Shown piece by piece: positions 1-64,000 of a stretch of 64,000 nucleotides of DNA. The stretch comes from SAR324 cluster bacterium. GTDB lineage: Bacteria > SAR324 > XYD2-FULL-50-16. The DNA lies in assembly GCA_028282885.1 (NCBI GenBank), contig JANQGX010000009.1:18177-82176 (forward strand), in the 5' to 3' direction. The notes under the pieces are model-generated. The model was not told the DNA's origin. It ran no database searches and worked only from the letters and a program-made list of their open reading frames with translations. A program made the position numbers and the translations under genes. How positions within the stretch are numbered: position 1 is the first letter of the stretch; each line of letters starts with the position of its first letter.

Positions 1-348
1 GTAATAGGCAGCCAGGGCAATGTGGCCGGACAGGGGGGGATTCCACCAGATCATGGCGAAACTAATGGCATAAGGAACGGTACCAAAAAGGATATAAGGT
101 CGCCGTCTTCCCCAGCGGGTTCTGGTTCTGTCGGAGAGAAATCCGACAATGGGATCATTAATCCAGTCCCAGGAACGGCCAATCAACAGGGCAACAGCAG
201 CGAGCGCCGGATTCAATCCTACGACATCCATCAGAAAGATCATAAATCCCACACCCAACATGGCATCGGTAAATGCCAGGCCGATGTCTCCGGTTCCATA
301 GAACAGCTTGGTCCTGGTGGGAACTCTGTCCAGTGCTGCATCAGTCAT
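1..348 (-). CDS. GPH/MFS-family sugar:cation symporter, N-terminal part (truncated by window edge)
   Basis: Reverse complement from ATG at 348 reads MTDAALDRVPTRTKLFYGTGDIGLAFTDAMLGVGFMIFLMDVVGLNPALAAVALLIGRSWDWINDPIVGFLSDRTRTRWGRRRPYILFG, typical of GPH/MelB transporters; the + strand ORF 22..405 is its antisense shadow. Confidence 0.85.
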   Translation of the reverse strand, partial: MTDAALDRVPTRTKLFYGTGDIGLAFTDAMLGVGFMIFLMDVVGLNPALAAVALLIGRSWDWINDPIVGFLSDRTRTRWGRRRPYILFGTVPYAISFAMIWWNPPLSGHIALAAYY

Positions 349-431
349 GATGTGTCTCCTTATTGGGATTTGTTTTCGTCCGGTATATATCGACATTCCG
401 GATAAAGATGCAGATCCGGGTTTTGATTTGA

Positions 432-445
432 TGTAAACGTTATCG
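432..445. promoter_or_regulatory. LacI-family operator-like site (TGTAAACGTTATCG)
   Basis: Reverse complement CGATAACGTTTACA matches the 712-725 site at 12/14 positions; lies upstream of the divergent transporter gene. Confidence 0.45.
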
Positions 446-711
446 TGGTTTTCTACCTACAAGATATCCCGGATATTCGTCAAGCGTAATTTTCCAACCT
501 GTTATCAGGCGGTCGCTCTCCTGATATCTGAACGGATCAGGGAGGTTGACTGTTTTTACCTGTGATCGCAGCAATAGAGCCCGAGTTACCGATCTATGCC
601 GGAGGATTCGTTAACCTGCGGCAACCGGAAAGGCAGCCCGTTAGCAGGTCGGAAACATGCTTTCCCCGGGTTGCCCCTTGACAAATATTTGCCTCTCTCT
701 GTAAGGATAGA

Positions 712-725
712 CGAAAACGTTTACG
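712..725. promoter_or_regulatory. LacI-family operator-like site (CGAAAACGTTTACG)
   Basis: Palindrome with central ACGT, just downstream of TTGACA (678-683) and upstream of the RraA-like gene. Confidence 0.5.
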
Positions 726-848
726 TTATTTTCTTTTGCAGAGTCAGATCCGGAAAAACCAACGGATTTTAACAGGATTTTGGCTGATCTCGATGTGAAA
801 GCCGAACCTTTTTATCAATGATCAAATTTATATGGAGTTAGGTGACCG

Positions 849-1619
849 ATGAGCAAACGAAAGAGTTCGGTCCGGGATTTATCTCACCCGGATTTACTGG
901 AACTGAAGCGTTGGAATTCGCCGACTATTTACAATGGCTGGGAACAGATAACCGACGGTGATATTGCAGCGGATGCATTCAATATTGAAGAGACGTGCGA
1001 TTTCATGCCGCAAATGGGATCCATGGTTGGATATGCAATAACGGTAGTGTGTGAGCCCGGCAATCCGGAACATGCTGCCAGGGAACCCGATCCCTGGGAG
1101 GCATATCTGGAATATGTCGCCTCTCTGCCCTCTCCTAAAATTGTGATTGTTCAGGATCTGGACAAACCTTCGGTCATCGGGTCTTTCTGGGGAGAGGTAA
1201 ATGCCAATATACATCGTGCGCTTGGTTGTGTTGGCACCATTACGGACGGAGCGATTCGTGATCTGGATGAGATGAACAATGCAGGATTCAAAGCGTTGGC
1301 CCGGAGGCTTTGTGTAGGACATGCCCATGTTGCCCCGATAAAGTGGAACTGCGAAGTGGAAGTTTTTGGTCGAAAGGTACTGCCCCATCAACTGATCCAT
1401 GCCGATAAACACGGATTCCTGGCCATTCCGAAAGAGGATGAGACGCGATTGCTGGAAGCTGCCCGCTTTATGGACAGCAACGAGTGTAAAACCGTGATTT
1501 CAACTGCGCGGGAATCGGCCGGCAGATCGACGAAAGAGATCCTTGATGCAATCAAAAGAGCTGAGAAGCAGTTTGGAGAAGCCGCAATGAAAAAGTTCGG
1601 ACGGCGGGGAGAATGGTGA
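849..1619 (+). CDS. RraA-family protein (HMG/CHA aldolase-like, 'dimethylmenaquinone methyltransferase' family)
   Basis: Motifs VIVQDLDKPSVIGSFWGEVNANIHRALGCVGTITDGAIRDLDEM and HADKHGFLAIP typical of RraA-like proteins. Confidence 0.85.
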   Translation: MSKRKSSVRDLSHPDLLELKRWNSPTIYNGWEQITDGDIAADAFNIEETCDFMPQMGSMVGYAITVVCEPGNPEHAAREPDPWEAYLEYVASLPSPKIVIVQDLDKPSVIGSFWGEVNANIHRALGCVGTITDGAIRDLDEMNNAGFKALARRLCVGHAHVAPIKWNCEVEVFGRKVLPHQLIHADKHGFLAIPKEDETRLLEAARFMDSNECKTVISTARESAGRSTKEILDAIKRAEKQFGEAAMKKFGRRGEW

Positions 1620-1638
1620 GGCGATGCGAAATCCGGGA

Positions 1639-2040
1639 CTAGCTGATCCGGATACCCAATTTGTCCATGAAGGTGTTGAACAGTTTGGATTCATCAAGAG
1701 TCATGATACCGTCTGCCACCATAACATCACCCACCAGATTCAGAACCAGGTTTTTTTGGTGTGAGTCGAGATTTCCCGTCAGATCTTCCACAAGCCGGTC
1801 CAGTCTCATGCGAAACGTCTGGTTTTCCCTGATTACGGATTCTATTTCGCTGATCGTCTGTTTCTGAAACTCCTGAAAACTCTGATAGTCTTCCTTCCAG
1901 TGCTGCTCGACGAAGCCCTGTATAATCTCCCATTCGTTCTCATGAATCTTCCCGTCAATGGAGGACATCAATACTGCACAGGATATCACGTTTTTGAGGG
2001 TATCTTCATCAAACCGGTTGGCGGGAAATTCTGCACTCAT
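1639..2040 (-). CDS. TerB-like tellurite resistance family protein
   Basis: 133 aa all-helical; ...CAVLMSSIDGKIHENEWEIIQGF...VLNLVGDVMVADGIMTLDESKLFNTF resembles TerB/DjlA-N repeats. Confidence 0.6.
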   Translation of the reverse strand: MSAEFPANRFDEDTLKNVISCAVLMSSIDGKIHENEWEIIQGFVEQHWKEDYQSFQEFQKQTISEIESVIRENQTFRMRLDRLVEDLTGNLDSHQKNLVLNLVGDVMVADGIMTLDESKLFNTFMDKLGIRIS

Positions 2041-2288
2041 CTGTCGTTAAGGGGCTTGAGGGTCTGTGTGGAATCAAAAATGGCAAAAAAATTTCGTGCT
2101 GAATCGGATACATCATTTAGGTTGGCTTGTAAATGGCCGGTCCGGGTTTCACATCCGGATGGACAAGTTTATTATAACCGGCACAGCGAAAGGGAGAAAG
2201 GTGTCTTTGACCATCGGGAATCGTTTTCCCTTTTATTCTACTCGTTTGTGGGTAACCTGACCATACAAATCCGGTGGATCGATCACCC

Positions 2289-3155
2289 TTACTTTTTGAA
2301 ACTGGATCTCACCCTCAAACACCGGAGCAAAGATAAGGTTATGATGACAAGCAGAACGATCCCAAAAACTGGTTCCGGAGGGAAAACTAACAGGGTGAAC
2401 AGCCAGAGAACTCCAATCAGACCGGACAATAACCATCGCATTATTCCCCTTCCCAGAATGACCATCAACAACAGGCCAAGATAGGACAGAAAGTTGGTCA
2501 ACAGCCAGATATTGTCGGACAAGGCCGATTGGGATTGGCTGAAACCTTTCTCCACAGCGGTTTTCACCCCTATCAGCATGCGTCGCTCCATCAGATAGTG
2601 TGCGCCCGTTCCAAGAAAATCGGCGATGATTTCGGTGATGGTGTCGGTCTCGATGCCATGGGTCCTGACAATCAAACGGGTCATTTCGGGATTTACAGCT
2701 TTCAAATAGAAGGTTCCCCAATTTTTGAGGACGAAATAGACCCCAGGTTCAGCTTCGACCACAGTGAAACTGTATTCGATCATGCTTTGGGAGGGATCAA
2801 TGGAGCCGTGAATCACTCTTCCCACCGGCATCTCCGTGTTATCGGTAGCAATCGAGGTCGGTTCCCTGGATTTATACCCCATGGCTGTTTCCAGGAAGCT
2901 GTAACTGAAAAATCCCTTGCGATCGGCACCCAATTGAGTAATTGTTCCCCAAACCTCCGATACCGTGGCGTTAATCGAAATCGCCCGTGTTGCACTTATA
3001 CCGGGTGCCAAGTGATCACCGGGTAACCTCATGTTCATCTCGTCCTCGGTGGCGCCCCAACCCAGGGTACCGGACTTGAGAAACAGGGTATAGAAAACGA
3101 CCTGGAATCCAATCAATGAAATAATCAGTAACAGTGATCTAGCCAGTCTGTTCAT
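2289..3155 (-). CDS. SRPBCC-like protein with N-terminal and C-terminal transmembrane segments
   Basis: 288 aa; ISINATVSEVWGTITQLGADRKGFFSYSFLETAMGYKSREP is typical of SRPBCC-type domains; hydrophobic N-terminus and C-terminal helices. Confidence 0.6.
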   Translation of the reverse strand: MNRLARSLLLIISLIGFQVVFYTLFLKSGTLGWGATEDEMNMRLPGDHLAPGISATRAISINATVSEVWGTITQLGADRKGFFSYSFLETAMGYKSREPTSIATDNTEMPVGRVIHGSIDPSQSMIEYSFTVVEAEPGVYFVLKNWGTFYLKAVNPEMTRLIVRTHGIETDTITEIIADFLGTGAHYLMERRMLIGVKTAVEKGFSQSQSALSDNIWLLTNFLSYLGLLLMVILGRGIMRWLLSGLIGVLWLFTLLVFPPEPVFGIVLLVIITLSLLRCLRVRSSFKK

Positions 3156-3241
3156 TTCTTGAACCGGTTGATGATGTCTCGGAATTTGGTTTATAGCTTT
3201 GATTTATCTGTGTTCAGGGCACAATGCTTGAGGCATAAACC

Positions 3242-3510
3242 TTAGAATCCGCAGGTAAACAATGAACGAGTAGCAAGCAGACCGACAAATCTCTTAACTT
3301 CTGCTCCATCTTTGATACAATCAGGGTTGGAATGCCGGTCATGCCAAATCACATGGCCCCGTCGGCATATTCATCCACATCCAAGTTATTTACCAGCACC
3401 CTGCCTGTGAGTTTGATCGACAGCCGGTCATTGACAGAGCGCTGTTTACGACACGGTTCACACCAGGGCGTGCTGAAGTCGATCAGGGCAACCCCGTCTC
3501 TGAATTACGA
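3242..3510 (-). pseudogene. Degenerate thioredoxin
   Basis: Minus-strand reading DGVALIDFSTPWCEPCRKQRSVNDRLSIKLTGRVLVNNLDVDEYADGAM*FGMTGIPTLIV then, after a 1-nt frameshift, IKDGAEVKRFVGLLATRSLFTCGF*; WCEPC active site and GIPTL cis-Pro region present. Confidence 0.85.
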
Positions 3511-3803
3511 GCCCGCAATGGGCGAATAACCGGAAAGACACTCTCTTATTCCAAAGAAAAGTCGTATCTGTCGGCATCGATTGCCATAACAAGCGCCTAT
3601 TACAATTTTTCCTTGGTTTACGGCAGCCTAACGCTGAAAGACTTAAATGGAAATAGAATAAAACCTACACCTGCTATGGCAGCCAATTTAGATAGACCAT
3701 GTTGGACCACTCGGAAAAACTCTTGAGTACCCAAATTGAGCTGACAGTAATTAAGTGGCATCACTAAATAAGGAACGCCGGGGAGATTCCCGGCGAATGC
3801 TGC

Positions 3804-4586
3804 CTACAGAATCTGACTGAGGAAGAGCTTGGTTCTTTCGTGATCGGGATGATCGAAAAAGGCGTGGGGCTCCTTGATTTCGATGATCTGCCCTTCATCC
3901 ATGAAGATGACCCTGTGCGCGACCGTTTTGGCAAAACCCATCTCATGGGTGACCACCAGCATGGTCATTCCTTCCTCGGCCAGCTCAATCATGACGTCCA
4001 GAACCTCCTTGATCATTTCCGGATCCAGGGCGGAGGTAGGCTCATCAAATAGCAGAATCTGTGGCTTCATACAGAGGCTGCGGGCAATGGCGACCCGCTG
4101 TTGCTGTCCTCCGGAGATCTGACCCGGGTACTTGCTTGCCTGTTCAGGAATATGGACTCTTTCCAAATAGTGCATGGCCAGTTCCTCTGCCTCCTTTTTT
4201 GCGGTTTTTCGAACCCAGATCGGGCCGATGGTCAGGTTTTCCAGGATGGTCAGGTGAGGGAAGAGATTGAAGTGTTGGAAGACCATGCCCACTTCTGCGC
4301 GTACTTTTTCGATGTTTTTAATATCGTTGCTTAGTTCAATTCCGTTGACGGTGATTTTACCCTGCTGATGTTCCTCCAAGCGGTTGATACAGCGTATCAT
4401 CGTGGACTTCCCCGAACCTGAAGGACCGCAGATGACAATTCTTTCCCCTTTGACAACCTCCAGGTTGATATCCTTCAAAACATGAAAATCACCATACCAT
4501 TTGTTCATACCTTCAATGACGATAATTGTATCGGCATTGGGTCCGAGTTGTTCTGCAGTAGAATTTAGAGCTTGATTTTTTGCCAT
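3804..4586 (-). CDS. Polar amino-acid ABC transporter ATP-binding protein (GlnQ/AapP type)
   Basis: Walker [10 protein letters not shown], signature [14 protein letters not shown], Walker [15 protein letters not shown]. Confidence 0.93.
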
Positions 4587-4606
4587 GGTCGTTTCGCCGG
4601 AAGTAA

Positions 4607-5905
4607 TTATAGAAATTCAGCAATATACTGGTAGTCGGGTGTCAGTTCTCCCTTCAGCAGGATAACGGCTTTTTTAACCTCACCGGGGAGCTGAAGCTCC
4701 TGGAAGGATACGTTGTAGTCTGCCGAGGCGATGGCTTCAACATATTCCTTCAGCTCACCTGAAAACGAACTTGATGCCTCCCGCGAGAATTCACAGGGCA
4801 GATTATCAATCGCCATAATGGTGATCCCGTTTTCCAGGTTGCCATCTTCAAATTTGTCATTCTCGACAGAATAGGTGTAGCAGGCATTATCCGGTTTTGT
4901 CGAATCTTTCGTGATCTCGATTGATCCCTCGATATCACAGCTTATATCTCCAATCACCCGGAGACCGACCCCTTTATTCAGATTCTGTTTGAGGCTTTGC
5001 CGGGAAATGGTTCTGGGAAAATCTTCTGTCCAGTAAACGCAATTGAGCAGAATGTTCAGATCAGGAAGATAGTGATCGAACTTCGATTTATAATTTTCAG
5101 GATGCATGTAATAGTCCTGAAGATTGAAAACACCGGACTTCGGTTCTACCATGTCCTCTTCCTTGAATACCGTCGTATAAATGAACCGACTATCCTGCTC
5201 CTCTCCCTTCAATCCTGCAGCCAGTTGATCCGGGGAGAGCGGTTTGATCGGGAGTAGTTCAAGTAATCCCTGTGCTCCTTTGGAGACATTTCCGTATCCG
5301 AGAACACCGATGGTCAAGGGATGTAGTTCTGATGGCATCCCGTTTTTTGAGATCTCTTCACTGATGTTTTTCAACTCATCTTTAGCCTGCTCTATCGATT
5401 CATACTGATACGCCTGTTTCAGATTTCGGAAAGGGGTTTGGACTCCCCGGAGCTCCATCTTACGGGCGTAAGCATAAAGAGTTTCTATAAACCCTGCCAT
5501 ACCGGCAAACAGGCTGAAGGTGATGATCCGGGCTCCGTTGCTGTCGCTCATTTTTTCATAGTCAATCAGGTTGCATTTTAGATCCATTAACTGCCGGAGC
5601 ATTCTCATATTATAGGGTTGACCCTTGATGGTGTGGGAAAAGAAGACATAGGTTTTGCCGCTTTCAAGCAGTTGACTGGGAATTTCCTTTACCGCAAAAA
5701 TAGTTTCGGCTTTATCCAGGCTTTCGTCAATTATCGCACCTGCCTCTTTATATTCATTATCCCTAAAAATCCTGATGGGTGAGGGCTGAACGATCACGTC
5801 GAGATCCGTGTTGGTAAGCAGTTCCCTCACATCAGCCGGGACCAGGGGAACCCTTTTTTCCCATTCATTTTTATCTTCTCTTCTAATTCCGATGGTTTTT
5901 GTCAT
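4607..5905 (-). CDS. Lysine-ketoglutarate reductase-like protein (AlaDh/PNT N-terminal fold, LOR/SDH family)
   Basis: [30 protein letters not shown]...[50 protein letters not shown] resembles the LKR half of eukaryotic AASS; ATG at 5905 preferred over 5935. Confidence 0.82.
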
Positions 5906-6040
5906 GATTTTAATCCTGCTTCTGATTCTTAACACCTCGTGCCCGGTTATCTGTTGACTGGGCCGATTACAATTTAAGGGCTGTTAGTGTTCGCCCTTTT
6001 TAGATTACTATTTCAATTAACATCCCGGAGGCCGTAACTA

Positions 6041-7360
6041 CTAACCTGAACCGGTTATGAACCGAAATCCGAACGCCTCCATTTCCGAGAGTACCGGTTG
6101 GTAGATTTCCCTGTGTGTGGGGCGTTGAACTCCTGTCAGATCGATTTTTCCTTCCAGGATCAATCTGGATGCGATGGCAGCCGGTAGTGAAACAGCCCTG
6201 GACATGGCTGAATCCCCTTCCGGTTCTCCCTTGATAACCAGTGAGGAGATTCGTTTCTCCATGTGTTTCTTAAATTCGGCGCATACTTCGGTGTAGACGA
6301 TCACCATATCGCGTTCCGATTGGGAATAGGAGAGCTTTTGGGTCATCAGATCAACCAGCAGATCACCGTGAGTGCCTTTTTTCAACCTGATCGGTTCATC
6401 GTCGAACATCCCCAGCCATTTCAATTTCTTAATAAAATCGGCATTGGCTTTGAGTTGGAAATAATCGGCGGTTTGCTGTTCGATATCCTGGTGGGATTCA
6501 ACGCCGATTAATCCAGCCATAAAGCGGGCATATGTGATTCCGGTAAAATCCCGAATCTCCGTTGATTCAAAAAGATTAAGATCGGATAATCGTTTCATGG
6601 TGTTGCACCAACCGATATAACGCAGCAGACCGCGGTAGAGTGATACCTCTCTGTCCAGTCCGAAGCACTCCAAGTATTTTTCCGCATCCCGGTTGGGGTA
6701 GGTCTCAAAAGTGCCGATCCCTTCCAGATCCACCAGCCAATGATGATCAAACAGGTCTTTGGCTTTCACTTCCACACGTCTGCCGTTTTTCAAATAAGCG
6801 GCTTGTGATTGTGCTGCCGAAATCAGACCTTTGGGGCTCCAGGAGAACTTATAACCGAATGGATTATTGTTATGCTCAAAGGCCGGAAGCCCGGCACCAT
6901 ATGAGGTTACGGACACGATCTTACCCTGCTCATCCCGAATCTCATCGACCATTCGCTTGGTGTTCATATTATCCAGTCCGGGATCTTCTCCAGCCTCATT
7001 GAGGATGAGAATGCCTCGATCACGACATGGCTGATCAAGAGCCTCCAGTTCCGGACTGACATAAGAGGTGGTGACCATGTTTTTTTGATTCCGGAGGCAG
7101 GCATTCGCAACTTTCGGATGCAATGCAGGCGGTATCATGCTCATGACCAGATCGGCTTCGGCAACAAGCCGATCGAGAAGTTCCTCTTCATCCATTCTCC
7201 AGGAGACCGCTTCTCCCGCAGGTCTACACGCAATCAAACGCTCGGCTTCAGTTTTGTCAAGAGAGGTGATCGTCACCCGAAAGCCGCAGTGATCCAGAAA
7301 ATAATCAACAGCAGGCTTGGTAACAAATCCGGCACCAAGAACGACAATTCGTTTTACCAT
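6041..7360 (-). CDS. Saccharopine dehydrogenase (LYS9/SDH-like)
   Basis: MVKRIVVLGAGFVTKPAVDYFLDHCGFRVTITSLDKTEAERL...NEAGEDPGLDNMNTKRMVDEI...SYGAGLPAFEHNNNPFGYKFSWSPKGL, strong SDH hallmarks. Confidence 0.9.
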   Translation of the reverse strand: MVKRIVVLGAGFVTKPAVDYFLDHCGFRVTITSLDKTEAERLIACRPAGEAVSWRMDEEELLDRLVAEADLVMSMIPPALHPKVANACLRNQKNMVTTSYVSPELEALDQPCRDRGILILNEAGEDPGLDNMNTKRMVDEIRDEQGKIVSVTSYGAGLPAFEHNNNPFGYKFSWSPKGLISAAQSQAAYLKNGRRVEVKAKDLFDHHWLVDLEGIGTFETYPNRDAEKYLECFGLDREVSLYRGLLRYIGWCNTMKRLSDLNLFESTEIRDFTGITYARFMAGLIGVESHQDIEQQTADYFQLKANADFIKKLKWLGMFDDEPIRLKKGTHGDLLVDLMTQKLSYSQSERDMVIVYTEVCAEFKKHMEKRISSLVIKGEPEGDSAMSRAVSLPAAIASRLILEGKIDLTGVQRPTHREIYQPVLSEMEAFGFRFITGSG

Positions 7361-7363
7361 GGT

Positions 7364-8557
7364 CTAATCCATTTCCTCTACTTTGCGCTCAACCTGCATG
7401 CCACGTTCTTTGATCTCCTCCATGAATTCATGCGGGGGAACGTGGCGCACTGGTGACAGAACGCCCGGCTGGGTGATTTTTCCTTCCAGAATCATCTGGG
7501 CGCCAATACTGGACGTGAAACCAACCGTACGATTCATGGCGAAGAGACCGGTTTCAAGATCACGGTAATCGATCAGGTCATAGGTGATTTTCAACTTTTT
7601 GTTGTCTTTCAACCCCCAGGCTTTAACGCGCAGTAGGGCGACATCGCGTTCGCTCTCTTCAAACTGGAGGCGGGGTGTTAAGCATTTGGAGAGAAAAGCC
7701 CGCGGTGATATTTTTGATCCGTTTACGGCAATGGGATCTGCTTCCAGCAATCCCAGACTGACCATGGTACGCCAGAACTGTGAATGACCCGTCCAGCGCA
7801 GGGCGAATCGGCCCATCTCCTGCAGCTCCTCGCCGAGACCAAAAATCTCGACATAGCGTTGTGCGTTTCCATTGGGATAAGCTTCAACCCTGCCTACATC
7901 CGGGAATTCGATCTCATGGAAGTATCCTTCATGGAACAATTTATCACCCGGAACCTCATAAGGTTTTCCGTTCTTTATCATCTGGGCGCTGCGTACATAG
8001 ACATCCAGAACCCGGTCAAAAATCCAGGAGATTTTGTATTTGATAGGACTTGTCTCGGCGCATTCAGGCGCCGGAACACCGCCTCCGTAAGAGTATAAGC
8101 CATGCACAACGTCCAGCTCATCGACGGCCAGACGTCCCATAATCAGATCAATGCCGGGATCCAGCCCCATTTCCGGGAGAATGATCCCTTTTTTTTGGAT
8201 GGCATCCTCATGCAATTGAGCCAGGTCGTAGGTATAGTTGGAGCTGACAAAGGGAACACCGGCGTCAAGACAGGCGCGTGCGGCGGTTAGGGCCAGATGG
8301 ATGGGGAGCATGCAGATGACAATATCGATTCTATTGGATTTGAAGATACCAGGCAGATCTGTTTCCTTTCCTATATCAAGTCTGAAAGTGGACGTTTTCC
8401 GGTATCCCTTGGCCTTTAGAAAAGCTTCGGCTTCTGCGATACTCGCATCCGTGGGAAACAGATCAGCAGCGACGATTTCCGTTATCAGTCGGCTGGTTTC
8501 AAGGTCATGAATGGTCGCCTTTCCCTGCTGCCCCATTCCCAGTACAATTGCTTTCAT
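7364..8557 (-). CDS. Second saccharopine dehydrogenase-family protein
   Basis: MKAIVLGMGQQGKATIHDL...LPEMGLDPGIDLIMGRLAVDELDVVHGLYSYGGGVPAPECAETSPIKYKISWIFDRV; paralogous to the neighbouring SDH; ATG at 8557 preferred. Confidence 0.85.
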   Translation of the reverse strand: MKAIVLGMGQQGKATIHDLETSRLITEIVAADLFPTDASIAEAEAFLKAKGYRKTSTFRLDIGKETDLPGIFKSNRIDIVICMLPIHLALTAARACLDAGVPFVSSNYTYDLAQLHEDAIQKKGIILPEMGLDPGIDLIMGRLAVDELDVVHGLYSYGGGVPAPECAETSPIKYKISWIFDRVLDVYVRSAQMIKNGKPYEVPGDKLFHEGYFHEIEFPDVGRVEAYPNGNAQRYVEIFGLGEELQEMGRFALRWTGHSQFWRTMVSLGLLEADPIAVNGSKISPRAFLSKCLTPRLQFEESERDVALLRVKAWGLKDNKKLKITYDLIDYRDLETGLFAMNRTVGFTSSIGAQMILEGKITQPGVLSPVRHVPPHEFMEEIKERGMQVERKVEEMD

Positions 8558-8706
8558 TTCTGTCTTGCTCCTTGGATTCAACGGCAAGATAGCTTGCCGT
8601 TTGTGCTTGGTTCACGAAAATTGATTAACAATCAATGTCTGATATCGGCATTTGCCTCCTGTTGATTCTTATTTATTGTCCAGCATCATCTTTGAGCTTA
8701 TTCGAC

Positions 8707-10779
8707 TCAATGGATCAGGTCGGTCTCCCTGAGTTGGCCTAGTACCGTCTTTCCCAAATCGGTGATTTTGGTTCCTCCCCTGCCTTTTTTGATCGAAACC
8801 AGATGGCTTTCCTGAAGTTTTAGCAAAATGCTCCTGATTTCCTGTTCGGTGAGGAAGAGCGCTCTCTCCCTTGATTTGGCAGCCAGGGTTCTTCGACCGA
8901 TTCTTTCCCGGTTGGTGTAAGCCTTTTCCAGCGATTCAAGGACAAAAAGGTAATCGGGAAGATTGTGCTGCTCATCCCTCAACAGGTCATCCATCAGCCC
9001 GACGCGATTCTCGGGCTCCTCTTTCAGAGGCCGTACAGTTTGAGTCAGCGGAAGCTGCCGGGCCGTGACCAGGTGCTCATCAATATTCCCCAGGTATTCA
9101 ACGCAGTTGATCAGTTCCCGGACGTTTCCATGCCAGCCGTTATTCAGCAGTTTAGTCTCCGCATCCCCACTTAACTCAAATTCGGCATTAAGTTTTCTTT
9201 TATACACATTCATCAGCGTCACGATGTCTTCTTTACGTTCTCTGAGCGGCGGGATAATCAAGGGCAGGACTTTCAAACGATAATAGAGATCCTGCCTGAA
9301 CTGACCGCGGCTGACCAATTCTTCAAGATTGCTGTTGGTGGCTGCGATGATTCTAACATCAACGCTGATTACTTCATCACCGCCAATTCGCATGAAACTC
9401 CTCTCCTGCAGCACCCTGAGCAACCGAACTTGTATTGTCGGAGAGATCTCCCCGATCTCATCCAGGAAAAGAGTCCCCTTGTGGGCCAGTTCAAACAGCC
9501 CCATTTTTCCCTCTTTTTTGGCCCCGGAAAAGGCTCCCCGGACATAACCAAACAGTTCACTCTCCAAAAGGCTCTCCGGCAGGGCGGCACAATTGATCGC
9601 AACAAACTGATAATCCTTTCTGCCCGAGTGGTTGTGGATTGCTTGAGCAAACAACTCCTTTCCTGTTCCGCTTTCACCCATGATCAGGATGGAGGAGGTG
9701 GAATCGGCCATCCGTTTTGCGATTTTCTTGCATTCGGCAATTCCCGAACTGGTTCCCAGGATGTCATCAAAGGTATACTTGGCCCGATGCCCTTTCCCAA
9801 TCAACTGGATACGCAGTTTGTGTTGGCTCTCCTCGATTTCGGTAAATCGCTCAAAAGTTGCAGCCACGCCGTAGAGGTTTCCACCGATAGCGATGGGTGT
9901 TACCGTTACAGCAATACTGCTGCCGTTGATATTGACCAGTTTTTGGCTGATCTCCTTACCTGACTCCAGCACCTCCCGATAAGGGATCTCGGGCATCAGC
10001 TTGACTGCATTCTCGCCTATCATTTTCTCCTTGCGATAGCCGATGATCCTTTCCGCACTTGCATTATAGCTGTGAATAACCCCTTTTGCATTGGTGATAA
10101 TGATAGCCTTATCCACAATATTGAGCAGGGTGTCTAACTGCTTGTTCAAAATCTGGTTGTCCCCCAGGATATTATCCAGATTCAGGCTGGGTGGAGCGAT
10201 GCTTCCGGAATAAGCATGAAAGTCGTCGCAATCCAGTATCTCCGGCTTTTCGAGCTTCGCTGCGATCTCGGCAATCGTGCCAATACTAAAGACGCGATGT
10301 CCGATATCAATGATTTTCCTGACCCCCTTCGGTACCAGGCTCGGTTCTCCCGGGGTAATAGCCAGATCAATATCACCCACCGGCACTGACCCGGGATAAA
10401 CGGGAATCAACTCCAAATTTCTGAATCCCAGTTGATGAATCATCAAAATAGATTCAATACAGACCTTGTAGTTGATATTGACCAACATGGCCCGAGTACC
10501 GTTCGGTAACTGTTTTATCCGGTCCGTCCCCGCCTTCATCAGCGTGTGATCGGCGATAATGATCTCCGTGTCATTTAAAACATGCTTCTTCACATTCTGA
10601 TACAAGGTAAATGAGGACAATAATACCAGGTCCGCCTTTATTCCGCCTGTAATTGATACTGCGTCCAAGGGATACTTATCGATCCGGACATGCTCATCCA
10701 ATAGAGGCATGATGAAAAGATCGTAGATTTCAATTGAGTATGAGTGGTACGTTACCAGGGCCAGGGTTTTTTTTGACAT
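8707..10779 (-). CDS. Sigma-54 interaction domain transcriptional regulator (PrpR_N-like sensor + PAS + AAA+ + C-terminal winged helix-like region)
   Basis: GESGTGKELFAQAIHNHS, GAFSGA loop, GTLFLDEIGEI, WHGNVRELINCVEYLG; C-terminus LTEQEIRSILLKLQESHLVSIKKGRGGTKITDLGKTVL resembles a winged helix rather than Fis HTH. Confidence 0.88.
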   Translation of the reverse strand: MSKKTLALVTYHSYSIEIYDLFIMPLLDEHVRIDKYPLDAVSITGGIKADLVLLSSFTLYQNVKKHVLNDTEIIIADHTLMKAGTDRIKQLPNGTRAMLVNINYKVCIESILMIHQLGFRNLELIPVYPGSVPVGDIDLAITPGEPSLVPKGVRKIIDIGHRVFSIGTIAEIAAKLEKPEILDCDDFHAYSGSIAPPSLNLDNILGDNQILNKQLDTLLNIVDKAIIITNAKGVIHSYNASAERIIGYRKEKMIGENAVKLMPEIPYREVLESGKEISQKLVNINGSSIAVTVTPIAIGGNLYGVAATFERFTEIEESQHKLRIQLIGKGHRAKYTFDDILGTSSGIAECKKIAKRMADSTSSILIMGESGTGKELFAQAIHNHSGRKDYQFVAINCAALPESLLESELFGYVRGAFSGAKKEGKMGLFELAHKGTLFLDEIGEISPTIQVRLLRVLQERSFMRIGGDEVISVDVRIIAATNSNLEELVSRGQFRQDLYYRLKVLPLIIPPLRERKEDIVTLMNVYKRKLNAEFELSGDAETKLLNNGWHGNVRELINCVEYLGNIDEHLVTARQLPLTQTVRPLKEEPENRVGLMDDLLRDEQHNLPDYLFVLESLEKAYTNRERIGRRTLAAKSRERALFLTEQEIRSILLKLQESHLVSIKKGRGGTKITDLGKTVLGQLRETDLIH

Positions 10780-11477
10780 GTTAGTCCTTATCTTTGGCTG
10801 ACGCTAAAAACTGCGGTCCGCTTATCTTCTTATGTCCGACCGGCATATTTTCCTGACTCCTTTCCCATTTGATGCTTATAAAAATTGACAGCCCCCGTTT
10901 TTAACGGGGACGTGCCGGCAAAAACAACAGGCCATTTCATCGGGCAGCAGCAAGAAACAAACCAGCGGGTGAATATTATTTTCGATCAACCGGTGATGAA
11001 ACCTCAAAAGTGTTCTGTTTTGAGATATTTAGGGGATTACAAAGACATCTTTTCAAGGGGCCTTGAGCCAGTGCCAGACCCGGTGAACGGAAATCTCAAG
11101 GCGGTTTGGATTTGTGTCATATTATAGAGTCATCGGGATGAATTTTAAAGGGTTAAATGGGTTAAACAGTTATTCCAAAAAATCCCGAATAACCCATTTC
11201 TCCTTTTTTGAGTTGAAATCGGATTTGAAAGGAGACTATCCGGATCTGTTAATACAGAGGGATCTGCAACGAAACCGGTCCGTTTTTCGATGCCCACAAA
11301 TTCGGGGTTTCGTGATGTCGGGTGATGAAAATAAAAAGTAAAAGTGCGGAGAAATTCAGGGATGTTTGAAAGAGGAAAAAAGATCGTGACGTTACGATAA
11401 CTCACCATAATCCTTTGTGGTCGGATTAACGGGCAGCTTTCACCAGGCTATCGGTCAGCATCAGGTCAATGGCAACA

Positions 11478-11493
11478 TGGCATCTGGCTTGCA
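11478..11493 (+). promoter_or_regulatory. Sigma-54 -24/-12 promoter-like element (TGGCATctggcTTGCA)
   Basis: Matches TGGCACG-N4-TTGCW spacing; about 335 nt upstream of the aapJ-like start, so the implied leader is long. Confidence 0.3.
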
Positions 11494-11827
11494 GATAGAC
11501 TTTGTCCATTTTTTCTGATCCGGATGTTCTGTAAAAGAGTCAGTCAACGGATCAAAATGGTTTCAGTTGTCCGAGGTAACAGATCATCGACATTCTGCAA
11601 ACCGGAACGGTGTAAACTTGTTTTTTGCAGGGAACTTTGCTAAAAGAGACGAGGTTCGCTGTCGACCGCCATGCAGGATTGTTGCAAATACCGATGATAT
11701 GGCTTCTTCCTGTCCCTCAAGCAGTTGTGATGCCGCTGAAGGTCCTCGGTCAGAGTGCCCCATAGATGCTAACTTATAGTGGATGTCGGTTTCTGACGTC
11801 TCAATCAACCTAATTAGGAGAAGAACC

Positions 11828-12871
11828 ATGAAAAAGATGACCCGCGCGGTACTGATAAGCTTTTTGACCCTATTTGGAATTTTGACGCTGCAGTTTCAGG
11901 CCTTTGCCGAACAGTCCACCCTGGATATTGTGAAAAAGAGAGGATACCTGAATTGTATCATTGGGAACTCATTTGTTGGTTTCTATACGGTGGACGAAAA
12001 GGGTGAGTGGTCCGGTATGGATATCGATATCTGCAGGGCAGTGGCAGCCGCTGTTTTCGGCGACAAGACCAAGGCGAAGTTCAAATCCGTGCAATGGGCC
12101 CAGAGTTTTACCTCTATCAAAAGTGGTGCCGGCGACATGCTCTCCAAGGGGATGACCTGGACACTGTCAAGGGATACCGCACAAGGACTGGATTTCCTCG
12201 ATACCTATTTTTATGATGGTCAGGGTTTCATGGTTCGCAAGGACCTGGGTGTGACTTCCGCATTGCAGCTCAAGGGTGCAACGGTTTGTGTGTTGACAGG
12301 AACCTCCTCCGAACTGAATATGACCGACTTCAACCGAACCCATAAACTGGGAATGAAACCGGTAGTTTTCGATGATTCGGCTGTCAGGAATGCCGCCTTC
12401 TTCAACAATAACTGCGATGCCATCACCAATGACAGATCCGGTCTGGCAGCAGCACGATCTTCAGCAGCCAATCCTTCCGATTACGTGGTTCTGCCTGAGA
12501 CCATCTCCAAAGAGGCTTTATCTTTCGCAGTTAGACAAAATGACAGCGCCTGGGCTAACGTGGTCAAGTGGACCTTTGCTGCCATGGTGGAAGCGGAGGA
12601 GTTGGGTATCAATTCCAGGAATATTGACAAAATCAAGTCCACAACCAAGAATCCCATCGTTAAGCGTTTCCTGGGAACTGAAGGTGATCTTCATAAGGGA
12701 CTGGGGCTGAAATCAGACTGGGCCTACCAGGTTGTCAAGCAGGTCGGTAATTACGCCGAGATTTATGATCGAAACCTGGGTCCGGACACCGCTCTGGCGC
12801 TGGACCGCAAAGGTACCTTGAATGAGCTGTGGACAAAGGGCGGACTGCTCTATTCAAAATCATTCCGTTAA
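11828..12871 (+). CDS. aapJ: General L-amino acid ABC transporter substrate-binding protein
   Basis: Signal peptide then STLDIVKKRGYLNCIIGNSFVGFYTVDEKGEWSGMDIDICRAVAAAVFGD; followed by aapQ, aapM and aapP homologues. Confidence 0.88.
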   Translation: MKKMTRAVLISFLTLFGILTLQFQAFAEQSTLDIVKKRGYLNCIIGNSFVGFYTVDEKGEWSGMDIDICRAVAAAVFGDKTKAKFKSVQWAQSFTSIKSGAGDMLSKGMTWTLSRDTAQGLDFLDTYFYDGQGFMVRKDLGVTSALQLKGATVCVLTGTSSELNMTDFNRTHKLGMKPVVFDDSAVRNAAFFNNNCDAITNDRSGLAAARSSAANPSDYVVLPETISKEALSFAVRQNDSAWANVVKWTFAAMVEAEELGINSRNIDKIKSTTKNPIVKRFLGTEGDLHKGLGLKSDWAYQVVKQVGNYAEIYDRNLGPDTALALDRKGTLNELWTKGGLLYSKSFR

Positions 12872-13084
12872 CAAGCCTGATCCAGGGAGATTGAATTTGG
12901 GTTGATTGCAACAGTTATCCGCTGACCAAGAGCCAGGGGGAAGTAGCATTGACAGGCTCGTAAGGTTGTCTTCGGGCCTGTTAAGCTTGATCCGATGTAG
13001 TGTTCCGACCTCGACTGCTTATCAAGATCAGCCGTGAAACACCGTTGCAAGTGATATTACAAATGACTAAAACCAAGGAGACCA

Positions 13085-14281
13085 GTGGTTGACTCACAGG
13101 ATGGCCGAAACGCTTCAAAAAGCAGGTTGAAAAAACTGATCTACGATTCATCGCTTCGTTCAAAGGCGATTCAGTTTTTTGTGGTCCTGGTTACCCTGGG
13201 TGCTACCTATTTTCTGATCTCAAACATCGTGAACAACCTGCGTCAGATGGAGCTGCCCTTCGGGTTTGGTTTTGTCTGGTCGACAGCCGGTTTTGACGTC
13301 AGTTGGTCGTTGATTCCCTATGATCCCTCCATGTCTTACGGAAATGTCTACCTGGTGGGGATCGTCAATACGCTGGTACTTTCGGCTCTGATCATTTTCT
13401 GTTCCACTGTGCTTGGTTTTGTGGTGGGCATCATGCGGTTATCGAAAAACCTGTTGGTGGCCCAGTTTGCCAGGTGGTATGTGGAGTTTTTCCGTAATGT
13501 TCCCCTGCTGATCCAGATTGTTTTCTGGTTCATTGTCGTGTTTTCCACCCTGCCTGCCCCCAGGCAAAGCTACGGAATCCTGGATCTTTTCTTTCTTAAC
13601 AATCGCGGTTTCTATTTCCCTTCGCCTGTATTTGAAGAGGGATTCCTGTGGGCGTTGATTGCGATTATTTTGGGGATCGTTGCTTTTGTAGTTTTACGTA
13701 AAAAATCCGAGGCTGAGCGAAAAACAACCGGATATCCCTGGCGCTTTTTCTATCCTCTGCTGGCGGCTATTATTGCCTTTGTGGCAATTGTTTTTATTCT
13801 CTCCGGAACACCTTTGAGTTGGATAATACCGGTTCTGCAAGGATTTAATTTCGAGGGCGGTTCTTTTATACCTACGGCCTTTGTAGCCGCCTTTGTTGCC
13901 ATGACTATTTATCGGTCGGCATCGATAGGTGAAACGGTTCGGGCCGGAATTCAGGCCATTCACAAGGGGCAACTGGAAGCGGCGACTGCTATCGGTTTCC
14001 CGCCGGTTCAAACCCTGCGGTTTATCATTATCCCCCAGGCGGCCAGGGCTATCTTACCCCCTTTGATCAACCTCTGGCTGACCATTGTCAAGGAGTCTTC
14101 ACTTGCCGTCGCCATCGGATTTCCCGAATTGGTCTCCGTGTTCATGCAGACTTCGCTCAACCAGACCGGTCGAGCCATCGAAATCGTGATGATGGTTATG
14201 GGATTCTACATGTGTGCCAGCCTGACCATTTCGTTTTTACTGAACCAGTACAACAAGCGCATTCAAATGCAGGAAGGGTAA
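13085..14281 (+). CDS. aapQ: Amino-acid ABC transporter permease
   Basis: Long His/Glu/Gln permease with IGETVRAGIQAIHKGQLEAATAIGFPPVQTLRFIIIPQAARAILPPLIN EAA-type loop. Confidence 0.88.
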   Translation: MVDSQDGRNASKSRLKKLIYDSSLRSKAIQFFVVLVTLGATYFLISNIVNNLRQMELPFGFGFVWSTAGFDVSWSLIPYDPSMSYGNVYLVGIVNTLVLSALIIFCSTVLGFVVGIMRLSKNLLVAQFARWYVEFFRNVPLLIQIVFWFIVVFSTLPAPRQSYGILDLFFLNNRGFYFPSPVFEEGFLWALIAIILGIVAFVVLRKKSEAERKTTGYPWRFFYPLLAAIIAFVAIVFILSGTPLSWIIPVLQGFNFEGGSFIPTAFVAAFVAMTIYRSASIGETVRAGIQAIHKGQLEAATAIGFPPVQTLRFIIIPQAARAILPPLINLWLTIVKESSLAVAIGFPELVSVFMQTSLNQTGRAIEIVMMVMGFYMCASLTISFLLNQYNKRIQMQEG

Positions 14282-14282
14282 T

Positions 14283-15626
14283 TTGGACGAGCAAACCACT
14301 GCCAAAACGGAATTGTTAAAATTTGTGCCCAAACCGGATCGTCCGCCGATCGTGATCAGTCACGGGATTGCAGGATGGCTGAAAAAGCATCTTTTCGGTG
14401 GTTTCTGGAATACCCTGCTGACGATTGCTGTTTTCACCCTGCTTTACCTGTTGATTAAACCTTTTCTGGACTGGGCGGTTATCAATGCAGTCTGGTCAGC
14501 TGCCAACCGCAGGGAATGTATGACGGTCAGCCCGGATGGTGCCTGCTGGGCCGGGGTGATCCGCTGGTTTAACAACCTGATCTACGGTCGATATCCGGAC
14601 CTTTTGCAGTGGCGGGTCAATCTGGGATTTGGGATCGGGATAATCTGGGCATTGCCGTTGGCACTTAAAAGACTGAAAGGCAAACTGCAGATCGGTGTGG
14701 CCGGGGTTGTGCTCTATCCCTTTGTGGCTGCATATATCTTTCTCGGGGGTGAACGTGGTGATTTCCATTATCTTGTTTTCTGCCTGGGACTTGCCTACCT
14801 GATACTGCTCTATATTGACGTGGCGCTTGTCCATACCAGGGGGAAAAAGCTAAGTCAGGTTTTTGATCGATACCTGGAACCGATTTTCGGGAAGCGATCC
14901 GCAGTTGCCTCATTTATACTTATAATGGCCTTGATAACGGTCTTGTGTCTTTATATCTTCAGGGGTGTGGAACTCGAATACGTCTCCATCGAATTCTGGG
15001 GAGGGCTATTTCTGACCGTGATTATTTCCGGATTCTCCATAACCATGGCCCTGCCCATCGGTATTATGCTGGCGCTCGGCAGGAGATCCACCATGCCCGT
15101 GTTGAGGTGGTTTTCCATTGCTACCATCGAATTGGTGAGATCGGTCCCCATGATCACGGTTCTCTTCATGTCGGTCACCATGATGCCGCTCTTCTTCCCC
15201 AACACCATGGATTTAAACAAACTGGCACAGGTGATTATCGCGGTCTGTGTATTTGCCGGGGCTTACATGGCGGAGACTGTCAGGGGAGGATTGCAGTCGA
15301 TTCCCAAGGGGCAATTCGACGCGGCGATGTCCATCGGGTTGGGATACTGGCAGACCATGTTCCTGATTATCCTTCCCCAGGCCTTACGGGCCATGATTCC
15401 GAATATTGTGACCTCATTTATCAGCCTGTTTAAGGATACAACCCTGGTGTCCATCATCGGGCTGTTTGATATCATGCTGATGGCCCGAAACATTTCCATC
15501 GACAAGAACTGGTTTGGCTTGCACAGCGAACCGCTGGTCGCGATCTCGGTTCTCTTCTTTGTTTTCTGTTATGGCATGTCCCAATACAGCCAACGATTGG
15601 AAAGGAAGCTAAACACAAGTCGCTGA
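14283..15626 (+). CDS. aapM: Amino-acid ABC transporter permease
   Basis: [47 protein letters not shown]; start codon at 14283 is TTG or another alternative codon. Confidence 0.88.
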
Positions 15627-16417
15627 TGACAATAGATATGACCGAAACAAACAACGCCGAAAAGGCCATCCCTGCCGTTTCTGCAGTTGAGATAAGCGGA
15701 TTGAACAAATGGTTTGACGAGTTTCACGTTCTCAAGGATATCGAACTCTCGGTATCGGAGAAAGAGATCATCGTCATTTGCGGACCCTCCGGCTCGGGAA
15801 AATCTACCTTTATCCGCTGCATCAATCACCTGGAAACTTATCAGGAAGGAACCATCTCCATATTCGGTCAACCCCTGGATAATCCCAAAACAGCCCAGGG
15901 CATTATCCGCGACAATGTCGGTATGCTGTTTCAGAGTTTTAATCTTTTCCCACACCTTACCATTATTAAAAACTGTACTTTAGGACCCATCTGGTTAAGA
16001 AGAATTCCAGAAGCCAAAGCGATTGAGCAATCTATGGCCCTCTTGGATCGGGTCGGTATCGCCGATCTTGCTGAAAAGTTCCCGGGTCAAATCTCCGGCG
16101 GTCAGCAGCAGAGGGTTGCCATTGCGCGATCACTGGCTATGGAACCCAGGATTATGTTATTCGATGAACCCACTTCCGCACTTGACCCGGAAATGATAAA
16201 GGAGGTGCTGGATGTGATGGTCGATTTGGCCGAATCAGGAATGACCATGATGTGCGTTACCCATGAGATGCAGTTCGCCCACGAGGTGGCAGATCGGGTG
16301 ATTTTCATGACCGATGGCGAGATTGTTGAGATGGGACCGCCGGAACAGGTTCTCAAAAACCCCAAATGGGATCGCACCCAGCAGTTTCTGCAGCATGTCC
16401 TTAGCCATAAGTCCTGA
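15626..16417 (+). CDS. aapP: Amino-acid ABC transporter ATP-binding protein
   Basis: Walker [47 protein letters not shown]; overlaps the aapM stop. Confidence 0.93.
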
Positions 16418-16671
16418 AATCGGGGCTATGCGCAATATTCGATATCACTTATCCACTGGAACGCCAATCCCCATTAGTGTTCTTTCGCCAGCCGGAACCG
16501 AAACGTTTCCAAGCCGGCAAACTTTGTGAACGATTCCAATAGAGGTCAGCCTCACTTCACTGGGATACAGAGGGGGAGTCAAATGTATGGCGGACAGCTC
16601 AATTGCGACAGAGGCCAGACTCATTAACTAAAACTGGTGATATTCCAATAAGGGGATAGGAAAAACTCCCT

Positions 16672-16708
16672 GGGAGAATTTGTTAAAGTTCTCCCTGTTT
16701 TGTTGTTT
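16672..16708 (+). terminator. Putative intrinsic terminator downstream of aap operon
   Basis: GGGAGAA (16672-16678) / TTCTCCC (16689-16695) stem followed by TGTTTTGTTGTTT. Confidence 0.55.
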
Positions 16709-16880
16709 AGAGGAGAGAATTTTCAAAGCGCCAATCAAATAAAACCGAGTATATCTCCAGAGGAAAAGGATTGTAGCTGAGTCCGTGCAACGGTCCGGTT
16801 GCGTGAAGTGGTTTGACCGGATAAACTCGGTCAGGGACTTGTTTGTCAGGTGATGACCAAAATCAATTCAAGAGAATCAA

Positions 16881-17750
16881 ATGAGAAAGATTAAAGTTGC
16901 AGCCACACAGATGGCTTGCTGTGAAGACATAGATGACAATATCGTCAAAGCTGAAAGACTGGTGAGAGAAGCGGCATCACAGGGAGCTCAGATCATACTG
17001 CTCCAGGAGCTGTTTGAAGATCTCTATTTCTGTCAGGAGGAAAAACCCGAACACATTCAAAAAGCGGTTCCTCTGCAGGAAAATCCGGCGGTAATGCGTT
17101 TCTCGAAAATAGCCGGGGAGCTGAAGGTTGTATTGCCGATCAGTTTTTTTGAGAAAAAAAACCAGGCAAGATTTAATACCGTGGCAGTTATCGACGCCGA
17201 CGGGACCATTCTTGGAACATACCGGAAAACGCATATCCCCGATGGTCACGGTTATGAAGAAAAGTATTACTTCAATCCCGGTGATACAGGCTTCAAGGTA
17301 TGGGATACCCGATACGCAAAAATTGGCATAGGCATTTGCTGGGATCAATGGTTTCCGGAAACAGCCAGGTGTCTGGCGGTGATGGGAGCTGAAATTCTTT
17401 TTTACCCGACAGCAATCGGCTCCGAACCCCCGGATCCAACCTACGACAGCATGGATCACTGGCAAACTTGTATGAGGGGTCACTCAGCAGCGAATCTTAT
17501 GCCTGTGGTCGCATCAAATCGTGTGGGGAAGGAGGTGTTTGAAAATTCGCATATCACTTTTTATGGTTCTTCGTTTATTACCGATAATACGGGAAAACTG
17601 ATGGCGAACATGGACCGAACAAGTGAGGGAATTCTCGTACAGGAGTTCGATCTGAGAGCCTATCAGTTCGAAAGAGATGCCTGGGGGGTCTTCAGAGACA
17701 GACGACCGGAACTCTATGGCCCCTTGATGACCCTCGATGGAAAAGGCTAA
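16881..17750 (+). CDS. aguB: N-carbamoylputrescine amidohydrolase / nitrilase superfamily
   Basis: KVAATQMACCEDIDDNIVKAERLVREAASQGAQIILLQELFEDLYFCQEE...YRKTHIPDGHGYEEKYYFNPGDTGFKVW...GICWDQWFPETAR. Confidence 0.9.
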   Translation: MRKIKVAATQMACCEDIDDNIVKAERLVREAASQGAQIILLQELFEDLYFCQEEKPEHIQKAVPLQENPAVMRFSKIAGELKVVLPISFFEKKNQARFNTVAVIDADGTILGTYRKTHIPDGHGYEEKYYFNPGDTGFKVWDTRYAKIGIGICWDQWFPETARCLAVMGAEILFYPTAIGSEPPDPTYDSMDHWQTCMRGHSAANLMPVVASNRVGKEVFENSHITFYGSSFITDNTGKLMANMDRTSEGILVQEFDLRAYQFERDAWGVFRDRRPELYGPLMTLDGKG

Positions 17751-17755
17751 TATCG

Positions 17756-17825
17756 TAAACAGGGGACGTAGTTGAAATATTTCGATTTGTTCAAATCGAA
17801 ATATTTCAACTACGTCCCCTGTTTA
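17756..17825. repeat. Long near-perfect palindrome, copy 1
   Basis: TAAACAGGGGACGTAGTTGAAATATTTCGATTTG-TT-CAAATCGAAATATTTCAACTACGTCCCCTGTTTA; 34-bp perfect arms; 60-bp core (17761-17820) identical to 20743-20802. Confidence 0.95.
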
Positions 17826-17859
17826 GGTTCACGGAGAGACCGGATTTCAAAAGTTGAAA

Positions 17860-19770
17860 CTAGGTGGCATATCCGTCGGTGTCGAGGACAATCGTTTTCT
17901 GTTGTGTCTTTTCCGGTTCGTCGGAATCGGGACGTTCATCATCGTCGGGAGGAATCTGTGTTATTTCTGTTTCCAAGACAACAGATGGGGCTGCAGCGGA
18001 ACTGTTTTCCAATCTGAATTGAGCGGTCAGTCGCTGCAAACTGTCTGCTTGAGCGGACAATTCATCCGAAGCGGATGCGGTTTCCTCCGAAATGGATGAG
18101 TTTTGTTGAACTACTTTATTGACCTGGTTTAGTCCGTGATTTATCTCCTCAATCGCCAGGTTTTGCTTTCTTGAAGCATCCGCTATATTGTTCACTATTT
18201 CATTTACCTGCACTACGGATTCATCGATTTTGGCCAAAATCTCGGCTGTTTTACCCGCATTGTCCACGCCCTTTTCAACCTCTTTACCCGAGTTTTCAAT
18301 CAGCTCAGTACTGTTGCGTGCAGCTTCCGCGCTTCTCGCGGCCAGATTTCTCACTTCTTCGGCAACGACCGCAAACCCCTTTCCGTACTTTCCTGCCCGG
18401 GCAGCTTCCACTGCAGCATTCAAAGCCAGCAAATTTGTTTGAAAAGCAATTTCGTCAATGACTTTGATGATCTTTGAGACATCCGTACTGGTTTTGTTAA
18501 TGCTGTTTATCGAGGTAAGCATCTGCTGCATCTGAAGATTGGCATTTTCAACAATTCTGTTGGTTTGATCTGTCAGTTGCAGTGCCTTTTCTGCATTTTC
18601 ATTGTTGGCCTTGGTTTGGCTGTCAATCTCATTTATGGAAGAGGATGCCTCTTCGAGACTGGCAGCCTGTTCCGTGGTTCCGTTTGCCAAGGACTGGGAT
18701 GAAGCGGATAGTTCGGTTGCGCCTGTTTTAACCCGGTTGCTGGTTTCCATCACTTCGGATATGATCCTGCCAAGCATCTCAAGTGACTGATTAGTATCGT
18801 TTTTGAGGCTGATCAGATCTCCCTTGTGATCACCGGCAATCCTCGAAGTCAGGTCTCCCCTGGCTAGATCGCCAATCACCCTGGTGATTTCTGCGATGGC
18901 ACTTTGAATCGAATTCAGCAATGTATTCAGTGCACCGGCGATTTTGCCAATTTCATCATTCCCCCCGATATCAACCCGTTTGGAAAACTCACCGGTCTCT
19001 TCAATATCCATTACGGTATTTTGTAGCAAAGACAGCGGTCTGGTAATTAAAATAGCAATCCAGATTCCCAGAATTCCGGAAACGATGAAAAAAACGATAA
19101 CCAGCACAACAAAAATCATGATAGCTCGGTTGCTTTCATTTTCGAGTTTGGCGGAGATTATTTCCGCTTGTTCCTGTTGGATTTTGACCTCGTCCAGCAT
19201 CTCCTGAATATGCTCTTCATACAGCCCTTCCAACTTGTCCAGATGATCCCTCATGATATCAAATGCTTTTTTTCCCGAACCATTGCTGATTTTTGGAGCG
19301 AAACGCATTTTCGCAGGATTGATGGCATATTGAACAACCTGCCGGGACTTTCTCTCCCATTCGGCAAAATCCAGATGGAATTGTTCATAGAGAGGTTTCA
19401 TCGAGTCGGTCTGAGAAAGCGCGGCAGCCTTTGCCACACGCTCTTTGACTTGCTGGATGTTTTCCAGGTTTGTGGCATCTGCTTTTTTGTACCGTTCGTC
19501 TGATGCATCCAACGCTGCCACGATCGACAGGCGTTCGGCTACAAGAGCCTGATGAGCGTCTCTATCAGCATTAAGAATCAATGCTATGGCCTCCTGGGAT
19601 TGAATCAGTTTCGGAATCTGCTGTATGACAATTGGTGCGAAGGCTTCGTCGAAAAAACGTCTTCGGCCTTCATCGACTGTAAAGATACTTTGCCAGCCGA
19701 TAAACAAAAGTAGTAACATTCCTATCAGGGGGACAAGGACGAGAATTCCTATTTTGGTTTTTATACCCAT
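17860..19770 (-). CDS. Methyl-accepting chemotaxis protein
   Basis: N-terminal TM/sensor, HAMP, and hairpin [47 protein letters not shown]. Confidence 0.95.
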
Positions 19771-19856
19771 ATCAATCTCCTGATATGCAATTCAATGGGG
19801 TCACGGATGATCAGGATTGAGGTTGCGGAATACATATCTCGATCCTACTGTTATTT

Positions 19857-20483
19857 CTAAAGCTTTCCGGTTATCAAGCCAAAAGTTATGGCCCCGATCA
19901 CCTTTCCATCAGAATCCGAAATGGGAAGAGAAACCTGTTGCAAAACCATATTGGTTGAACTGTCCAGTTTTTCCACCCCAATATCAATACCGCCTTTGCC
20001 CGAGCTATAGGAATTTTTCCATTTTGCCTCGTCTCCCTGCCAGTAATCTCCTGTCAGCTCGTTCTGACATATGTTGGCACCCTTGTTGTCCATCAGGAAA
20101 GTTTCTCCGACGGCACCGAGTGTTTTCACTAGTTTACGGACAGCGTCCGCACAGGGACCGCTCATCATCTTCACATGGATATCAAGCTCGTCCTCGGCTT
20201 CTTTCCAATCGGTATCGATCTTTTTTATCTGATTCATGGACAGTCCGCTGGCGTTCTGTGCTTTGACTGCTTTTACCAAATCGGGATTGGTTATGGCCGG
20301 GATCAGTTTGGATTTGATGAACGATTTGACCTTCGGTGATGCGTTCTGGTTTTGATCAACCAATCCCGCAAGTCTTGATTTGAGGCCTGCGACGGACTCA
20401 GCATAAAGAGGGCTTGTGGATGCAAAAACAAACAAGCAGACTGTCATAAAAAAGGCGAGAAATGAGACATTTTTAGTTTTCAT
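19857..20483 (-). CDS. Secreted PDC/Cache-like sensor domain protein
   Basis: Signal peptide; LVDQNQNASPKVKSFIKSKLIPAITNPDLVKAVKAQN...FLMDNKGANICQNELTGDYWQGDEAKWKNSYSSGKGGIDIG...VSLPISDSDGKVIGAITFGL; no TM or output domain. Confidence 0.75.
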   Translation of the reverse strand: MKTKNVSFLAFFMTVCLFVFASTSPLYAESVAGLKSRLAGLVDQNQNASPKVKSFIKSKLIPAITNPDLVKAVKAQNASGLSMNQIKKIDTDWKEAEDELDIHVKMMSGPCADAVRKLVKTLGAVGETFLMDNKGANICQNELTGDYWQGDEAKWKNSYSSGKGGIDIGVEKLDSSTNMVLQQVSLPISDSDGKVIGAITFGLITGKL

Positions 20484-20738
20484 TTTATCCTCCGGAGTCG
20501 AACGGTGTCATTACCTTGCAGTTTGAGAGTTGCAACTTTAAAGGTTTTGAACACGAGGTTTGGTTTTTTCCGGAATCATCATCCCGGATTCAGAATACGA
20601 TTGTGACTATTTTATCATATTCTGTTACAGGAATGTAGCTTTTTATGGGTAATCGCGGGATGGACAGATGAGAGTCGTATGTTTGACCAAAAAACGGTAT
20701 TATTTCAGATAGATGAAAAAGAACAGGGCCACATTTTG

Positions 20739-20806
20739 AAATAGGGGACGTAGTTGAAATATTTCGATTTGTTCAAATCGAAATATTTCAACTACGTCCC
20801 CTATTT
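20739..20806. repeat. Long near-perfect palindrome, copy 2
   Basis: AAATAGGGGACGTAGTTGAAATATTTCGATTTG-TT-CAAATCGAAATATTTCAACTACGTCCCCTATTT; core identical to copy 1. Confidence 0.95.
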
Positions 20807-20812
20807 TGTTGT

Positions 20813-22120
20813 TCAGGCTTTGAGATTGAATATTTTTCCCTGTTTTTCCCGCAGGGGGTAACGGAGAAATACAAGGAAAGCTGCCAGTGATATGGCTCCT
20901 CCTGCAACTGCGATGAGTTTCAAGCCGATCACTGTTGGTTTTATATCACCGCCCCAATACATCAACCAGGAAGCGAGGGTGATGCTGAGGCCGATGCTGA
21001 TTTTTTGGAATATCGATTGGATTCCGAAATAGATACCTTCCCGTCTCAGACCGGTGAAAGTTTCATCATAATCGACGACATCAGAGAGAATGGCATAGGG
21101 AAGCATCATGAAACCTGCAACAAAGACCCCGATAAAGCCCATGACAACCTGGGTTTTCAACATCAGGGCATTACCGTCAACAAAGTAAAGCAGGGGCATG
21201 GTTGCAGCTGTGCCCAGGAGTGTGACCAGAAACGCCACATATTTGCCGGATTTTTTTGAAATCCAGTTGAAGACAAAGAAAAAGAGAATATTTGCGGCAA
21301 GGAAAGGCGCCATTACCAATGCAACATCAGCATCGCTTCGCAACAGGACATTGGCAATCCAGAAGGGTACAATGATGGTAATGCAGTTCAAGGCAAACCA
21401 ATAGAGACTTGTGGTTGTCAGAAGGATCACAAAGGGACGGTTCCTGAAGCTGGTTCGGGCCCACCTGATAAGGTTCGGTTTTTGGGTTTCTGTGGTTGCA
21501 GACCCGGAATGGTGTTTTTCCTTGATCAGAATAGCGGTTGGCAAAAAGGAGATGATGATCAGACCGCCAACAATCGCTCCCATGCCGGACCAGCCTAGAC
21601 TTTCCTTGATAGGGCCGATAAAGGCGAACAGGAGAGTTCCCAACATCAGAAAAACAGCCTGTAGTGTGGATACATTGACCCGCTCTTTCAGATCGGAAGT
21701 AATTTCAGGTAAAAGGGACAGATACGGGTTCGCCAGAATTGTCCAGAAAACAAAAAACAATTGAACCACCACAAACGCATAAACAGCATTGATCCAATGA
21801 TATCCTTCCTGGTGAGGCGGTATCCAGAGTAAAAAACTGACCAGGGCCACCGGAATAATCATCGCCCGGATGAAAGGAAGACGGCGCCCGCTCTTGAAGC
21901 GGGCATTGTCACTGTAAAAGCCAACGAGGGGATCCAGTACGCCATCGATGATCCGTCCGAAAAGGAAAATGGCCGAGAACAGGCCCAGGGGGACAAGTGC
22001 GTTGACTTTGTCAGGCACATAAAGTTTGAGCAGCCACTGGGAGATAACCAGGTTGGCCAGATTCATTGACAGAAATCCGGAGGCATAGGCCGTTTTTTGA
22101 GTGACGGTTAGCTGAGCCAT
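20813..22120 (-). CDS. GPH/MFS-family sugar:cation symporter
   Basis: 12-TM-like; FGRIIDGVLDPLVGFYSDNARFKSGRRLPFIRAMIIP. Confidence 0.9.
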   Translation of the reverse strand: MAQLTVTQKTAYASGFLSMNLANLVISQWLLKLYVPDKVNALVPLGLFSAIFLFGRIIDGVLDPLVGFYSDNARFKSGRRLPFIRAMIIPVALVSFLLWIPPHQEGYHWINAVYAFVVVQLFFVFWTILANPYLSLLPEITSDLKERVNVSTLQAVFLMLGTLLFAFIGPIKESLGWSGMGAIVGGLIIISFLPTAILIKEKHHSGSATTETQKPNLIRWARTSFRNRPFVILLTTTSLYWFALNCITIIVPFWIANVLLRSDADVALVMAPFLAANILFFFVFNWISKKSGKYVAFLVTLLGTAATMPLLYFVDGNALMLKTQVVMGFIGVFVAGFMMLPYAILSDVVDYDETFTGLRREGIYFGIQSIFQKISIGLSITLASWLMYWGGDIKPTVIGLKLIAVAGGAISLAAFLVFLRYPLREKQGKIFNLKA

Positions 22121-22259
22121 TTCATTGCTCCTTCAACACGATTGATTAGGATGACGATTAGGATCGGGTGCCGGCTTTGCATAATTTAGATTGCATTGCC
22201 GCCGACTAAGATCATCAATTAAGTCGCCTTCGGTACAGGCGAGTACTCCACTTCTTGAC

Positions 22260-23678
22260 TCAGACCACAATTTCATCTTTTCGGGGCAGTCGATTGTTTG
22301 TTGCGATAAACCGGAAAAGGGTTGCCGATTTGCGGGGGCGGCGCTCAAAGGTTTCGCGGTTCACTTCATACAATCCGAACTTGGGCCAGAATCCTTCGGC
22401 CCATTCCCAATTATCGGTGATGCTCCAGTAAGTGAAACCAAAAACGGGGCAGTTCTCTTCGATCAACTTGTGAACCCAGGCCAGATGGTCCAATATAAAT
22501 TGAGGTCGTTTTCTATCGGATTCATCAGCCAACCCAGATTCCGCAATGAATAGTGGAACGCCGGGGTAGCGCTTTTCCAGTTTCTTACAGAGCCGATAAA
22601 GCCCTTCCGGATAGATTTCCCAATCCATATCGGTTGTTTCGTATTTCTTAACATCAGTATAGTTGATGAATCCCGGTTTTAACGGGTTGAAGCTGATAAG
22701 CTGCCGGGTGTAATAGTTGACGCCAATCCAATCCAGGCTGTCTGCAAAATCCTTGTTATGTTCCCTGACGGTCGGGCCGAATAGAACGTTTATGTCAATA
22801 GTACCGCTGTACAAGGCATCAAGCATATTCCAGTTGAATATCCTGTCCATCTGTTTGTAGACAAGCCTGTCCAGCAAAACTCCTTTGGGTTCATAGTGGT
22901 AAAAGAAATATATCATGCCGACACTGGCGGACTTGTTGGGAGCATCTTCAGGAACTTCGGCCTCTTTTTTAAGAATTTTATATGCCTTGCCATGAGCATG
23001 GATCAGTGTTCTATACATCCGGATTCCACGTTCCATATCATTCACACAAGGTGGGATCCGGTCGGTGGCATAACCGGCCAGTGCATATATTTGCGCATCG
23101 ATCATGGTGCTCCAGTAATGGACCTGTTTACCGAAACGCCTGGCACATTGTTGCACATAAGCCTCCCAGCGTTGCAGAACCTGGTCGGATTCGAAGCCTC
23201 CCATATCTGAAGCCCAGACAGGAAGTGTAAAGTGCCACAGGTTTAAAAATATAGTAAATCCTTTGTCCTGCAACGATTGCAACATCTGTCCGTAGTGCTC
23301 CCAGGCTTCTTCATCATAAATCCCCGGTTCGGGTTCCACCCGGCTCCACTCGATACCGATACGATGTGCGTTTTGTCCGTCTGCTTTGGCCAGGGAGAAA
23401 TCCTCTTCGTACCGATTGTAGAAATCGATACAGGCTCCGCAGGTATCACCATTGGCAATCGGAGAAGGGATTTGTTGTTCCCATCGATGCCAATCCGTGT
23501 TTGTATTACCACCTTCATGCTGGTACGGGTCTTCCCCGGTGCTCCAGAGAAAACCCTCCGGAAACACCTGTCCGTCGGTCTGAATAGCTTTTGATTTAGC
23601 GGGGGATTTTAAAAATCCATAAAGTGTGACCAGCAGCAAAATCGCCGGAATGGACAGAAGGGACAGTGTTAGAATCAT
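22260..23678 (-). CDS. Glycoside hydrolase family 1 (beta-glycosidase) with N-terminal hydrophobic segment
   Basis: FPEGFLWSTGEDPYQHEGGNTNTDWHRWEQ, RIGIEWSRVEPEPGIYDEEAWEHYGQML, LWHFTLPVWASDMGGF, IGVNYYTRQ, PLFIAESGLADESD, GFTYWSITDNWEWAEGFWPKFGLYEV. Confidence 0.92.
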   Translation of the reverse strand: MILTLSLLSIPAILLLVTLYGFLKSPAKSKAIQTDGQVFPEGFLWSTGEDPYQHEGGNTNTDWHRWEQQIPSPIANGDTCGACIDFYNRYEEDFSLAKADGQNAHRIGIEWSRVEPEPGIYDEEAWEHYGQMLQSLQDKGFTIFLNLWHFTLPVWASDMGGFESDQVLQRWEAYVQQCARRFGKQVHYWSTMIDAQIYALAGYATDRIPPCVNDMERGIRMYRTLIHAHGKAYKILKKEAEVPEDAPNKSASVGMIYFFYHYEPKGVLLDRLVYKQMDRIFNWNMLDALYSGTIDINVLFGPTVREHNKDFADSLDWIGVNYYTRQLISFNPLKPGFINYTDVKKYETTDMDWEIYPEGLYRLCKKLEKRYPGVPLFIAESGLADESDRKRPQFILDHLAWVHKLIEENCPVFGFTYWSITDNWEWAEGFWPKFGLYEVNRETFERRPRKSATLFRFIATNNRLPRKDEIVV

Positions 23679-23919
23679 GGGTTTCCATCTTGAATGCTGC
23701 GGACTATTAAGTTGGATACGTCCAGTCCAATCACTTGTACTTTGAGTGTTTTATATTTCGGCATTAGCGCAATAAGTGTCACACCCGTCTTTTTTTGTCA
23801 ATTCCATGATAGCAGATTGACAAGTTTAATACCCAGCTAATATAAACAGCCTTAAATGAAAACCTGTTGCCTGTGATGAGGTGATTTGCTGTACAGGATC
23901 ACCGTGTTAAATAAAAATA

Positions 23920-23934
23920 CGAAAACGCTTTACG
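23920..23934. promoter_or_regulatory. LacI-family operator-like site (CGAAAACGCTTTACG)
   Basis: Same CGAAAACG..TTACG signature as 712-725; immediately upstream of the membrane protein/sulfatase genes. Confidence 0.4.
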
Positions 23935-23950
23935 ATTGATAAGGTTGCTA

Positions 23951-24529
23951 ATGTCAAAAAATATGATGAAAAAACAGAACTTTGCGAGACGGGTCGTACA
24001 GCCCATTATCCTGGTAACAGGCATAATGCTGCTTTCCATGCTGGTCTATGATCTCTCCGGCACAATAAAAAGTCGCATTCTACATGATGCAACATCAACT
24101 ATCTCCGCGTTGTTCTTGTTTCTGAGCATCTGGTTGGGAGGCCTTATTGCTAATACCATTGCCTTCTTCCGGGGAGCGACTTTTAAGGAGCGGATTGGTA
24201 TCTGTCTTGTGGCTCCGTTAATATGGTCTTTTATGGTAATGAGCCAATTATATGGCATATATTCCATGGGTGAGTTTTTCTTCTTTCTGTTGCATCCATT
24301 GATCCTGGGATGCCCGGTCGCCGGGCTGCTCTGCTTGTCCATTTCCGAACTCTGGTGCAGAAAAATCCACAACTACAAATATCCGAGGACGGCACTGAAA
24401 GTATTTCAGTTCGGCAATGTTTCACTATTGATTCTCAGTTTTTCCCTGACCTTTCTGTTTCTTTGGGAAGCCGGTCATTTTTATGTATACAATATCTACA
24501 TGAGGATCCATGCACAACTCTTCATCTGA
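23951..24529 (+). CDS. Hypothetical integral membrane protein
   Basis: ORF with several hydrophobic segments; 3' end overlaps the sulfatase start; ATG at 23951 preferred over TTG at 23936. Confidence 0.6.
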   Translation: MSKNMMKKQNFARRVVQPIILVTGIMLLSMLVYDLSGTIKSRILHDATSTISALFLFLSIWLGGLIANTIAFFRGATFKERIGICLVAPLIWSFMVMSQLYGIYSMGEFFFFLLHPLILGCPVAGLLCLSISELWCRKIHNYKYPRTALKVFQFGNVSLLILSFSLTFLFLWEAGHFYVYNIYMRIHAQLFI

Positions 24530-25928
24530 TTCATCTCAAAGGCAGATCACAAGACGAAATGCCCTGAAACTCCTTGGGGCAGGTGCCATATCCGGGATCA
24601 CCGGTTTCAATCCATTGGCGCAGTTAACAGCAGGTGAAAAAAGACCCAATATCATTTTTATCCTGACAGATGATCATCGTTATGATGCTCTCAGCTTCAT
24701 GAATCATCCGTTTCTTAAAACACCGAACCTGGATCGGATTGCCAGTGAAGGAGTGGTGTTCGAAAATGCCTTTGTCACCACTTCGCTCTGCAGCCCATCC
24801 AGGGCAAGCTTTCTGACCGGCCAGTATGCCCATACGCACGGTGTTGTGAATAATTTTAAGAAATGGAGCGGGGATAATATCTCCTTCATGGAATTGCTGA
24901 AAAGTTCGGGATACGATACGGCTTTTATCGGCAAATGGCACATGTCGGGCGAGAGTCTACCGGAAGTCAGGGGGATCGATCATTTTATCACCTTTACCCG
25001 GAACGGTGGACAGGGAGTCTATTTTGACTGCCCTCTCTACATAGATGGGGTCAGAACCGAACGTCCCGGGAAGTATATCAATGAAGATCTCACCGATTTT
25101 GCACTGGATTACATTGACGAAGAACGGGACAATCCTTTCTGCCTTTTTCTCTCCCACAAGGCGGTTCACTTGGCGTTTAAACCGCCAAAACACCTGGACA
25201 ACCTCTATGATGGAGTTGACCTGAAACTTCCACCGGAGTCTAATCCTTTTATCCCTTTTACCGATAACCATGCCTTTCTCGGGGCTCTGATGCCGCTGGG
25301 AACAATGTATCGCAACTATTGTGAAACCGTCGTGTCCGTGGATGAGCAGGTGGGAAGGGTGCTTGCCGCCCTGGACAATCTTGGCATCGCCGATGATACC
25401 ATTATCATTTACGCCGGGGACAACGGATTCTTCTGGGGAGAACATGGTCTGTTCGACAAGCGGTATGCCTACGAAGAGTCGATCAGAATTCCTTTCCTGA
25501 TGCGGTATCCAAGGTTAGCAGGAGCCAGGGGGCGCAGGTCACAGATGGTTTTGAATATTGACTTGGCTCCGACGCTGCTTGACCTGGCCGGCGTGGAGAT
25601 ACCGGACAATATGCAGGGGCAGAGCCTGGTTTCTGCAATGCAATCACCAACGGCAGCTTCCCGCGAATCATGGCTTTATGAATATTTCCCCGAATTTCCC
25701 ACCCATGTGCCGGGGATGACTGCTGTTCGAACCAACCGTTATAAATATACGGAGTATCAAAACCGGATTCGTCCGCCGGAATTATATGATCTTGAGGAGG
25801 ATCCAAAAGAGATGAGTAATCTCCTGCAACAGGATTCAACAAAGAACCGGCAATTGAAACTGAAGCTGAAACAGGAGCTGGAGCGTCTCAAAGCAAAAAC
25901 GGGATACCGCTTTACAACAGGGATATAA
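24510..25928 (+). CDS. Sulfatase (formylglycine-dependent, type I)
   Basis: RPNIIFILTDDHRYDAL and FVTTSLCSPSRASFLTGQYAHTHGV (C-x-P-S-R sulfatase signature); N-terminal RRNALKLLGAGAISGITG Tat-like signal. Confidence 0.95.
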   Translation: MHNSSSDSSQRQITRRNALKLLGAGAISGITGFNPLAQLTAGEKRPNIIFILTDDHRYDALSFMNHPFLKTPNLDRIASEGVVFENAFVTTSLCSPSRASFLTGQYAHTHGVVNNFKKWSGDNISFMELLKSSGYDTAFIGKWHMSGESLPEVRGIDHFITFTRNGGQGVYFDCPLYIDGVRTERPGKYINEDLTDFALDYIDEERDNPFCLFLSHKAVHLAFKPPKHLDNLYDGVDLKLPPESNPFIPFTDNHAFLGALMPLGTMYRNYCETVVSVDEQVGRVLAALDNLGIADDTIIIYAGDNGFFWGEHGLFDKRYAYEESIRIPFLMRYPRLAGARGRRSQMVLNIDLAPTLLDLAGVEIPDNMQGQSLVSAMQSPTAASRESWLYEYFPEFPTHVPGMTAVRTNRYKYTEYQNRIRPPELYDLEEDPKEMSNLLQQDSTKNRQLKLKLKQELERLKAKTGYRFTTGI

Positions 25929-26280
25929 AATCTGTTGCATTGATTATTTTCTTGAATCCCAACGGGAATTCTCAAGGGGGCAGCTTGCATCGAGTTTCAG
26001 GGAGGGCCTTCGCAGTCAACAATATCAAACAGGCAATCCGGCCGACTTTTTCCAACAGAACCGAGTGTTTTGCTAACAGATTAAACCTGGAGTTTGGCTG
26101 TTTCCACCGAACCTTGATTGTTATCTTTTAAGGTAGATCCTTCCGTATTGCATATACCTTTCCTGAAAATATTTTCTTTATTTAAATGAGTAGCTTGGGC
26201 TGCTATCAAGCACCAAATGCGTTCACCAAACTTAGTGTTGACATGGAAAATGGGGTATGTTAATTTTTGGCATGTTGGTT

Positions 26281-26308
26281 TATATACCAATAATATAATT
26301 GGTATATA
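26281..26308. promoter_or_regulatory. Putative GntR/UTRA (FrlR-like) operator, copy A
   Basis: ACCAAT-AATATA-ATTGGT within TATATACCAATAATATAATTGGTATATA; 48 nt downstream of the first base of TTGACA (26238-26243). Confidence 0.6.
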
Positions 26309-26541
26309 TATATCATCATGCAATATAAAAGAGCGAGTCTATCGGAAATACCCAGCCGATAAAACGATGATTCGGTTTTTTCTGCGGGTATCGGGCTGTT
26401 TAAAACCACTGCCAGGACTCTGGCAAAGGAACCGGAGCTGATACAGCCGAGGATAGCGGTGACTGCCCTGATTTTCGGGTGAGTTCAATCCCCTTTTTGG
26501 TTAAGGACGTATCTGATTCAATTTCAACAAGGAGAATTAAA

Positions 26542-27318
26542 ATGAAAAGGTTGACACTGGTTTTGGCGATCATCGCCGTATTGATGACAGGCGTTTTGCA
26601 GGCAAAAGAGTGGAAAAAAATCAGAATTGGGGTTGAAGGGGCTTATCCTCCCTTCAGTTGGATCACGCCCGAGGGAAAGCTGGTTGGATTTGACATTGAT
26701 ATCGCATGGGCCTTGTGTGAAGAGATGAAGGCTAAATGCGTGCTGAAACAGTCCGATTGGGACGGCATTATCCCTTCTTTGTTGGCCCGCAAGTTCGATG
26801 CGATTATTGCCGCCATGTCGATTACCGAAGACAGAAAGAAGAAAGTTGCTTTTACGAACAGGTACCTCAATACGCCGGTTAAGTTTGCTGCCCACAAGAA
26901 TTTTCTCGTTCGTGTGTTAAAAGGAGAACAGTGGCAAAAGACGATTGGTGTCCAGAGGGCAACAGTATTTGATACATACATTACGGATAACTTTGGCGAC
27001 AAATTGAGAATTCTTCGCTATGGCAGTCAGGATGAAGTCTATATGGATTTAAAAGCGGGAAGATTGGATCTGATTTTAAATGATGGCCTTGGTATAGAAG
27101 AGGGCTTTTTAAAGCAACCCGGTAATGAGGATTTCGAACTTATCGGCCCCGATCTCTATGGAGGAAAATGGTTTGGCGAAGGAGCCGGTATCGCCGTCAG
27201 AAAGGAAGACAAAGATCTTGTGAGAAAGTTTAACGCTGCAATTGACGCAATTCGAGCAAATGGCACCTATAAGAAAATTCAGGATAAGTACTTTGATTTT
27301 GATGTTTACGGCAAATAA
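26542..27318 (+). CDS. Basic/polar amino-acid ABC transporter substrate-binding protein (HisJ/ArgT-like)
   Basis: Signal peptide, KIRIGVEGAYPPFSWITPEGKLVGFDIDIAWALCEEMKAKC...IIPSLLARKFDAIIAAMSITEDRKKKVAFT; no permease or ATPase adjacent. Confidence 0.9.
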   Translation: MKRLTLVLAIIAVLMTGVLQAKEWKKIRIGVEGAYPPFSWITPEGKLVGFDIDIAWALCEEMKAKCVLKQSDWDGIIPSLLARKFDAIIAAMSITEDRKKKVAFTNRYLNTPVKFAAHKNFLVRVLKGEQWQKTIGVQRATVFDTYITDNFGDKLRILRYGSQDEVYMDLKAGRLDLILNDGLGIEEGFLKQPGNEDFELIGPDLYGGKWFGEGAGIAVRKEDKDLVRKFNAAIDAIRANGTYKKIQDKYFDFDVYGK

Positions 27319-27535
27319 CCTGGGATAGAAATCTTCCAGAGAGCGTCCCGGGGCATGACTCCCTGTTTAGATCGGGGAGAGTTATCCCGGCGCCGTACCA
27401 GGTGATGTCCGTTAATCAGCCGTTGGCATTCGGTTGGAAGTATTTTAAAGGCGAACCTGAATGACCCCCGGGGGCCTTTTATTGCAAACGGCAGTCAAGA
27501 CCGAGGGAGGCGGCAGATTAAGACAGGTCTGTTGG

Positions 27536-28294
27536 TTACCAGGTTGTCTCTCCCTGTACGGTTTTGAAAACAACCTGTCGCGGATGATTGACGGATACCA
27601 GGTATTCCATCGGTCGTTGCTTTTTGTCATAGACAAGGGTTCGATAAACCAGCGCCACATCTTTGTGGTTGATTCCCAGAAGCTCAGCCTCACGATGTGC
27701 AACTTTTGAGGCGCTTACCAGTCCTTCACCACGGCCCGGTTCAAGTCCGTATTTTTCTTTCAGCAAGGTGTATAACGAGGGGGCATTCACAATGTCTGTC
27801 GCCGATAACCCGGGAGTTAGTTTTGCAGGAATATAGCTGGTTTCAATACAAAAAGGGATGTCGTTGGCGGTGCGAAGACGGCGAATAGCAATAGTTTCTT
27901 CCCCTTCCTTGATCGCCAGACGCTTGGCCAATCGGCTGTTGGCGTGCGTGAGTTCAAAAAAAAGTAATTTGCTACCGGCTACATCCCCTTTGCTCCCGAC
28001 AATTTCGGATATACTGAAGGAGGATTTTGGGTCAATGGGACGATAGATCTGGGGAACGGTTAAAAATGTTCCGCTTGTTCCGCGGCGTTCCAATACTCCG
28101 TCTTCAATCAACAGTGAAATCGCTTTGCGAATGGTCATTCGACTTACTTTCAACCGCAATGACAATTCTCTTTCCGAAGGAATCCTGCTACCTGCTGAAA
28201 ACTCGGGGCTCTCAATCATCTCAAGTAGTTTTTGTTGAGCCTGTATATAGATTTTGGGGAGAGGATTTTCCGGCTCGGTTGGCTGGTTCTTCAT
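27536..28294 (-). CDS. GntR-family transcriptional regulator, HutC/UTRA subfamily (FrlR-like by context)
   Basis: SRIPSERELSLRLKVSRMTIRKAISLLIEDGVLERRGTSGTFL wHTH, then UTRA-type effector domain. Confidence 0.88.
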   Translation of the reverse strand: MKNQPTEPENPLPKIYIQAQQKLLEMIESPEFSAGSRIPSERELSLRLKVSRMTIRKAISLLIEDGVLERRGTSGTFLTVPQIYRPIDPKSSFSISEIVGSKGDVAGSKLLFFELTHANSRLAKRLAIKEGEETIAIRRLRTANDIPFCIETSYIPAKLTPGLSATDIVNAPSLYTLLKEKYGLEPGRGEGLVSASKVAHREAELLGINHKDVALVYRTLVYDKKQRPMEYLVSVNHPRQVVFKTVQGETTW

Positions 28295-28524
28295 TCGTTA
28301 GATTTTGTTCTATGGATTTGATTTAGAGCTTTTTCGGAAGTCGTGTCGATGAAACTCAATATATCGGTTATTGGCTAGGATATCAATCTTCAATGGTTTC
28401 TGATTTTAGGATTTTTACCAATTCCGGTTGAATGATGCAAAAGGAATCGGGAACCTGCGATAAACGCTTACCAGAAAGTTGACATGAGCTATGTTGAATG
28501 ATAGAAATAACAAATTGGCTACAT

Positions 28525-28542
28525 ACCAATATAACAATTGGT
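28525..28542. promoter_or_regulatory. Putative GntR/UTRA (FrlR-like) operator, copy B
   Basis: ACCAAT-ATAACA-ATTGGT; same arms and 6-nt spacer as copy A, 46 nt downstream of the first base of TTGACA (28479-28484). Confidence 0.6.
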
Positions 28543-28595
28543 CTATTTATTCATAAAGCCGATTGTATGGATAACCCAATCTTAAAAGGAAGGAA

Positions 28596-29609
28596 ATGGC
28601 TTCGGATATCGACAAGGATGCAATTATTCAGAATCTCAAGATTGCCAGTGAGAACATTTTTAAAGCCGAATCATTGGGTAGCGAACTAGCCGACAGCATA
28701 GATCGTATTTATCTCATTGGCTGTGGTGCTCCCAACAGAATTATGTTGGGATTGCAATACTGGCTTGAACACTTTAGCCCGTCCCTTGAGGTCAGACGAT
28801 ATTTCCCAGCCGAATTTCTAACTCTGAACCCTCCAAGCCTGGATGAAAAGACGTTGGTCCTTTTGGGGTCAAAGTCCGGTACCACACCGGAAACTATCGA
28901 AGCCGCAAAATTCCTGAAAGGAAAACCCTGCCATACCATAGCCGTTACACAAACCAAGGAGGTACCTCTGGCACTTGCTGCGCAACATGTACTGGCTCTT
29001 GGAGATTTAGGTGAATGGCATAATGGCATGTTCATGGTTATGCAGGCTTTGATCGGTGGAATTCTCGATAAAAAAGGAGAATGGCCCCTTCAAAAGAAAT
29101 TAATGCGTTCCCTTGCAAACGTACCCAGGCTATTAGCCGATACAAAGCTGTTAACCGACCAAAGAACTGCGGAAGAGGCCCGCTTATATCATAAGGATAA
29201 GATAATTTACCAGGTTGCTTCCGGGCCGGTGTTCGGGGAGGCTTATGTTTTTGGAGTCTGTACTTTGATGGAAATGCAATGGATGCACAGCTACCCCATT
29301 GAAGCAGCGGAGTTCTTCCATGGCCCTTTTGAAATTGTTGACCAGGATACGCCGTTGGTACTGATGGTGGGTGAGGACCCAAGCCGTCCGCTGATGGAGA
29401 GAGTGGTACGTTTTTGCAAAAAATATACAGAGCGTTTGATCATCTATGACTCAGTTGACCTGCCGATGCCGGGTGTTGACAATGAGGTCCGTTGTATTAT
29501 AGCTCCTCTTGTATTGGGGGCGTGCCTGGAGAGGCTCAGTGAGCACCTTGCAGTTTGGCATAATCATCCCCTGACAACTCGCCGCTATATGTGGAAAACC
29601 GAATATTGA
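28596..29609 (+). CDS. frlB: SIS-domain fructoselysine-6-phosphate deglycase
   Basis: LEMQWMHSYPIEAAEFFHGPFEIVDQDTP and C-terminus HPLTTRRYMWKTEY, recalled as highly similar to E. coli FrlB; followed by a PfkB kinase. Confidence 0.88.
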   Translation: MASDIDKDAIIQNLKIASENIFKAESLGSELADSIDRIYLIGCGAPNRIMLGLQYWLEHFSPSLEVRRYFPAEFLTLNPPSLDEKTLVLLGSKSGTTPETIEAAKFLKGKPCHTIAVTQTKEVPLALAAQHVLALGDLGEWHNGMFMVMQALIGGILDKKGEWPLQKKLMRSLANVPRLLADTKLLTDQRTAEEARLYHKDKIIYQVASGPVFGEAYVFGVCTLMEMQWMHSYPIEAAEFFHGPFEIVDQDTPLVLMVGEDPSRPLMERVVRFCKKYTERLIIYDSVDLPMPGVDNEVRCIIAPLVLGACLERLSEHLAVWHNHPLTTRRYMWKTEY

Positions 29610-29610
29610 G

Positions 29611-30450
29611 ATGAAGAGAATACTGGGAATCGGTGATAATACGGTGGATCTTTATATCGATAAAAACCTGATGTTTCCGGGTGGAAATGCCGTTAACGTT
29701 GCTGTAAACAGTCGTCGCTGCGGTGTCGAATCTGCCTATCTGGGTTGCCTGGGAAACGACAATGCGGGTAAATTGATTTATGATAGTCTGGTTTCTGAAA
29801 ATGTAGACGTCAGTCGCTGCCGGCGCATTGAAGGAAGTAATGCCTGGTCCCGTATAATACATAATGGCAATGATCGTGACTTTGACGGATCCGATCCCGG
29901 GGTCAGGGCTCAGTATGAGCTGCAGGAAGCTGATTATGCCTATATTCGAACTTTCAATCTGGCCCATTCCAGTATTTACAGTGACCTGGAAACAGAAATC
30001 AAAAAACTGGATGAGGTTGCCCCCTTAATCTCATTTGATTTTTCCGACTCCTCGGACTGGTCTTATATCGAGTCGATTGCCCCTTATACTGACATCACTT
30101 TCATTTCTGCTGACAAGGAGACAGAAGAGAAGGCAGGGAACCTGGCAAGGGAAATTCACAGCCTGGGCCCTTCTGTCGTTGTTGTAACCCAAGGTGAACA
30201 TGGCGCCTTGGCATTTGATGGGTCAGGTTTCCATAAACAGAATATAGTCAAGGCTAATGTTGTTGATACTTTGGGAGCCGGTGATGGTTTTATCGCAGGT
30301 TTTCTGGTGGATTACCTGGAATGCCAAAACATCAAATCAGCACTCATCAAAGGAGCACTGGAGGCATCCAAAGTGTGCTCCATCTGGGGCGCGTATGGAT
30401 ACGGCGTTGTGACTCCGGATCATCAGGCTGGCAGGAAAGCGACTGACTAA
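29611..30450 (+). CDS. frlD: PfkB-family fructoselysine 6-kinase
   Basis: GIGDNTVDLYIDKNLMFPGGNAVNVAVNSRRCGVESAYLGCLGNDNAG and VVDTLGAGDGFIAGFLVDYL; 1 nt gap after frlB. Confidence 0.87.
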   Translation: MKRILGIGDNTVDLYIDKNLMFPGGNAVNVAVNSRRCGVESAYLGCLGNDNAGKLIYDSLVSENVDVSRCRRIEGSNAWSRIIHNGNDRDFDGSDPGVRAQYELQEADYAYIRTFNLAHSSIYSDLETEIKKLDEVAPLISFDFSDSSDWSYIESIAPYTDITFISADKETEEKAGNLAREIHSLGPSVVVVTQGEHGALAFDGSGFHKQNIVKANVVDTLGAGDGFIAGFLVDYLECQNIKSALIKGALEASKVCSIWGAYGYGVVTPDHQAGRKATD

Positions 30451-30733
30451 ATACAGGCGTTTTTGGGAACGATCGTCCCCTCTTCTTTTATCCCCCGGGA
30501 ACTCAGTGGCCTCGATGGCCTCGATTTGCATATTCAATTAAAATTGGTTTTTTTCAAGGCAATAAGACGCCGGACTTTATCAATCCGGCACTTATAAGCT
30601 TCTCATATCTAGCTGTAATTGATGAATCTTTGCATTGAACAACCACCCTCCAAAATGCTAGCCTTACCTAAAATATCGCAACTGTAAATCCCGCCAGGCA
30701 TCTGAAAAATTCCGTTAAATACCAGTCGGCCTT

Positions 30734-32329
30734 ATGGATGAAACCAGTAAATCGCACCAGACCAAAAATGATCTTCAGACACGCTTTCAATTTGAAAGGG
30801 TTCTTTCTGAATTATCGGCAAAATTTGTTCGTCTGGAAAGCAGTGAAATCGACAATCAAATCGAAAGAGGGCTCAGGTCTCTTGTTGATGTGTTGAACGT
30901 TGATCGTTGCAGCCTGGCTCAGTTTTCAGGAGATATGGAAGTTCTTCCCGTGACTCATACCTATTCAAAACCGGGCGTCCGTCTGCTGTCATCGGCCATG
31001 CTAAATATTGAAATCCCCTGGTATGTCAAGAAAATCAAAAAGGGTGAAATCGTCTCCGTGCCGGTAATTGACGATTTGCCGAAAGAGGCGGAGGTAGATA
31101 AAAAATGGTTGATTCAACACAATACCATATCCAATCTTCTCATACCCTTGAATGTCGGGCAGTCACCTCTTGGCTTGATGGGCCTGGCAACCACCCGGGA
31201 AACGAGATATTGGCCCAGTGATTTGATTCAAAGGTTGCAGTTGGCGGGCGAGGTCTTTGCGAATGCACTGATGCGAAAACGAAAAGACCAGGAGCTTATC
31301 GAGGCTTTCACCAGAATTAACCTGTTAAAGGAAAAACTGGAAGTTGAAAATGTCTATTTAAGGGACGAGGTGGAATCCTGTAATCGTTTTCAGGAAATCA
31401 TCGGTGACTCCCCGGCCATTAAGAAGGTATTAAGTCAAATCGAGAAAGTTGCCGGAACGGACTCAACGGTTCTCATCAGCGGCGAAACCGGCACGGGCAA
31501 GGAGTTGATTGCTCGTGCAGTGCACAACAACAGCAAGCGCCAAAAGCGCACAATGATCAAAATTAATTGTGCCGCCATCCCCCCGACACTCATTGAAAGC
31601 GAGTTGTTCGGCAGGGAGAAAGGAGCATATACAGGCGCTACGAAGATGCAGATCGGCCGATTCGAAATGGCCAATGAATCCACTTTGTTTCTGGACGAAA
31701 TAACCGAAATGCCGTTTGCACTGCAAGCCAAGTTGTTGAGGGTGCTCCAGGAAAAACAGTTTGAGCGGTTGGGAGGGAACAAAACGATTGATATCAATGT
31801 AAGGATTATCGCTGCTACCAATCAAAACATCTCCGAAAAGATAAAAGCGGGAAAATTCAGACAGGATCTTTTTTACCGGATTAATGTTTTTCCACTGGAC
31901 CTTCCGCCACTGAGGGATCGAATTGAAGATATCCCGCTTTTGGTGGAACACTTTGTCGACGAATTCAGGAAGGTGATGACAACCAAATGCAGGCAGGTTT
32001 CAGAAGACAGTATCAAATCTCTGATGCATTACTCATGGCCGGGAAACATCAGGGAACTGAGGAATGTAATCGAGCGCGCCATGATCTTAAACACCGGATC
32101 AACCCTGCATATCAACTTGTCAAAAGGCGATGTCGATCAAACCAATTTACTCACGCTGGATGATATCATCAGAAACCATATTATTCGCATTTTGAATTCG
32201 ACCAATTGGGTGGTCAGCGGCAAAAAGGGAGCGGCAACCGTGCTTGGAATACCTCCGACCACACTGGAATCCAAAATGAAAAAGCTGGGAATCGTCCGAC
32301 CGGCATTGAAACACCAAATCGACACTTAA
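30734..32329 (+). CDS. Sigma-54-dependent transcriptional regulator with N-terminal GAF domain
   Basis: GETGTGKELIARAVHNNS, GAYTGA loop, STLFLDEITEMP, WPGNIRELRNVIERAMIL; C-terminal Fis-type HTH GAATVLGIPPTTLESKMKKLGI. Confidence 0.93.
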   Translation: MDETSKSHQTKNDLQTRFQFERVLSELSAKFVRLESSEIDNQIERGLRSLVDVLNVDRCSLAQFSGDMEVLPVTHTYSKPGVRLLSSAMLNIEIPWYVKKIKKGEIVSVPVIDDLPKEAEVDKKWLIQHNTISNLLIPLNVGQSPLGLMGLATTRETRYWPSDLIQRLQLAGEVFANALMRKRKDQELIEAFTRINLLKEKLEVENVYLRDEVESCNRFQEIIGDSPAIKKVLSQIEKVAGTDSTVLISGETGTGKELIARAVHNNSKRQKRTMIKINCAAIPPTLIESELFGREKGAYTGATKMQIGRFEMANESTLFLDEITEMPFALQAKLLRVLQEKQFERLGGNKTIDINVRIIAATNQNISEKIKAGKFRQDLFYRINVFPLDLPPLRDRIEDIPLLVEHFVDEFRKVMTTKCRQVSEDSIKSLMHYSWPGNIRELRNVIERAMILNTGSTLHINLSKGDVDQTNLLTLDDIIRNHIIRILNSTNWVVSGKKGAATVLGIPPTTLESKMKKLGIVRPALKHQIDT

Positions 32330-32355
32330 TTTGTGTCATCTGGTTCCATTTCTAC

Positions 32356-33666
32356 TTACATTCTGTTTGGCAGCCACAAGGCAATCTGAGGGAAAAAAAG
32401 TATCAGAAAAATCCCCGAGACAGCCAGTATGATATATGGCAGCACTGAATAGTAAATATCGGTCATTTTGATTCCTTCGGGCGATACCCCTTTCATCACA
32501 AAGCATAACAACCCAAAAGGAGGCGTTAGCAGCCCGATAGTAATACTCAGCAGCATCAACAACCCAAACCAGATGGGATCAAAATGCAATACCTTTACAA
32601 TGGGCAAAAACATGGGAACGCCGATCATTATCATGGACAACTGATCAATCATGGTACCCATGATGATGAGTATGATGACCATAATAGCGATAATCAACAG
32701 GGGCGCAACATCAAGGCTCACAGCGGTCTCGACAATGCCGCGGGTAACACCGGTAAATGCCAGTATCTGGCTAAAGGCAACCGATCCGGCCACGATCATG
32801 AAGATCATTGAGGTGATTTCCAGGGTTCTGAGTGCGGATTTGGCAATGACATCAAAAGACAGTTTCCCATAAAAAAAGGCCAGGATAAAGCTGGCTATTC
32901 CACCAAGCGCGGAAGCTTCTGTAGGTGTTGCGATACCAGAGAAAATCGATCCAAGAACCGCTAAGACTATCAACGACAATGGGAACAGGTATTTGAAAAA
33001 ATCGACAGTCAGACTTGATTCGGATTTGCTGACAGATTCTCCCGGGGGAGCTAATTTTGGGTTTATCAGGCAGGATATCACAATGAATGCACCAAACAGG
33101 CTTGACAAAAGCAGCCCCGGAATAAAACCGGCCATCAGCAGTTTTCCGACAGAGACGCTTGCTTGAGACGCCAGGACAATAGCCAATGTGCTTGGGGGAA
33201 TCACGACTGCCAACGCACTCCCTGCCATGATGGGTCCCATGCTCATGTATTTTGAGTACTTGCGCTTTCTCATCTCGGGGGTTAACAGCGAACCAAACAT
33301 TGCGCAGGTTCCCAAAGCGGATCCACTCAGACAATCAAAAAGAGCACCACCCATAACCGAAACCATGGCCAGTCGACCCGGCAATCTATAGAGCATTCGT
33401 TCTACCACATCAATAGCTTTTGTTGCCATTCCCGAAACAAAGATGACCTCGCCCATAATAATAAATAGAGGTACAGGGGTCAGTGTGAATATTCCGATGG
33501 AATCAACCATGCTTCTGATCAGCAGGCTGATACTGTTTATCCCTCCCATGAAGAATATTATGCCCACAATGTCGAGCAAGATAAATGTTGTGAACACCGG
33601 AACCCCGGCTATCAAGCAGAAAACCAGGCCACCGGCTATGATCAACAGAATAATCGTCCAATCCAT
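32356..33666 (-). CDS. TRAP transporter large permease (DctM)
   Basis: Multi-TM; GGALFDCLSGSALGTCAMFGSLLTPEMRKRKYSKYMSMGPIMAGSALAVVIPPSTLAIVLASQASVSVGKLLMAG. Confidence 0.92.
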   Translation of the reverse strand: MDWTIILLIIAGGLVFCLIAGVPVFTTFILLDIVGIIFFMGGINSISLLIRSMVDSIGIFTLTPVPLFIIMGEVIFVSGMATKAIDVVERMLYRLPGRLAMVSVMGGALFDCLSGSALGTCAMFGSLLTPEMRKRKYSKYMSMGPIMAGSALAVVIPPSTLAIVLASQASVSVGKLLMAGFIPGLLLSSLFGAFIVISCLINPKLAPPGESVSKSESSLTVDFFKYLFPLSLIVLAVLGSIFSGIATPTEASALGGIASFILAFFYGKLSFDVIAKSALRTLEITSMIFMIVAGSVAFSQILAFTGVTRGIVETAVSLDVAPLLIIAIMVIILIIMGTMIDQLSMIMIGVPMFLPIVKVLHFDPIWFGLLMLLSITIGLLTPPFGLLCFVMKGVSPEGIKMTDIYYSVLPYIILAVSGIFLILFFPQIALWLPNRM

Positions 33667-33768
33667 TCAATTTCCTTAATCGGGTTCCCGGATTACCGAT
33701 CAGTTTGAAGATGATAAATCCGTCTCCAGTTGAGAGGGATAAAGTTACGAATCGGCTGATTTCAAGAT

Positions 33769-34353
33769 TTAATGGGTTAAAACCTCGGCAAAATACTTTC
33801 TGAAATACCTGACGGTAACCTTTCCAGATTCAACTACCATAAAAAAGCCGGCAAATGGGAAAAGGCTGAGAAGAATCCATTTTTGGAACGTCAGATACAC
33901 CTTAATCTCCTGAACCCCGCTGGTGTAAACATCGTATGCAGCGTCAAAACCAATAACGGTGAAGATCAGGCAGATCAATGTCACTATGCTGAAGATACAG
34001 CCATTATACAATGCGTTCTTTCTTCCATGGATCAGGGTCGTCACGATATCCACGCGCACGTGTCCACCTGTTTTGATGAGCCAGCCGGAGCCAAACAGGG
34101 TGATGACAATCAAGCTGATTTCGCTGAATTCCAAAGCCCAGCCAAAATCTACAATCGAGTTTCTAAAAATGACGGATGCACCGATGGAAACCATCATAAA
34201 TACGATTAAGAGACAGGCGACCACAACCATGGCTTTGACAAATAAATCGTAAATTGCAGTGACACCTTTGATAAACGATTTTAGTAGTCTCATCTGTTTG
34301 CTGAGTTGAGTTGGGCAGGATGTTCTATTATCGAACGCGTTTGATTGAATCAA
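33769..34353 (-). CDS. TRAP transporter small permease (DctQ)
   Basis: 4-TM protein with WALEFSEISLIVITLFGSGWLIKTGGHVRVDIV; start uncertain. Confidence 0.85.
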   Translation of the reverse strand: MIQSNAFDNRTSCPTQLSKQMRLLKSFIKGVTAIYDLFVKAMVVVACLLIVFMMVSIGASVIFRNSIVDFGWALEFSEISLIVITLFGSGWLIKTGGHVRVDIVTTLIHGRKNALYNGCIFSIVTLICLIFTVIGFDAAYDVYTSGVQEIKVYLTFQKWILLSLFPFAGFFMVVESGKVTVRYFRKYFAEVLTH

Positions 34354-34410
34354 CCTCCGGGATTATGCAGGCACCATTGCGAATGCCCGCATAATCTTAT
34401 TCACACGGTT

Positions 34411-35400
34411 TTATTTATTCCCGGACACTATTTTTTTGATTTCCGAGACTCTTTTTGATTTACTTATAGCCGCTTTCCAGCCTTCTTCATAGGACATTTT
34501 TATATACCAGTCTTTATCACTATCCGAGAACTTGATTTCCTCCATCCCCCCGGCCAGAAGGGTCTGGGTTATTTCAGACTGCAAGGCGACTTGCGCATCA
34601 TGTGCCTTCATTTCGTATTCTTTCATAATCTTGACTAGCAATTCCTGTTGTGCCTTATCCAATGAATCAAACTTCTTTTTATTCATAAAGACATACACAT
34701 CAACCGTCCAAAAGGGAGGTCCCCAAATGTATTTCACAACCTCATGCCATCCCCACGGCCTGATCTCTCTTCCGCCCCAGAAAAAGCCGTCAACAATTCC
34801 ACGTTCCAGTGCCGTGTACACCTCTGCTCCCGAGGTGCTGATACCTTTCGCCTTAAGCGCTTTTATCAGCGGAATGTAGATTGGGACAATGCGCATGGTG
34901 TTTCCACTCAGGTTTGGGGTTGTGATTTTTTTATTGAGATATGCCTGAAATTTTTGTCCGGCCGAGGATCGCGCCAGGTAAACCAATTGTTTCTCATTGT
35001 GGTATTGATTCATCAAGTCGAATATCCCATTGTTGCGATCTTCCCAGGGTTTGGTTTCAATGAGCTTCATCGAATCCACTTCCGGGATTACACCGGTATT
35101 GTAAGCGGCAGCAGTATAAGCAATATCGACAATTCCGGCCTGTATCGATTCGCAACCCTGGAAAGGCGTAAAAATTTCCGGGCCGCCCACATAACGGATA
35201 CTCAGGTTTGCCGCCTTACCTTTTTCATTAATCATGTCCTGGAGCAGTTGAAGCCCGGGTTTCGCGGGATCCATCATATTCGGCCAGCCGGACCACAGTT
35301 TCAGTTCAACCTTCTTAGACGCTGCAGACAAGGGAGAACCAAATACCAGCAAGAACAGTACTACCACAAACGATAATACAACCTTATGCGTTGATTTCAT
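34411..35400 (-). CDS. TRAP transporter substrate-binding protein (DctP)
   Basis: Signal peptide from ATG at 35400; KALKAKGISTSGAEVYTALERGIVDGFFWGGREIRPWGWHEVVKYI. Confidence 0.88.
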   Translation of the reverse strand: MKSTHKVVLSFVVVLFLLVFGSPLSAASKKVELKLWSGWPNMMDPAKPGLQLLQDMINEKGKAANLSIRYVGGPEIFTPFQGCESIQAGIVDIAYTAAAYNTGVIPEVDSMKLIETKPWEDRNNGIFDLMNQYHNEKQLVYLARSSAGQKFQAYLNKKITTPNLSGNTMRIVPIYIPLIKALKAKGISTSGAEVYTALERGIVDGFFWGGREIRPWGWHEVVKYIWGPPFWTVDVYVFMNKKKFDSLDKAQQELLVKIMKEYEMKAHDAQVALQSEITQTLLAGGMEEIKFSDSDKDWYIKMSYEEGWKAAISKSKRVSEIKKIVSGNK

Positions 35401-35509
35401 GTTATCTCCTTTTTTGATGCTTGCAAGATGATGTAACTGAGACGGCGAACCGCTCATAATACTTTTGCAGACTTCGCCGTACCTGGAAAGGGTTTTTGTT
35501 CACCAACAG

Positions 35510-35545
35510 ATCCTCGTTGCAACGATATATTGTTGCAACGAGGAT
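35510..35545. terminator. Strong hairpin just downstream of the molybdopterin oxidoreductase gene
   Basis: ATCCTCGTTGCAAC / GTTGCAACGAGGAT 14-bp perfect arms, 8-nt loop, 11 bp after the stop; no T-run, so may be a processing or stability element. Confidence 0.5.
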
Positions 35546-35556
35546 TTTCAGAAAGC

Positions 35557-37803
35557 TTACGCTTTGCTGATTCTAACCAGCATTCCCGATATCGGGCCGC
35601 CTCCAAATCCCGACTTGTCCTGGTGACCCATAGGAATGGTCTGATTACAATTGAGATCCCAAATGCCGTAATTATTGGGGCTTGCACCTTCTGTCTCCGG
35701 TAGCCACCAGGCATGCGGGACCATGATCATTTTGGGATGAATGATCGGTGTTACTTTGGCTTTCCGTTTGAATTTTCCCATGGTTCCTTCAATCAAAACC
35801 CAATCGCCGGTAACAATTCCTTTTTCAGAAGCCGTATCCGGATTGATTTCAACCAGCGGGTCAGGGTCACACTCGCGCAGCCATGGAATCTGGCGATGTT
35901 CGCTGTGAAAAAGAACGGGTGATCGCCGACCTGTCATCATGATCAAAGGATAATCTTTCCAGATTTCGGGAGTCGTGATCGGACTTTCGGGGGTTATCTC
36001 CTTGTATGAGGGCAATGGGTCCAATCCCCATTTTTCATAACTGGTGCAATACAACTCCACACGTCCGGTGGGAGTGCGAAATCCCGGCTTCTTATCCTTA
36101 CGCAACAGACCGCTCTCATATCTACGGTATGGTGTACTTCCGCAGGGATGACCTTTCGGGGCCAAATCCCAGCCTTTCTCAGCGAGCTGGTCGAAAGTAT
36201 ATCCCGATGGTTGCATCCTGTCGTCCAGCATCTCTTTCACGTCTTTCCAGGGAACCCGCTCGGGATTGAAGCGTTTGGCCAGGGTGAAAACAATCTCCCA
36301 ATCGGATTTACACTCTTCCACCTGGACGACTTTCTTGATCACATTCAAGGGACCGCCGATGCAGTAAACGGAATCTTTTTCCGGAAACGCTCCGGCAGGC
36401 AGGACAATGTCAGCCAGAAGCTGTGCCGTCGGCGTCATAAATGTGTCGACCACAACATTGAACTCAAGTTTTTTTCCTGCCTCGTAGTGTCGTTTGGTGT
36501 CCTGAGCCTGATTGGCCAAAGGATTATTGGCTTGTATCCACATTCCCCGAATCGGGTAAGGCTTGTCCGTTTCCATGGCCTCTATCAGTACATCTTCCTG
36601 AGCCCATGCCCTGAAACTCTTGACCAGGGGATATTTATCCGCGCCGATTCTCTTTTCGCTCAACTTTTTGTGCAGATCCTCCCCGTAAAGCTGAATGACT
36701 TCTTCCGTCGAATACGGGTAAGTCGTAACCTGATAAGCAGGTCTGCAGATCAGGTTACCGCCGGGGATATCAAGGTTTCCGGTTATAGCAATAATTTGAT
36801 GGATTGCCATGATAACTGTGGTTCCATCCGGATTTCCTTCCACCGGCCTGCCGATCTCAATCGAAGCCGGGCTGTTTTCGCCGATCATTCTGGCAGCTTT
36901 TATGATTTTCTCTTTTGGCACCCAGGTAATCTCTTCAGCCCATTCGGGGGGATACTGCTGAACGCGCTCGGCCAGTTTGTCGAATCCGTAACACCATTTA
37001 TCCACGAATTCCTTGTCAACCAGGTCTTCGTTGATAATCACATTCAAAAAGGCCAGGGCCAGTGCCCCATCGGTGCCGGGTCGAGGTTGAAGCCAGAGGG
37101 CTGCCCTGGTGGCTTCCCATGTACACCTGGGATCGATAACGATGAGTTTGGTTCCCTGTTTCATCAGGTCATTGAACCAAAATCCCGACCAGTAGTGATC
37201 GACACAACCGCGATTCAGGGTTGATGCCCAACTCACCGTGACTTTGGGTGGCGTCCATTCGGGATCCTTATAACGCTCTTTCAGGCATTGTGCGGCATCC
37301 GGAAAAGTAAATTCTCCCTGGGTAACATACCCACCGGCCAACTGGGGTGTGAAGCAGGAGTGACCGGATAATCCCCACATGGTCCAGTTTGGACTCCCGT
37401 ATGAATAAGCCAGGAGGGTAAGCATTCCTCCAACATCTCTTCCTGTCCCCTGTGAGAAGACCATTGTCTCAGGGCCATACTTTTCTTTGAGCTCATTCAT
37501 CCGCGTTTCGCAGATATCAAAAGCCTCATCCCATGATATTCTTTCCCATTTTCCCTCACCTCTTTCACCAACACGTTTCAAGGGATATTTTAATCGATCC
37601 TCATGATACATATATTGCGTCATAGCCAGACAGCGCGGGCACAGTCTTCCGTTGTACCAGGGATGATCTTTATCTCCTTCAACTTTAATCACCTTTCCGT
37701 CCTTAACGTACACCTCAACGCCGCATCCTCCATGACATCCGGGTCCGGGAGACCAGGCGCCCATTTTATGAATTTCTACTCCTTCTTCGGTTTTTGCCAT
37801 CAT
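35557..37803 (-). CDS. Cytoplasmic molybdopterin-dependent oxidoreductase/hydratase-type enzyme
   Basis: VYVKDGKVIKVEGDKDHPWYNGRLCPRC, KWERISWDEAFDICETRM, GTKLIVIDPRCTWEATRAALWLQPRPGTDGALALAF; no Tat signal. Confidence 0.92.
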   Translation of the reverse strand: MMAKTEEGVEIHKMGAWSPGPGCHGGCGVEVYVKDGKVIKVEGDKDHPWYNGRLCPRCLAMTQYMYHEDRLKYPLKRVGERGEGKWERISWDEAFDICETRMNELKEKYGPETMVFSQGTGRDVGGMLTLLAYSYGSPNWTMWGLSGHSCFTPQLAGGYVTQGEFTFPDAAQCLKERYKDPEWTPPKVTVSWASTLNRGCVDHYWSGFWFNDLMKQGTKLIVIDPRCTWEATRAALWLQPRPGTDGALALAFLNVIINEDLVDKEFVDKWCYGFDKLAERVQQYPPEWAEEITWVPKEKIIKAARMIGENSPASIEIGRPVEGNPDGTTVIMAIHQIIAITGNLDIPGGNLICRPAYQVTTYPYSTEEVIQLYGEDLHKKLSEKRIGADKYPLVKSFRAWAQEDVLIEAMETDKPYPIRGMWIQANNPLANQAQDTKRHYEAGKKLEFNVVVDTFMTPTAQLLADIVLPAGAFPEKDSVYCIGGPLNVIKKVVQVEECKSDWEIVFTLAKRFNPERVPWKDVKEMLDDRMQPSGYTFDQLAEKGWDLAPKGHPCGSTPYRRYESGLLRKDKKPGFRTPTGRVELYCTSYEKWGLDPLPSYKEITPESPITTPEIWKDYPLIMMTGRRSPVLFHSEHRQIPWLRECDPDPLVEINPDTASEKGIVTGDWVLIEGTMGKFKRKAKVTPIIHPKMIMVPHAWWLPETEGASPNNYGIWDLNCNQTIPMGHQDKSGFGGGPISGMLVRISKA

Positions 37804-37884
37804 ATACTCCTTAAACGGGTTAAACTAGCAAGCACAAGGCAGAGCCTCAATATTCGGATTCTTCGATAAATCTGTAACGGGATG

Positions 37885-38220
37885 TTACCGTGAATAAAGG
37901 ACAGATCTGTGTTTATCCTCCATCAATAAGGCGAGCTCTTGTATTGTCCCGTAATACATGCACCAGGCTTGACAGTGTTTTACACATGAGGGTTCGTCTC
38001 CTTTAGAAGTTCTTGCGGCGCAAAGATCGCAGAACTCCGTGGGAAATGGAATGTAATCAATCCGAACAGTATCCGGCTTACCTGGATCCATAAATACCTT
38101 TTCTTCTACCTTTATTCCCCATTTCCCAGCCGGATATCCATGTTCCTGTTTGCATGCTACCACGCAACTCATGCATCCTGAGCAATAATCGTAGTCGATT
38201 AACAAACCTTTTCTCGTCAT
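37885..38220 (-). CDS. Small 4Fe-4S (DMSO reductase beta-like) protein
   Basis: MTRKGLLIDYDYCSGCMSCVVACKQEHGYPAGKWGIKV...FPTEFCDLCAARTSKGDEPSCVKHCQAWCM; DmsB/PhsB-type but only 111 aa. Confidence 0.85.
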   Translation of the reverse strand: MTRKGLLIDYDYCSGCMSCVVACKQEHGYPAGKWGIKVEEKVFMDPGKPDTVRIDYIPFPTEFCDLCAARTSKGDEPSCVKHCQAWCMYYGTIQELALLMEDKHRSVLYSR

Positions 38221-39042
38221 TTTTTGCTCCTACAAAATCAAAGAAGTTTTAAAGAAGTCTGAATTCTCACCACCTTCACTTCCGTGAACGGATGACAACT
38301 AAAAGCCGGACAAAAAAAATGCGAAGGATTGTAAACAGTCATTAATTCAGCAATGAATTGGAAGTACATTCGCTTTGCCGAACTTCAGTCCGGTAGGTTC
38401 CCATCTGCAGGTAAAATGCCCAGTCGGATTTTGCTTTCGGTATGACAGGTAACAGGCTAATATAACAGGAGATAATTGGCATCTTAAATGAATCAGAAGT
38501 TATGATGACAGAAGTTTGACTCCCGAAATATCGTGACATATATGATATGTCAGGACTTCCCATACTGAGGCGAACAACAGTGTGAAATAAACCGGCTGCC
38601 TTTGAAACAGATGCTCCTACTTTTTGGCCAAAAGCATCGCCCCGATCCACGAGCTTGAAACCGTCTTAGTCGTCTTTTATCAATAAGGGCTGAAAAAGCA
38701 GGAAAGAATGATCAGGCAATTGGTGACAGGTTGGAGAGACTTTCTTTATTGGAAAGGAGGTGAAGTTCCGGGAAAAAGCTCAAATGTATGGATTTCTCCT
38801 GTTGGCTGAGTATCGCCAATAGGGGAGTAGATAAAATTCCCGAGATATCGTGACGCTATTGAGATTGTGAATCTAGATGACGAAAATACCTGAAGTGTGA
38901 GGACCGCCAGAAGAGATTTTGAAACCCGTCGGCCCGCGAGATTCCTGAATCCCCGGAAACCGGCCATGGTGATCCGATATGATAAATGCTTTTACGCTGG
39001 AGAAGCAAAGCTGGTTAAGAGGCTAATTCCGCAGGACTGCTC

Positions 39043-39939
39043 TCATTTTCTGATCTTAAGTAGTCTCTTTCTTGTCAAGGAGTATGCAATAGACAGGTAG
39101 TAAGTGGCGGCTTCATTAATGAATATGGGGAAATAGGTTTCCTCTTCCTGGTTCAACACAACCTCACCGTCTAATTTCAAAAAAACGGGATGATTTTTAT
39201 GCAACGGTTTGAAGTCACGATCCTGCAGATACTCGTGAACGATGGCTGCGATATTCCCGTGCGAATCCAGCGGGAAACTGACCGGTTTTACTTTTTCAAA
39301 AACCTCTATCTCATTTCCAACAGGTATCTCAGTTTCATTATTCACCATTTCAATATATTCCAGGCAGGCAAGGGTTGAATCGCAAGCCTGCAGCAAAACA
39401 TCCTGTCGAACAATCCCGTTTGCAATTGGTCCCAATTCAATGCCGATGCTGTGTTCTGTCAGGGAATTGAGAAAAGGTAATCCTTCACGGCCGGCTTGTT
39501 CAGCCATCGGATTGTAAAGAATGGAGACACCAGGTATTTTGGATTTTACAAAGGCCGCCATTTCCAGATTAAAGGGATTGTTGTCCACAATAATCAATGT
39601 AACGCCCATATTGGCGGTGGTGGTATGAACATCGAGGATGAAATCTGTTTTTGGATTGCTCTTTGGCCCCAGCAACTGATGAATGACCTTTGCCCTGTCA
39701 GCCTCGTAGTGACCCAGGGAACTGTTGGACAAATCCTCCTGTGAAAACGACCTGTTTAAATCAACATCCAGAAAACGTACGTTTTTTTCATACGCTTTAG
39801 GATTTGCCAAGAACAGATTTGTTTCAAAAGTCGAGAATTTGGTGAGGAGATTCTTTTCCTTAAGGAATTTTAATAAATATGGTCCGGTATATTCATTCCC
39901 GTGTGTCCCGCCAACAATTGTGACTTTTTCCAGTTTCAT
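39043..39939 (-). CDS. Aspartoacylase / succinylglutamate desuccinylase family deacylase
   Basis: VTIVGGTHGNEYTGPYLLKFL...VRFLDVDLNRSF...DFILDVHTTTANMGVTL...IELGPIANG, aspartoacylase zinc and substrate motifs. Confidence 0.88.
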   Translation of the reverse strand: MKLEKVTIVGGTHGNEYTGPYLLKFLKEKNLLTKFSTFETNLFLANPKAYEKNVRFLDVDLNRSFSQEDLSNSSLGHYEADRAKVIHQLLGPKSNPKTDFILDVHTTTANMGVTLIIVDNNPFNLEMAAFVKSKIPGVSILYNPMAEQAGREGLPFLNSLTEHSIGIELGPIANGIVRQDVLLQACDSTLACLEYIEMVNNETEIPVGNEIEVFEKVKPVSFPLDSHGNIAAIVHEYLQDRDFKPLHKNHPVFLKLDGEVVLNQEEETYFPIFINEAATYYLSIAYSLTRKRLLKIRK

Positions 39940-39997
39940 TTATCGTTTCCGCCGGTTGGGTGTTGGATGCCAATTAAGGTATAAGCTGAATGTTCTT

Positions 39998-41947
39998 TCA
40001 GACATTTGGAAGGGGATCTCCGGTGTGTTTTCTTTGCAGCCCGAATGCGCCGGTCGTGATCAGTATCAAAGCCAGTATGAAACCGGTGACGTTTGTATAA
40101 ATTGACAGATCCTTTATATCCGTGGGGATGATCAGCAATAGTCCCGTCAAGGTGAAAACCAGTCTCAGTGCCATCGGCATTTTGCTGCGCCATTGTCCGA
40201 CTATAGCCACTGTCGTGAACCAAACACCGATAAGTGCGGTTAAAAATGACAGGATGATATGAACCCAATCCCCCTGCATGATCATAACCGGGGAAGCGAC
40301 AACAAGAAACGGAATGAGATAAGCCACCCAGCCGGCCCTTACGGAAGCCCATGCAGTTTGGAATGAGTTCGCTTTGGCCACCGCTGCGGCTGTAAATGCA
40401 GCTATGGCCACCGGGGGGGTAATCAGGGACATCAACCCGAAATAGAATACAAAAAGATGCGCGGAAAGATCGGGAATGCCGACTTCAATTATGGATGGAG
40501 CCAGCATCGTCGCCAGCAACAGGTAGACTCCTATTGTGGGCATGCCCATGCCGAGTATAATACTGAGAACCGCGACGACAAGTAGTAAAATGATGACAAA
40601 TCCCTCCAGCAAGCTGACAAGCTCTAAGGTTAAACCGAAACCGAGACCGCTGATATTGAGTACTCCAATTATAATACCGGCTGCGGCAGAAATCATGAGG
40701 ATTTCCAGGGAGGCATGCCCTGTTCGCATCATGATAGGCACAAAGTCTCGCAGGTGCAGTTTATCCCAATGGTAACCCAGGAAAATGCCTATCGGAACAA
40801 TTGAAAGCGTAGCATAAAAAGCCGCGGTTTCCGGCTGCAGGTGGAGGTTAAAAAGTCCCACAATAATAACGACAAACGGAATGAAAAACAGCCAGCCTTT
40901 TTTGACGATAGGCCTCAAACGGGGAACTTCCTTACTGCTCAACGGTTTGATATTATGGCGTGCCGCCAGCAAATCAACGTGAACAAAAACCGCCCAATAG
41001 TACAAAAGTGCCGGAATTAAGGCTGCGATAACTATTTCCGAGTAAGGCCGCTGCAGAATCTCGGCAATGAGGAACGCGGCAATTCCCATCATAGGGGGCA
41101 TGATTTGGCCGCCAGTCGAAGCCACTGCCTCTATCCCGGCTGCGTCTTCTTTTCGGTAACCGGATCTCTCCATTAGCGGAATCGTCACGACCCCGGTTGA
41201 AACGACATTTGAAACCGCGCTTCCGGAGATTGATCCAAACAGACTTGAGGCAACAACTGCAATTTTTGCAGCCCCTCCGCGACGCTGACCAACCAAAGCC
41301 TTTGAAAAATCGGTGAAAAACGCCGCACCACCCGCTCGTTCCAGGACAAATCCAAAGAGAAGGAAGGCCACAACCATCGTGGTGGACACTTGCATGGCGA
41401 AACCCATTAATCCGTTTGAATCCAAACCGAGAAAAGTTGTATACCGTTGGTAGCTGAGTTCCTCGCCGCGGAAACTGAATGGCAGGAGATAGCTTAAAAA
41501 ACCAAACAGAACAAAAAACACCAGGAAGAAAAACAGGGTCCTGCCTGCTGTTCTGCGCAATCCTTCTGCGATAGTAAGTATAAATATCGTGGAACAAATC
41601 ACCGCATCAATGGGCGCTTCAAAAAACCTGTCAAGAATATCCGGATAATTATATGCGACGTAAACACCGGTTACAAAGCTTATCCCCGAGATGATCCAAT
41701 CATAGAGAGGAGCCGGCTCGCCTTTTTTTCCGTTGTTCACACGATACAGGAGGAAGACAGCAGGAATCGCGATCGACAGCATTGCCGCAAAAAACTGTTC
41801 GTTCATGAATGACAGGCCGATAGATCTGTACAGGTCAATTGCCCATGCAAGAGAACCAAAACACAGCATACCGGACAGGACCATGCCTAGTCGCTCAGAT
41901 AATGATCGATCAGAAAAAACTATCTCTTCCTTGCCTTTCGTCTCCAT
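39998..41947 (-). CDS. TRAP transporter fused permease (4TM/12TM, TAXI type)
   Basis: SSLFGSISGSAVSNVVSTGVVTIPLMERSGYRKEDAAGIEAVASTGGQIMPPMMGIAAFLIAEI. Confidence 0.93.
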   Translation of the reverse strand: METKGKEEIVFSDRSLSERLGMVLSGMLCFGSLAWAIDLYRSIGLSFMNEQFFAAMLSIAIPAVFLLYRVNNGKKGEPAPLYDWIISGISFVTGVYVAYNYPDILDRFFEAPIDAVICSTIFILTIAEGLRRTAGRTLFFFLVFFVLFGFLSYLLPFSFRGEELSYQRYTTFLGLDSNGLMGFAMQVSTTMVVAFLLFGFVLERAGGAAFFTDFSKALVGQRRGGAAKIAVVASSLFGSISGSAVSNVVSTGVVTIPLMERSGYRKEDAAGIEAVASTGGQIMPPMMGIAAFLIAEILQRPYSEIVIAALIPALLYYWAVFVHVDLLAARHNIKPLSSKEVPRLRPIVKKGWLFFIPFVVIIVGLFNLHLQPETAAFYATLSIVPIGIFLGYHWDKLHLRDFVPIMMRTGHASLEILMISAAAGIIIGVLNISGLGFGLTLELVSLLEGFVIILLLVVAVLSIILGMGMPTIGVYLLLATMLAPSIIEVGIPDLSAHLFVFYFGLMSLITPPVAIAAFTAAAVAKANSFQTAWASVRAGWVAYLIPFLVVASPVMIMQGDWVHIILSFLTALIGVWFTTVAIVGQWRSKMPMALRLVFTLTGLLLIIPTDIKDLSIYTNVTGFILALILITTGAFGLQRKHTGDPLPNV

Positions 41948-42352
41948 AACCCCTCTATAAACTTTTTCGTTTTATCTACGACAAAAATCAAGCGACCATC
42001 GAATTAACTACTTCAATATCAACGGTATTGTCATCTCGCATGATCCACAAAGGGATTCCTGATAAACAGACCGGTTCCATCAGGTTTATCGAGGAGTCCA
42101 TCATCTCAATGATTTGGCCAAACCTCCCTGGATTCATCCCCCCGATCCATCAGGTTTATTCGCAGTTTCCGTTTTATCAGTGAATCCCCCGTGAAACGAA
42201 GGGAGTAATACAAAACCCCGTAGATCAGTATGCAGTGCCGCAAACAGGAGGATTGATTATACGGCACACCCGTATTGAATGAGGCCTTGTATCGGAGTCC
42301 CTTCCACCTTCAAAAGCAACTGAAATATCATCCCGATTCAGGTCAGCGGTTT

Positions 42353-43402
42353 TCATTTAACCTGACCGACTTTCCGGTAAAACGCCAACGCTCCTTCGTG
42401 GTATGGGATACCAACATCCCTGTACATTTTATCGGGATCAAACGATATAAATCCTGCAAAAGATGTAATCAAGGTATCCCTGTTTTTTTGCAGGACAGCC
42501 AGCATCTTTTGTACCAGCTCAGGATCAATATTCTTGTTTGCCATTAGTAAAAACGGCGCAATGATCGCTCCCACCGGTTTGTCCACACCGGGGTAAGCAT
42601 CACCGGGTTGAATGGAATCGATTAACGCTCCGGGAAGATGCCTGCTCAGTATCGATCTGTTCTTTTCCGTATTATCGAGACTGATGTAGCGTATTCCGAT
42701 TTTCGCATGTGCCTGCTGTGCCGCCCCGGAATCCATTGTATAAATCGTTCCCTCAATCTTGCCTGCGATTAAATCCTGAACCGATCGATCACCGGTCGGA
42801 ACAGGGAATCCTTTTACATCGGCTGCAGTTATTCCGCCCATTTCATACATGGCATTGAATACTGAAATCTGGATCTTTTGCTTATTCCAGGCGCTGGGCA
42901 TGTCGCGGCCTTTAAAATCAGCGATTGACCTCACCTTGGATTTCTCGGCGACCATAATTCCGAGAGGTAGTATCCTCAGCGACGCAACAACGCGCAAATC
43001 GTCTTGTGCCCCTAATTTGGCAAACATTTTTTCACCACGATGTCCGAATCCGGCGACAAAACTAACCGCTATGGAGAAATCCAGTTCACCCTTGTTGACC
43101 AGGGGCAGTGTGACAACCGGACCACCTTGTGGCATGGCCCGAATGCGAATGTTCTCTTCTTTCAACAGCACCTTCGCCATGGCTCCGGTCATGGCATAAC
43201 CGGAAGACCCCTGCCCGGTTGTTCCAACTTTGTAGCTCTTTGCATACGCACTCGGTAAGCAGAAGGCGATAATCAGCAGAATACTCAACAGGCTCCTCTT
43301 GCTTTGTGCCGATGTCATTTTTACCATTTCCAATGCCCTGCCTGCAAGGGATGTCAACCTAATACCTTTTTGCGCTCTTTTCAGTTTTGTGTTCTTCTTC
43401 AT
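42353..43402 (-). CDS. TAXI-family TRAP transporter solute-binding protein
   Basis: SYKVGTTGQGSSGYAMTGAMAKVLLKEENIRIRAMPQGGPVVTLPLVNKGELDFSIA. Confidence 0.9.
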   Translation of the reverse strand: MKKNTKLKRAQKGIRLTSLAGRALEMVKMTSAQSKRSLLSILLIIAFCLPSAYAKSYKVGTTGQGSSGYAMTGAMAKVLLKEENIRIRAMPQGGPVVTLPLVNKGELDFSIAVSFVAGFGHRGEKMFAKLGAQDDLRVVASLRILPLGIMVAEKSKVRSIADFKGRDMPSAWNKQKIQISVFNAMYEMGGITAADVKGFPVPTGDRSVQDLIAGKIEGTIYTMDSGAAQQAHAKIGIRYISLDNTEKNRSILSRHLPGALIDSIQPGDAYPGVDKPVGAIIAPFLLMANKNIDPELVQKMLAVLQKNRDTLITSFAGFISFDPDKMYRDVGIPYHEGALAFYRKVGQVK

Positions 43403-43609
43403 AAGATTCCCCTTAATTCTCGATGTATTCAATGAAACCAATGAGATGAAACTTCCCAAATGCTGCCGGTATCAACATTACAGAAACGAATCTGGAACGA
43501 ATCACTATTTTAAAACACTCATTCAGGTTTTACGATAAATGTTGAAAAGATTTAGAGAACTTGCACCACATTCTCATTGTTGGGTGAAGTAACACATTAA
43601 GCTCTGTCA

Positions 43610-43625
43610 TCTGATGTCTGACAAT
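43610..43625. promoter_or_regulatory. Putative FCD-GntR operator, copy 1
   Basis: TCTGATGTCTGACAAT, 13/15 identical over TCTGATGTCTGACAA to TCCGATGTCGGACAA at 47080-47094; upstream of the TAXI-TRAP gene. Confidence 0.45.
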
Positions 43626-44153
43626 GGCACAATAAATGGCCCCCAAAATATTGTCAAGCTTATTTTTCATTTAAGGCCATGTGCCAGATGATGACCTTTT
43701 GGGCATATTGAAGTTACCGGTTAAAGATCAGAGGACTAAACGCTTAACATAGTACCGATACCTCCTGCTTTTGATTCCCCTGGTTGCCCAAACCCAGGAA
43801 CAACCTGATTTGCTCGTTCAATCCTGTGGGAACTATCGACAATCCGTTCAACTGTTCCCCGGTGGATTTTTTCGATTGGTTGAAGCGAATATTTACGAAC
43901 TCACACTTTCAACAGTTCAGATCCCTGGATCCGCTTCTCTCATCTATTCGCATTTTCGATCATGTTCATAATGCCCGTTCCGGAAGCTTTGATTTGAAAT
44001 ACTATTCCCAATCTGCATCAACAGGGACCGAAAACTGCTGTGCTGTCGGATACATTGCCGGGAATCCTGTTGGATTTCTTTAATCAAGCGATTTATACGG
44101 TTTCATAAAACAAGAAAACGCAGGCTTTGAATCAGCCATACAGTGTTTTGTGT

Positions 44154-45278
44154 CTACTCGTTAAGTTTTTTGAGCGCTGCCGCTAAACCGACCATGGCTT
44201 GTTCAGACCCAATGGTTAATCGCAGCCAATCCGGCAGATTATTCTGGTGAGCGAGCCTGCCGATAAAACCCAAATCCCGAAGATTCTTGTCAAATTCAAC
44301 CGCAGCTTCCGTACCTCCGGGAATTTTCATCAACACGAAATTAGCAACACTTTCGGTTGTCTCATAACCAAGCGAACGGATCGCGTTCAACAGCCAGGGC
44401 AGCCATTTTTGGTTATGTGCCAGCGATGCCTTCTGGTATTCTGTGTCATCCAGGCAGGCAATTGCAGCTTCAAGCGCGATCTTCGATACAGTGAAAGGTC
44501 CACGAACTCTCGATAGGGCTCCCATTGTCCATGAAGGAACGTAAGCCCAGCCGGCACGCATACCTGCCATTCCAAAGTACTTGGAGAAGGTGCGGGTGAC
44601 AATCGTGTTTTCACCAAAATCGTCCACCAGTTCAATAGTCGAGCAGTAGTCCGGACGATCCACGTAATCGTAATAGGCTTCATCCATCACCAGGAGAATA
44701 TTGGGGCGTATGCGAGAACGCAGTTCAATGACCTCATCCCGGGTGAGGTAGGTTCCTGTTGGATTATTCGGATTGGCGATAAAAACGACTTTTGTTCGGT
44801 CCGTTATCGAGTCAAGTATGGCTGCAATATCGGTTTTCATTGCAGATTCAGGTGCAGCAATTGCTGAAGCACCGGCAGTTACCGTGCGGATACGATAGGT
44901 TTGGAATCCGTGATTTGAGTAAACGGCCTCATCTCCAATTGTAAGCCAACTTCGGACGATCCAATTGATGATCTGGTCTGAACCTGGTCCAACCAGAATC
45001 CGGGCGGGATCAAGACTGTATTTCTCTCCGATTGCATATGCCAGTGGTCCCCCGTCGGCTTCAGGATACAGATGCTGTTCGGCTGCAGTCCGTTTAATCG
45101 CTTCGACCACTTTGAGACTGACCCCGATGGGCGATTCATTACTGGACAGTTTAAACACTCTTTTTTTGCCTTCGAAAGACATGCGACCGGGGGTATAGAC
45201 AGGTCCATCGGCTACAAAAGGGAGCAGCATCGGTCGATCAGATTTGGTTGTCGGACTTACTTTTTTCAAAGAATTCAT
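44154..45278 (-). CDS. Histidinol-phosphate aminotransferase-like PLP aminotransferase
   Basis: KLSSNESPIGVSLKVVEAIK, VGPGSDQIINWIVRSWL, IANPNNPTGTYLT, MDEAYYDYV, TRTFSKYFGMAGMRAGWAY. Confidence 0.92.
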   Translation of the reverse strand: MNSLKKVSPTTKSDRPMLLPFVADGPVYTPGRMSFEGKKRVFKLSSNESPIGVSLKVVEAIKRTAAEQHLYPEADGGPLAYAIGEKYSLDPARILVGPGSDQIINWIVRSWLTIGDEAVYSNHGFQTYRIRTVTAGASAIAAPESAMKTDIAAILDSITDRTKVVFIANPNNPTGTYLTRDEVIELRSRIRPNILLVMDEAYYDYVDRPDYCSTIELVDDFGENTIVTRTFSKYFGMAGMRAGWAYVPSWTMGALSRVRGPFTVSKIALEAAIACLDDTEYQKASLAHNQKWLPWLLNAIRSLGYETTESVANFVLMKIPGGTEAAVEFDKNLRDLGFIGRLAHQNNLPDWLRLTIGSEQAMVGLAAALKKLNE

Positions 45279-45281
45279 TTT

Positions 45282-46985
45282 TCACTCCCTAAGTTGCGAA
45301 ATGGTTTTGTGTGGGGTAATGACGTCCATGTCAGTCATTAGTTCAATGAAAATCGGACCACTGGTGGCTTTTCTAAGCTCGACATAGGCAATCGCGATAT
45401 CCTTCGGTTTGGTGATCCGGCGTGATTTCAAACCAAAAGCAGCCGCCATGACCTGGAAATCGGGATTATCCAGGGTTGTAGCAACCGACATTCCAGGCGT
45501 CGTCATCTCTTCATGCATTCGTATTGATCCGTATATACCATTGTTGAACATCACAACCGTCACTTGGAGATTACGTCTGGCAGCAACGACAAGTTCCTGT
45601 GGATTCATCATGAAGCAACCATCGCCTACATAGGCAACGATTTCAGTTTCCGGCTTTTCCATAGCAATGGAAATTGCTGCAGGTATCGAATATCCCATGG
45701 GAGCGGAAAGCGGGGCGAATAAGGTTCCCAGACGGTTAAACCGATGGTGTCGCAACATAAAATGGGTGTAGGTTCCGGCTCCTGAAGTCAAAATCGCACT
45801 ATCAGGAAGCACGCTTTGAAGGCCGATCACCGCCCACGCCGGATTTAGCTTGTCTCCAAAATCGACCGGTTCATAAAACGCTTCGAAGTTCCGGCGTAGT
45901 GATTTTCGCCTGTCTGCCCAGGGTTTTGAATGTGGTTCTTCCAATTTGGCCAGCATCTCACAAATGGATCCCACTCCCGTTGTAATCGCCAAATCGGGTT
46001 CCAGTACTTCACCAAATTCATCACACAGCGGGGCGGCATGTACGAATTTTCTCCCGGTGCTTCTTTTGCTTAAAAACTTGTAACCCCTTGTTTCTATTTC
46101 GCCCAATCGCCCCCCAAGCAACAGTATGAAATCCGTATCCCGAAAGTAGTTAACTGTTCCCGGATAACCACCAGGGCCAAATGCACCGATGTAGTGAGGA
46201 TTACTGTTTTCAATCAGATCGTTGCGTCTGAAAGTGGTGGCTACAGGCAGGTCGAAGTTTGTAATGAATTTTTTAAGGTTATTACAGTCTGTTTCTTTCC
46301 AGCCGGTCCCGCCTATGACGACTAAAGGTTTTTTGCTTTCCGATAACAACTCACGAATCTGTTTGACGCTGGCAGGTGTTGGCGCCATGATCTGCGGTTC
46401 CACCTGAACCGGAACATAATCGGCAATAGACTCAAATTGCAGGCTGTCAGGAATTGCCAGAACAACCGGACCGGGTCTTCCGGAAATAGCAATCCGAAAG
46501 GCACGGTTGATCATATGAGGAATATCGGAGGCACGCTCAACAACCCCCACCCATTTCGACACACTGGCAAAAACGGTTCTCGGATCCATTTCCTGAAAAG
46601 CGAAACGACCCTGTGTTCCGGTGGAAACATGCCCCATAATCAATAACAGAGGTGTGCTTTCCTGCATTGCAGTTGTCACGCCAATCATTGCGTTAGCAGC
46701 ACCAACACCCCGTGTAACCAAACAGACACCGGGTCGGGCAGTTAGACGACCATGCGCCTCAGCCATATATGAGGCTCCGCCCTCATGACGACACACAACA
46801 AGGTCAAAGACATCCTTGTAATCGTCTGCGGCTTGCAAAATTCCCAAATAGCTTTCGCCCGGAACACAAAACCCCCGGTTGATGCCATTTGAAACGAGCG
46901 AATCAATAATGATCTGCCCACCAGTCATGGTCTTTTTTGAACGACCGGAATCATCAAGCTCAGATTTGCCTTCTGCTTTTTCCAT
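45282..46985 (-). CDS. Thiamine-diphosphate-dependent enzyme (acetolactate synthase-like / 2-oxoacid decarboxylase-like)
   Basis: GINRGFCVPGESYLGILQAA...CRHEGGASYMAEAHGRLTARPGVCLVTRGVGAANAMIG; ThDP motif YVGDGCFMMNPQELVVAARRNLQVTVVMFNN. Confidence 0.9.
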   Translation of the reverse strand: MEKAEGKSELDDSGRSKKTMTGGQIIIDSLVSNGINRGFCVPGESYLGILQAADDYKDVFDLVVCRHEGGASYMAEAHGRLTARPGVCLVTRGVGAANAMIGVTTAMQESTPLLLIMGHVSTGTQGRFAFQEMDPRTVFASVSKWVGVVERASDIPHMINRAFRIAISGRPGPVVLAIPDSLQFESIADYVPVQVEPQIMAPTPASVKQIRELLSESKKPLVVIGGTGWKETDCNNLKKFITNFDLPVATTFRRNDLIENSNPHYIGAFGPGGYPGTVNYFRDTDFILLLGGRLGEIETRGYKFLSKRSTGRKFVHAAPLCDEFGEVLEPDLAITTGVGSICEMLAKLEEPHSKPWADRRKSLRRNFEAFYEPVDFGDKLNPAWAVIGLQSVLPDSAILTSGAGTYTHFMLRHHRFNRLGTLFAPLSAPMGYSIPAAISIAMEKPETEIVAYVGDGCFMMNPQELVVAARRNLQVTVVMFNNGIYGSIRMHEEMTTPGMSVATTLDNPDFQVMAAAFGLKSRRITKPKDIAIAYVELRKATSGPIFIELMTDMDVITPHKTISQLRE

Positions 46986-47076
46986 AACTAAGTTTCCATA
47001 TGTGATCGTTAACCGCTGTGTCGTCTAATATTCTAGACGTCTCACCGTCACCTGCTTTGAAATAATTATAATATCT

Positions 47077-47094
47077 TTGTCCGATGTCGGACAA
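47077..47094. promoter_or_regulatory. Putative FCD-GntR operator, copy 2
   Basis: TTGTCCGA-TG-TCGGACAA, 8-bp perfect arms; between divergent ThDP enzyme and FCD-GntR genes. Confidence 0.6.
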
Positions 47095-47376
47095 TAAGAA
47101 CTTACTCAGTCATTTTGCATATGTCAAGTGGTTAAATCGAAGTTAAATCAAACCGACCGAATTAATAGATCTGGGGCATATTCACACGATTTGGACGATA
47201 AACATGATTCTCAAACATTGACGGTGTTTCAATCAAATAATCCCATCGATTGAAGTGATCAGTTATCCCCCTTGTCGTTGACCGAATTCTGAAGTAGGTG
47301 ATAAAGATTCGGATCAAGAGAACGGCGTTTATTTCAATACAGAAAAGATCAAACGAACAACAAGGAACTTGTGGTC

Positions 47377-48114
47377 ATGTCCGATAATTTTGTAAAGATA
47401 AAGGATCCTACCAGCCTTCCCACAAAGGTAGAAAATCTTATTAAAGAAGCCATTATTTCCAAAAAATATAAATCGGGAGAACAAATACCCGGAGAGATTG
47501 AGCTATCCAAAAAGCTTGGCGTCAGCCGGTCAGTCGTCCGGGAGGCCATCAAATCCCTGTGTTCACTTGGTTTTTTGGAAATCCGGCGCGGAATCAACTC
47601 AGGAACGTATGTAAGCGATTTAAACAAGCTCTATTTCAAGGAGAATTTTGTCGATTTAATCAGGCTTGACAGGCTTTCCATCAAAAATCTGACCCAGGCC
47701 AGACTTTTTTTAGAGCCGGAAGTTGTGCGATTGACGGTAGAGAATGCTACCGAGCAGGACCTGGAATTGATGAATCAAAACCTTAAGGATTACGATTCCT
47801 CAGACGATATTAATCAAAAAGTTTACCTGAGCGGCACCTTTCATAAGATTATTGCCAAAGCTTGCGGTAACCCGCTTTATTCATTTTTTATTGATAGCAT
47901 CATGGATTTTTCAGAGGCTTTTATCCTGACGACTCAACCTAAGACCAAAGTCGTTGGCAATACTCACGAACACAAAGGCATATTCGAAGCCATAAAAAAC
48001 CGCAATGTTAAAGAGGCACAGGAGCTAACCCTTCATCACATTAATTTTACAATTGCGGAGATGCAGAAAATGGAAAAAACGTATCTTCGATTGCTGGAAG
48101 AGAGTTCACGATAA
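47377..48114 (+). CDS. GntR-family transcriptional regulator, FadR/FCD subfamily
   Basis: EQIPGEIELSKKLGVSRSVVREAIKSLCSLGFLEIRRGINSGTYV wHTH plus FCD-type domain; alternative start at 47371. Confidence 0.9.
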   Translation: MSDNFVKIKDPTSLPTKVENLIKEAIISKKYKSGEQIPGEIELSKKLGVSRSVVREAIKSLCSLGFLEIRRGINSGTYVSDLNKLYFKENFVDLIRLDRLSIKNLTQARLFLEPEVVRLTVENATEQDLELMNQNLKDYDSSDDINQKVYLSGTFHKIIAKACGNPLYSFFIDSIMDFSEAFILTTQPKTKVVGNTHEHKGIFEAIKNRNVKEAQELTLHHINFTIAEMQKMEKTYLRLLEESSR

Positions 48115-48607
48115 TAGTCGTTGTCCCGATCCTAAGGTGGCAAGTCTCTGCAGTTTCCACCCCACCCCAATACCTTATCACCTTCATCATTTGCTGTAGC
48201 TGCACCGTGTCATAGCCTGGATGATCTTATCAGCCAGATGCTCTGAACTTGATTTTCGAGGAGGGTGGAGTTTGTTAAAATCTCGATAAATAAGGCATGT
48301 TCTTGATAACTTATCAGGTGATTCCGGCCTTTTTCTCAAAATTAACCTGAACTCTGCAGCTTTAATCCAAAGTTCATAACAAACCTTAGCCCGGTTTGTT
48401 ATGTGGAGAATTGCCCACAGGCAGTTTGCAGGTCAAATGAAGAGTTGATTAGGAAAGCCTTGTTTTTGCGAGTTTTCTTGATTCAGCCTGGTGCGGGATT
48501 CTGCAAGGTTGTTGTTAAATCGATTGGATTGGTTTAACTCTATTGTTATCAGTCTTGTGGTTACTTCTACCCTGGAAAAAGTCGAACCCTGATTGTAGTG
48601 AAAATCA

Positions 48608-49198
48608 ATGCCGTTGAAAGACAATTATTGTTACAGAATTCGAAACAGTCTTTACCTTAACCTGACCAACCGCTGTTCCAACAATTGCGATTTTTGTATT
48701 CAGCATTATACCGATGGTCTGGCGGGAAGTCGTCTGGTTTTAAGCAGAGAGCCCGGTCTGGAAGATGTGATCGGCTCCATCCAATCCCATCTTTCACAGG
48801 TCAGTGAGGTTGTTTTCTGTGGTTTTGGCGAACCCACCTACAGGCTTGCTTTGATTATAGAGACCTGTCAGTGGTTGTGTCGGAATTTCGCCGGCAAAAT
48901 CCGATTGAACACAAATGGTTTAGGGAATCTGATTCAGGGAAAGAGAATAATAGAACCATTATCGGGATTAATCGATCGCATTAATATCAGCTTGAATGCG
49001 ACCGGTCCGGAAGAATATGAGGAAATCTGTCATCCAAGCTTTGGAGAAGATTCTTACCCCTCTATTTTAGAATTTATCAAGCAAGCGAAAGCTGAAATAT
49101 CCCGGGTGACCATCAGCGCTGTTACGGCTTCCGGGGTTGACATGGACCGTATGGAGGAGATTGCAGAGGAACTTGGTGTTGGTTTTGTAGTACGCTGA
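48608..49198 (+). CDS. Small radical SAM protein (similar to TatD-associated radical SAM family)
   Basis: YLNLTNRCSNNCDFCIQHYTDG (CX3CX2C), VVFCGFGEPTYRL, RLNTNGLGNL, INISLNATGPEEYEEICHP. Confidence 0.87.
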   Translation: MPLKDNYCYRIRNSLYLNLTNRCSNNCDFCIQHYTDGLAGSRLVLSREPGLEDVIGSIQSHLSQVSEVVFCGFGEPTYRLALIIETCQWLCRNFAGKIRLNTNGLGNLIQGKRIIEPLSGLIDRINISLNATGPEEYEEICHPSFGEDSYPSILEFIKQAKAEISRVTISAVTASGVDMDRMEEIAEELGVGFVVR

Positions 49199-49373
49199 TG
49201 TCTGTTTTGACCGGCTTCGGAATACTATGAATGATCACAACAAGACTGCCTGTATCAATTGTGCTTGCCAGGTGTCCCCGATTTCGATTTCAATGCGCTG
49301 AAAGCAATAATCCATGGAAAAAGAACGTTTTCGTGCAAGCATCAACTAAACGGATATCCTTTATTAGAAAATC

Positions 49374-52300
49374 ATGGAATACATCGCGGATCTGCACATT
49401 CATTCTCCTTATTCACGGGCTACCAGTAAAAATTGTGATGTTCCCGGACTTTTTGCCTGGGCCAGGGTAAAAGGGATTCACATTGTGGGAACGGGAGATT
49501 TTACCCATCCCGCCTGGTTTGCCCGGTTAAAAGAGACGTTGGAACCTGCCGAACCCGGGTTGTTCCGATTAAAAGACGAAAATACCCCGCCTGCGCTGGC
49601 GAATACCGAAACAGAAGCTATACCTGTCCGATTCATGTTGAGTTCGGAAATCAGTTGTATTTATAAAAAAGGAGATAAAACCCGTAAGATCCATGCGGTG
49701 TTGTATGTTCCGGATATGGAATCGGTGGAAAGGATCAACGGTCGTCTGGCTGCCATAGGAAATATCGAGTCGGATGGCCGTCCGATACTAGGGCTGGACG
49801 TTAAAAACCTGCTGGAAATTCTTCTGGAATCCTCGGCGGAAGGATTTATGGTGCCGGCACATATCTGGACGCCCTGGTTTTCGCTGTTTGGTTCAAAATC
49901 GGGATTCGATGCCGTTGAGGAGTGTTTTGAAGACCTGACTGAGCACATTTTTGCCCTGGAGACAGGTCTCTCCTCCGATCCGGAGATGAACCGCATGATA
50001 TCGGCCCTTGATCGGTATACCTTGATCTCCAATTCCGACTGTCATTCTCCTTCAAAACTGGGAAGGGAAGCCAACCTTTTCAATACGGAGTTCGATTATT
50101 TCGCACTCAGAGACGCTCTCAAACAGAAAACACCGGATGGATTCCGGGGAACCATTGAGTTTTATCCTGAAGAGGGAAAATATCACTACGACGGCCATCG
50201 CAAATGTAATGTCTGTCTCGACCCCCAGGAGACCAGGGAGAAGGAAGGGCTTTGCCCGGTTTGCGGCAGACCGTTAACCATCGGCGTGATGCATCGGGTG
50301 ATGGAACTGGCCGACAGGGATAAACCACAATATCCCGATGGGCAGGAGTACTTTGAAAGCCTGGTCCCATTGCCGGAGATTCTGGGAGAGATGCTACAGG
50401 TTGGCCCGACTTCGAAAAAGGTGATGGAGCAATACCGGAGGGCCATCTCGCTGTTTGGTTCCGAATTCAACCTTTTTCGGCAGGTCCCAATTGAAGAGAT
50501 CAACCGGGGATACTCACCATTGCTGGGGGAGGCTGTCAGACGTTTGCGTCATGGTGAAGTTATCCGTCAACCGGGCTTTGATGGCGAATTCGGAGTGATT
50601 CGGGTTTTTGAACAAAACGAGGTCCACCGATTTTCCGGGCAGATGAGTTTTATGCCGGATAACCCTGTTTCTGATGATCCAAAACCAGCCCCGGAAAGGC
50701 AGTTCAGACTGGAGAAGTCGGATTGCCGGAACAGAAAATTACAAGGCACCGAAGTAATGCCTGAAGGACCGAACCCGGAACAACAAGCCGCCATCCAGAG
50801 CAGGGCAGATAAGATATTGGTGTCGGCCGGCCCCGGAACCGGGAAAACCTTTACCCTGGTTTCCCGAATTGTCAATATGGTTAAGGAGCATCAGGAGCCA
50901 CCCGACCGGTTTGTGATCATCACCTTTACCAATCGCGCAGCCAATGAAGTCCGAGAGCGCCTGGAAAAAGAGATTGGTGAGAATGCGGATCGGTTATTTG
51001 TCGGTACCTTTCACGGTTTCTGTCTGGAACTGCTTAGAAGAGAAATATCCGGTTTGAAGGTGGTTGGGCAGGATGATAGAAGTATGATCTTGAAAGATCT
51101 GATTCCGGGTATCAGTAAACAAGAACTGGGCAGGATCGGTGAGCAGATTGGCAGGTGCTTTGAAACCGGTGACAGCGTTGCCGAATCAATTGAATATGAA
51201 GATTTGAAGGATCACCTGGATGCCTATCGGCAGCATTTGCAGGAAAGGTCAGCTATTGATATCGATGCGATTGTGCCTGAGGTAGTAAACAGACTGGGAG
51301 ACAATCTCGAATTCAGAAAAGGTGTAGCCAAGCGCGTTTCTCACCTGTTTATAGATGAGTTCCAGGATCTCAACGAATCGCAGTATCGCCTGATACGCGT
51401 GTTAGCTGAGGAAGCCTCTGTATTTGCCATTGGTGATCCCAATCAGGCCATCTACGGTTTCAGAGGGAGCGATTCCAAGTACTTTTTCCGGTTTACCCGG
51501 GAATTCCAGGTTGAAACCTTCGCCCTGAAGCGCAACTATCGTTCCTCCTCCGTCATTCTAAAGGCAGCGACGGCGGTTATTAAAAACAACAGCACAGCGG
51601 CGGAATCGTCGCTTGAACCACAAAAAGAAGAAAGTTCAAAGCTGGAGTATCATCTTCATTCAACTGTTTCAGCCGAAGCCGAGTTCATTGCCCGCAAAAT
51701 CGATGCTTTGGTGGGAGGAATCCGCCAGTTATCAATCTTTGAACAAACAGGAAATGCCGAGACACAGGGCATCGATTTGGGATTCCGGAATATTGCCGTC
51801 CTTTATCGCTTATCGGATCAGGCGCAGGAAATTGCCAGGGCTTTAGACAAAGCAGGAATTCCCTACCAGTTGATCGGGGCCCGACCGTTTTTTATGACAA
51901 AGGAGCTTAAACCCTTTTATCACTGGATTCGTTTTACAGGTGCGAATGAAAGAGACGATTTCCTCCAATTTCTGAATTATCTCCCGGGAACCGGGAAAAG
52001 CACCATCCAACAATTGGAAACAACACTGCCCGGACAGGATGAATTCCGGTTGCACGAACTTTCCACCAGTCTGTTTTCCGCCAAAATCGAAGGTGTTCTG
52101 CAGGACTTGAAAAGCAGCTTTCTCGAATTTCAGAAAAAAACAGAAAACAGCGGAATTGCAGAGGCTGTTCGCGGAATGATGGCTTTTCTGAAAAAAGATC
52201 CGACGTCCGGGGATAGCGTTCGCTTTCTGGAACTGTGTGGTATCTTCGGTAAAAACCTGCCGGCCCTTTCTGAACATCTTTATCAGAACGCACAGGCGAC

Positions 52301-52649
52301 CATTTATGATGATCGTGCCGAAGCTGTTCCCCTAATGACCCTTCACGCCGCCAAAGGGTTGGAATTCCCCGTTGTTTTCATTGCCGGATTGGAAGAACAG
52401 ATACTGCCGTGTGATTTACCCGGACTGCCGGGTGACCTCGAAGAGGAAAGAAGACTGTTTTACGTCGGTCTGACACGTGCCCAAAACAAGTTGTTCCTAA
52501 CTGCCGCGAAGAACCGAACCATCTTCGGCAAAAGTTTCGATCAGTTGGAATCACGCTTCCTGAAAGAAATCCCCAAAGAAATACTAATCCGCCATTACCC
52601 GCAAAAACCCCAACCCGAAATCTCCACCGGAGAACAGCTCAGTTTTTAA
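49374..52649 (+). CDS. Fusion of EndoQ-like PHP nuclease domain (TIGR00375 type) to UvrD/Rep-family helicase
   Basis: N-terminus MEYIADLHIHSPYSRATSKNCDVPGLFAWARVKGIHIVGTGDFTHPAWF with zinc motif CNVCLDPQETREKEGLCPVCGRPLTIGV; C-terminal helicase GPGTGKTFTLVSRIV, DEFQDLNESQYRL, GDPNQAIYGFRGSDSKYF, LTLHAAKGLEFPVVFIAGLEE-type motifs. Confidence 0.92.
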   Translation: MEYIADLHIHSPYSRATSKNCDVPGLFAWARVKGIHIVGTGDFTHPAWFARLKETLEPAEPGLFRLKDENTPPALANTETEAIPVRFMLSSEISCIYKKGDKTRKIHAVLYVPDMESVERINGRLAAIGNIESDGRPILGLDVKNLLEILLESSAEGFMVPAHIWTPWFSLFGSKSGFDAVEECFEDLTEHIFALETGLSSDPEMNRMISALDRYTLISNSDCHSPSKLGREANLFNTEFDYFALRDALKQKTPDGFRGTIEFYPEEGKYHYDGHRKCNVCLDPQETREKEGLCPVCGRPLTIGVMHRVMELADRDKPQYPDGQEYFESLVPLPEILGEMLQVGPTSKKVMEQYRRAISLFGSEFNLFRQVPIEEINRGYSPLLGEAVRRLRHGEVIRQPGFDGEFGVIRVFEQNEVHRFSGQMSFMPDNPVSDDPKPAPERQFRLEKSDCRNRKLQGTEVMPEGPNPEQQAAIQSRADKILVSAGPGTGKTFTLVSRIVNMVKEHQEPPDRFVIITFTNRAANEVRERLEKEIGENADRLFVGTFHGFCLELLRREISGLKVVGQDDRSMILKDLIPGISKQELGRIGEQIGRCFETGDSVAESIEYEDLKDHLDAYRQHLQERSAIDIDAIVPEVVNRLGDNLEFRKGVAKRVSHLFIDEFQDLNESQYRLIRVLAEEASVFAIGDPNQAIYGFRGSDSKYFFRFTREFQVETFALKRNYRSSSVILKAATAVIKNNSTAAESSLEPQKEESSKLEYHLHSTVSAEAEFIARKIDALVGGIRQLSIFEQTGNAETQGIDLGFRNIAVLYRLSDQAQEIARALDKAGIPYQLIGARPFFMTKELKPFYHWIRFTGANERDDFLQFLNYLPGTGKSTIQQLETTLPGQDEFRLHELSTSLFSAKIEGVLQDLKSSFLEFQKKTENSGIAEAVRGMMAFLKKDPTSGDSVRFLELCGIFGKNLPALSEHLYQNAQATIYDDRAEAVPLMTLHAAKGLEFPVVFIAGLEEQILPCDLPGLPGDLEEERRLFYVGLTRAQNKLFLTAAKNRTIFGKSFDQLESRFLKEIPKEILIRHYPQKPQPEISTGEQLSF

Positions 52650-52999
52650 TCTTTCTGTGTTGCCTTCTCCCTTTGGTCGTGCCGGATCACAACATCCGGC
52701 ATCCAGAAAGTCAAGGGGTATATTCTCCTCCATGCTGAACGGCGAGACAAGTTTTGAAGACACCATTTCGAAACTGAATCATGTGTCATAACCCCTGCTT
52801 CGCCTGAGTATATCAAGAATATCTGTTTCCATTCATCTTTTTAGATTAATGATCCTCCTTAAATCCCATTCAATATTGTGCCCGGCCAATAGAGTTGTTC
52901 AATGAGTTGCCCCTGTCATTTGTTACAATAGGGTAAATCAAGCATTTCTTTTGCACCAACCAAAATGATTCTTGACAAGATTAAAAATGTATTGGTACT

Positions 53000-53012
53000 T
53001 TGGTTCAACCAA
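53000..53012. promoter_or_regulatory. FadR/PdhR-like operator candidate (TTGGTTCAACCAA)
   Basis: Perfect odd-centred palindrome of TTGGT-N3-ACCAA form known for FadR-subfamily regulators; 138 bp upstream of the enolase-superfamily gene. Confidence 0.5.
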
Positions 53013-53077
53013 TGAACAAAAATCAATTAAGTGGATTTTTGACGCTTAAATGATTTTTGTAATCAGCATTATTGCAC

Positions 53078-53111
53078 TGAACTGTGGTTTTCCATGGAAA
53101 ACCACAGTTCA
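53078..53111. promoter_or_regulatory. 34-bp perfect loopless palindrome in the 5' leader
   Basis: TGAACTGTGGTTTTCCA|TGGAAAACCACAGTTCA; ends 26 bp before the ATG at 53138. Confidence 0.7.
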
Positions 53112-53137
53112 AATCCACGTTGAAAAGAGGTGAAGGA

Positions 53138-54292
53138 ATGAAAATTACTGCAGTAAAGTCGTTTCCGGTTTTTCCGGGTTGGCGCAAAAATTTGATTTTT
53201 GTGAAGATTGAGACCGATGCCGGTATTAATGGATGGGGCGAAGTGTATACACAGTACGATCGAGATCCGGCCATGAGTTCTCATGTTGAGATTCTTGGTA
53301 AATACTTAATCGGCAGAGATCCTTTTCAGATCAAATATTTTACCACGATGGCCTATGATGATTATGCCCAGCGTCGCGGATCACTTGAGTTTTATTGCGC
53401 GTTATCGGGGTTAGAGGCGGCTCTCTGGGATATTGTCGGTAAAGCTTGTGAGCAACCCGTCTACAATCTTTTGGGTGGGCCGTGTCGGGATAAAATAAGG
53501 GTTTATGCCAACGGCTGGAGCTACAAGAAGCATGAACCCGACGATTTTGCTCGCGCTGCCGAAGAAACCGTAGCGTTAGGTTATACTGCCCTGAAATTTG
53601 ATCCGTTGCCCCGACCTTGGAGAACTTACATTCCGCGTGAGCATGAAAAGCACGCTGAAAAAGTTGTCAAGGCCGTTAGAGACGCAGTTGGCCCTGATGT
53701 CGATCTGTTAATAGAACTGCATCGGCGTCTGTCTGTTAGTCATGCTGTTACTTTGGCTGAAAGGCTGGCTCCGTACGAACCCTTCCTGATTGAGGAACCT
53801 TGTCAGGCAGAGAATATCATTGCCATTGCCGAGGTCCGGTCAAAGACGCATGTTCCGATCATGACCGGGGAAAATATTTTCAGCAAATCGGGATTCAGGA
53901 GGGTTTTTGATCACAGGGCTGCGGATTATATCAACGCTGATGTTGCCAATTGCGGCGGTATCTTGGAATTGGTGGAAATTGCGGCAATGGCGGAACCTTA
54001 TTTTGTTGGTGTGTCGCCCCATAACTATAACTCGACTTCTTTGGCCCTTGCAGCCACCGTTCATGCGTCGGCTGTTATGCAAAATTTCATTATTACCGAA
54101 TACTTTGTCCCGTTTGAAGAGTTTTGCAACGGTTTGTTTCCCGGACAACAAATGAAACCGGTAAATGGTTACATTACGTTGCCCGATAAGCCCGGTTTAG
54201 GCTTAGAACCGGATGAGCAAGCCCTTTTAGCTCATCCCGGTAAGCCCTTTCCGCTTAGAAATCTGCCTTACCCAAAAGATGAAGTGATGTAA
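53138..54292 (+). CDS. Enolase superfamily (mandelate racemase/muconate lactonizing enzyme-like) protein, sugar acid dehydratase-like
   Basis: MKITAVKSFPVFPGWRKNLIFVKIETDAGINGWGEVYT...ALSGLEAALWDIVGKACEQPVYNLLGG...LLIELHRRLSVSHAVTLAERLAPYEPFLIEEP...GVSPHNYNSTS. Confidence 0.9.
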   Translation: MKITAVKSFPVFPGWRKNLIFVKIETDAGINGWGEVYTQYDRDPAMSSHVEILGKYLIGRDPFQIKYFTTMAYDDYAQRRGSLEFYCALSGLEAALWDIVGKACEQPVYNLLGGPCRDKIRVYANGWSYKKHEPDDFARAAEETVALGYTALKFDPLPRPWRTYIPREHEKHAEKVVKAVRDAVGPDVDLLIELHRRLSVSHAVTLAERLAPYEPFLIEEPCQAENIIAIAEVRSKTHVPIMTGENIFSKSGFRRVFDHRAADYINADVANCGGILELVEIAAMAEPYFVGVSPHNYNSTSLALAATVHASAVMQNFIITEYFVPFEEFCNGLFPGQQMKPVNGYITLPDKPGLGLEPDEQALLAHPGKPFPLRNLPYPKDEVM

Positions 54293-54359
54293 CTGCTGAT
54301 TTTCTTGATTTCGAAAGGCCGGAATAATTGTGAGATAACTCAACGATAGGAGAAAAATA

Positions 54360-54824
54360 GTGATTAAGAACAAGGAAATCCTAGGTGGAATAATATTTTT
54401 TTCTCTCAGTCTCTACCTGTTTTACGAAACAAGCAATTTTTCTTCAACTACTGAACGGTACCGTTCGTTGGGTCCAGCGGTCTTCCCCTACGTACTGGCA
54501 ATCTGTCTGGGTTTGCTGAGTATCGTTCTTTTTATTCAAGGAGTCAGGTCTCCCAAAGCGGAACTGTTTTCTTTTTCGATGAAAACAAAAGCGTCGGTTC
54601 AGGTACTTTCATTGATAGCGATGCTGTTTGTTTTCCTGATTTGGGTTGAGAAAATAGGTTTCATCATCTGGAGTTTATCTTTTATGTTTCTTGGGCAAAT
54701 CATTTTAGGCGAACGCCGTTTGGTAACGGCGATGGTGCTGTCAATTGCAGTGGTCGGGATAATTTACCTTATTTTTGGCTTTCTGCTGAATGTTCCGCTT
54801 TCAAGTGGTTTCTTGTCTTACTGA
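54360..54824 (+). CDS. Tripartite tricarboxylate transporter TctB-family protein
   Basis: 4-TM 154-aa protein, YRSLGPAVFPYVLAICLGLLSIVLFIQG; GTG or alternative start; upstream of TctA. Confidence 0.85.
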   Translation: MIKNKEILGGIIFFSLSLYLFYETSNFSSTTERYRSLGPAVFPYVLAICLGLLSIVLFIQGVRSPKAELFSFSMKTKASVQVLSLIAMLFVFLIWVEKIGFIIWSLSFMFLGQIILGERRLVTAMVLSIAVVGIIYLIFGFLLNVPLSSGFLSY

Positions 54825-54848
54825 ATTTACCTTTTGCCTGAGGTGCCT

Positions 54849-56348
54849 ATGGATCTTTTTCTTACCGGTCTCATCTCAATTTTGCATCCAAAGATGCTTT
54901 TTTTTATTTTTGGCGGTACCTTTATCGGAATCACGCTTGGTGCTCTGCCGGGACTTAGCGCAACTATGGGAGTCGCGATTCTGCTTCCTGTTACTTTTTA
55001 TCTGCCTCCCGAACAAGGGATGCTTATTCTCCTGGGAGTCTATGTTGGAGGCATTTACGGCGGTTCGATTGCAGCGATTCTCTTGAATATCCCAGGTTGT
55101 CCTGCATCTTTGATGACCACATTGGACGGCTATCCGATGACTAAAAAAGGGCAGGGTGGACGGGCAATCGGAATTGCCACTACGTCTTCCTTTGTTGGCG
55201 GCGTAATAGGGGTGTTGGCTCTTATTTTCGTGGCTCCGTTTTTGGCCCAAGCAGCCCTTAGTTTTGGTCCTGCCGAATATGCCATGCTGGCCTTTCTGGG
55301 ACTGTCGGCGATCGTTATTGTCGCCGCAAAATCGATTGTAAAAGGATTTATCGGCGTTGTTATCGGACTGTTGATGGCAACTGTGGGAATGGATCCTATT
55401 GTTTCCGTGCCGCGATTCACCTACGGCAGCATCGATTTGATGTCGGGAATAAGCTATATACCGGTGGTAATTGGACTCTTTGGGTTGAGTGAAGTGATGG
55501 TCCAGACACTGCAGATGAAACAGTTGAAAGCCGTACGTCAGACAATCGGTCAGGTATTCCCGAATCTGGCGGATTTTAAAAAAATTTTTAGACATTTTTT
55601 CCATCCCGCCTGGATTGGTACTCTTATCGGTGCATTGCCCGGTGCAGGTGCGTCTATATCTGCCATTATATCGTACAATCGGGCGGTCCAAGCATCAAAA
55701 AAGCCGGATGAGTTCGGCTCCGGAATTCCGGAAGGACTGATCTCCTGTGAAACGGCTAATAATGCTTCAATCGGTGGAGCTTTGGTCCCTCTTCTTACCC
55801 TTGGTATTCCCGGAAGCGCTGTAACAGCTGTTTTATTGGGAGCATTGATGATGCATGATATCACACCGGGACCACTCTTGTTTGTACAGCAACCGGGTCT
55901 GGTTTATACCATTTTCGCGGGTTTGTTGATGGCTAATCTGGCAATGTTGATTTTGGGTCTGGCCGGCGGCAAAGTATTTCCCCGTATAGTCAATTTGAAG
56001 CAATCCGCCCTGCTGCCGTCAATTATCGTCTTGTGCTCGGTTGGTGCCTTTGCCATCAATAACAGTATGTTTGAAGTCGGGATTATGTTTGTCTGCGGAA
56101 TCGGCGGTTTTTTTCTTCGTGAATTGGCCATTTCCCCAGGGCCGATTATTCTGGGTCTTATCTTGGGACCTATTGCAGAATCTAATTTTCGGGGAGCGCT
56201 TGAGTTATCCAGAGGGAGTTTGTTGATATTTGTTCAAAAACCGATATCGTTGATCATTCTGATCGTAACGATATCTTTGCTGCTATCCCCGTTCCTGAGG
56301 GGTTGGCTTCTTAAAACAAAAAGTGGCTTAAGCGCCGGGAAGGCTTAA
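54849..56348 (+). CDS. Tripartite tricarboxylate transporter permease TctA
   Basis: GTFIGITLGALPGLSATMGVAILLPVTFYLPPEQGMLILLGVYVGGIYGGSIAAILLNIPGCPAS; ATG at 54849 preferred over 54834. Confidence 0.95.
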   Translation: MDLFLTGLISILHPKMLFFIFGGTFIGITLGALPGLSATMGVAILLPVTFYLPPEQGMLILLGVYVGGIYGGSIAAILLNIPGCPASLMTTLDGYPMTKKGQGGRAIGIATTSSFVGGVIGVLALIFVAPFLAQAALSFGPAEYAMLAFLGLSAIVIVAAKSIVKGFIGVVIGLLMATVGMDPIVSVPRFTYGSIDLMSGISYIPVVIGLFGLSEVMVQTLQMKQLKAVRQTIGQVFPNLADFKKIFRHFFHPAWIGTLIGALPGAGASISAIISYNRAVQASKKPDEFGSGIPEGLISCETANNASIGGALVPLLTLGIPGSAVTAVLLGALMMHDITPGPLLFVQQPGLVYTIFAGLLMANLAMLILGLAGGKVFPRIVNLKQSALLPSIIVLCSVGAFAINNSMFEVGIMFVCGIGGFFLRELAISPGPIILGLILGPIAESNFRGALELSRGSLLIFVQKPISLIILIVTISLLLSPFLRGWLLKTKSGLSAGKA

Positions 56349-56429
56349 CAACATTGAGAAGAGCCTTAGCCCTGTGTTTGCGCTTGGAACTGAACCCTAT
56401 CAAATCTGATGTAAAAAAGGAGGTGCAAA

Positions 56430-57413
56430 ATGTCATCAAGAAAATTTAGAGGACTGTTTACATTCTTAGTCGTGGTAACGATTATGATTACAGCGCCAAT
56501 TGTTTGCGCGCAAAAGAAGTTTCCGAACAAACCGATTCAGTTTATTGTCGGTTGGGGTGCCGGAGGCGGATCGGATTTATCGGTCAGATTTCTGACCAGT
56601 CATACGGAAAAACATCTCGGAAAACCGATTAACGTTCGTAACATGTCCGGCGGTTCCGGTGCCAAGGCTTATATGTACATCTCAAAATCCAAACCGGACG
56701 GTTATACGATCGGCAATACAACAAGCACGATTTCCACTCATAGATTTATGGGAAATATTCCTCTGGGATCGAATGATTTCGAGCCGATTATTGCGTTCAA
56801 CGAGGATCCGGGCGGGGTGTGGGTGGCCACTGATGCTCCCTGGAAAACACTTGCCGAGTTTGTTAACCATGCGAAATCAAGGCCCGGCGAGGCAACGATC
56901 GCTGCTTCCAATCCTGGGTCTATCACTCGTTTTCAGATGATGGCTTTGGAACAGGAAGCCGGAATCGAGTTTAATGTTTTATCGCAAAAAGGTGGTGCCG
57001 GTCCGGGTTTGGTTGCTTTGGCCGGAGGGCATGTCAATGCTGCAATGGGAACTCCTCTTGAAGGTTTCTCTCTTTACAGCGCAGGTAAAATCAGACCGCT
57101 GGGTTTCATGAGCGCAAAACGTGTTGCTAAGTATGAGGATGTTCCAACCATGAAAGAACAGGGATACCCCTTGGTAATCAGCACAAATCGTATGATTATC
57201 GCGCCGAAAGGTACTCCTGCAGACCGCGTTGATACGCTTTATCAAGCTTTTCTAAAGGCTGTGCACACCCCGGCATACCAAAACGCTTTGGAGAGCAAGG
57301 GTTCGACCTGGCTTGATTGGAGTCCCGAGAAATGTAAGGAGTATTTAAAACGACAGGATGCAATTTTTGAAAAGATCATCAAAAAGGCCGGACTCTATCG
57401 GCCCATAAATTAA
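56430..57413 (+). CDS. Tripartite tricarboxylate transporter substrate-binding protein (TctC/Bug)
   Basis: FPNKPIQFIVGWGAGGGSDLSVRFLTSHTEKHLGKPINVRNMSGGSGAKAYMYISKSKPDGYTIG. Confidence 0.95.
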   Translation: MSSRKFRGLFTFLVVVTIMITAPIVCAQKKFPNKPIQFIVGWGAGGGSDLSVRFLTSHTEKHLGKPINVRNMSGGSGAKAYMYISKSKPDGYTIGNTTSTISTHRFMGNIPLGSNDFEPIIAFNEDPGGVWVATDAPWKTLAEFVNHAKSRPGEATIAASNPGSITRFQMMALEQEAGIEFNVLSQKGGAGPGLVALAGGHVNAAMGTPLEGFSLYSAGKIRPLGFMSAKRVAKYEDVPTMKEQGYPLVISTNRMIIAPKGTPADRVDTLYQAFLKAVHTPAYQNALESKGSTWLDWSPEKCKEYLKRQDAIFEKIIKKAGLYRPIN

Positions 57414-57428
57414 TTGATTGGAGAAAGC

Positions 57429-58673
57429 ATGATGAAAAACGGATACAATCCTGCGCTTTTGAGGTTGGAGTTGTTGGCGCAGGGCATAAAGGTTGATCCC
57501 GAATTCAACCAGCAACTTGGCACAGGATTAAAGGAGCCGCTATGGACAAGGACAGGTCCCACCAGCACTGGTATAGATTTGATGCTCGAAAAAGGAATGT
57601 ACTGTAGTCCGGCCATAGAAGGGGAACGTTTCCCTTATCACTACAAGAACTCACCGTTTTTATTGGGTGTGGATGATTCCGGCCAGGGAGTGATTAAAAA
57701 AAATGGAGAGACTATTCAAAAAGTAAAACCATTCCCAAGACCAAGCTTTTACGGTAAAAAAACAAGCAGTGGCAACCTTATGGAAAAAATCGGGGTCGTT
57801 ACCGGTGATTTTTTGGCTATTGCCATCGACAATCGTTGCTGGTTTTGGGGGTACTATCGTGAAGACGAGCTGATTAATTACAAGGAAAGACAGTGTAAAT
57901 TCTGCGGCATCGGGTTGAGTATGAAACGCGATGAGTTGTATCGCAAGAGTAAAGAGGACATACTTGAGGTGGTCGGAGCAGCGGTTGAAGGCGGGGATGC
58001 AAAACACATCGGTATCAACGCGGGTACTATGTCTCCCCCTGGAAGAGGACATGAGGAATACGCCGAGATTGTTTCGGCGATCAAAGATCGCTACGACGTT
58101 TGGATCAGATTATCTATCTGTCCGCCGGAAAAAGAAAAGTACATCGATACTCTCTACGATGCAGGTGCCGATCAGATCGGATATGATATTGAAGTCTATG
58201 ATCCCCGAAAATACGAATATATTTGTCCTGGGAAACTTCATGAAGTGGATCGGGATGTGCCACATCAGCATTTTTTCCGTATGTTGGAATATGCCGCCAA
58301 ACGAGGCGGACCCAACAAAGCATATTCGATCCTGGTGACCGGTCTGGAATCAAGAGAGACGACAGTACAGGGAATAGAAGAGCTTTGTAAGCGTGGAGTT
58401 GTACCTCGCATGGGCATATTCCGCCCGATTCCGGGCACACACCTGGAGAAACACCCAACGCCGAATCCAGGTTATCTTGTGTATATTTACCGCAAATTAC
58501 GAGAACTAACCATGAAGTATGGGGTGGACTCCGGATGCTCCGGCTGTGGCCGGACGTTTGTCGGTACCAAAGAGTATGACGGGGTGAACCCGATCATGCC
58601 GGAAATCACAGATGAGGATTTGGAAATTGCCAAGGTTGATATAAACCAACCGGATGCTTCGGAAATTTCGTGA
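57429..58673 (+). CDS. Radical SAM-like TIM-barrel protein with non-canonical Cys motif
   Basis: NRCWFWGYYREDELINYKERQCKFCGIGLS (CX18CX2C); downstream VEGGDAKHIGINAGT, ADQIGYDIEVYDPRKYEYICPGK, VPRMGIFRPIPGTHLEK typical of BioB/elongator-like rSAM barrels; C-terminal GCSGCG. Confidence 0.8.
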   Translation: MMKNGYNPALLRLELLAQGIKVDPEFNQQLGTGLKEPLWTRTGPTSTGIDLMLEKGMYCSPAIEGERFPYHYKNSPFLLGVDDSGQGVIKKNGETIQKVKPFPRPSFYGKKTSSGNLMEKIGVVTGDFLAIAIDNRCWFWGYYREDELINYKERQCKFCGIGLSMKRDELYRKSKEDILEVVGAAVEGGDAKHIGINAGTMSPPGRGHEEYAEIVSAIKDRYDVWIRLSICPPEKEKYIDTLYDAGADQIGYDIEVYDPRKYEYICPGKLHEVDRDVPHQHFFRMLEYAAKRGGPNKAYSILVTGLESRETTVQGIEELCKRGVVPRMGIFRPIPGTHLEKHPTPNPGYLVYIYRKLRELTMKYGVDSGCSGCGRTFVGTKEYDGVNPIMPEITDEDLEIAKVDINQPDASEIS

Positions 58674-58832
58674 TTATACCTCCTGCGATGAGGCGGGGCA
58701 CGGAATTCAGGAATCCAGTGCCTCTGCCATCTTACGCCGGAACTCTTGCTGCCGAGTGCCTGTCTTTTCAGATGATGACGGCAATGATCGCTATGCGGGG
58801 AATTTTTTAACTATTTGGTTAATGAGCCTGTT

Positions 58833-58869
58833 GAATTTATTTTTTCGTGATAATCGAAAAAATAAATTC
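58833..58869. terminator. Terminator-like hairpin downstream of the radical SAM gene
   Basis: GAATTTATTTTTTCG / CGAAAAAATAAATTC 15-bp perfect arms, 7-nt loop. Confidence 0.5.
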
Positions 58870-58928
58870 TATAATATCAGAATAGCGAACACTGCATTTT
58901 TGCCAAATTAGGGATAAATCAACAGACT

Positions 58929-58947
58929 CGTTAATATCGGATTAACG
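58929..58947. promoter_or_regulatory. Palindrome overlapping the VOC gene start
   Basis: CGTTAAT-ATCGG-ATTAACG, 7-bp perfect arms, last base is the first base of the GTG start. Confidence 0.35.
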
Positions 58948-59330
58948 TGAACACATTCAAATTGAATCACCTGCACATTGTTTGTAGTGATTTGCAAAAC
59001 ATGGTGCGTTTTTGGACCGAAGGCGTAGGAGCGGATTTGATATGTTTCCGTACTTTCGGAAATGCCGACGGAGCGGTTCTTAGTTTGGACGGTTTGCGGA
59101 TCAGTCTACGCCTGCCGAAAGAAAATGAACAGGTGTGGGAAAGACGACAAAATTCTTTCGGTTATGATCATTTGGGCCTGGAAGTCAACGACCTTGATGA
59201 TGCATGCAACCACTTGGCTGATTTTGCATGTAAAATCGATTCCGGTCCTTTTAAACGAGAGGGCCGAAAAACCGTGTTTTTAAAAGGTCCGGACAACGTT
59301 GTTCTGGAATTAATGCAAATTGATTTTTGA
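58947..59330 (+). CDS. VOC (glyoxalase/bleomycin resistance) superfamily protein
   Basis: FKLNHLHIVCSDLQNMVRFWTEGVGADLI...YDHLGLEVNDLDDACNHLADFACKIDSGPFKREGRKTVFLKGPDNVVLELMQ; GTG start. Confidence 0.92.
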   Translation: MNTFKLNHLHIVCSDLQNMVRFWTEGVGADLICFRTFGNADGAVLSLDGLRISLRLPKENEQVWERRQNSFGYDHLGLEVNDLDDACNHLADFACKIDSGPFKREGRKTVFLKGPDNVVLELMQIDF

Positions 59331-59612
59331 GTGCTCAGTTTTCCAGTTTCTTTCAAGCAAAGGTTTTTGACTTGAAAACAGTTTGTAAAAAAGTGAAAAT
59401 ACATTAAAACAGTATGTTAGAAAAAACCATTTTAAGACTTTTCGGAGTGAATTCAATCATTATATTCTCTTAAGGCAGTTGTAGCCGAGTAATGTCCATG
59501 TTTTGAAGAAAGAGCATACTTGGCATTTTAATGTTTCGCCTTTTGACGAAGAAGTGATCATATCGTCACGGTAGTGCGATCAAACAAATGCCTGACTGAA
59601 TAGGAGAAAAAT

Positions 59613-60374
59613 ATGAACTTCCAGAAGATCCAAGCTAAAAAAAAGAGCCAGTTGGCAGCCGAAATGCTTATGGATGTTATAAAAAAGAACAAGTTTAAAT
59701 CGGGTGATAAGCTGCCTCCAGAGAGAATAATGGCCAGCGAGATGGGTATGAGTCGTAATACACTGAGGGAGGCTATAGCTGCGCTTCAGATTCTGGGAAT
59801 CATTGAAGTCCGTCATAGTCAGGGTAACTTTGTTGTAAATCTGAATGAGACGATAAGTCTAAGTTCCACGCTGGAGGCAATTTTCTCCTCAAATGACGAT
59901 CCCTTTCTGGTTATTGACGCCCGAATCGCATTTGAACCGGGCGCAGCCGCTTTAGCATGCCAGGTGGCTACCGACAAGGATCTTGAAGAAATTGAGTTGA
60001 ACATGAAGCAGTTGATTAACGGCATTGAAGAAAACAACCTGGTTAGATACTCACAGGCCGATCATGATTTTCATATGAAAATTGCCATATGTACGGATAA
60101 CCCGATAATTATTCAAACCATGCAACATATTATCAAAGTGTTGAAGCAACCCCTGTGGCGTTCCATGAAACAGAGCTTAGCAATGCGCAGCGAAATAAGA
60201 GACGCTCGTGTTGAAGAGCATCAAGCTATCTACAGAGGTCTGGTCGATCGAGATGCTTCCCGGGTTTCAAACAGTCTGCTCACACATCTCAAGCACTCCA
60301 AAAAACGACTGACGTTAGAAATAGAACATGCGGAAACCGCTGCCGATTCAGCCAACGGACGAAATGGATCATAA
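59613..60374 (+). CDS. GntR-family transcriptional regulator, FadR/FCD subfamily
   Basis: GDKLPPERIMASEMGMSRNTLREAIAALQILGIIEVRHSQGNFVV wHTH plus FCD residues DHDFHMKIAICTDNP. Confidence 0.92.
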   Translation: MNFQKIQAKKKSQLAAEMLMDVIKKNKFKSGDKLPPERIMASEMGMSRNTLREAIAALQILGIIEVRHSQGNFVVNLNETISLSSTLEAIFSSNDDPFLVIDARIAFEPGAAALACQVATDKDLEEIELNMKQLINGIEENNLVRYSQADHDFHMKIAICTDNPIIIQTMQHIIKVLKQPLWRSMKQSLAMRSEIRDARVEEHQAIYRGLVDRDASRVSNSLLTHLKHSKKRLTLEIEHAETAADSANGRNGS

Positions 60375-61735
60375 TGAATCCGAATGAAACTGAAGACAGA
60401 TATCTAAGTGAAAAACTGGTCAGCAACCTGGGTCATATTCGCCGGGAATCCCTGCCGGAAGAGGTCATTGAAAAGACAAAGGCCTGTTGGCTGGATTTTT
60501 TGGCCGCCTGCTTCAGCGCTGCCGACTCAAAAGCTGAGAGAACCGCATTTTGGGTGGCCCGGAAAATGGGATTCGGAACCGCACCGTTTATTGGTCGGAG
60601 TTACACGGGCAATGGCCTGGCCTCCGCATTTTATAACGGAATTCTTGCCCATATCCAAGAATTAGACGATTCCCATCGGTACGTATCCGGATTACATCTT
60701 GGTGCAGTTGTATTTCCTGCGGTTTTAGCGTTAGCCAAAGAAGTCAAGTTCACTGGTGAAGAATTCATTCGGGCCGTTGCCTGCGGTTACCAGGGAGCTG
60801 CTCTTGTCTGTCGCTGCTTGGATCAGGGGCATCGGCGTCGGGGGTTTCACAGTACCGGAACGATCGGGCCTTTTGGTAGTTGCATCGGCGCTGGAACTGT
60901 TCTGGGTTTGAATGGCAAGCTATTGGTCGAAGCTATCGGCATCGTCGGATCTGCCGGGGCGGGCTTGTTCGCTTTTCTTGAGGAGGGCGCGACGGTCAAA
61001 CACTTTCATACCGGTCGGGCCGCTTTGGATGGACTGTTGGCCGCATTGCTGGCTAAAGGCGGAATGACCGGACCGAAAGCGGTTTTTGAAGCCAAAGAAG
61101 GTTTCTTCAAGGCTTATGCCGATGAGTTTGACGACGGGCCTTTAAAAAACCCTCCCTCAGATTACGAAATTCTGAATGTATACCATAAAATTCATTCCGC
61201 CTGTGGGCATTCTTTCCCTGCTATAGATGCGGCCTTGGATCTAAAGGAGGAAATTAAAAATCCGGATACGATTGAAAGCGTAGAAATAAAAACCTACCGC
61301 GCCGCGTCTGTTTTAACGAACTCACAGCCTCAATCCGTTCAAGAAGCACGTTTTTCAATACCTTTTCTGGTGGGGCTTGCCCTGGTCAAAGGTCAGGTCG
61401 GGAAAAAAGACATTACCGGTGAAAGACTAAAGGATCGAAGAGTAATGGAAATTGCCGCCCGGGTAAAAGTTATGGAAGATTTTGAGTTGCAGGAAAGCTT
61501 TCCCCGGATGCGAGCCGGTATCTTGCAGGTGACATTGAAAGACGGAAAGGAAATCATCAAACGAGTAGATTCCCCTCGCGGAATGCCGGAAAATCCGATT
61601 TCTTTGAGTGAAATTGTGGAAAAATTCAACTCTGAAGCTGCTCATATGGACCCGAAAGTTCGTCGTCTGATTATTGAAAAATCGATGAAAATGGAAAAGC
61701 TTGTATCAATAACCGAACTAACAGGGCTTCTATAA
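60374..61735 (+). CDS. MmgE/PrpD family protein
   Basis: ACWLDFLAACFSAADSKAERTAFWVARKMG...FYNGILAHIQELDDSHRYVSGLHLGAVVFPAVLALA...YQGAALVCRCL...RRGFHSTGTIGPFGSCIGAG. Confidence 0.93.
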   Translation: MNPNETEDRYLSEKLVSNLGHIRRESLPEEVIEKTKACWLDFLAACFSAADSKAERTAFWVARKMGFGTAPFIGRSYTGNGLASAFYNGILAHIQELDDSHRYVSGLHLGAVVFPAVLALAKEVKFTGEEFIRAVACGYQGAALVCRCLDQGHRRRGFHSTGTIGPFGSCIGAGTVLGLNGKLLVEAIGIVGSAGAGLFAFLEEGATVKHFHTGRAALDGLLAALLAKGGMTGPKAVFEAKEGFFKAYADEFDDGPLKNPPSDYEILNVYHKIHSACGHSFPAIDAALDLKEEIKNPDTIESVEIKTYRAASVLTNSQPQSVQEARFSIPFLVGLALVKGQVGKKDITGERLKDRRVMEIAARVKVMEDFELQESFPRMRAGILQVTLKDGKEIIKRVDSPRGMPENPISLSEIVEKFNSEAAHMDPKVRRLIIEKSMKMEKLVSITELTGLL

Positions 61736-61752
61736 CCGTTACCGAAACAGCT

Positions 61753-62652
61753 ATGGATTTAATTATGGATATCTCTTTTATAGGTTTTGGCGGGGCAGCA
61801 TACGGCTTGACCAAGGGACTCAAACAAGAAGGATTTGGGAATGTTTACTTTTTTGACAAATCGTATAAAAGTAAAAAGTTTGGAGAAATCGTCCGCAAAA
61901 GAGCGAGCGAGACCGGGGCGCTTTATGAAGAAAATATCGAAGATCTGGTTAATTCCTCTGACATGGTAATATCCTGTGTCACCGGTTCAATGGCGGTGAC
62001 CGTTGCACGCGAAGCAGCGCCTTTTCTAAAATCCGGTCAGCTTTATGTGGATGTGAATACAACGTCTCCGGCTGTAAAGGAGTTAGCAGCCGCGATTGTT
62101 GAAAAATCGGGAGCGGAGTACGCAGATGCGGCCATGATGGGCGGTATTCCGACCTGGCTACACCGCGTACCGATTTTTTCCTCGGGAAAGGGGGCAGAGC
62201 GATTCAAAACAACGATGGAACCATTTGGAATGCGGATAAACGTTCTCAGCAAAAAGCCCGGACAGGCGACCGCTATCAAAATGTTTCGCAGCATTTTCAT
62301 GAAAGGGATACTGGCTCTTTTTTTAGAAGTAATGGAAGCCGCCGATCACTACCAGGCAACGGATCTTGTTTTGGGATCAATAGCCGAGACAATGGACAAA
62401 ACATCGTTTTTGGAAACCGCCCGTCTGATCGTAACCAAGGGCGTCGTTAACGCAGATCGAATGGCTCATGAAATGGCAGGGGTGATTGAAACGATTGAAG
62501 CGGCAGATGCTTTATCAATCATGTCAATGGCTACTCGTGATCGACTTCAGTGGTGTCGACAATTGAATCTGCAGGAATTTTTCGGAGGTGAAATTCCCAA
62601 GTCCCTGGAGGAAGTGTTGAAAGCATTGAAAGAAAAGATATCGCAATCTTAA
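61753..62652 (+). CDS. NAD(P)-dependent 6-phosphogluconate dehydrogenase-like protein (DUF1932-type C-terminus)
   Basis: DISFIGFGGAAYGLTKGLKQEGFGNVYFFDKS...QLYVDVNTTSPAVKELAAAIVEKSGAEYADAAMMGGIP...KKPGQATAIKMFRSIFMKGILALFLEVMEAAD. Confidence 0.88.
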   Translation: MDLIMDISFIGFGGAAYGLTKGLKQEGFGNVYFFDKSYKSKKFGEIVRKRASETGALYEENIEDLVNSSDMVISCVTGSMAVTVAREAAPFLKSGQLYVDVNTTSPAVKELAAAIVEKSGAEYADAAMMGGIPTWLHRVPIFSSGKGAERFKTTMEPFGMRINVLSKKPGQATAIKMFRSIFMKGILALFLEVMEAADHYQATDLVLGSIAETMDKTSFLETARLIVTKGVVNADRMAHEMAGVIETIEAADALSIMSMATRDRLQWCRQLNLQEFFGGEIPKSLEEVLKALKEKISQS

Positions 62653-63101
62653 TTGATAGGATTTTCCTTTTCGCCATCGAACAAAATTCCTTTTGTTGTC
62701 AGTACGAAAACATGTGCAGTTTACTTCGGAATCGAGATCGCTTGAAATGAACTTTGGAGATTTTTCCTCAATCTTTTTGCGTTTCCAATGGTTTTGCAAA
62801 AATTCGCGTACATGGAAAAAAGTTCAATGTATTCTTGTTTCATATTTAAGTTTTCGTATTTGCATGATTTCGAGTATTCGTAACTCTTCAACGAATATGC
62901 CACTCCATTTAGATCAACAAGAATAACCCCCAAGTCAAGTTTGCCAACAATCTATTTTGATTGAGTATTTACTCTGCAAATTATCGAAAGCATTCAGCAA
63001 CCAGATTTTTGGTGCACTCAATTCCACAAATGTACCTTTAGAATGATCAAACCGAAATAAGTTAAACAATCTGGTTTCGATGCAATCGTGAAATATTCAG
63101 G

Positions 63102-63503
63102 CTAGTCTTCCCATACTCGTTCTACAGCTTGGTAGAGATCGAATTTTTTATCAGAACTCAATATCTTAAGATCTTCGGAGATTGCTGTGGCAATAAGATA
63201 ACGATCAAATGGGTCCTTATGATTCTCCATAACATCAAGAGATTGATAACAAAGGATGTGAGAGTTTTGAACCGGTATTGTTTCGATGCCGACCTGTTGC
63301 GACTGGAAGACGACGTTCTGTAGTCCGATGGGGATGTGTAACTTACCAATATTGATCTTGATCGCCATTTCCCAAAAAGACATCTGGCTTACAAATATCT
63401 GTACATCCGGATCTTTGTATATTTCCAAGGCTTTTTTCCCAATTTGATCATCATCACCGCACCCCAGATAAATCAAAACATGAGTATCAAGAAGATATTT
63501 CAT
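63102..63503 (-). CDS. PIN-domain toxin (VapC-like)
   Basis: MKYLLDTHVLIYLGCGDDDQIGKKALEI...FWEMAIKINIGKL...HKDPFDRYLIATAISEDLKILSSDKKF. Confidence 0.9.
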   Translation of the reverse strand: MKYLLDTHVLIYLGCGDDDQIGKKALEIYKDPDVQIFVSQMSFWEMAIKINIGKLHIPIGLQNVVFQSQQVGIETIPVQNSHILCYQSLDVMENHKDPFDRYLIATAISEDLKILSSDKKFDLYQAVERVWED

Positions 63504-63721
63504 TGATACTCCAGCATTTCATCAATTGGATCATCAAAATGAGCCATATCGATTTTGCAGTTAAAAAAACCGGTCGGTCGTACTCGATGTTTTTGGGTAT
63601 CCACTGGAGCAAACTTAAAAACAGGCTTACCATTTTTGGCTACTATGATCTCCTCTCCTTCTTGAAACCGGGCTATCAATTTAGAAAGATTCGTCTTGGC
63701 ATCATGAATATTTACAATCAT
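63500..63721 (-). CDS. Phd/YefM-type antitoxin
   Basis: MIVNIHDAKTNLSKLIARFQEGEEIIVAKNGKPVFKFAPV; overlaps the toxin start by 4 bp. Confidence 0.9.
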   Translation of the reverse strand: MIVNIHDAKTNLSKLIARFQEGEEIIVAKNGKPVFKFAPVDTQKHRVRPTGFFNCKIDMAHFDDPIDEMLEYQ

Positions 63722-64000
63722 TTCAGTTCTCCGTTATATTAGCTAAGTCATATGAACTAGACTAAGTATAAAACCAAGATCAGTTTTTGTCAAATTCTTT
63801 CCAATTCTCAAATGGGTTGATGAAGTTAATAAATCTCCTGTCGTGTATAGTTGGAAGAGATTCGACTCTGCCAAATAAAATGCAACCTTTTTATGAATCT
63901 AAATCAGCAATGTCCGGTTAGGGAATTGCAGTTGGTTTGAAATCCTTAAACATGATAAAGATCAATAATAACAATCTATTATTTCACTTTTAGCTTGACA

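Follow-up and report, generated by a model that had tools for sequence, protein, structure and literature searches.

A rare, mobile gene set of anaerobic bacteria places a variant radical SAM protein beside genes predicted for carboxylate uptake and degradation

A variant radical SAM protein (rSAM), an enolase-superfamily enzyme (ENO), an FCD-type GntR regulator and an MmgE/PrpD-family enzyme (PrpD), in most cases accompanied by a tripartite tricarboxylate transporter (TctABC) and a DUF1932 dehydrogenase, form a rare and mobile gene set that is held together in at least five genomes of anaerobes belonging to two phyla. One member lies in contig JANQGX010000009.1 of a SAR324 cluster bacterium, of which a stretch of 64,000 nucleotides (the window, to which all positions refer) was analysed. 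Judging from its protein families, the locus most likely imports and degrades an organic acid. We regard as an even prospect that it is a catabolic module which spreads horizontally among anaerobes and serves one specific polyhydroxylated carboxylate or a few of them, probably a dicarboxylate, and in which rSAM performs a radical step of the pathway; the reactions, their order, the substrate and the role of rSAM are what we infer in this reading.

Organization of the SAR324 locus

The locus (positions 53138–62652) consists of nine genes, each of which scores above its Pfam cut-off (Table 1), and their content, coordinates and strand agree with those of a preliminary description of this DNA. 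That description also treated the genes as one + strand run. All genes indeed share one strand, and the start of the PrpD gene overlaps the stop of the FCD regulator gene, but gaps of ~270–280 bp separate the VOC gene from its neighbors on both sides, so the locus probably comprises at least two units. Promoter and terminator signals at the locus show no excess over shuffled sequence, and neither Rfam elements nor informative repeats were found in it. For rSAM, the preliminary description had chosen the better start: the ATG at 57429 is preceded by GGAGAAAGC (GGAG) just upstream and is preferred over the TTG at 57414 given in the mechanical list of open reading frames. Residue numbers of rSAM are counted from this TTG.

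Table 1. Genes of the SAR324 locus, with positions in the 64,000-nucleotide window
Gene	Product or family	Position	Strand	Supporting matches and prediction
ENO	Enolase superfamily (MR/MLE)	53138..54292	+	Pfam MR_MLE_C (202.8 bits) and MR_MLE_N; D-gluconate/D-galactonate-dehydratase-like; predicted acid-sugar/hydroxy-acid dehydratase
TctB	Small membrane subunit, tripartite tricarboxylate transporter	54360..54824	+	Pfam TctB (66.8 bits)
TctA	Large membrane subunit	54834..56348	+	Pfam TctA (499.5 bits)
TctC	Periplasmic carboxylate-binding protein	56430..57413	+	Pfam TctC (136 bits)
rSAM	Variant radical SAM protein (NF045502)	57429..58673	+	C-x18-C-x2-C; Pfam Radical_SAM (43 bits)
VOC	VOC-family protein	58947..59330	+	Pfam Glyoxalase_4
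FCD	FCD-type GntR regulator	59613..60374	+	Pfam FCD and GntR
PrpD	MmgE/PrpD-family enzyme	60374..61735	+	Pfam MmgE_PrpD N and C (175.7 and 138.3 bits)
DUF1932	6PGDH-like/DUF1932 NAD(P)-dependent dehydrogenase	61753..62652	+	Pfam NAD_binding_2 and DUF1932

Conservation of the gene set and its transfer between phyla

There are four further loci with this rSAM (L002, L003, L004 and L052), found in members of the Desulfobacterales, Desulfobacteraceae and Desulfovibrionaceae and in one other genome. When homologues were compared across these and the window locus (W), rSAM, ENO, the FCD regulator and PrpD were present in all five, PrpD being just a contig-end stub in one, while TctABC and the DUF1932 dehydrogenase each occur in four of the five. 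Gene order differs among the loci. The transporter, all three subunits of which are encoded in the window, belongs to two distant subfamilies, one in W and L002 and the other in L003 and L004 (the window TctA is 64% identical to that of L002 and 32–34% identical to those of L003 and L004). Thus, the linkage outlasts rearrangement, and a tripartite tricarboxylate transporter has been kept although it was swapped. The VOC protein, which the preliminary description counted as part of the gene combination, finds no tblastn match in any of the other four loci; it is a neighbor peculiar to the window and was rejected as a core component.

Across the loci, rSAM and ENO show identities of 65–84% (71–83% within the five-member rSAM clade; 66–84% for ENO in all five loci), whereas those of PrpD, the FCD regulator and the DUF1932 dehydrogenase are 33–65%, the FCD homologues being 39–47% identical to the window protein. 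The latter three may therefore have been recruited separately or be under looser constraint. The FCD-GntR protein is a probable local regulator.

Searches with ENO and with rSAM (both at E<1e-200) retrieve exactly the same two of the 390 genomes in the class of L004, and a sampling that took in this class, the order to which L003 belongs and the L002 class and family yielded one further member only (G241). No relative was found in viral contigs. The surroundings of the next closest rSAM (L011/G197, E 4e-56), an island that includes a restriction/helicase-like gene, are unrelated, and this protein was left out of the comparison. In the ENO tree, W and L002 are sisters (100/100) though they come from different phyla, and two genomes of the same genus (G046 and G047) carry neither rSAM nor ENO, which argues for transfer as a block.

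Related operons without rSAM

An operon of Azospirillum has the arrangement ENO-RraA/CHA-TctC-RraA-DUF1932-TctB-TctA and contains no rSAM, so a catabolic core of ENO, DUF1932 dehydrogenase and tripartite transporter exists without it. In the plasmid-borne operons of Azospirillum and Shinella (ENO, DUF1932 and RraA/CHA-aldolase-like genes, with TctABC in Azospirillum), ENO is 45–52% and the DUF1932 dehydrogenase 28–37% identical to the proteins of the locus, but these operons possess RraA-type proteins and oxidative enzymes and lack both rSAM and PrpD. Their annotation names no substrate. ENO relatives of 60–66% identity also occur without rSAM, and those in G408 and G266, near MttB-like, AOR and other genes, offer neither rSAM nor a clue to the substrate. 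To call the locus “built around” its radical SAM enzyme, as was done before, thus goes too far. A role of rSAM in degradation is not forced by the data, and the protein looks like an anaerobe-specific addition to a recurring catabolic core.

The same operons and ENO relatives speak for another explanation, in which ENO, TctABC, the DUF1932 dehydrogenase and PrpD make up an ordinary catabolic operon and rSAM is a passenger unrelated to the carboxylate; the VOC gene demonstrates that neighbors do drift in. This is improbable, since all five known members of the rSAM clade adjoin this ENO and PrpD despite the change of order and the transfer across phyla, and few genes of the set are as well conserved as rSAM.

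The variant radical SAM protein

The rSAM protein matches NCBIfam family NF045502 (variant_rSAM) with 212.1 bits over residues 12–368, above the cut-off of 125, and falls short of TIGR04043 (MSMEG_0568, Nit1C-linked), where it reaches 135.2 bits against a cut-off of 303.7. Its earlier designation as non-canonical is borne out. The Pfam match begins past the position of the first cysteine of the canonical CX3CX2C motif, in which Lys157 replaces the first cysteine and C161 and C164 are kept. Instead, C142, C161 and C164 are invariant in 11 diverse relatives, MSMEG_0568 types included, and a C-terminal CxxC pair (C375/C378) is near-invariant in the same alignment. The window protein has the motif C-x18-C-x2-C and distant relatives C-x8/9-C-x2-C; the general pattern C-x(8-18)-C-x2-C, into which rSAM falls, was deduced in this analysis and does not come from the NCBIfam entry.

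The MSMEG_0568 proteins of NF045502/TIGR04043 (NitD of the Nit1C cyanide/nitrile clusters) belong to the same family and have the three cluster cysteines and the C-terminal pair in common with rSAM, but are separated from it by an identity of 23–34%, the range for NF045502 members outside its clade, and by a loop between the first and second cysteines of 8–9 rather than 18 residues. The typical Nit1C neighbors (nitrilase, GNAT, MSMEG_0570/0572) adjoin a true MSMEG_0568 in locus L059, and none of them turned up inside any of the five loci compared here. A variant of Nit1C was rejected for this reason and for the low TIGR04043 score. NF045502 carries a generic family name without a reaction in NCBIfam, and the description of NitD in PMC11049912 gives no reaction either.

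That rSAM binds a [4Fe-4S] cluster and cleaves SAM reductively, as radical SAM enzymes do, is a prediction with only indirect support, from the Pfam Radical_SAM domain and from TIM-barrel matches. The structures nearest to its AlphaFold model in Foldseek are lipoyl synthase, NifB and biotin synthase; the model is of low confidence (mean pLDDT 62) and weak in the cysteine-bearing stretch. The best profile neighbors outside its own family are HydE and LipS2. These relationships would suit a maturase or an enzyme of sulfur insertion that acts, as lipoyl synthase, HydE or NifB do, on a protein or cofactor required by the pathway in its anaerobic form. The C375/C378 pair could then hold a second cluster, and sulfur could come from the rhodaneses encoded in L003 and L004. 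Such a role is rather unlikely: beyond ordinary enzymes, the five loci have no dedicated target protein in common, rhodanese is not matched in L002 or L052, and the fold matches, obtained with a model of this pLDDT, are generic for radical SAM barrels.

Predicted substrate and pathway

The best NCBIfam match of ENO is glucon_galact_dh (NF040790). ENO has the catalytic pattern of these D-gluconate/D-galactonate dehydratases (GalD/GlucD), with E/D193-x-H195, E219/E220, E245 and H295 (metal ligands and His base of the MR/MLE superfamily) conserved in all seven aligned relatives, but its score of 276 bits is far below the cut-off of 750. ENO is a separate subfamily, and the low score led us to reject the locus as a pathway for gluconate or galactonate that includes a radical step. 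In PrpD, the His, Glu and Lys residues of the shared dicarboxylate site, as defined in PMC12290011, are conserved in four loci. This site is common to 2-methylcitrate dehydratase, cis-aconitate decarboxylase, IDS epimerase and methylsuccinate isomerase, and the protein matches PDB entries 7bra and 2hp3 over the full length. It attains at most ~43 bits against the cut-offs of 458–950 of PrpD equivalogs (2-methylcitrate dehydratase), and none of the characterised MmgE/PrpD activities can be assigned to it. The DUF1932 dehydrogenase is nearest to solved structures 3qsg, 4ezb and 1i36, and the nearest solved relatives of TctC include 4x9t and the terephthalate-binding protein TBP.

In the proposed pathway, the acid would be sensed by the FCD-GntR regulator, captured by TctC and imported by TctBA. 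Dehydration by ENO would turn a 2,3-dihydroxy acid into a 2-oxo-3-deoxy acid, a beta-hydroxy acid intermediate may be oxidised or reduced by the DUF1932 dehydrogenase, and PrpD, as a dehydratase, epimerase or decarboxylase, may carry out enolate chemistry on an intermediate whose backbone is that of a four-carbon dicarboxylate of the succinate type. The putative contribution of rSAM is a radical conversion, by which the substrate or one of the intermediates would be epimerised, isomerised, dehydrated or split at a C–C bond. Related operons of aerobes would dispense with such a step, which would replace the RraA/CHA-aldolase-type and oxidative enzyme chemistry found there. The preliminary description had the locus import and degrade a specific carboxylate through a radical step; import and degradation fit the protein families and active-site residues, and the radical step is the conjectural part. 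That the C-x18-C-x2-C protein acts directly on the imported hydroxy-carboxylate in an anaerobic pathway is a tentative proposal, and one we hold to be somewhat doubtful.

The substrate may differ between loci, because L003 and L004 additionally carry IlvD, rhodanese and an M29-like protein. It could, at least in part of the loci, be an organosulfur acid (of the sulfosugar acid or sulfolactate type) instead of a plain sugar acid. Some bacteria use tripartite tricarboxylate transporters and Ldh_2 enzymes for sulfolactate, and L003 has, in line with the locus, ComA-like, L-sulfolactate-dehydrogenase-like (Ldh_2) and rhodanese genes, the last also present in L004. The ComA and Ldh_2 scores, however, are far under the NCBIfam cut-offs (133 versus 280 bits and 204 versus 500 bits, respectively), both genes were seen in L003 only, and ComA, Ldh_2 and rhodanese have no match in L002 or L052, which makes such a substrate very improbable.

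The open-access literature searched (rSAM with tripartite transporter, MR/MLE and MmgE; tripartite transporter with RraA) yielded no characterised operon with this set of genes, in accord with the preliminary description. Of the two outcomes that this description had named as contradicting it, homologues scattered in other genomes and homology to a characterised operon of known substrate, neither was observed. A fluoroacetate operon of Synergistota that includes a radical SAM gene (PMC10838667) encodes a glycine-reductase-type system and is unrelated.

The locus marks a carbon source that has crossed from one anaerobe phylum into another. Most of what is known of radical SAM enzymes concerns biosynthesis, the assembly of cofactors and the modification of RNA or peptides; a clade whose known members were all linked to carboxylate uptake and degradation would be unusual. 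If rSAM does act on a hydroxy-carboxylate, this would be the first assigned reaction for the NF045502/MSMEG_0568 superfamily. The family is widespread through the Nit1C clusters, no assigned reaction was found for it, and the small number of candidate substrates in a catabolic setting opens a practical route to its chemistry.

Organization of the locus

All nine genes named in the preliminary description are present on the plus strand of the window, and Pfam backs each of them. An enolase-superfamily (MR/MLE) dehydratase-like gene (ENO), the genes of a tripartite tricarboxylate transporter (TTT; TctB, TctA and TctC) and the variant radical SAM gene (rSAM) are tightly packed in this order. A second tight group consists of an FCD-type GntR regulator (FCD), an MmgE/PrpD enzyme (PrpD), whose start overlaps the FCD stop, and a 6PGDH-like DUF1932 dehydrogenase. 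The VOC gene stands isolated, with gaps of ~270-280 bp on either side. ATG 57429 is the best choice of rSAM start because it is preceded by GGAGAAAGC and agrees with the N-termini of homologues.

Coordinates of the locus and of associated features (window positions unless a locus is named)
Feature	Position	Strand	Remark
Nine-gene locus	53138-62652	+	
rSAM	57429-58673	+	
PHP-helicase fusion	49374-52649		1091 aa; PHP-type phosphoesterase-like domain and UvrD-type helicase
Second radical SAM protein	48608-49198		canonical (TIGR04038, TatD-linked type); ~8 kb upstream of rSAM
PIN-domain protein	63102-63503	-	VapC-like, judged by eye; just downstream of locus
RraA-family-like protein	849-1619		27-29% to Azospirillum/Shinella RraA/CHA-aldolase proteins; ~52 kb from locus
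Second MR/MLE enolase-superfamily gene	L089:6635-7768		in the L004 block that also holds the rSAM-linked ENO

A displaced-cysteine radical SAM protein

The rSAM scores 212 bits against NF045502 (variant_rSAM, NCBIfam; cut-off 125) and 135 bits against TIGR04043 (MSMEG_0568, Nit1C-linked), below the cut-off of 303.7. The canonical CX3CX2C motif is missing, and Lys157 occupies the position expected for its first cysteine. The protein was aligned with ten relatives, four of them close and six distant, the latter being four MSMEG_0568-type proteins of sulfate reducers, a true Nit1C member (Rhizobium) and an intermediate protein from genome G197. Cys142, Cys161 and Cys164 are invariant throughout, and Cys375 and Cys378 nearly so. 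The rSAM is therefore a member of a displaced-cysteine radical SAM family. The motif reads C-x18-C-x2-C in the window clade, which has a longer loop, and C-x8 or x9-C-x2-C in the other members. The AlphaFold model (mean pLDDT 62, pTM 0.73) is poor precisely in the Cys142-Cys161 loop, and its barrel comes closest to those of lipoyl synthase, NifB and biotin synthase, matches that are generic for radical SAM barrels. NitD, a relative from cyanide-assimilation clusters, is described with no reaction (PMC11049912).

The intermediate NF045502 member (32% identical, C-x9-C-x2-C) adjoins a TPR-like gene in an island that also carries a large restriction/helicase-like gene. A plasmid collection search found a distant homologue of the family on 371 Klebsiella plasmid records.

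The clade is rare. In 85,462 species genomes, a scan that reaches close relatives only returned three: a Desulfovibrionaceae MAG from mouse gut (L002, 82%), a Desulfobacterales MAG (L003, 75%) and a Desulfobacteraceae MAG (L004, 74%). A profile search across the L004 class (390 genomes) added G241 (locus L052, 79%), with E-values dropping from 4e-262 to 4e-56 at the next match. Searches of the L002 class and family, the L003 order and 52 genomes of the window's own phylum yielded no further members. Clade proteins are 71-83% identical.

A shared neighbourhood and a recurring core

The rSAM shares one block with ENO (66-84% identical to the window ENO), FCD and PrpD in five of five loci; the L052 PrpD is a C-terminal stub at a contig end. 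TctABC is found in four, the L052 contig stopping before a transporter could be seen, and the DUF1932 dehydrogenase in the window, L002, L003 and L052. The neighbourhood check suggested in the preliminary description was thereby passed. Gene order and strand differ among the loci. VOC is confined to the window, while L003 and L004 carry extra genes for an IlvD/EDD dehydratase, a multi-domain rhodanese and an M29-like protein, to which L003 adds ComA-like, Ldh_2 and aminotransferase genes. By sequence there are two groups of TctA/TctC pairs (64/54% and 81/62% identity within, 32-34/22-25% between), so a TTT-type transporter persists through exchange of its lineage.

Among the 390 genomes, ENO occurs at E<1e-200 only in the two that bear rSAM. 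ENO without rSAM is found in two genomes of the window's phylum, G002 (66%) and G010 (60%), and also, with about 47-49% identity, in G408 and G266. The five rSAM-linked ENOs cluster in the tree, with support of only 68/53 versus G002. The G408 and G266 genes neighbour, by eye, trimethylamine-methyltransferase (MttB)-like and aldehyde ferredoxin oxidoreductase-like genes.

A single run on Azospirillum plasmids comprises ENO, TctC, TctB, TctA, the DUF1932 dehydrogenase and RraA/CHA-aldolase-like genes but neither rSAM nor PrpD, and Shinella shares it except for TctABC. ENO, the DUF1932 dehydrogenase and TTT thus form a recurring catabolic core, of which rSAM with PrpD marks the version of sulfate-reducer-type and window genomes. 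The preliminary view of a locus built around the rSAM is overstated.

Probable transfer between phyla

The window and L002 ENOs are sisters (support 100/100), and their genomes are inferred to belong to different phyla, on the basis of group sizes and because the search of the window's phylum contained none of the named relatives. rSAM and ENO are absent from the other two genomes of the window's genus, but these conserve the N-terminal portion of the neighbouring PHP-helicase fusion at 65-66%. The contig is therefore native, and the locus was probably acquired by transfer. The long match to the fusion is limited in both genomes to the N-terminal ~420 residues.

Predicted chemistry

ENO keeps the acid-sugar dehydratase residues (E/D-x-H, Glu, Glu, His) in every aligned relative. 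Conserved in PrpD are the His, Glu and Lys with which characterised members of the MmgE/PrpD family bind a four-carbon dicarboxylate substructure (PMC12290011). Together with TctC and the 6PGDH-like dehydrogenase, these residues point to import of a hydroxylated dicarboxylate or of a compound turned into one. The rSAM could convert the substrate or an intermediate by a radical reaction, the reading that we prefer; it could instead mature a partner enzyme or, less likely, be a passenger. The genes are best described as a putative TTT-linked carboxylate catabolic locus whose rSAM represents an uncharacterised clade in a radical SAM family that has a name but no assigned function.

Follow-up and report, generated by a model that had tools for sequence, protein, structure and literature searches.

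A variant radical SAM protein with a conserved, displaced first motif cysteine and a conserved gene set in a SAR324 cluster bacterium

The window, a 64,000-nucleotide stretch of contig JANQGX010000009.1 (assembly GCA_028282885.1) from a SAR324 cluster bacterium, carries on its + strand a gene for a variant radical SAM protein of 414 amino acids (57429..58673; Pfam Radical_SAM, 5.8e-11), which we call the rSAM protein. The reading frame starts with an ATG at 57429, just 3′ of a GGAG, and its stop codon ends at 58673. All the neighbouring genes considered here lie on the + strand and were assigned by Pfam matches. Upstream are a homologue of enolase-superfamily (MR/MLE) acid-sugar dehydratases or racemases (53138..54292), TctB (54360..54824), TctA (54834..56348) and the TctC binding protein (56430..57413), with 15 nt between the tctC stop and the rSAM start. 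Downstream are a VOC/glyoxalase-fold protein (58947..59330), a GntR/FCD regulator (59613..60374), an MmgE/PrpD-family enzyme (60374..61735) and a beta-hydroxyacid-dehydrogenase-like NAD-binding protein with DUF1932 (61753..62652). The MR/MLE gene probably starts at the ATG at 53138, not at the GTG at 53084, and its product is similar to gluconate/galactonate dehydratases while scoring under all NCBIfam cut-offs. The nearest solved structures to the MmgE/PrpD enzyme are B. subtilis IRG1 and IDS-epimerase.

Between and around these genes we noted several further features. A perfect 32-nt palindrome, GAACTGTGGTTTTCCATGGAAAACCACAGTTC, occupies 53079-53110, a short distance 5′ of the probable MR/MLE start codon at 53138, and may serve the GntR/FCD regulator as an operator. 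Between the rSAM and VOC genes lies an AT-rich inverted repeat with perfect 15-nt arms and a 7-nt loop (58833-58869), which may be either terminator-like or regulatory. A second, short Radical_SAM-domain reading frame (196 aa; 48608-49198) lies upstream of a UvrD-type helicase gene. Searches for RNA families and tRNAs returned none in the 64,000-nt window.

The rSAM protein contains nine cysteines, at positions 59, 137, 156, 159, 231, 266, 320, 370 and 373. Its cluster motif reads NRC137-WFWGYYREDELINYKERQ-C156-KF-C159, that is CX18CX2C, with C137 encoded at 57837..57839 and the C156-K-F-C159 stretch at 57894..57905 (both +), and the Pfam Radical_SAM domain begins at residue 154, close to the second of these cysteines. 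A CX3CX2C motif is absent from the protein, which thus falls outside the canonical radical SAM class: both the sequence and a profile alignment to HydE-type proteins place a lysine, K152 (57882..57884, +), where the first cysteine of that motif would stand. An earlier sequence-only reading had reported this replacement of CX3CX2C by CX18CX2C, together with a second CX2C near the C-terminus, and both are borne out, the latter as C370-X2-C373 in the sequence SGC370SGC373G (58536..58547, +).

We assigned the protein to a family using curated profile models. It matched NCBIfam NF045502 (variant_rSAM) at 212.1 bits over residues 7-363 of 414, well over the cut-off of 125, and is a member of this family, with conserved cysteines and a conserved gene set. 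As observed here, the family signature consists of three retained cysteines in the arrangement CXnCX2C with n greater than 3, and n is 18 in the window protein. Matches to other models missed their cut-offs: TIGR04043 (MSMEG_0568) reached 135.2 bits over residues 73-374 (equivalog cut-off 303.7), and NF053743 (LipS2) reached 35.2 bits (8.9e-9) over part of the barrel (cut-off 270). HydE membership was ruled out at 37.6 bits against the TIGR03956 cut-off of 254.6. Membership of Nit1C, the nitrilase cluster in which MSMEG_0568 members occur (PMC1199592), was also ruled out, as the neighbours are MR/MLE, TctABC, GntR and MmgE/PrpD genes and not nitrilase, GNAT or AIR-synthase-like genes. The best matches among solved structures were HydE, PylB, ThiH and biotin synthase, all with weak scores, and no close solved structure of the protein or of a family member was found in the PDB set searched. 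The variant_rSAM family was present in 44 of 390 sampled genomes, so the rarity implied earlier for motifs other than CX3CX2C does not hold; such a motif characterises a whole catalogued family, in which the spacing of 18 alone stands out. The list of departures given with that claim (ThiC, HmdB, PhnJ and Elp3) was likewise incomplete, since QueE (CX14CX2C) and the NF045502 family also depart from CX3CX2C.

We then assessed the conservation of the motif among homologues collected from genome collections. An alignment of 32 sequences, all matching the NF045502 model and most only 25-29% identical to the query, retained just 13 invariant columns, among them C137, C156 and C159. In a wider survey of 70 homologues plus the query, 68 rows had all three cysteines with more than three residues between the first and second, and C137 was present in every one (68/68). 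The C1-C2 spacing in these rows was 8 in 54, 10 in nine, 11 in two and 18 in three; one remaining row, with a spacing of 3, is a HydE-type outgroup, and two others lack all three cysteines. None of the 68 motif-bearing family members carried CX3CX2C. The conservation of C137 across a family free of CX3CX2C argues that the motif is no degenerate form of the canonical one, and that C137 is the true first ligand position; C59, considered as an alternative first ligand, was ruled out because it is replaced by valine in both close relatives. Of the two options offered by the sequence-only reading, a non-standard cluster-binding loop is thus upheld by an upstream cysteine that is conserved and by homologues that lack the normal motif, and a degenerate or SAM-independent barrel is unsupported for the window protein.

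The spacing of 18 was limited to the window protein and two relatives 73-82% identical, from an uncultured Desulfovibrionaceae (L002, 82%) and a Desulfobacteraceae (L003, 74%), although the search for close relatives used exact peptide patterns and may have passed over members of this clade less than about 70% identical. Relative to the CX8 loop of the family, the CX18 form corresponds to an insertion of 10 residues, approximately GYYREDELIN (57849..57878, +), with K152 in or beside it. In a tree of 67 sequences the three proteins formed one fully supported branch beside a larger group, with a stem of 1.18 changes per column. Nonsynonymous divergence (pN) among them was 0.13-0.19 with synonymous change saturated, and the segment from the first to the third cysteine was at least as constrained. 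A profile alignment to HydE-type proteins held 98% probability along the barrel with the CX2C cysteines paired, and landmarks of the SAM-binding strands were conserved, namely G199 (second strand), E255 (fourth) and G305 and E307 (fifth, G-x-E). These conserved landmarks, together with purifying selection, argue against a decaying gene. The genus and family of the window genome carried distant homologues only (27-28% identical), which makes horizontal transfer of the rSAM gene likely. Matches in two phage records were not accepted as pointing to a viral origin, as one contig carries sugar-kinase-like and TetR-like genes (by eye) and the other match is HydE-like.

The gene neighbourhood was also shared among the three CX18 genomes, which belong to different lineages: all have MR/MLE, MmgE/PrpD and GntR/FCD genes and a TctABC carboxylate transporter. 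Identities to the window proteins in the Desulfovibrionaceae region were 82% for MR/MLE, 46% for GntR, 46% for MmgE, 64% for TctA, 58% for TctC and 38% for the dehydrogenase. In the Desulfobacteraceae region (L003/L061) they were 67.5% for MR/MLE, 45% for GntR and 40-44% for MmgE, and TctA and TctC homologues were present along with an IlvD/EDD dehydratase and an L-2-hydroxyglutarate-oxidase-like protein. The VOC/glyoxalase-fold gene was found in neither of these two gene sets. Among 398 genomes sampled from the L003 phylum, the only one with an MR/MLE match above 60% identity was the genome of L003, also the sole one with a close rSAM relative. The Desulfobacteraceae set further includes a 446-residue protein (L061:5263-6600) without a Pfam or NCBIfam match, and in the Desulfovibrionaceae genome the sequence ATGGTTCAA-nnn-TTGAACCAT lies about 20 nt before the rSAM start.

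Neighbours of other family members differed. In one neighbouring clade (L029-L054), a gene for a DASS-type (Na_sulph_symp/CitMHS) anion transporter adjoins the rSAM gene in 16 of 17 members and lies directly 3′ of it wherever the spacing was read. In an example from this clade (L100:5626-8278), the upstream genes encode a PALP enzyme, a sulfite-reductase-like protein and a ThiF protein, which suggests a link to sulfur assimilation. Beside a further family member (L063, genome G774), homoserine acetyltransferase-like and cysteine synthase-like genes were recognised by eye.

Structure prediction added little on geometry. An AlphaFold model built from an alignment of the window protein and its two close relatives had a mean pLDDT of 50, and 23-40 in the cluster loop, too weak for placing the cysteines; biotin and lipoyl synthases topped the Foldseek list for this model, which is likewise too weak to rely on. 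A deeper alignment for folding was sought in viral contigs and none was found. All three close relatives retain C370 and C373 near the C-terminus, and the model is too weak to show how these two residues are arranged. Tails with CX2C or CX2CX2C occurred in 25 of 67 family sequences. By analogy with LipS2, whose auxiliary cluster is bound by a C-terminal CX2C and one further cysteine (PMC9585515), C370 and C373 may form an auxiliary metal or cluster site. C266 (in ICPGK; 58224..58226, +), which is cysteine in most of the family and alanine in most MSMEG_0568-type members, was dropped as a generally obligatory partner of the C-terminal pair, as the two do not co-vary.

Taken together, these results are best explained, with reasonable confidence, by a true radical SAM enzyme belonging to the variant_rSAM family that has an extended-loop cluster and acts in the anaerobic catabolism of an acid imported by TctABC. 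Cluster binding and SAM chemistry are what we infer for the window protein from its sequence: C137, C156 and C159 would hold a [4Fe-4S] cluster through the extended loop between the first two, in the manner of the CX14CX2C motif of QueE, and the fourth iron would bind SAM to generate a 5′-deoxyadenosyl radical. The conserved gene set supports involvement in the breakdown of an imported hydroxy- or sugar-acid, where the protein would act beside the enolase-superfamily and MmgE/PrpD enzymes, though gene neighbours alone specify no particular reaction. Our guess at reaction and substrate is that hydrogen abstraction most likely starts a rearrangement (epimerisation, dehydration or decarboxylation) of such a hydroxy- or sugar-acid.

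The cysteines could instead be read as remnants, in a SAM-independent barrel whose canonical CX3CX2C lost its first cysteine, now K152, and to which C137 is unrelated. The impression of a lost cysteine arises because the equivalent stretch in HydE-type proteins reads NYC-KND-CYYC against NYK-ERQ-CKFC here, and two full-length homologues in a neighbouring clade have lost all three cluster cysteines (L019 of genome G056, L098:5797-6930; L020 of genome G079, L099:5715-6929). Such homologues indicate that the barrel can persist without a cluster. Like its cysteine-bearing relatives, L020 has a DASS-type transporter gene after it, whereas L019 lies between a Mur-ligase gene, which it overlaps, and a further radical SAM gene. 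Against this, C137 is invariant family-wide, including members without the insertion, no motif-bearing member has a cysteine four residues before C156, and K152 sits in or beside the inserted stretch in a region under purifying selection. The reading is therefore largely refuted, and we consider it very unlikely. That the three cysteines bind another metal such as zinc at a structural site, in a protein that is not redox-active, appears extremely improbable: the low-confidence model does not display the motif geometry, but the Pfam Radical_SAM and NF045502 matches, the alignment of the CX2C pair with HydE-type radical SAM enzymes and the conserved Gly and Glu of the SAM strands all speak against it.

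An unlikely but better-founded reading is that of a sulfur-inserting or maturation enzyme outside catabolism, with a LipS2-like auxiliary cluster at C370 and C373 joined by C266 or C320. It draws on the composition of the LipS2 auxiliary cluster (PMC9585515), on weak matches to the LipS2 model by the query (8.9e-9) and 19 of the 32 aligned sequences, and on the frequency of CX2C and CX2CX2C tails in a family of which some members adjoin sulfur genes. However, the LipS2 model aligns with no more than a part of the barrel and scores far below its cut-off, and most MSMEG_0568-type members with a Cys-rich tail lack C266. The three CX18 relatives, moreover, adjoin carboxylate transporter and dehydratase-like genes, with no recognised sulfur or lipoyl genes beside the rSAM gene. 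A more specific form of the catabolic reading is possible, if doubtful: the CX18CX2C clade may be a radical SAM enzyme of a new type, catalysing a distinct reaction on the imported sugar- or hydroxy-acid in partnership with an enolase-superfamily dehydratase that is also new, both in an anaerobic catabolic pathway. The inserted loop would then shape the active site, and C370 and C373 (with C266 or C320) would carry an auxiliary cluster.

These results indicate that a displaced first cysteine is normal for a catalogued family that is large yet little studied, and that what is unusual here is the length of the loop, the CX18 clade having the longest C1-C2 spacing in our survey. Searching by motif for CX3CX2C alone overlooks true radical SAM enzymes. 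Because the gene set shared by the clade limits which substrates are likely, the chemistry of the family becomes testable.

In the open-access literature searched, we found no paper describing the motif of the variant_rSAM family or testing its chemistry, and none mentioning MSMEG_0568 together with radical SAM; CX18CX2C appeared only in a paper on GATA transcription factors, and radical SAM together with CX8CX2C only in a review of NMR work on iron-sulfur biogenesis. Compared with other members of NF045502, the window protein shares the full-length match, the three invariant cysteines in CXnCX2C and the barrel landmarks, and differs in having n of 18, against 8-11 in the other surveyed members, and in its separate long branch. 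Members of or related to TIGR04043 (Nit1C) are homologous over residues 73-374 and have CX8CX2C and a Cys-rich tail, GCxxCxxC, whereas the window protein has only two cysteines in its tail, a cysteine at 266 (mostly alanine there) and another gene context. HydE, PylB, ThiH and biotin synthase align along the barrel and the CX2C half of the motif; the HydE-type proteins compared here have CX3CX2C, and the window protein scores far below the curated cut-offs. HmdB/HcgA has CX5CX2C (PMC10100467). LipS2 has a weakly similar barrel and also a C-terminal CX2C, but its cluster motif is the canonical CX3CX2C (PMC9585515), which the window protein lacks. The CX14CX2C of QueE has been described as a canonical motif in which a single loop is extended, and it still forms a canonical cluster site (PMC4389238); QueE belongs to a different radical SAM family and is likened here without sequence comparison, such that the long insertion between the first and second cysteines in both proteins is a functional analogy only.
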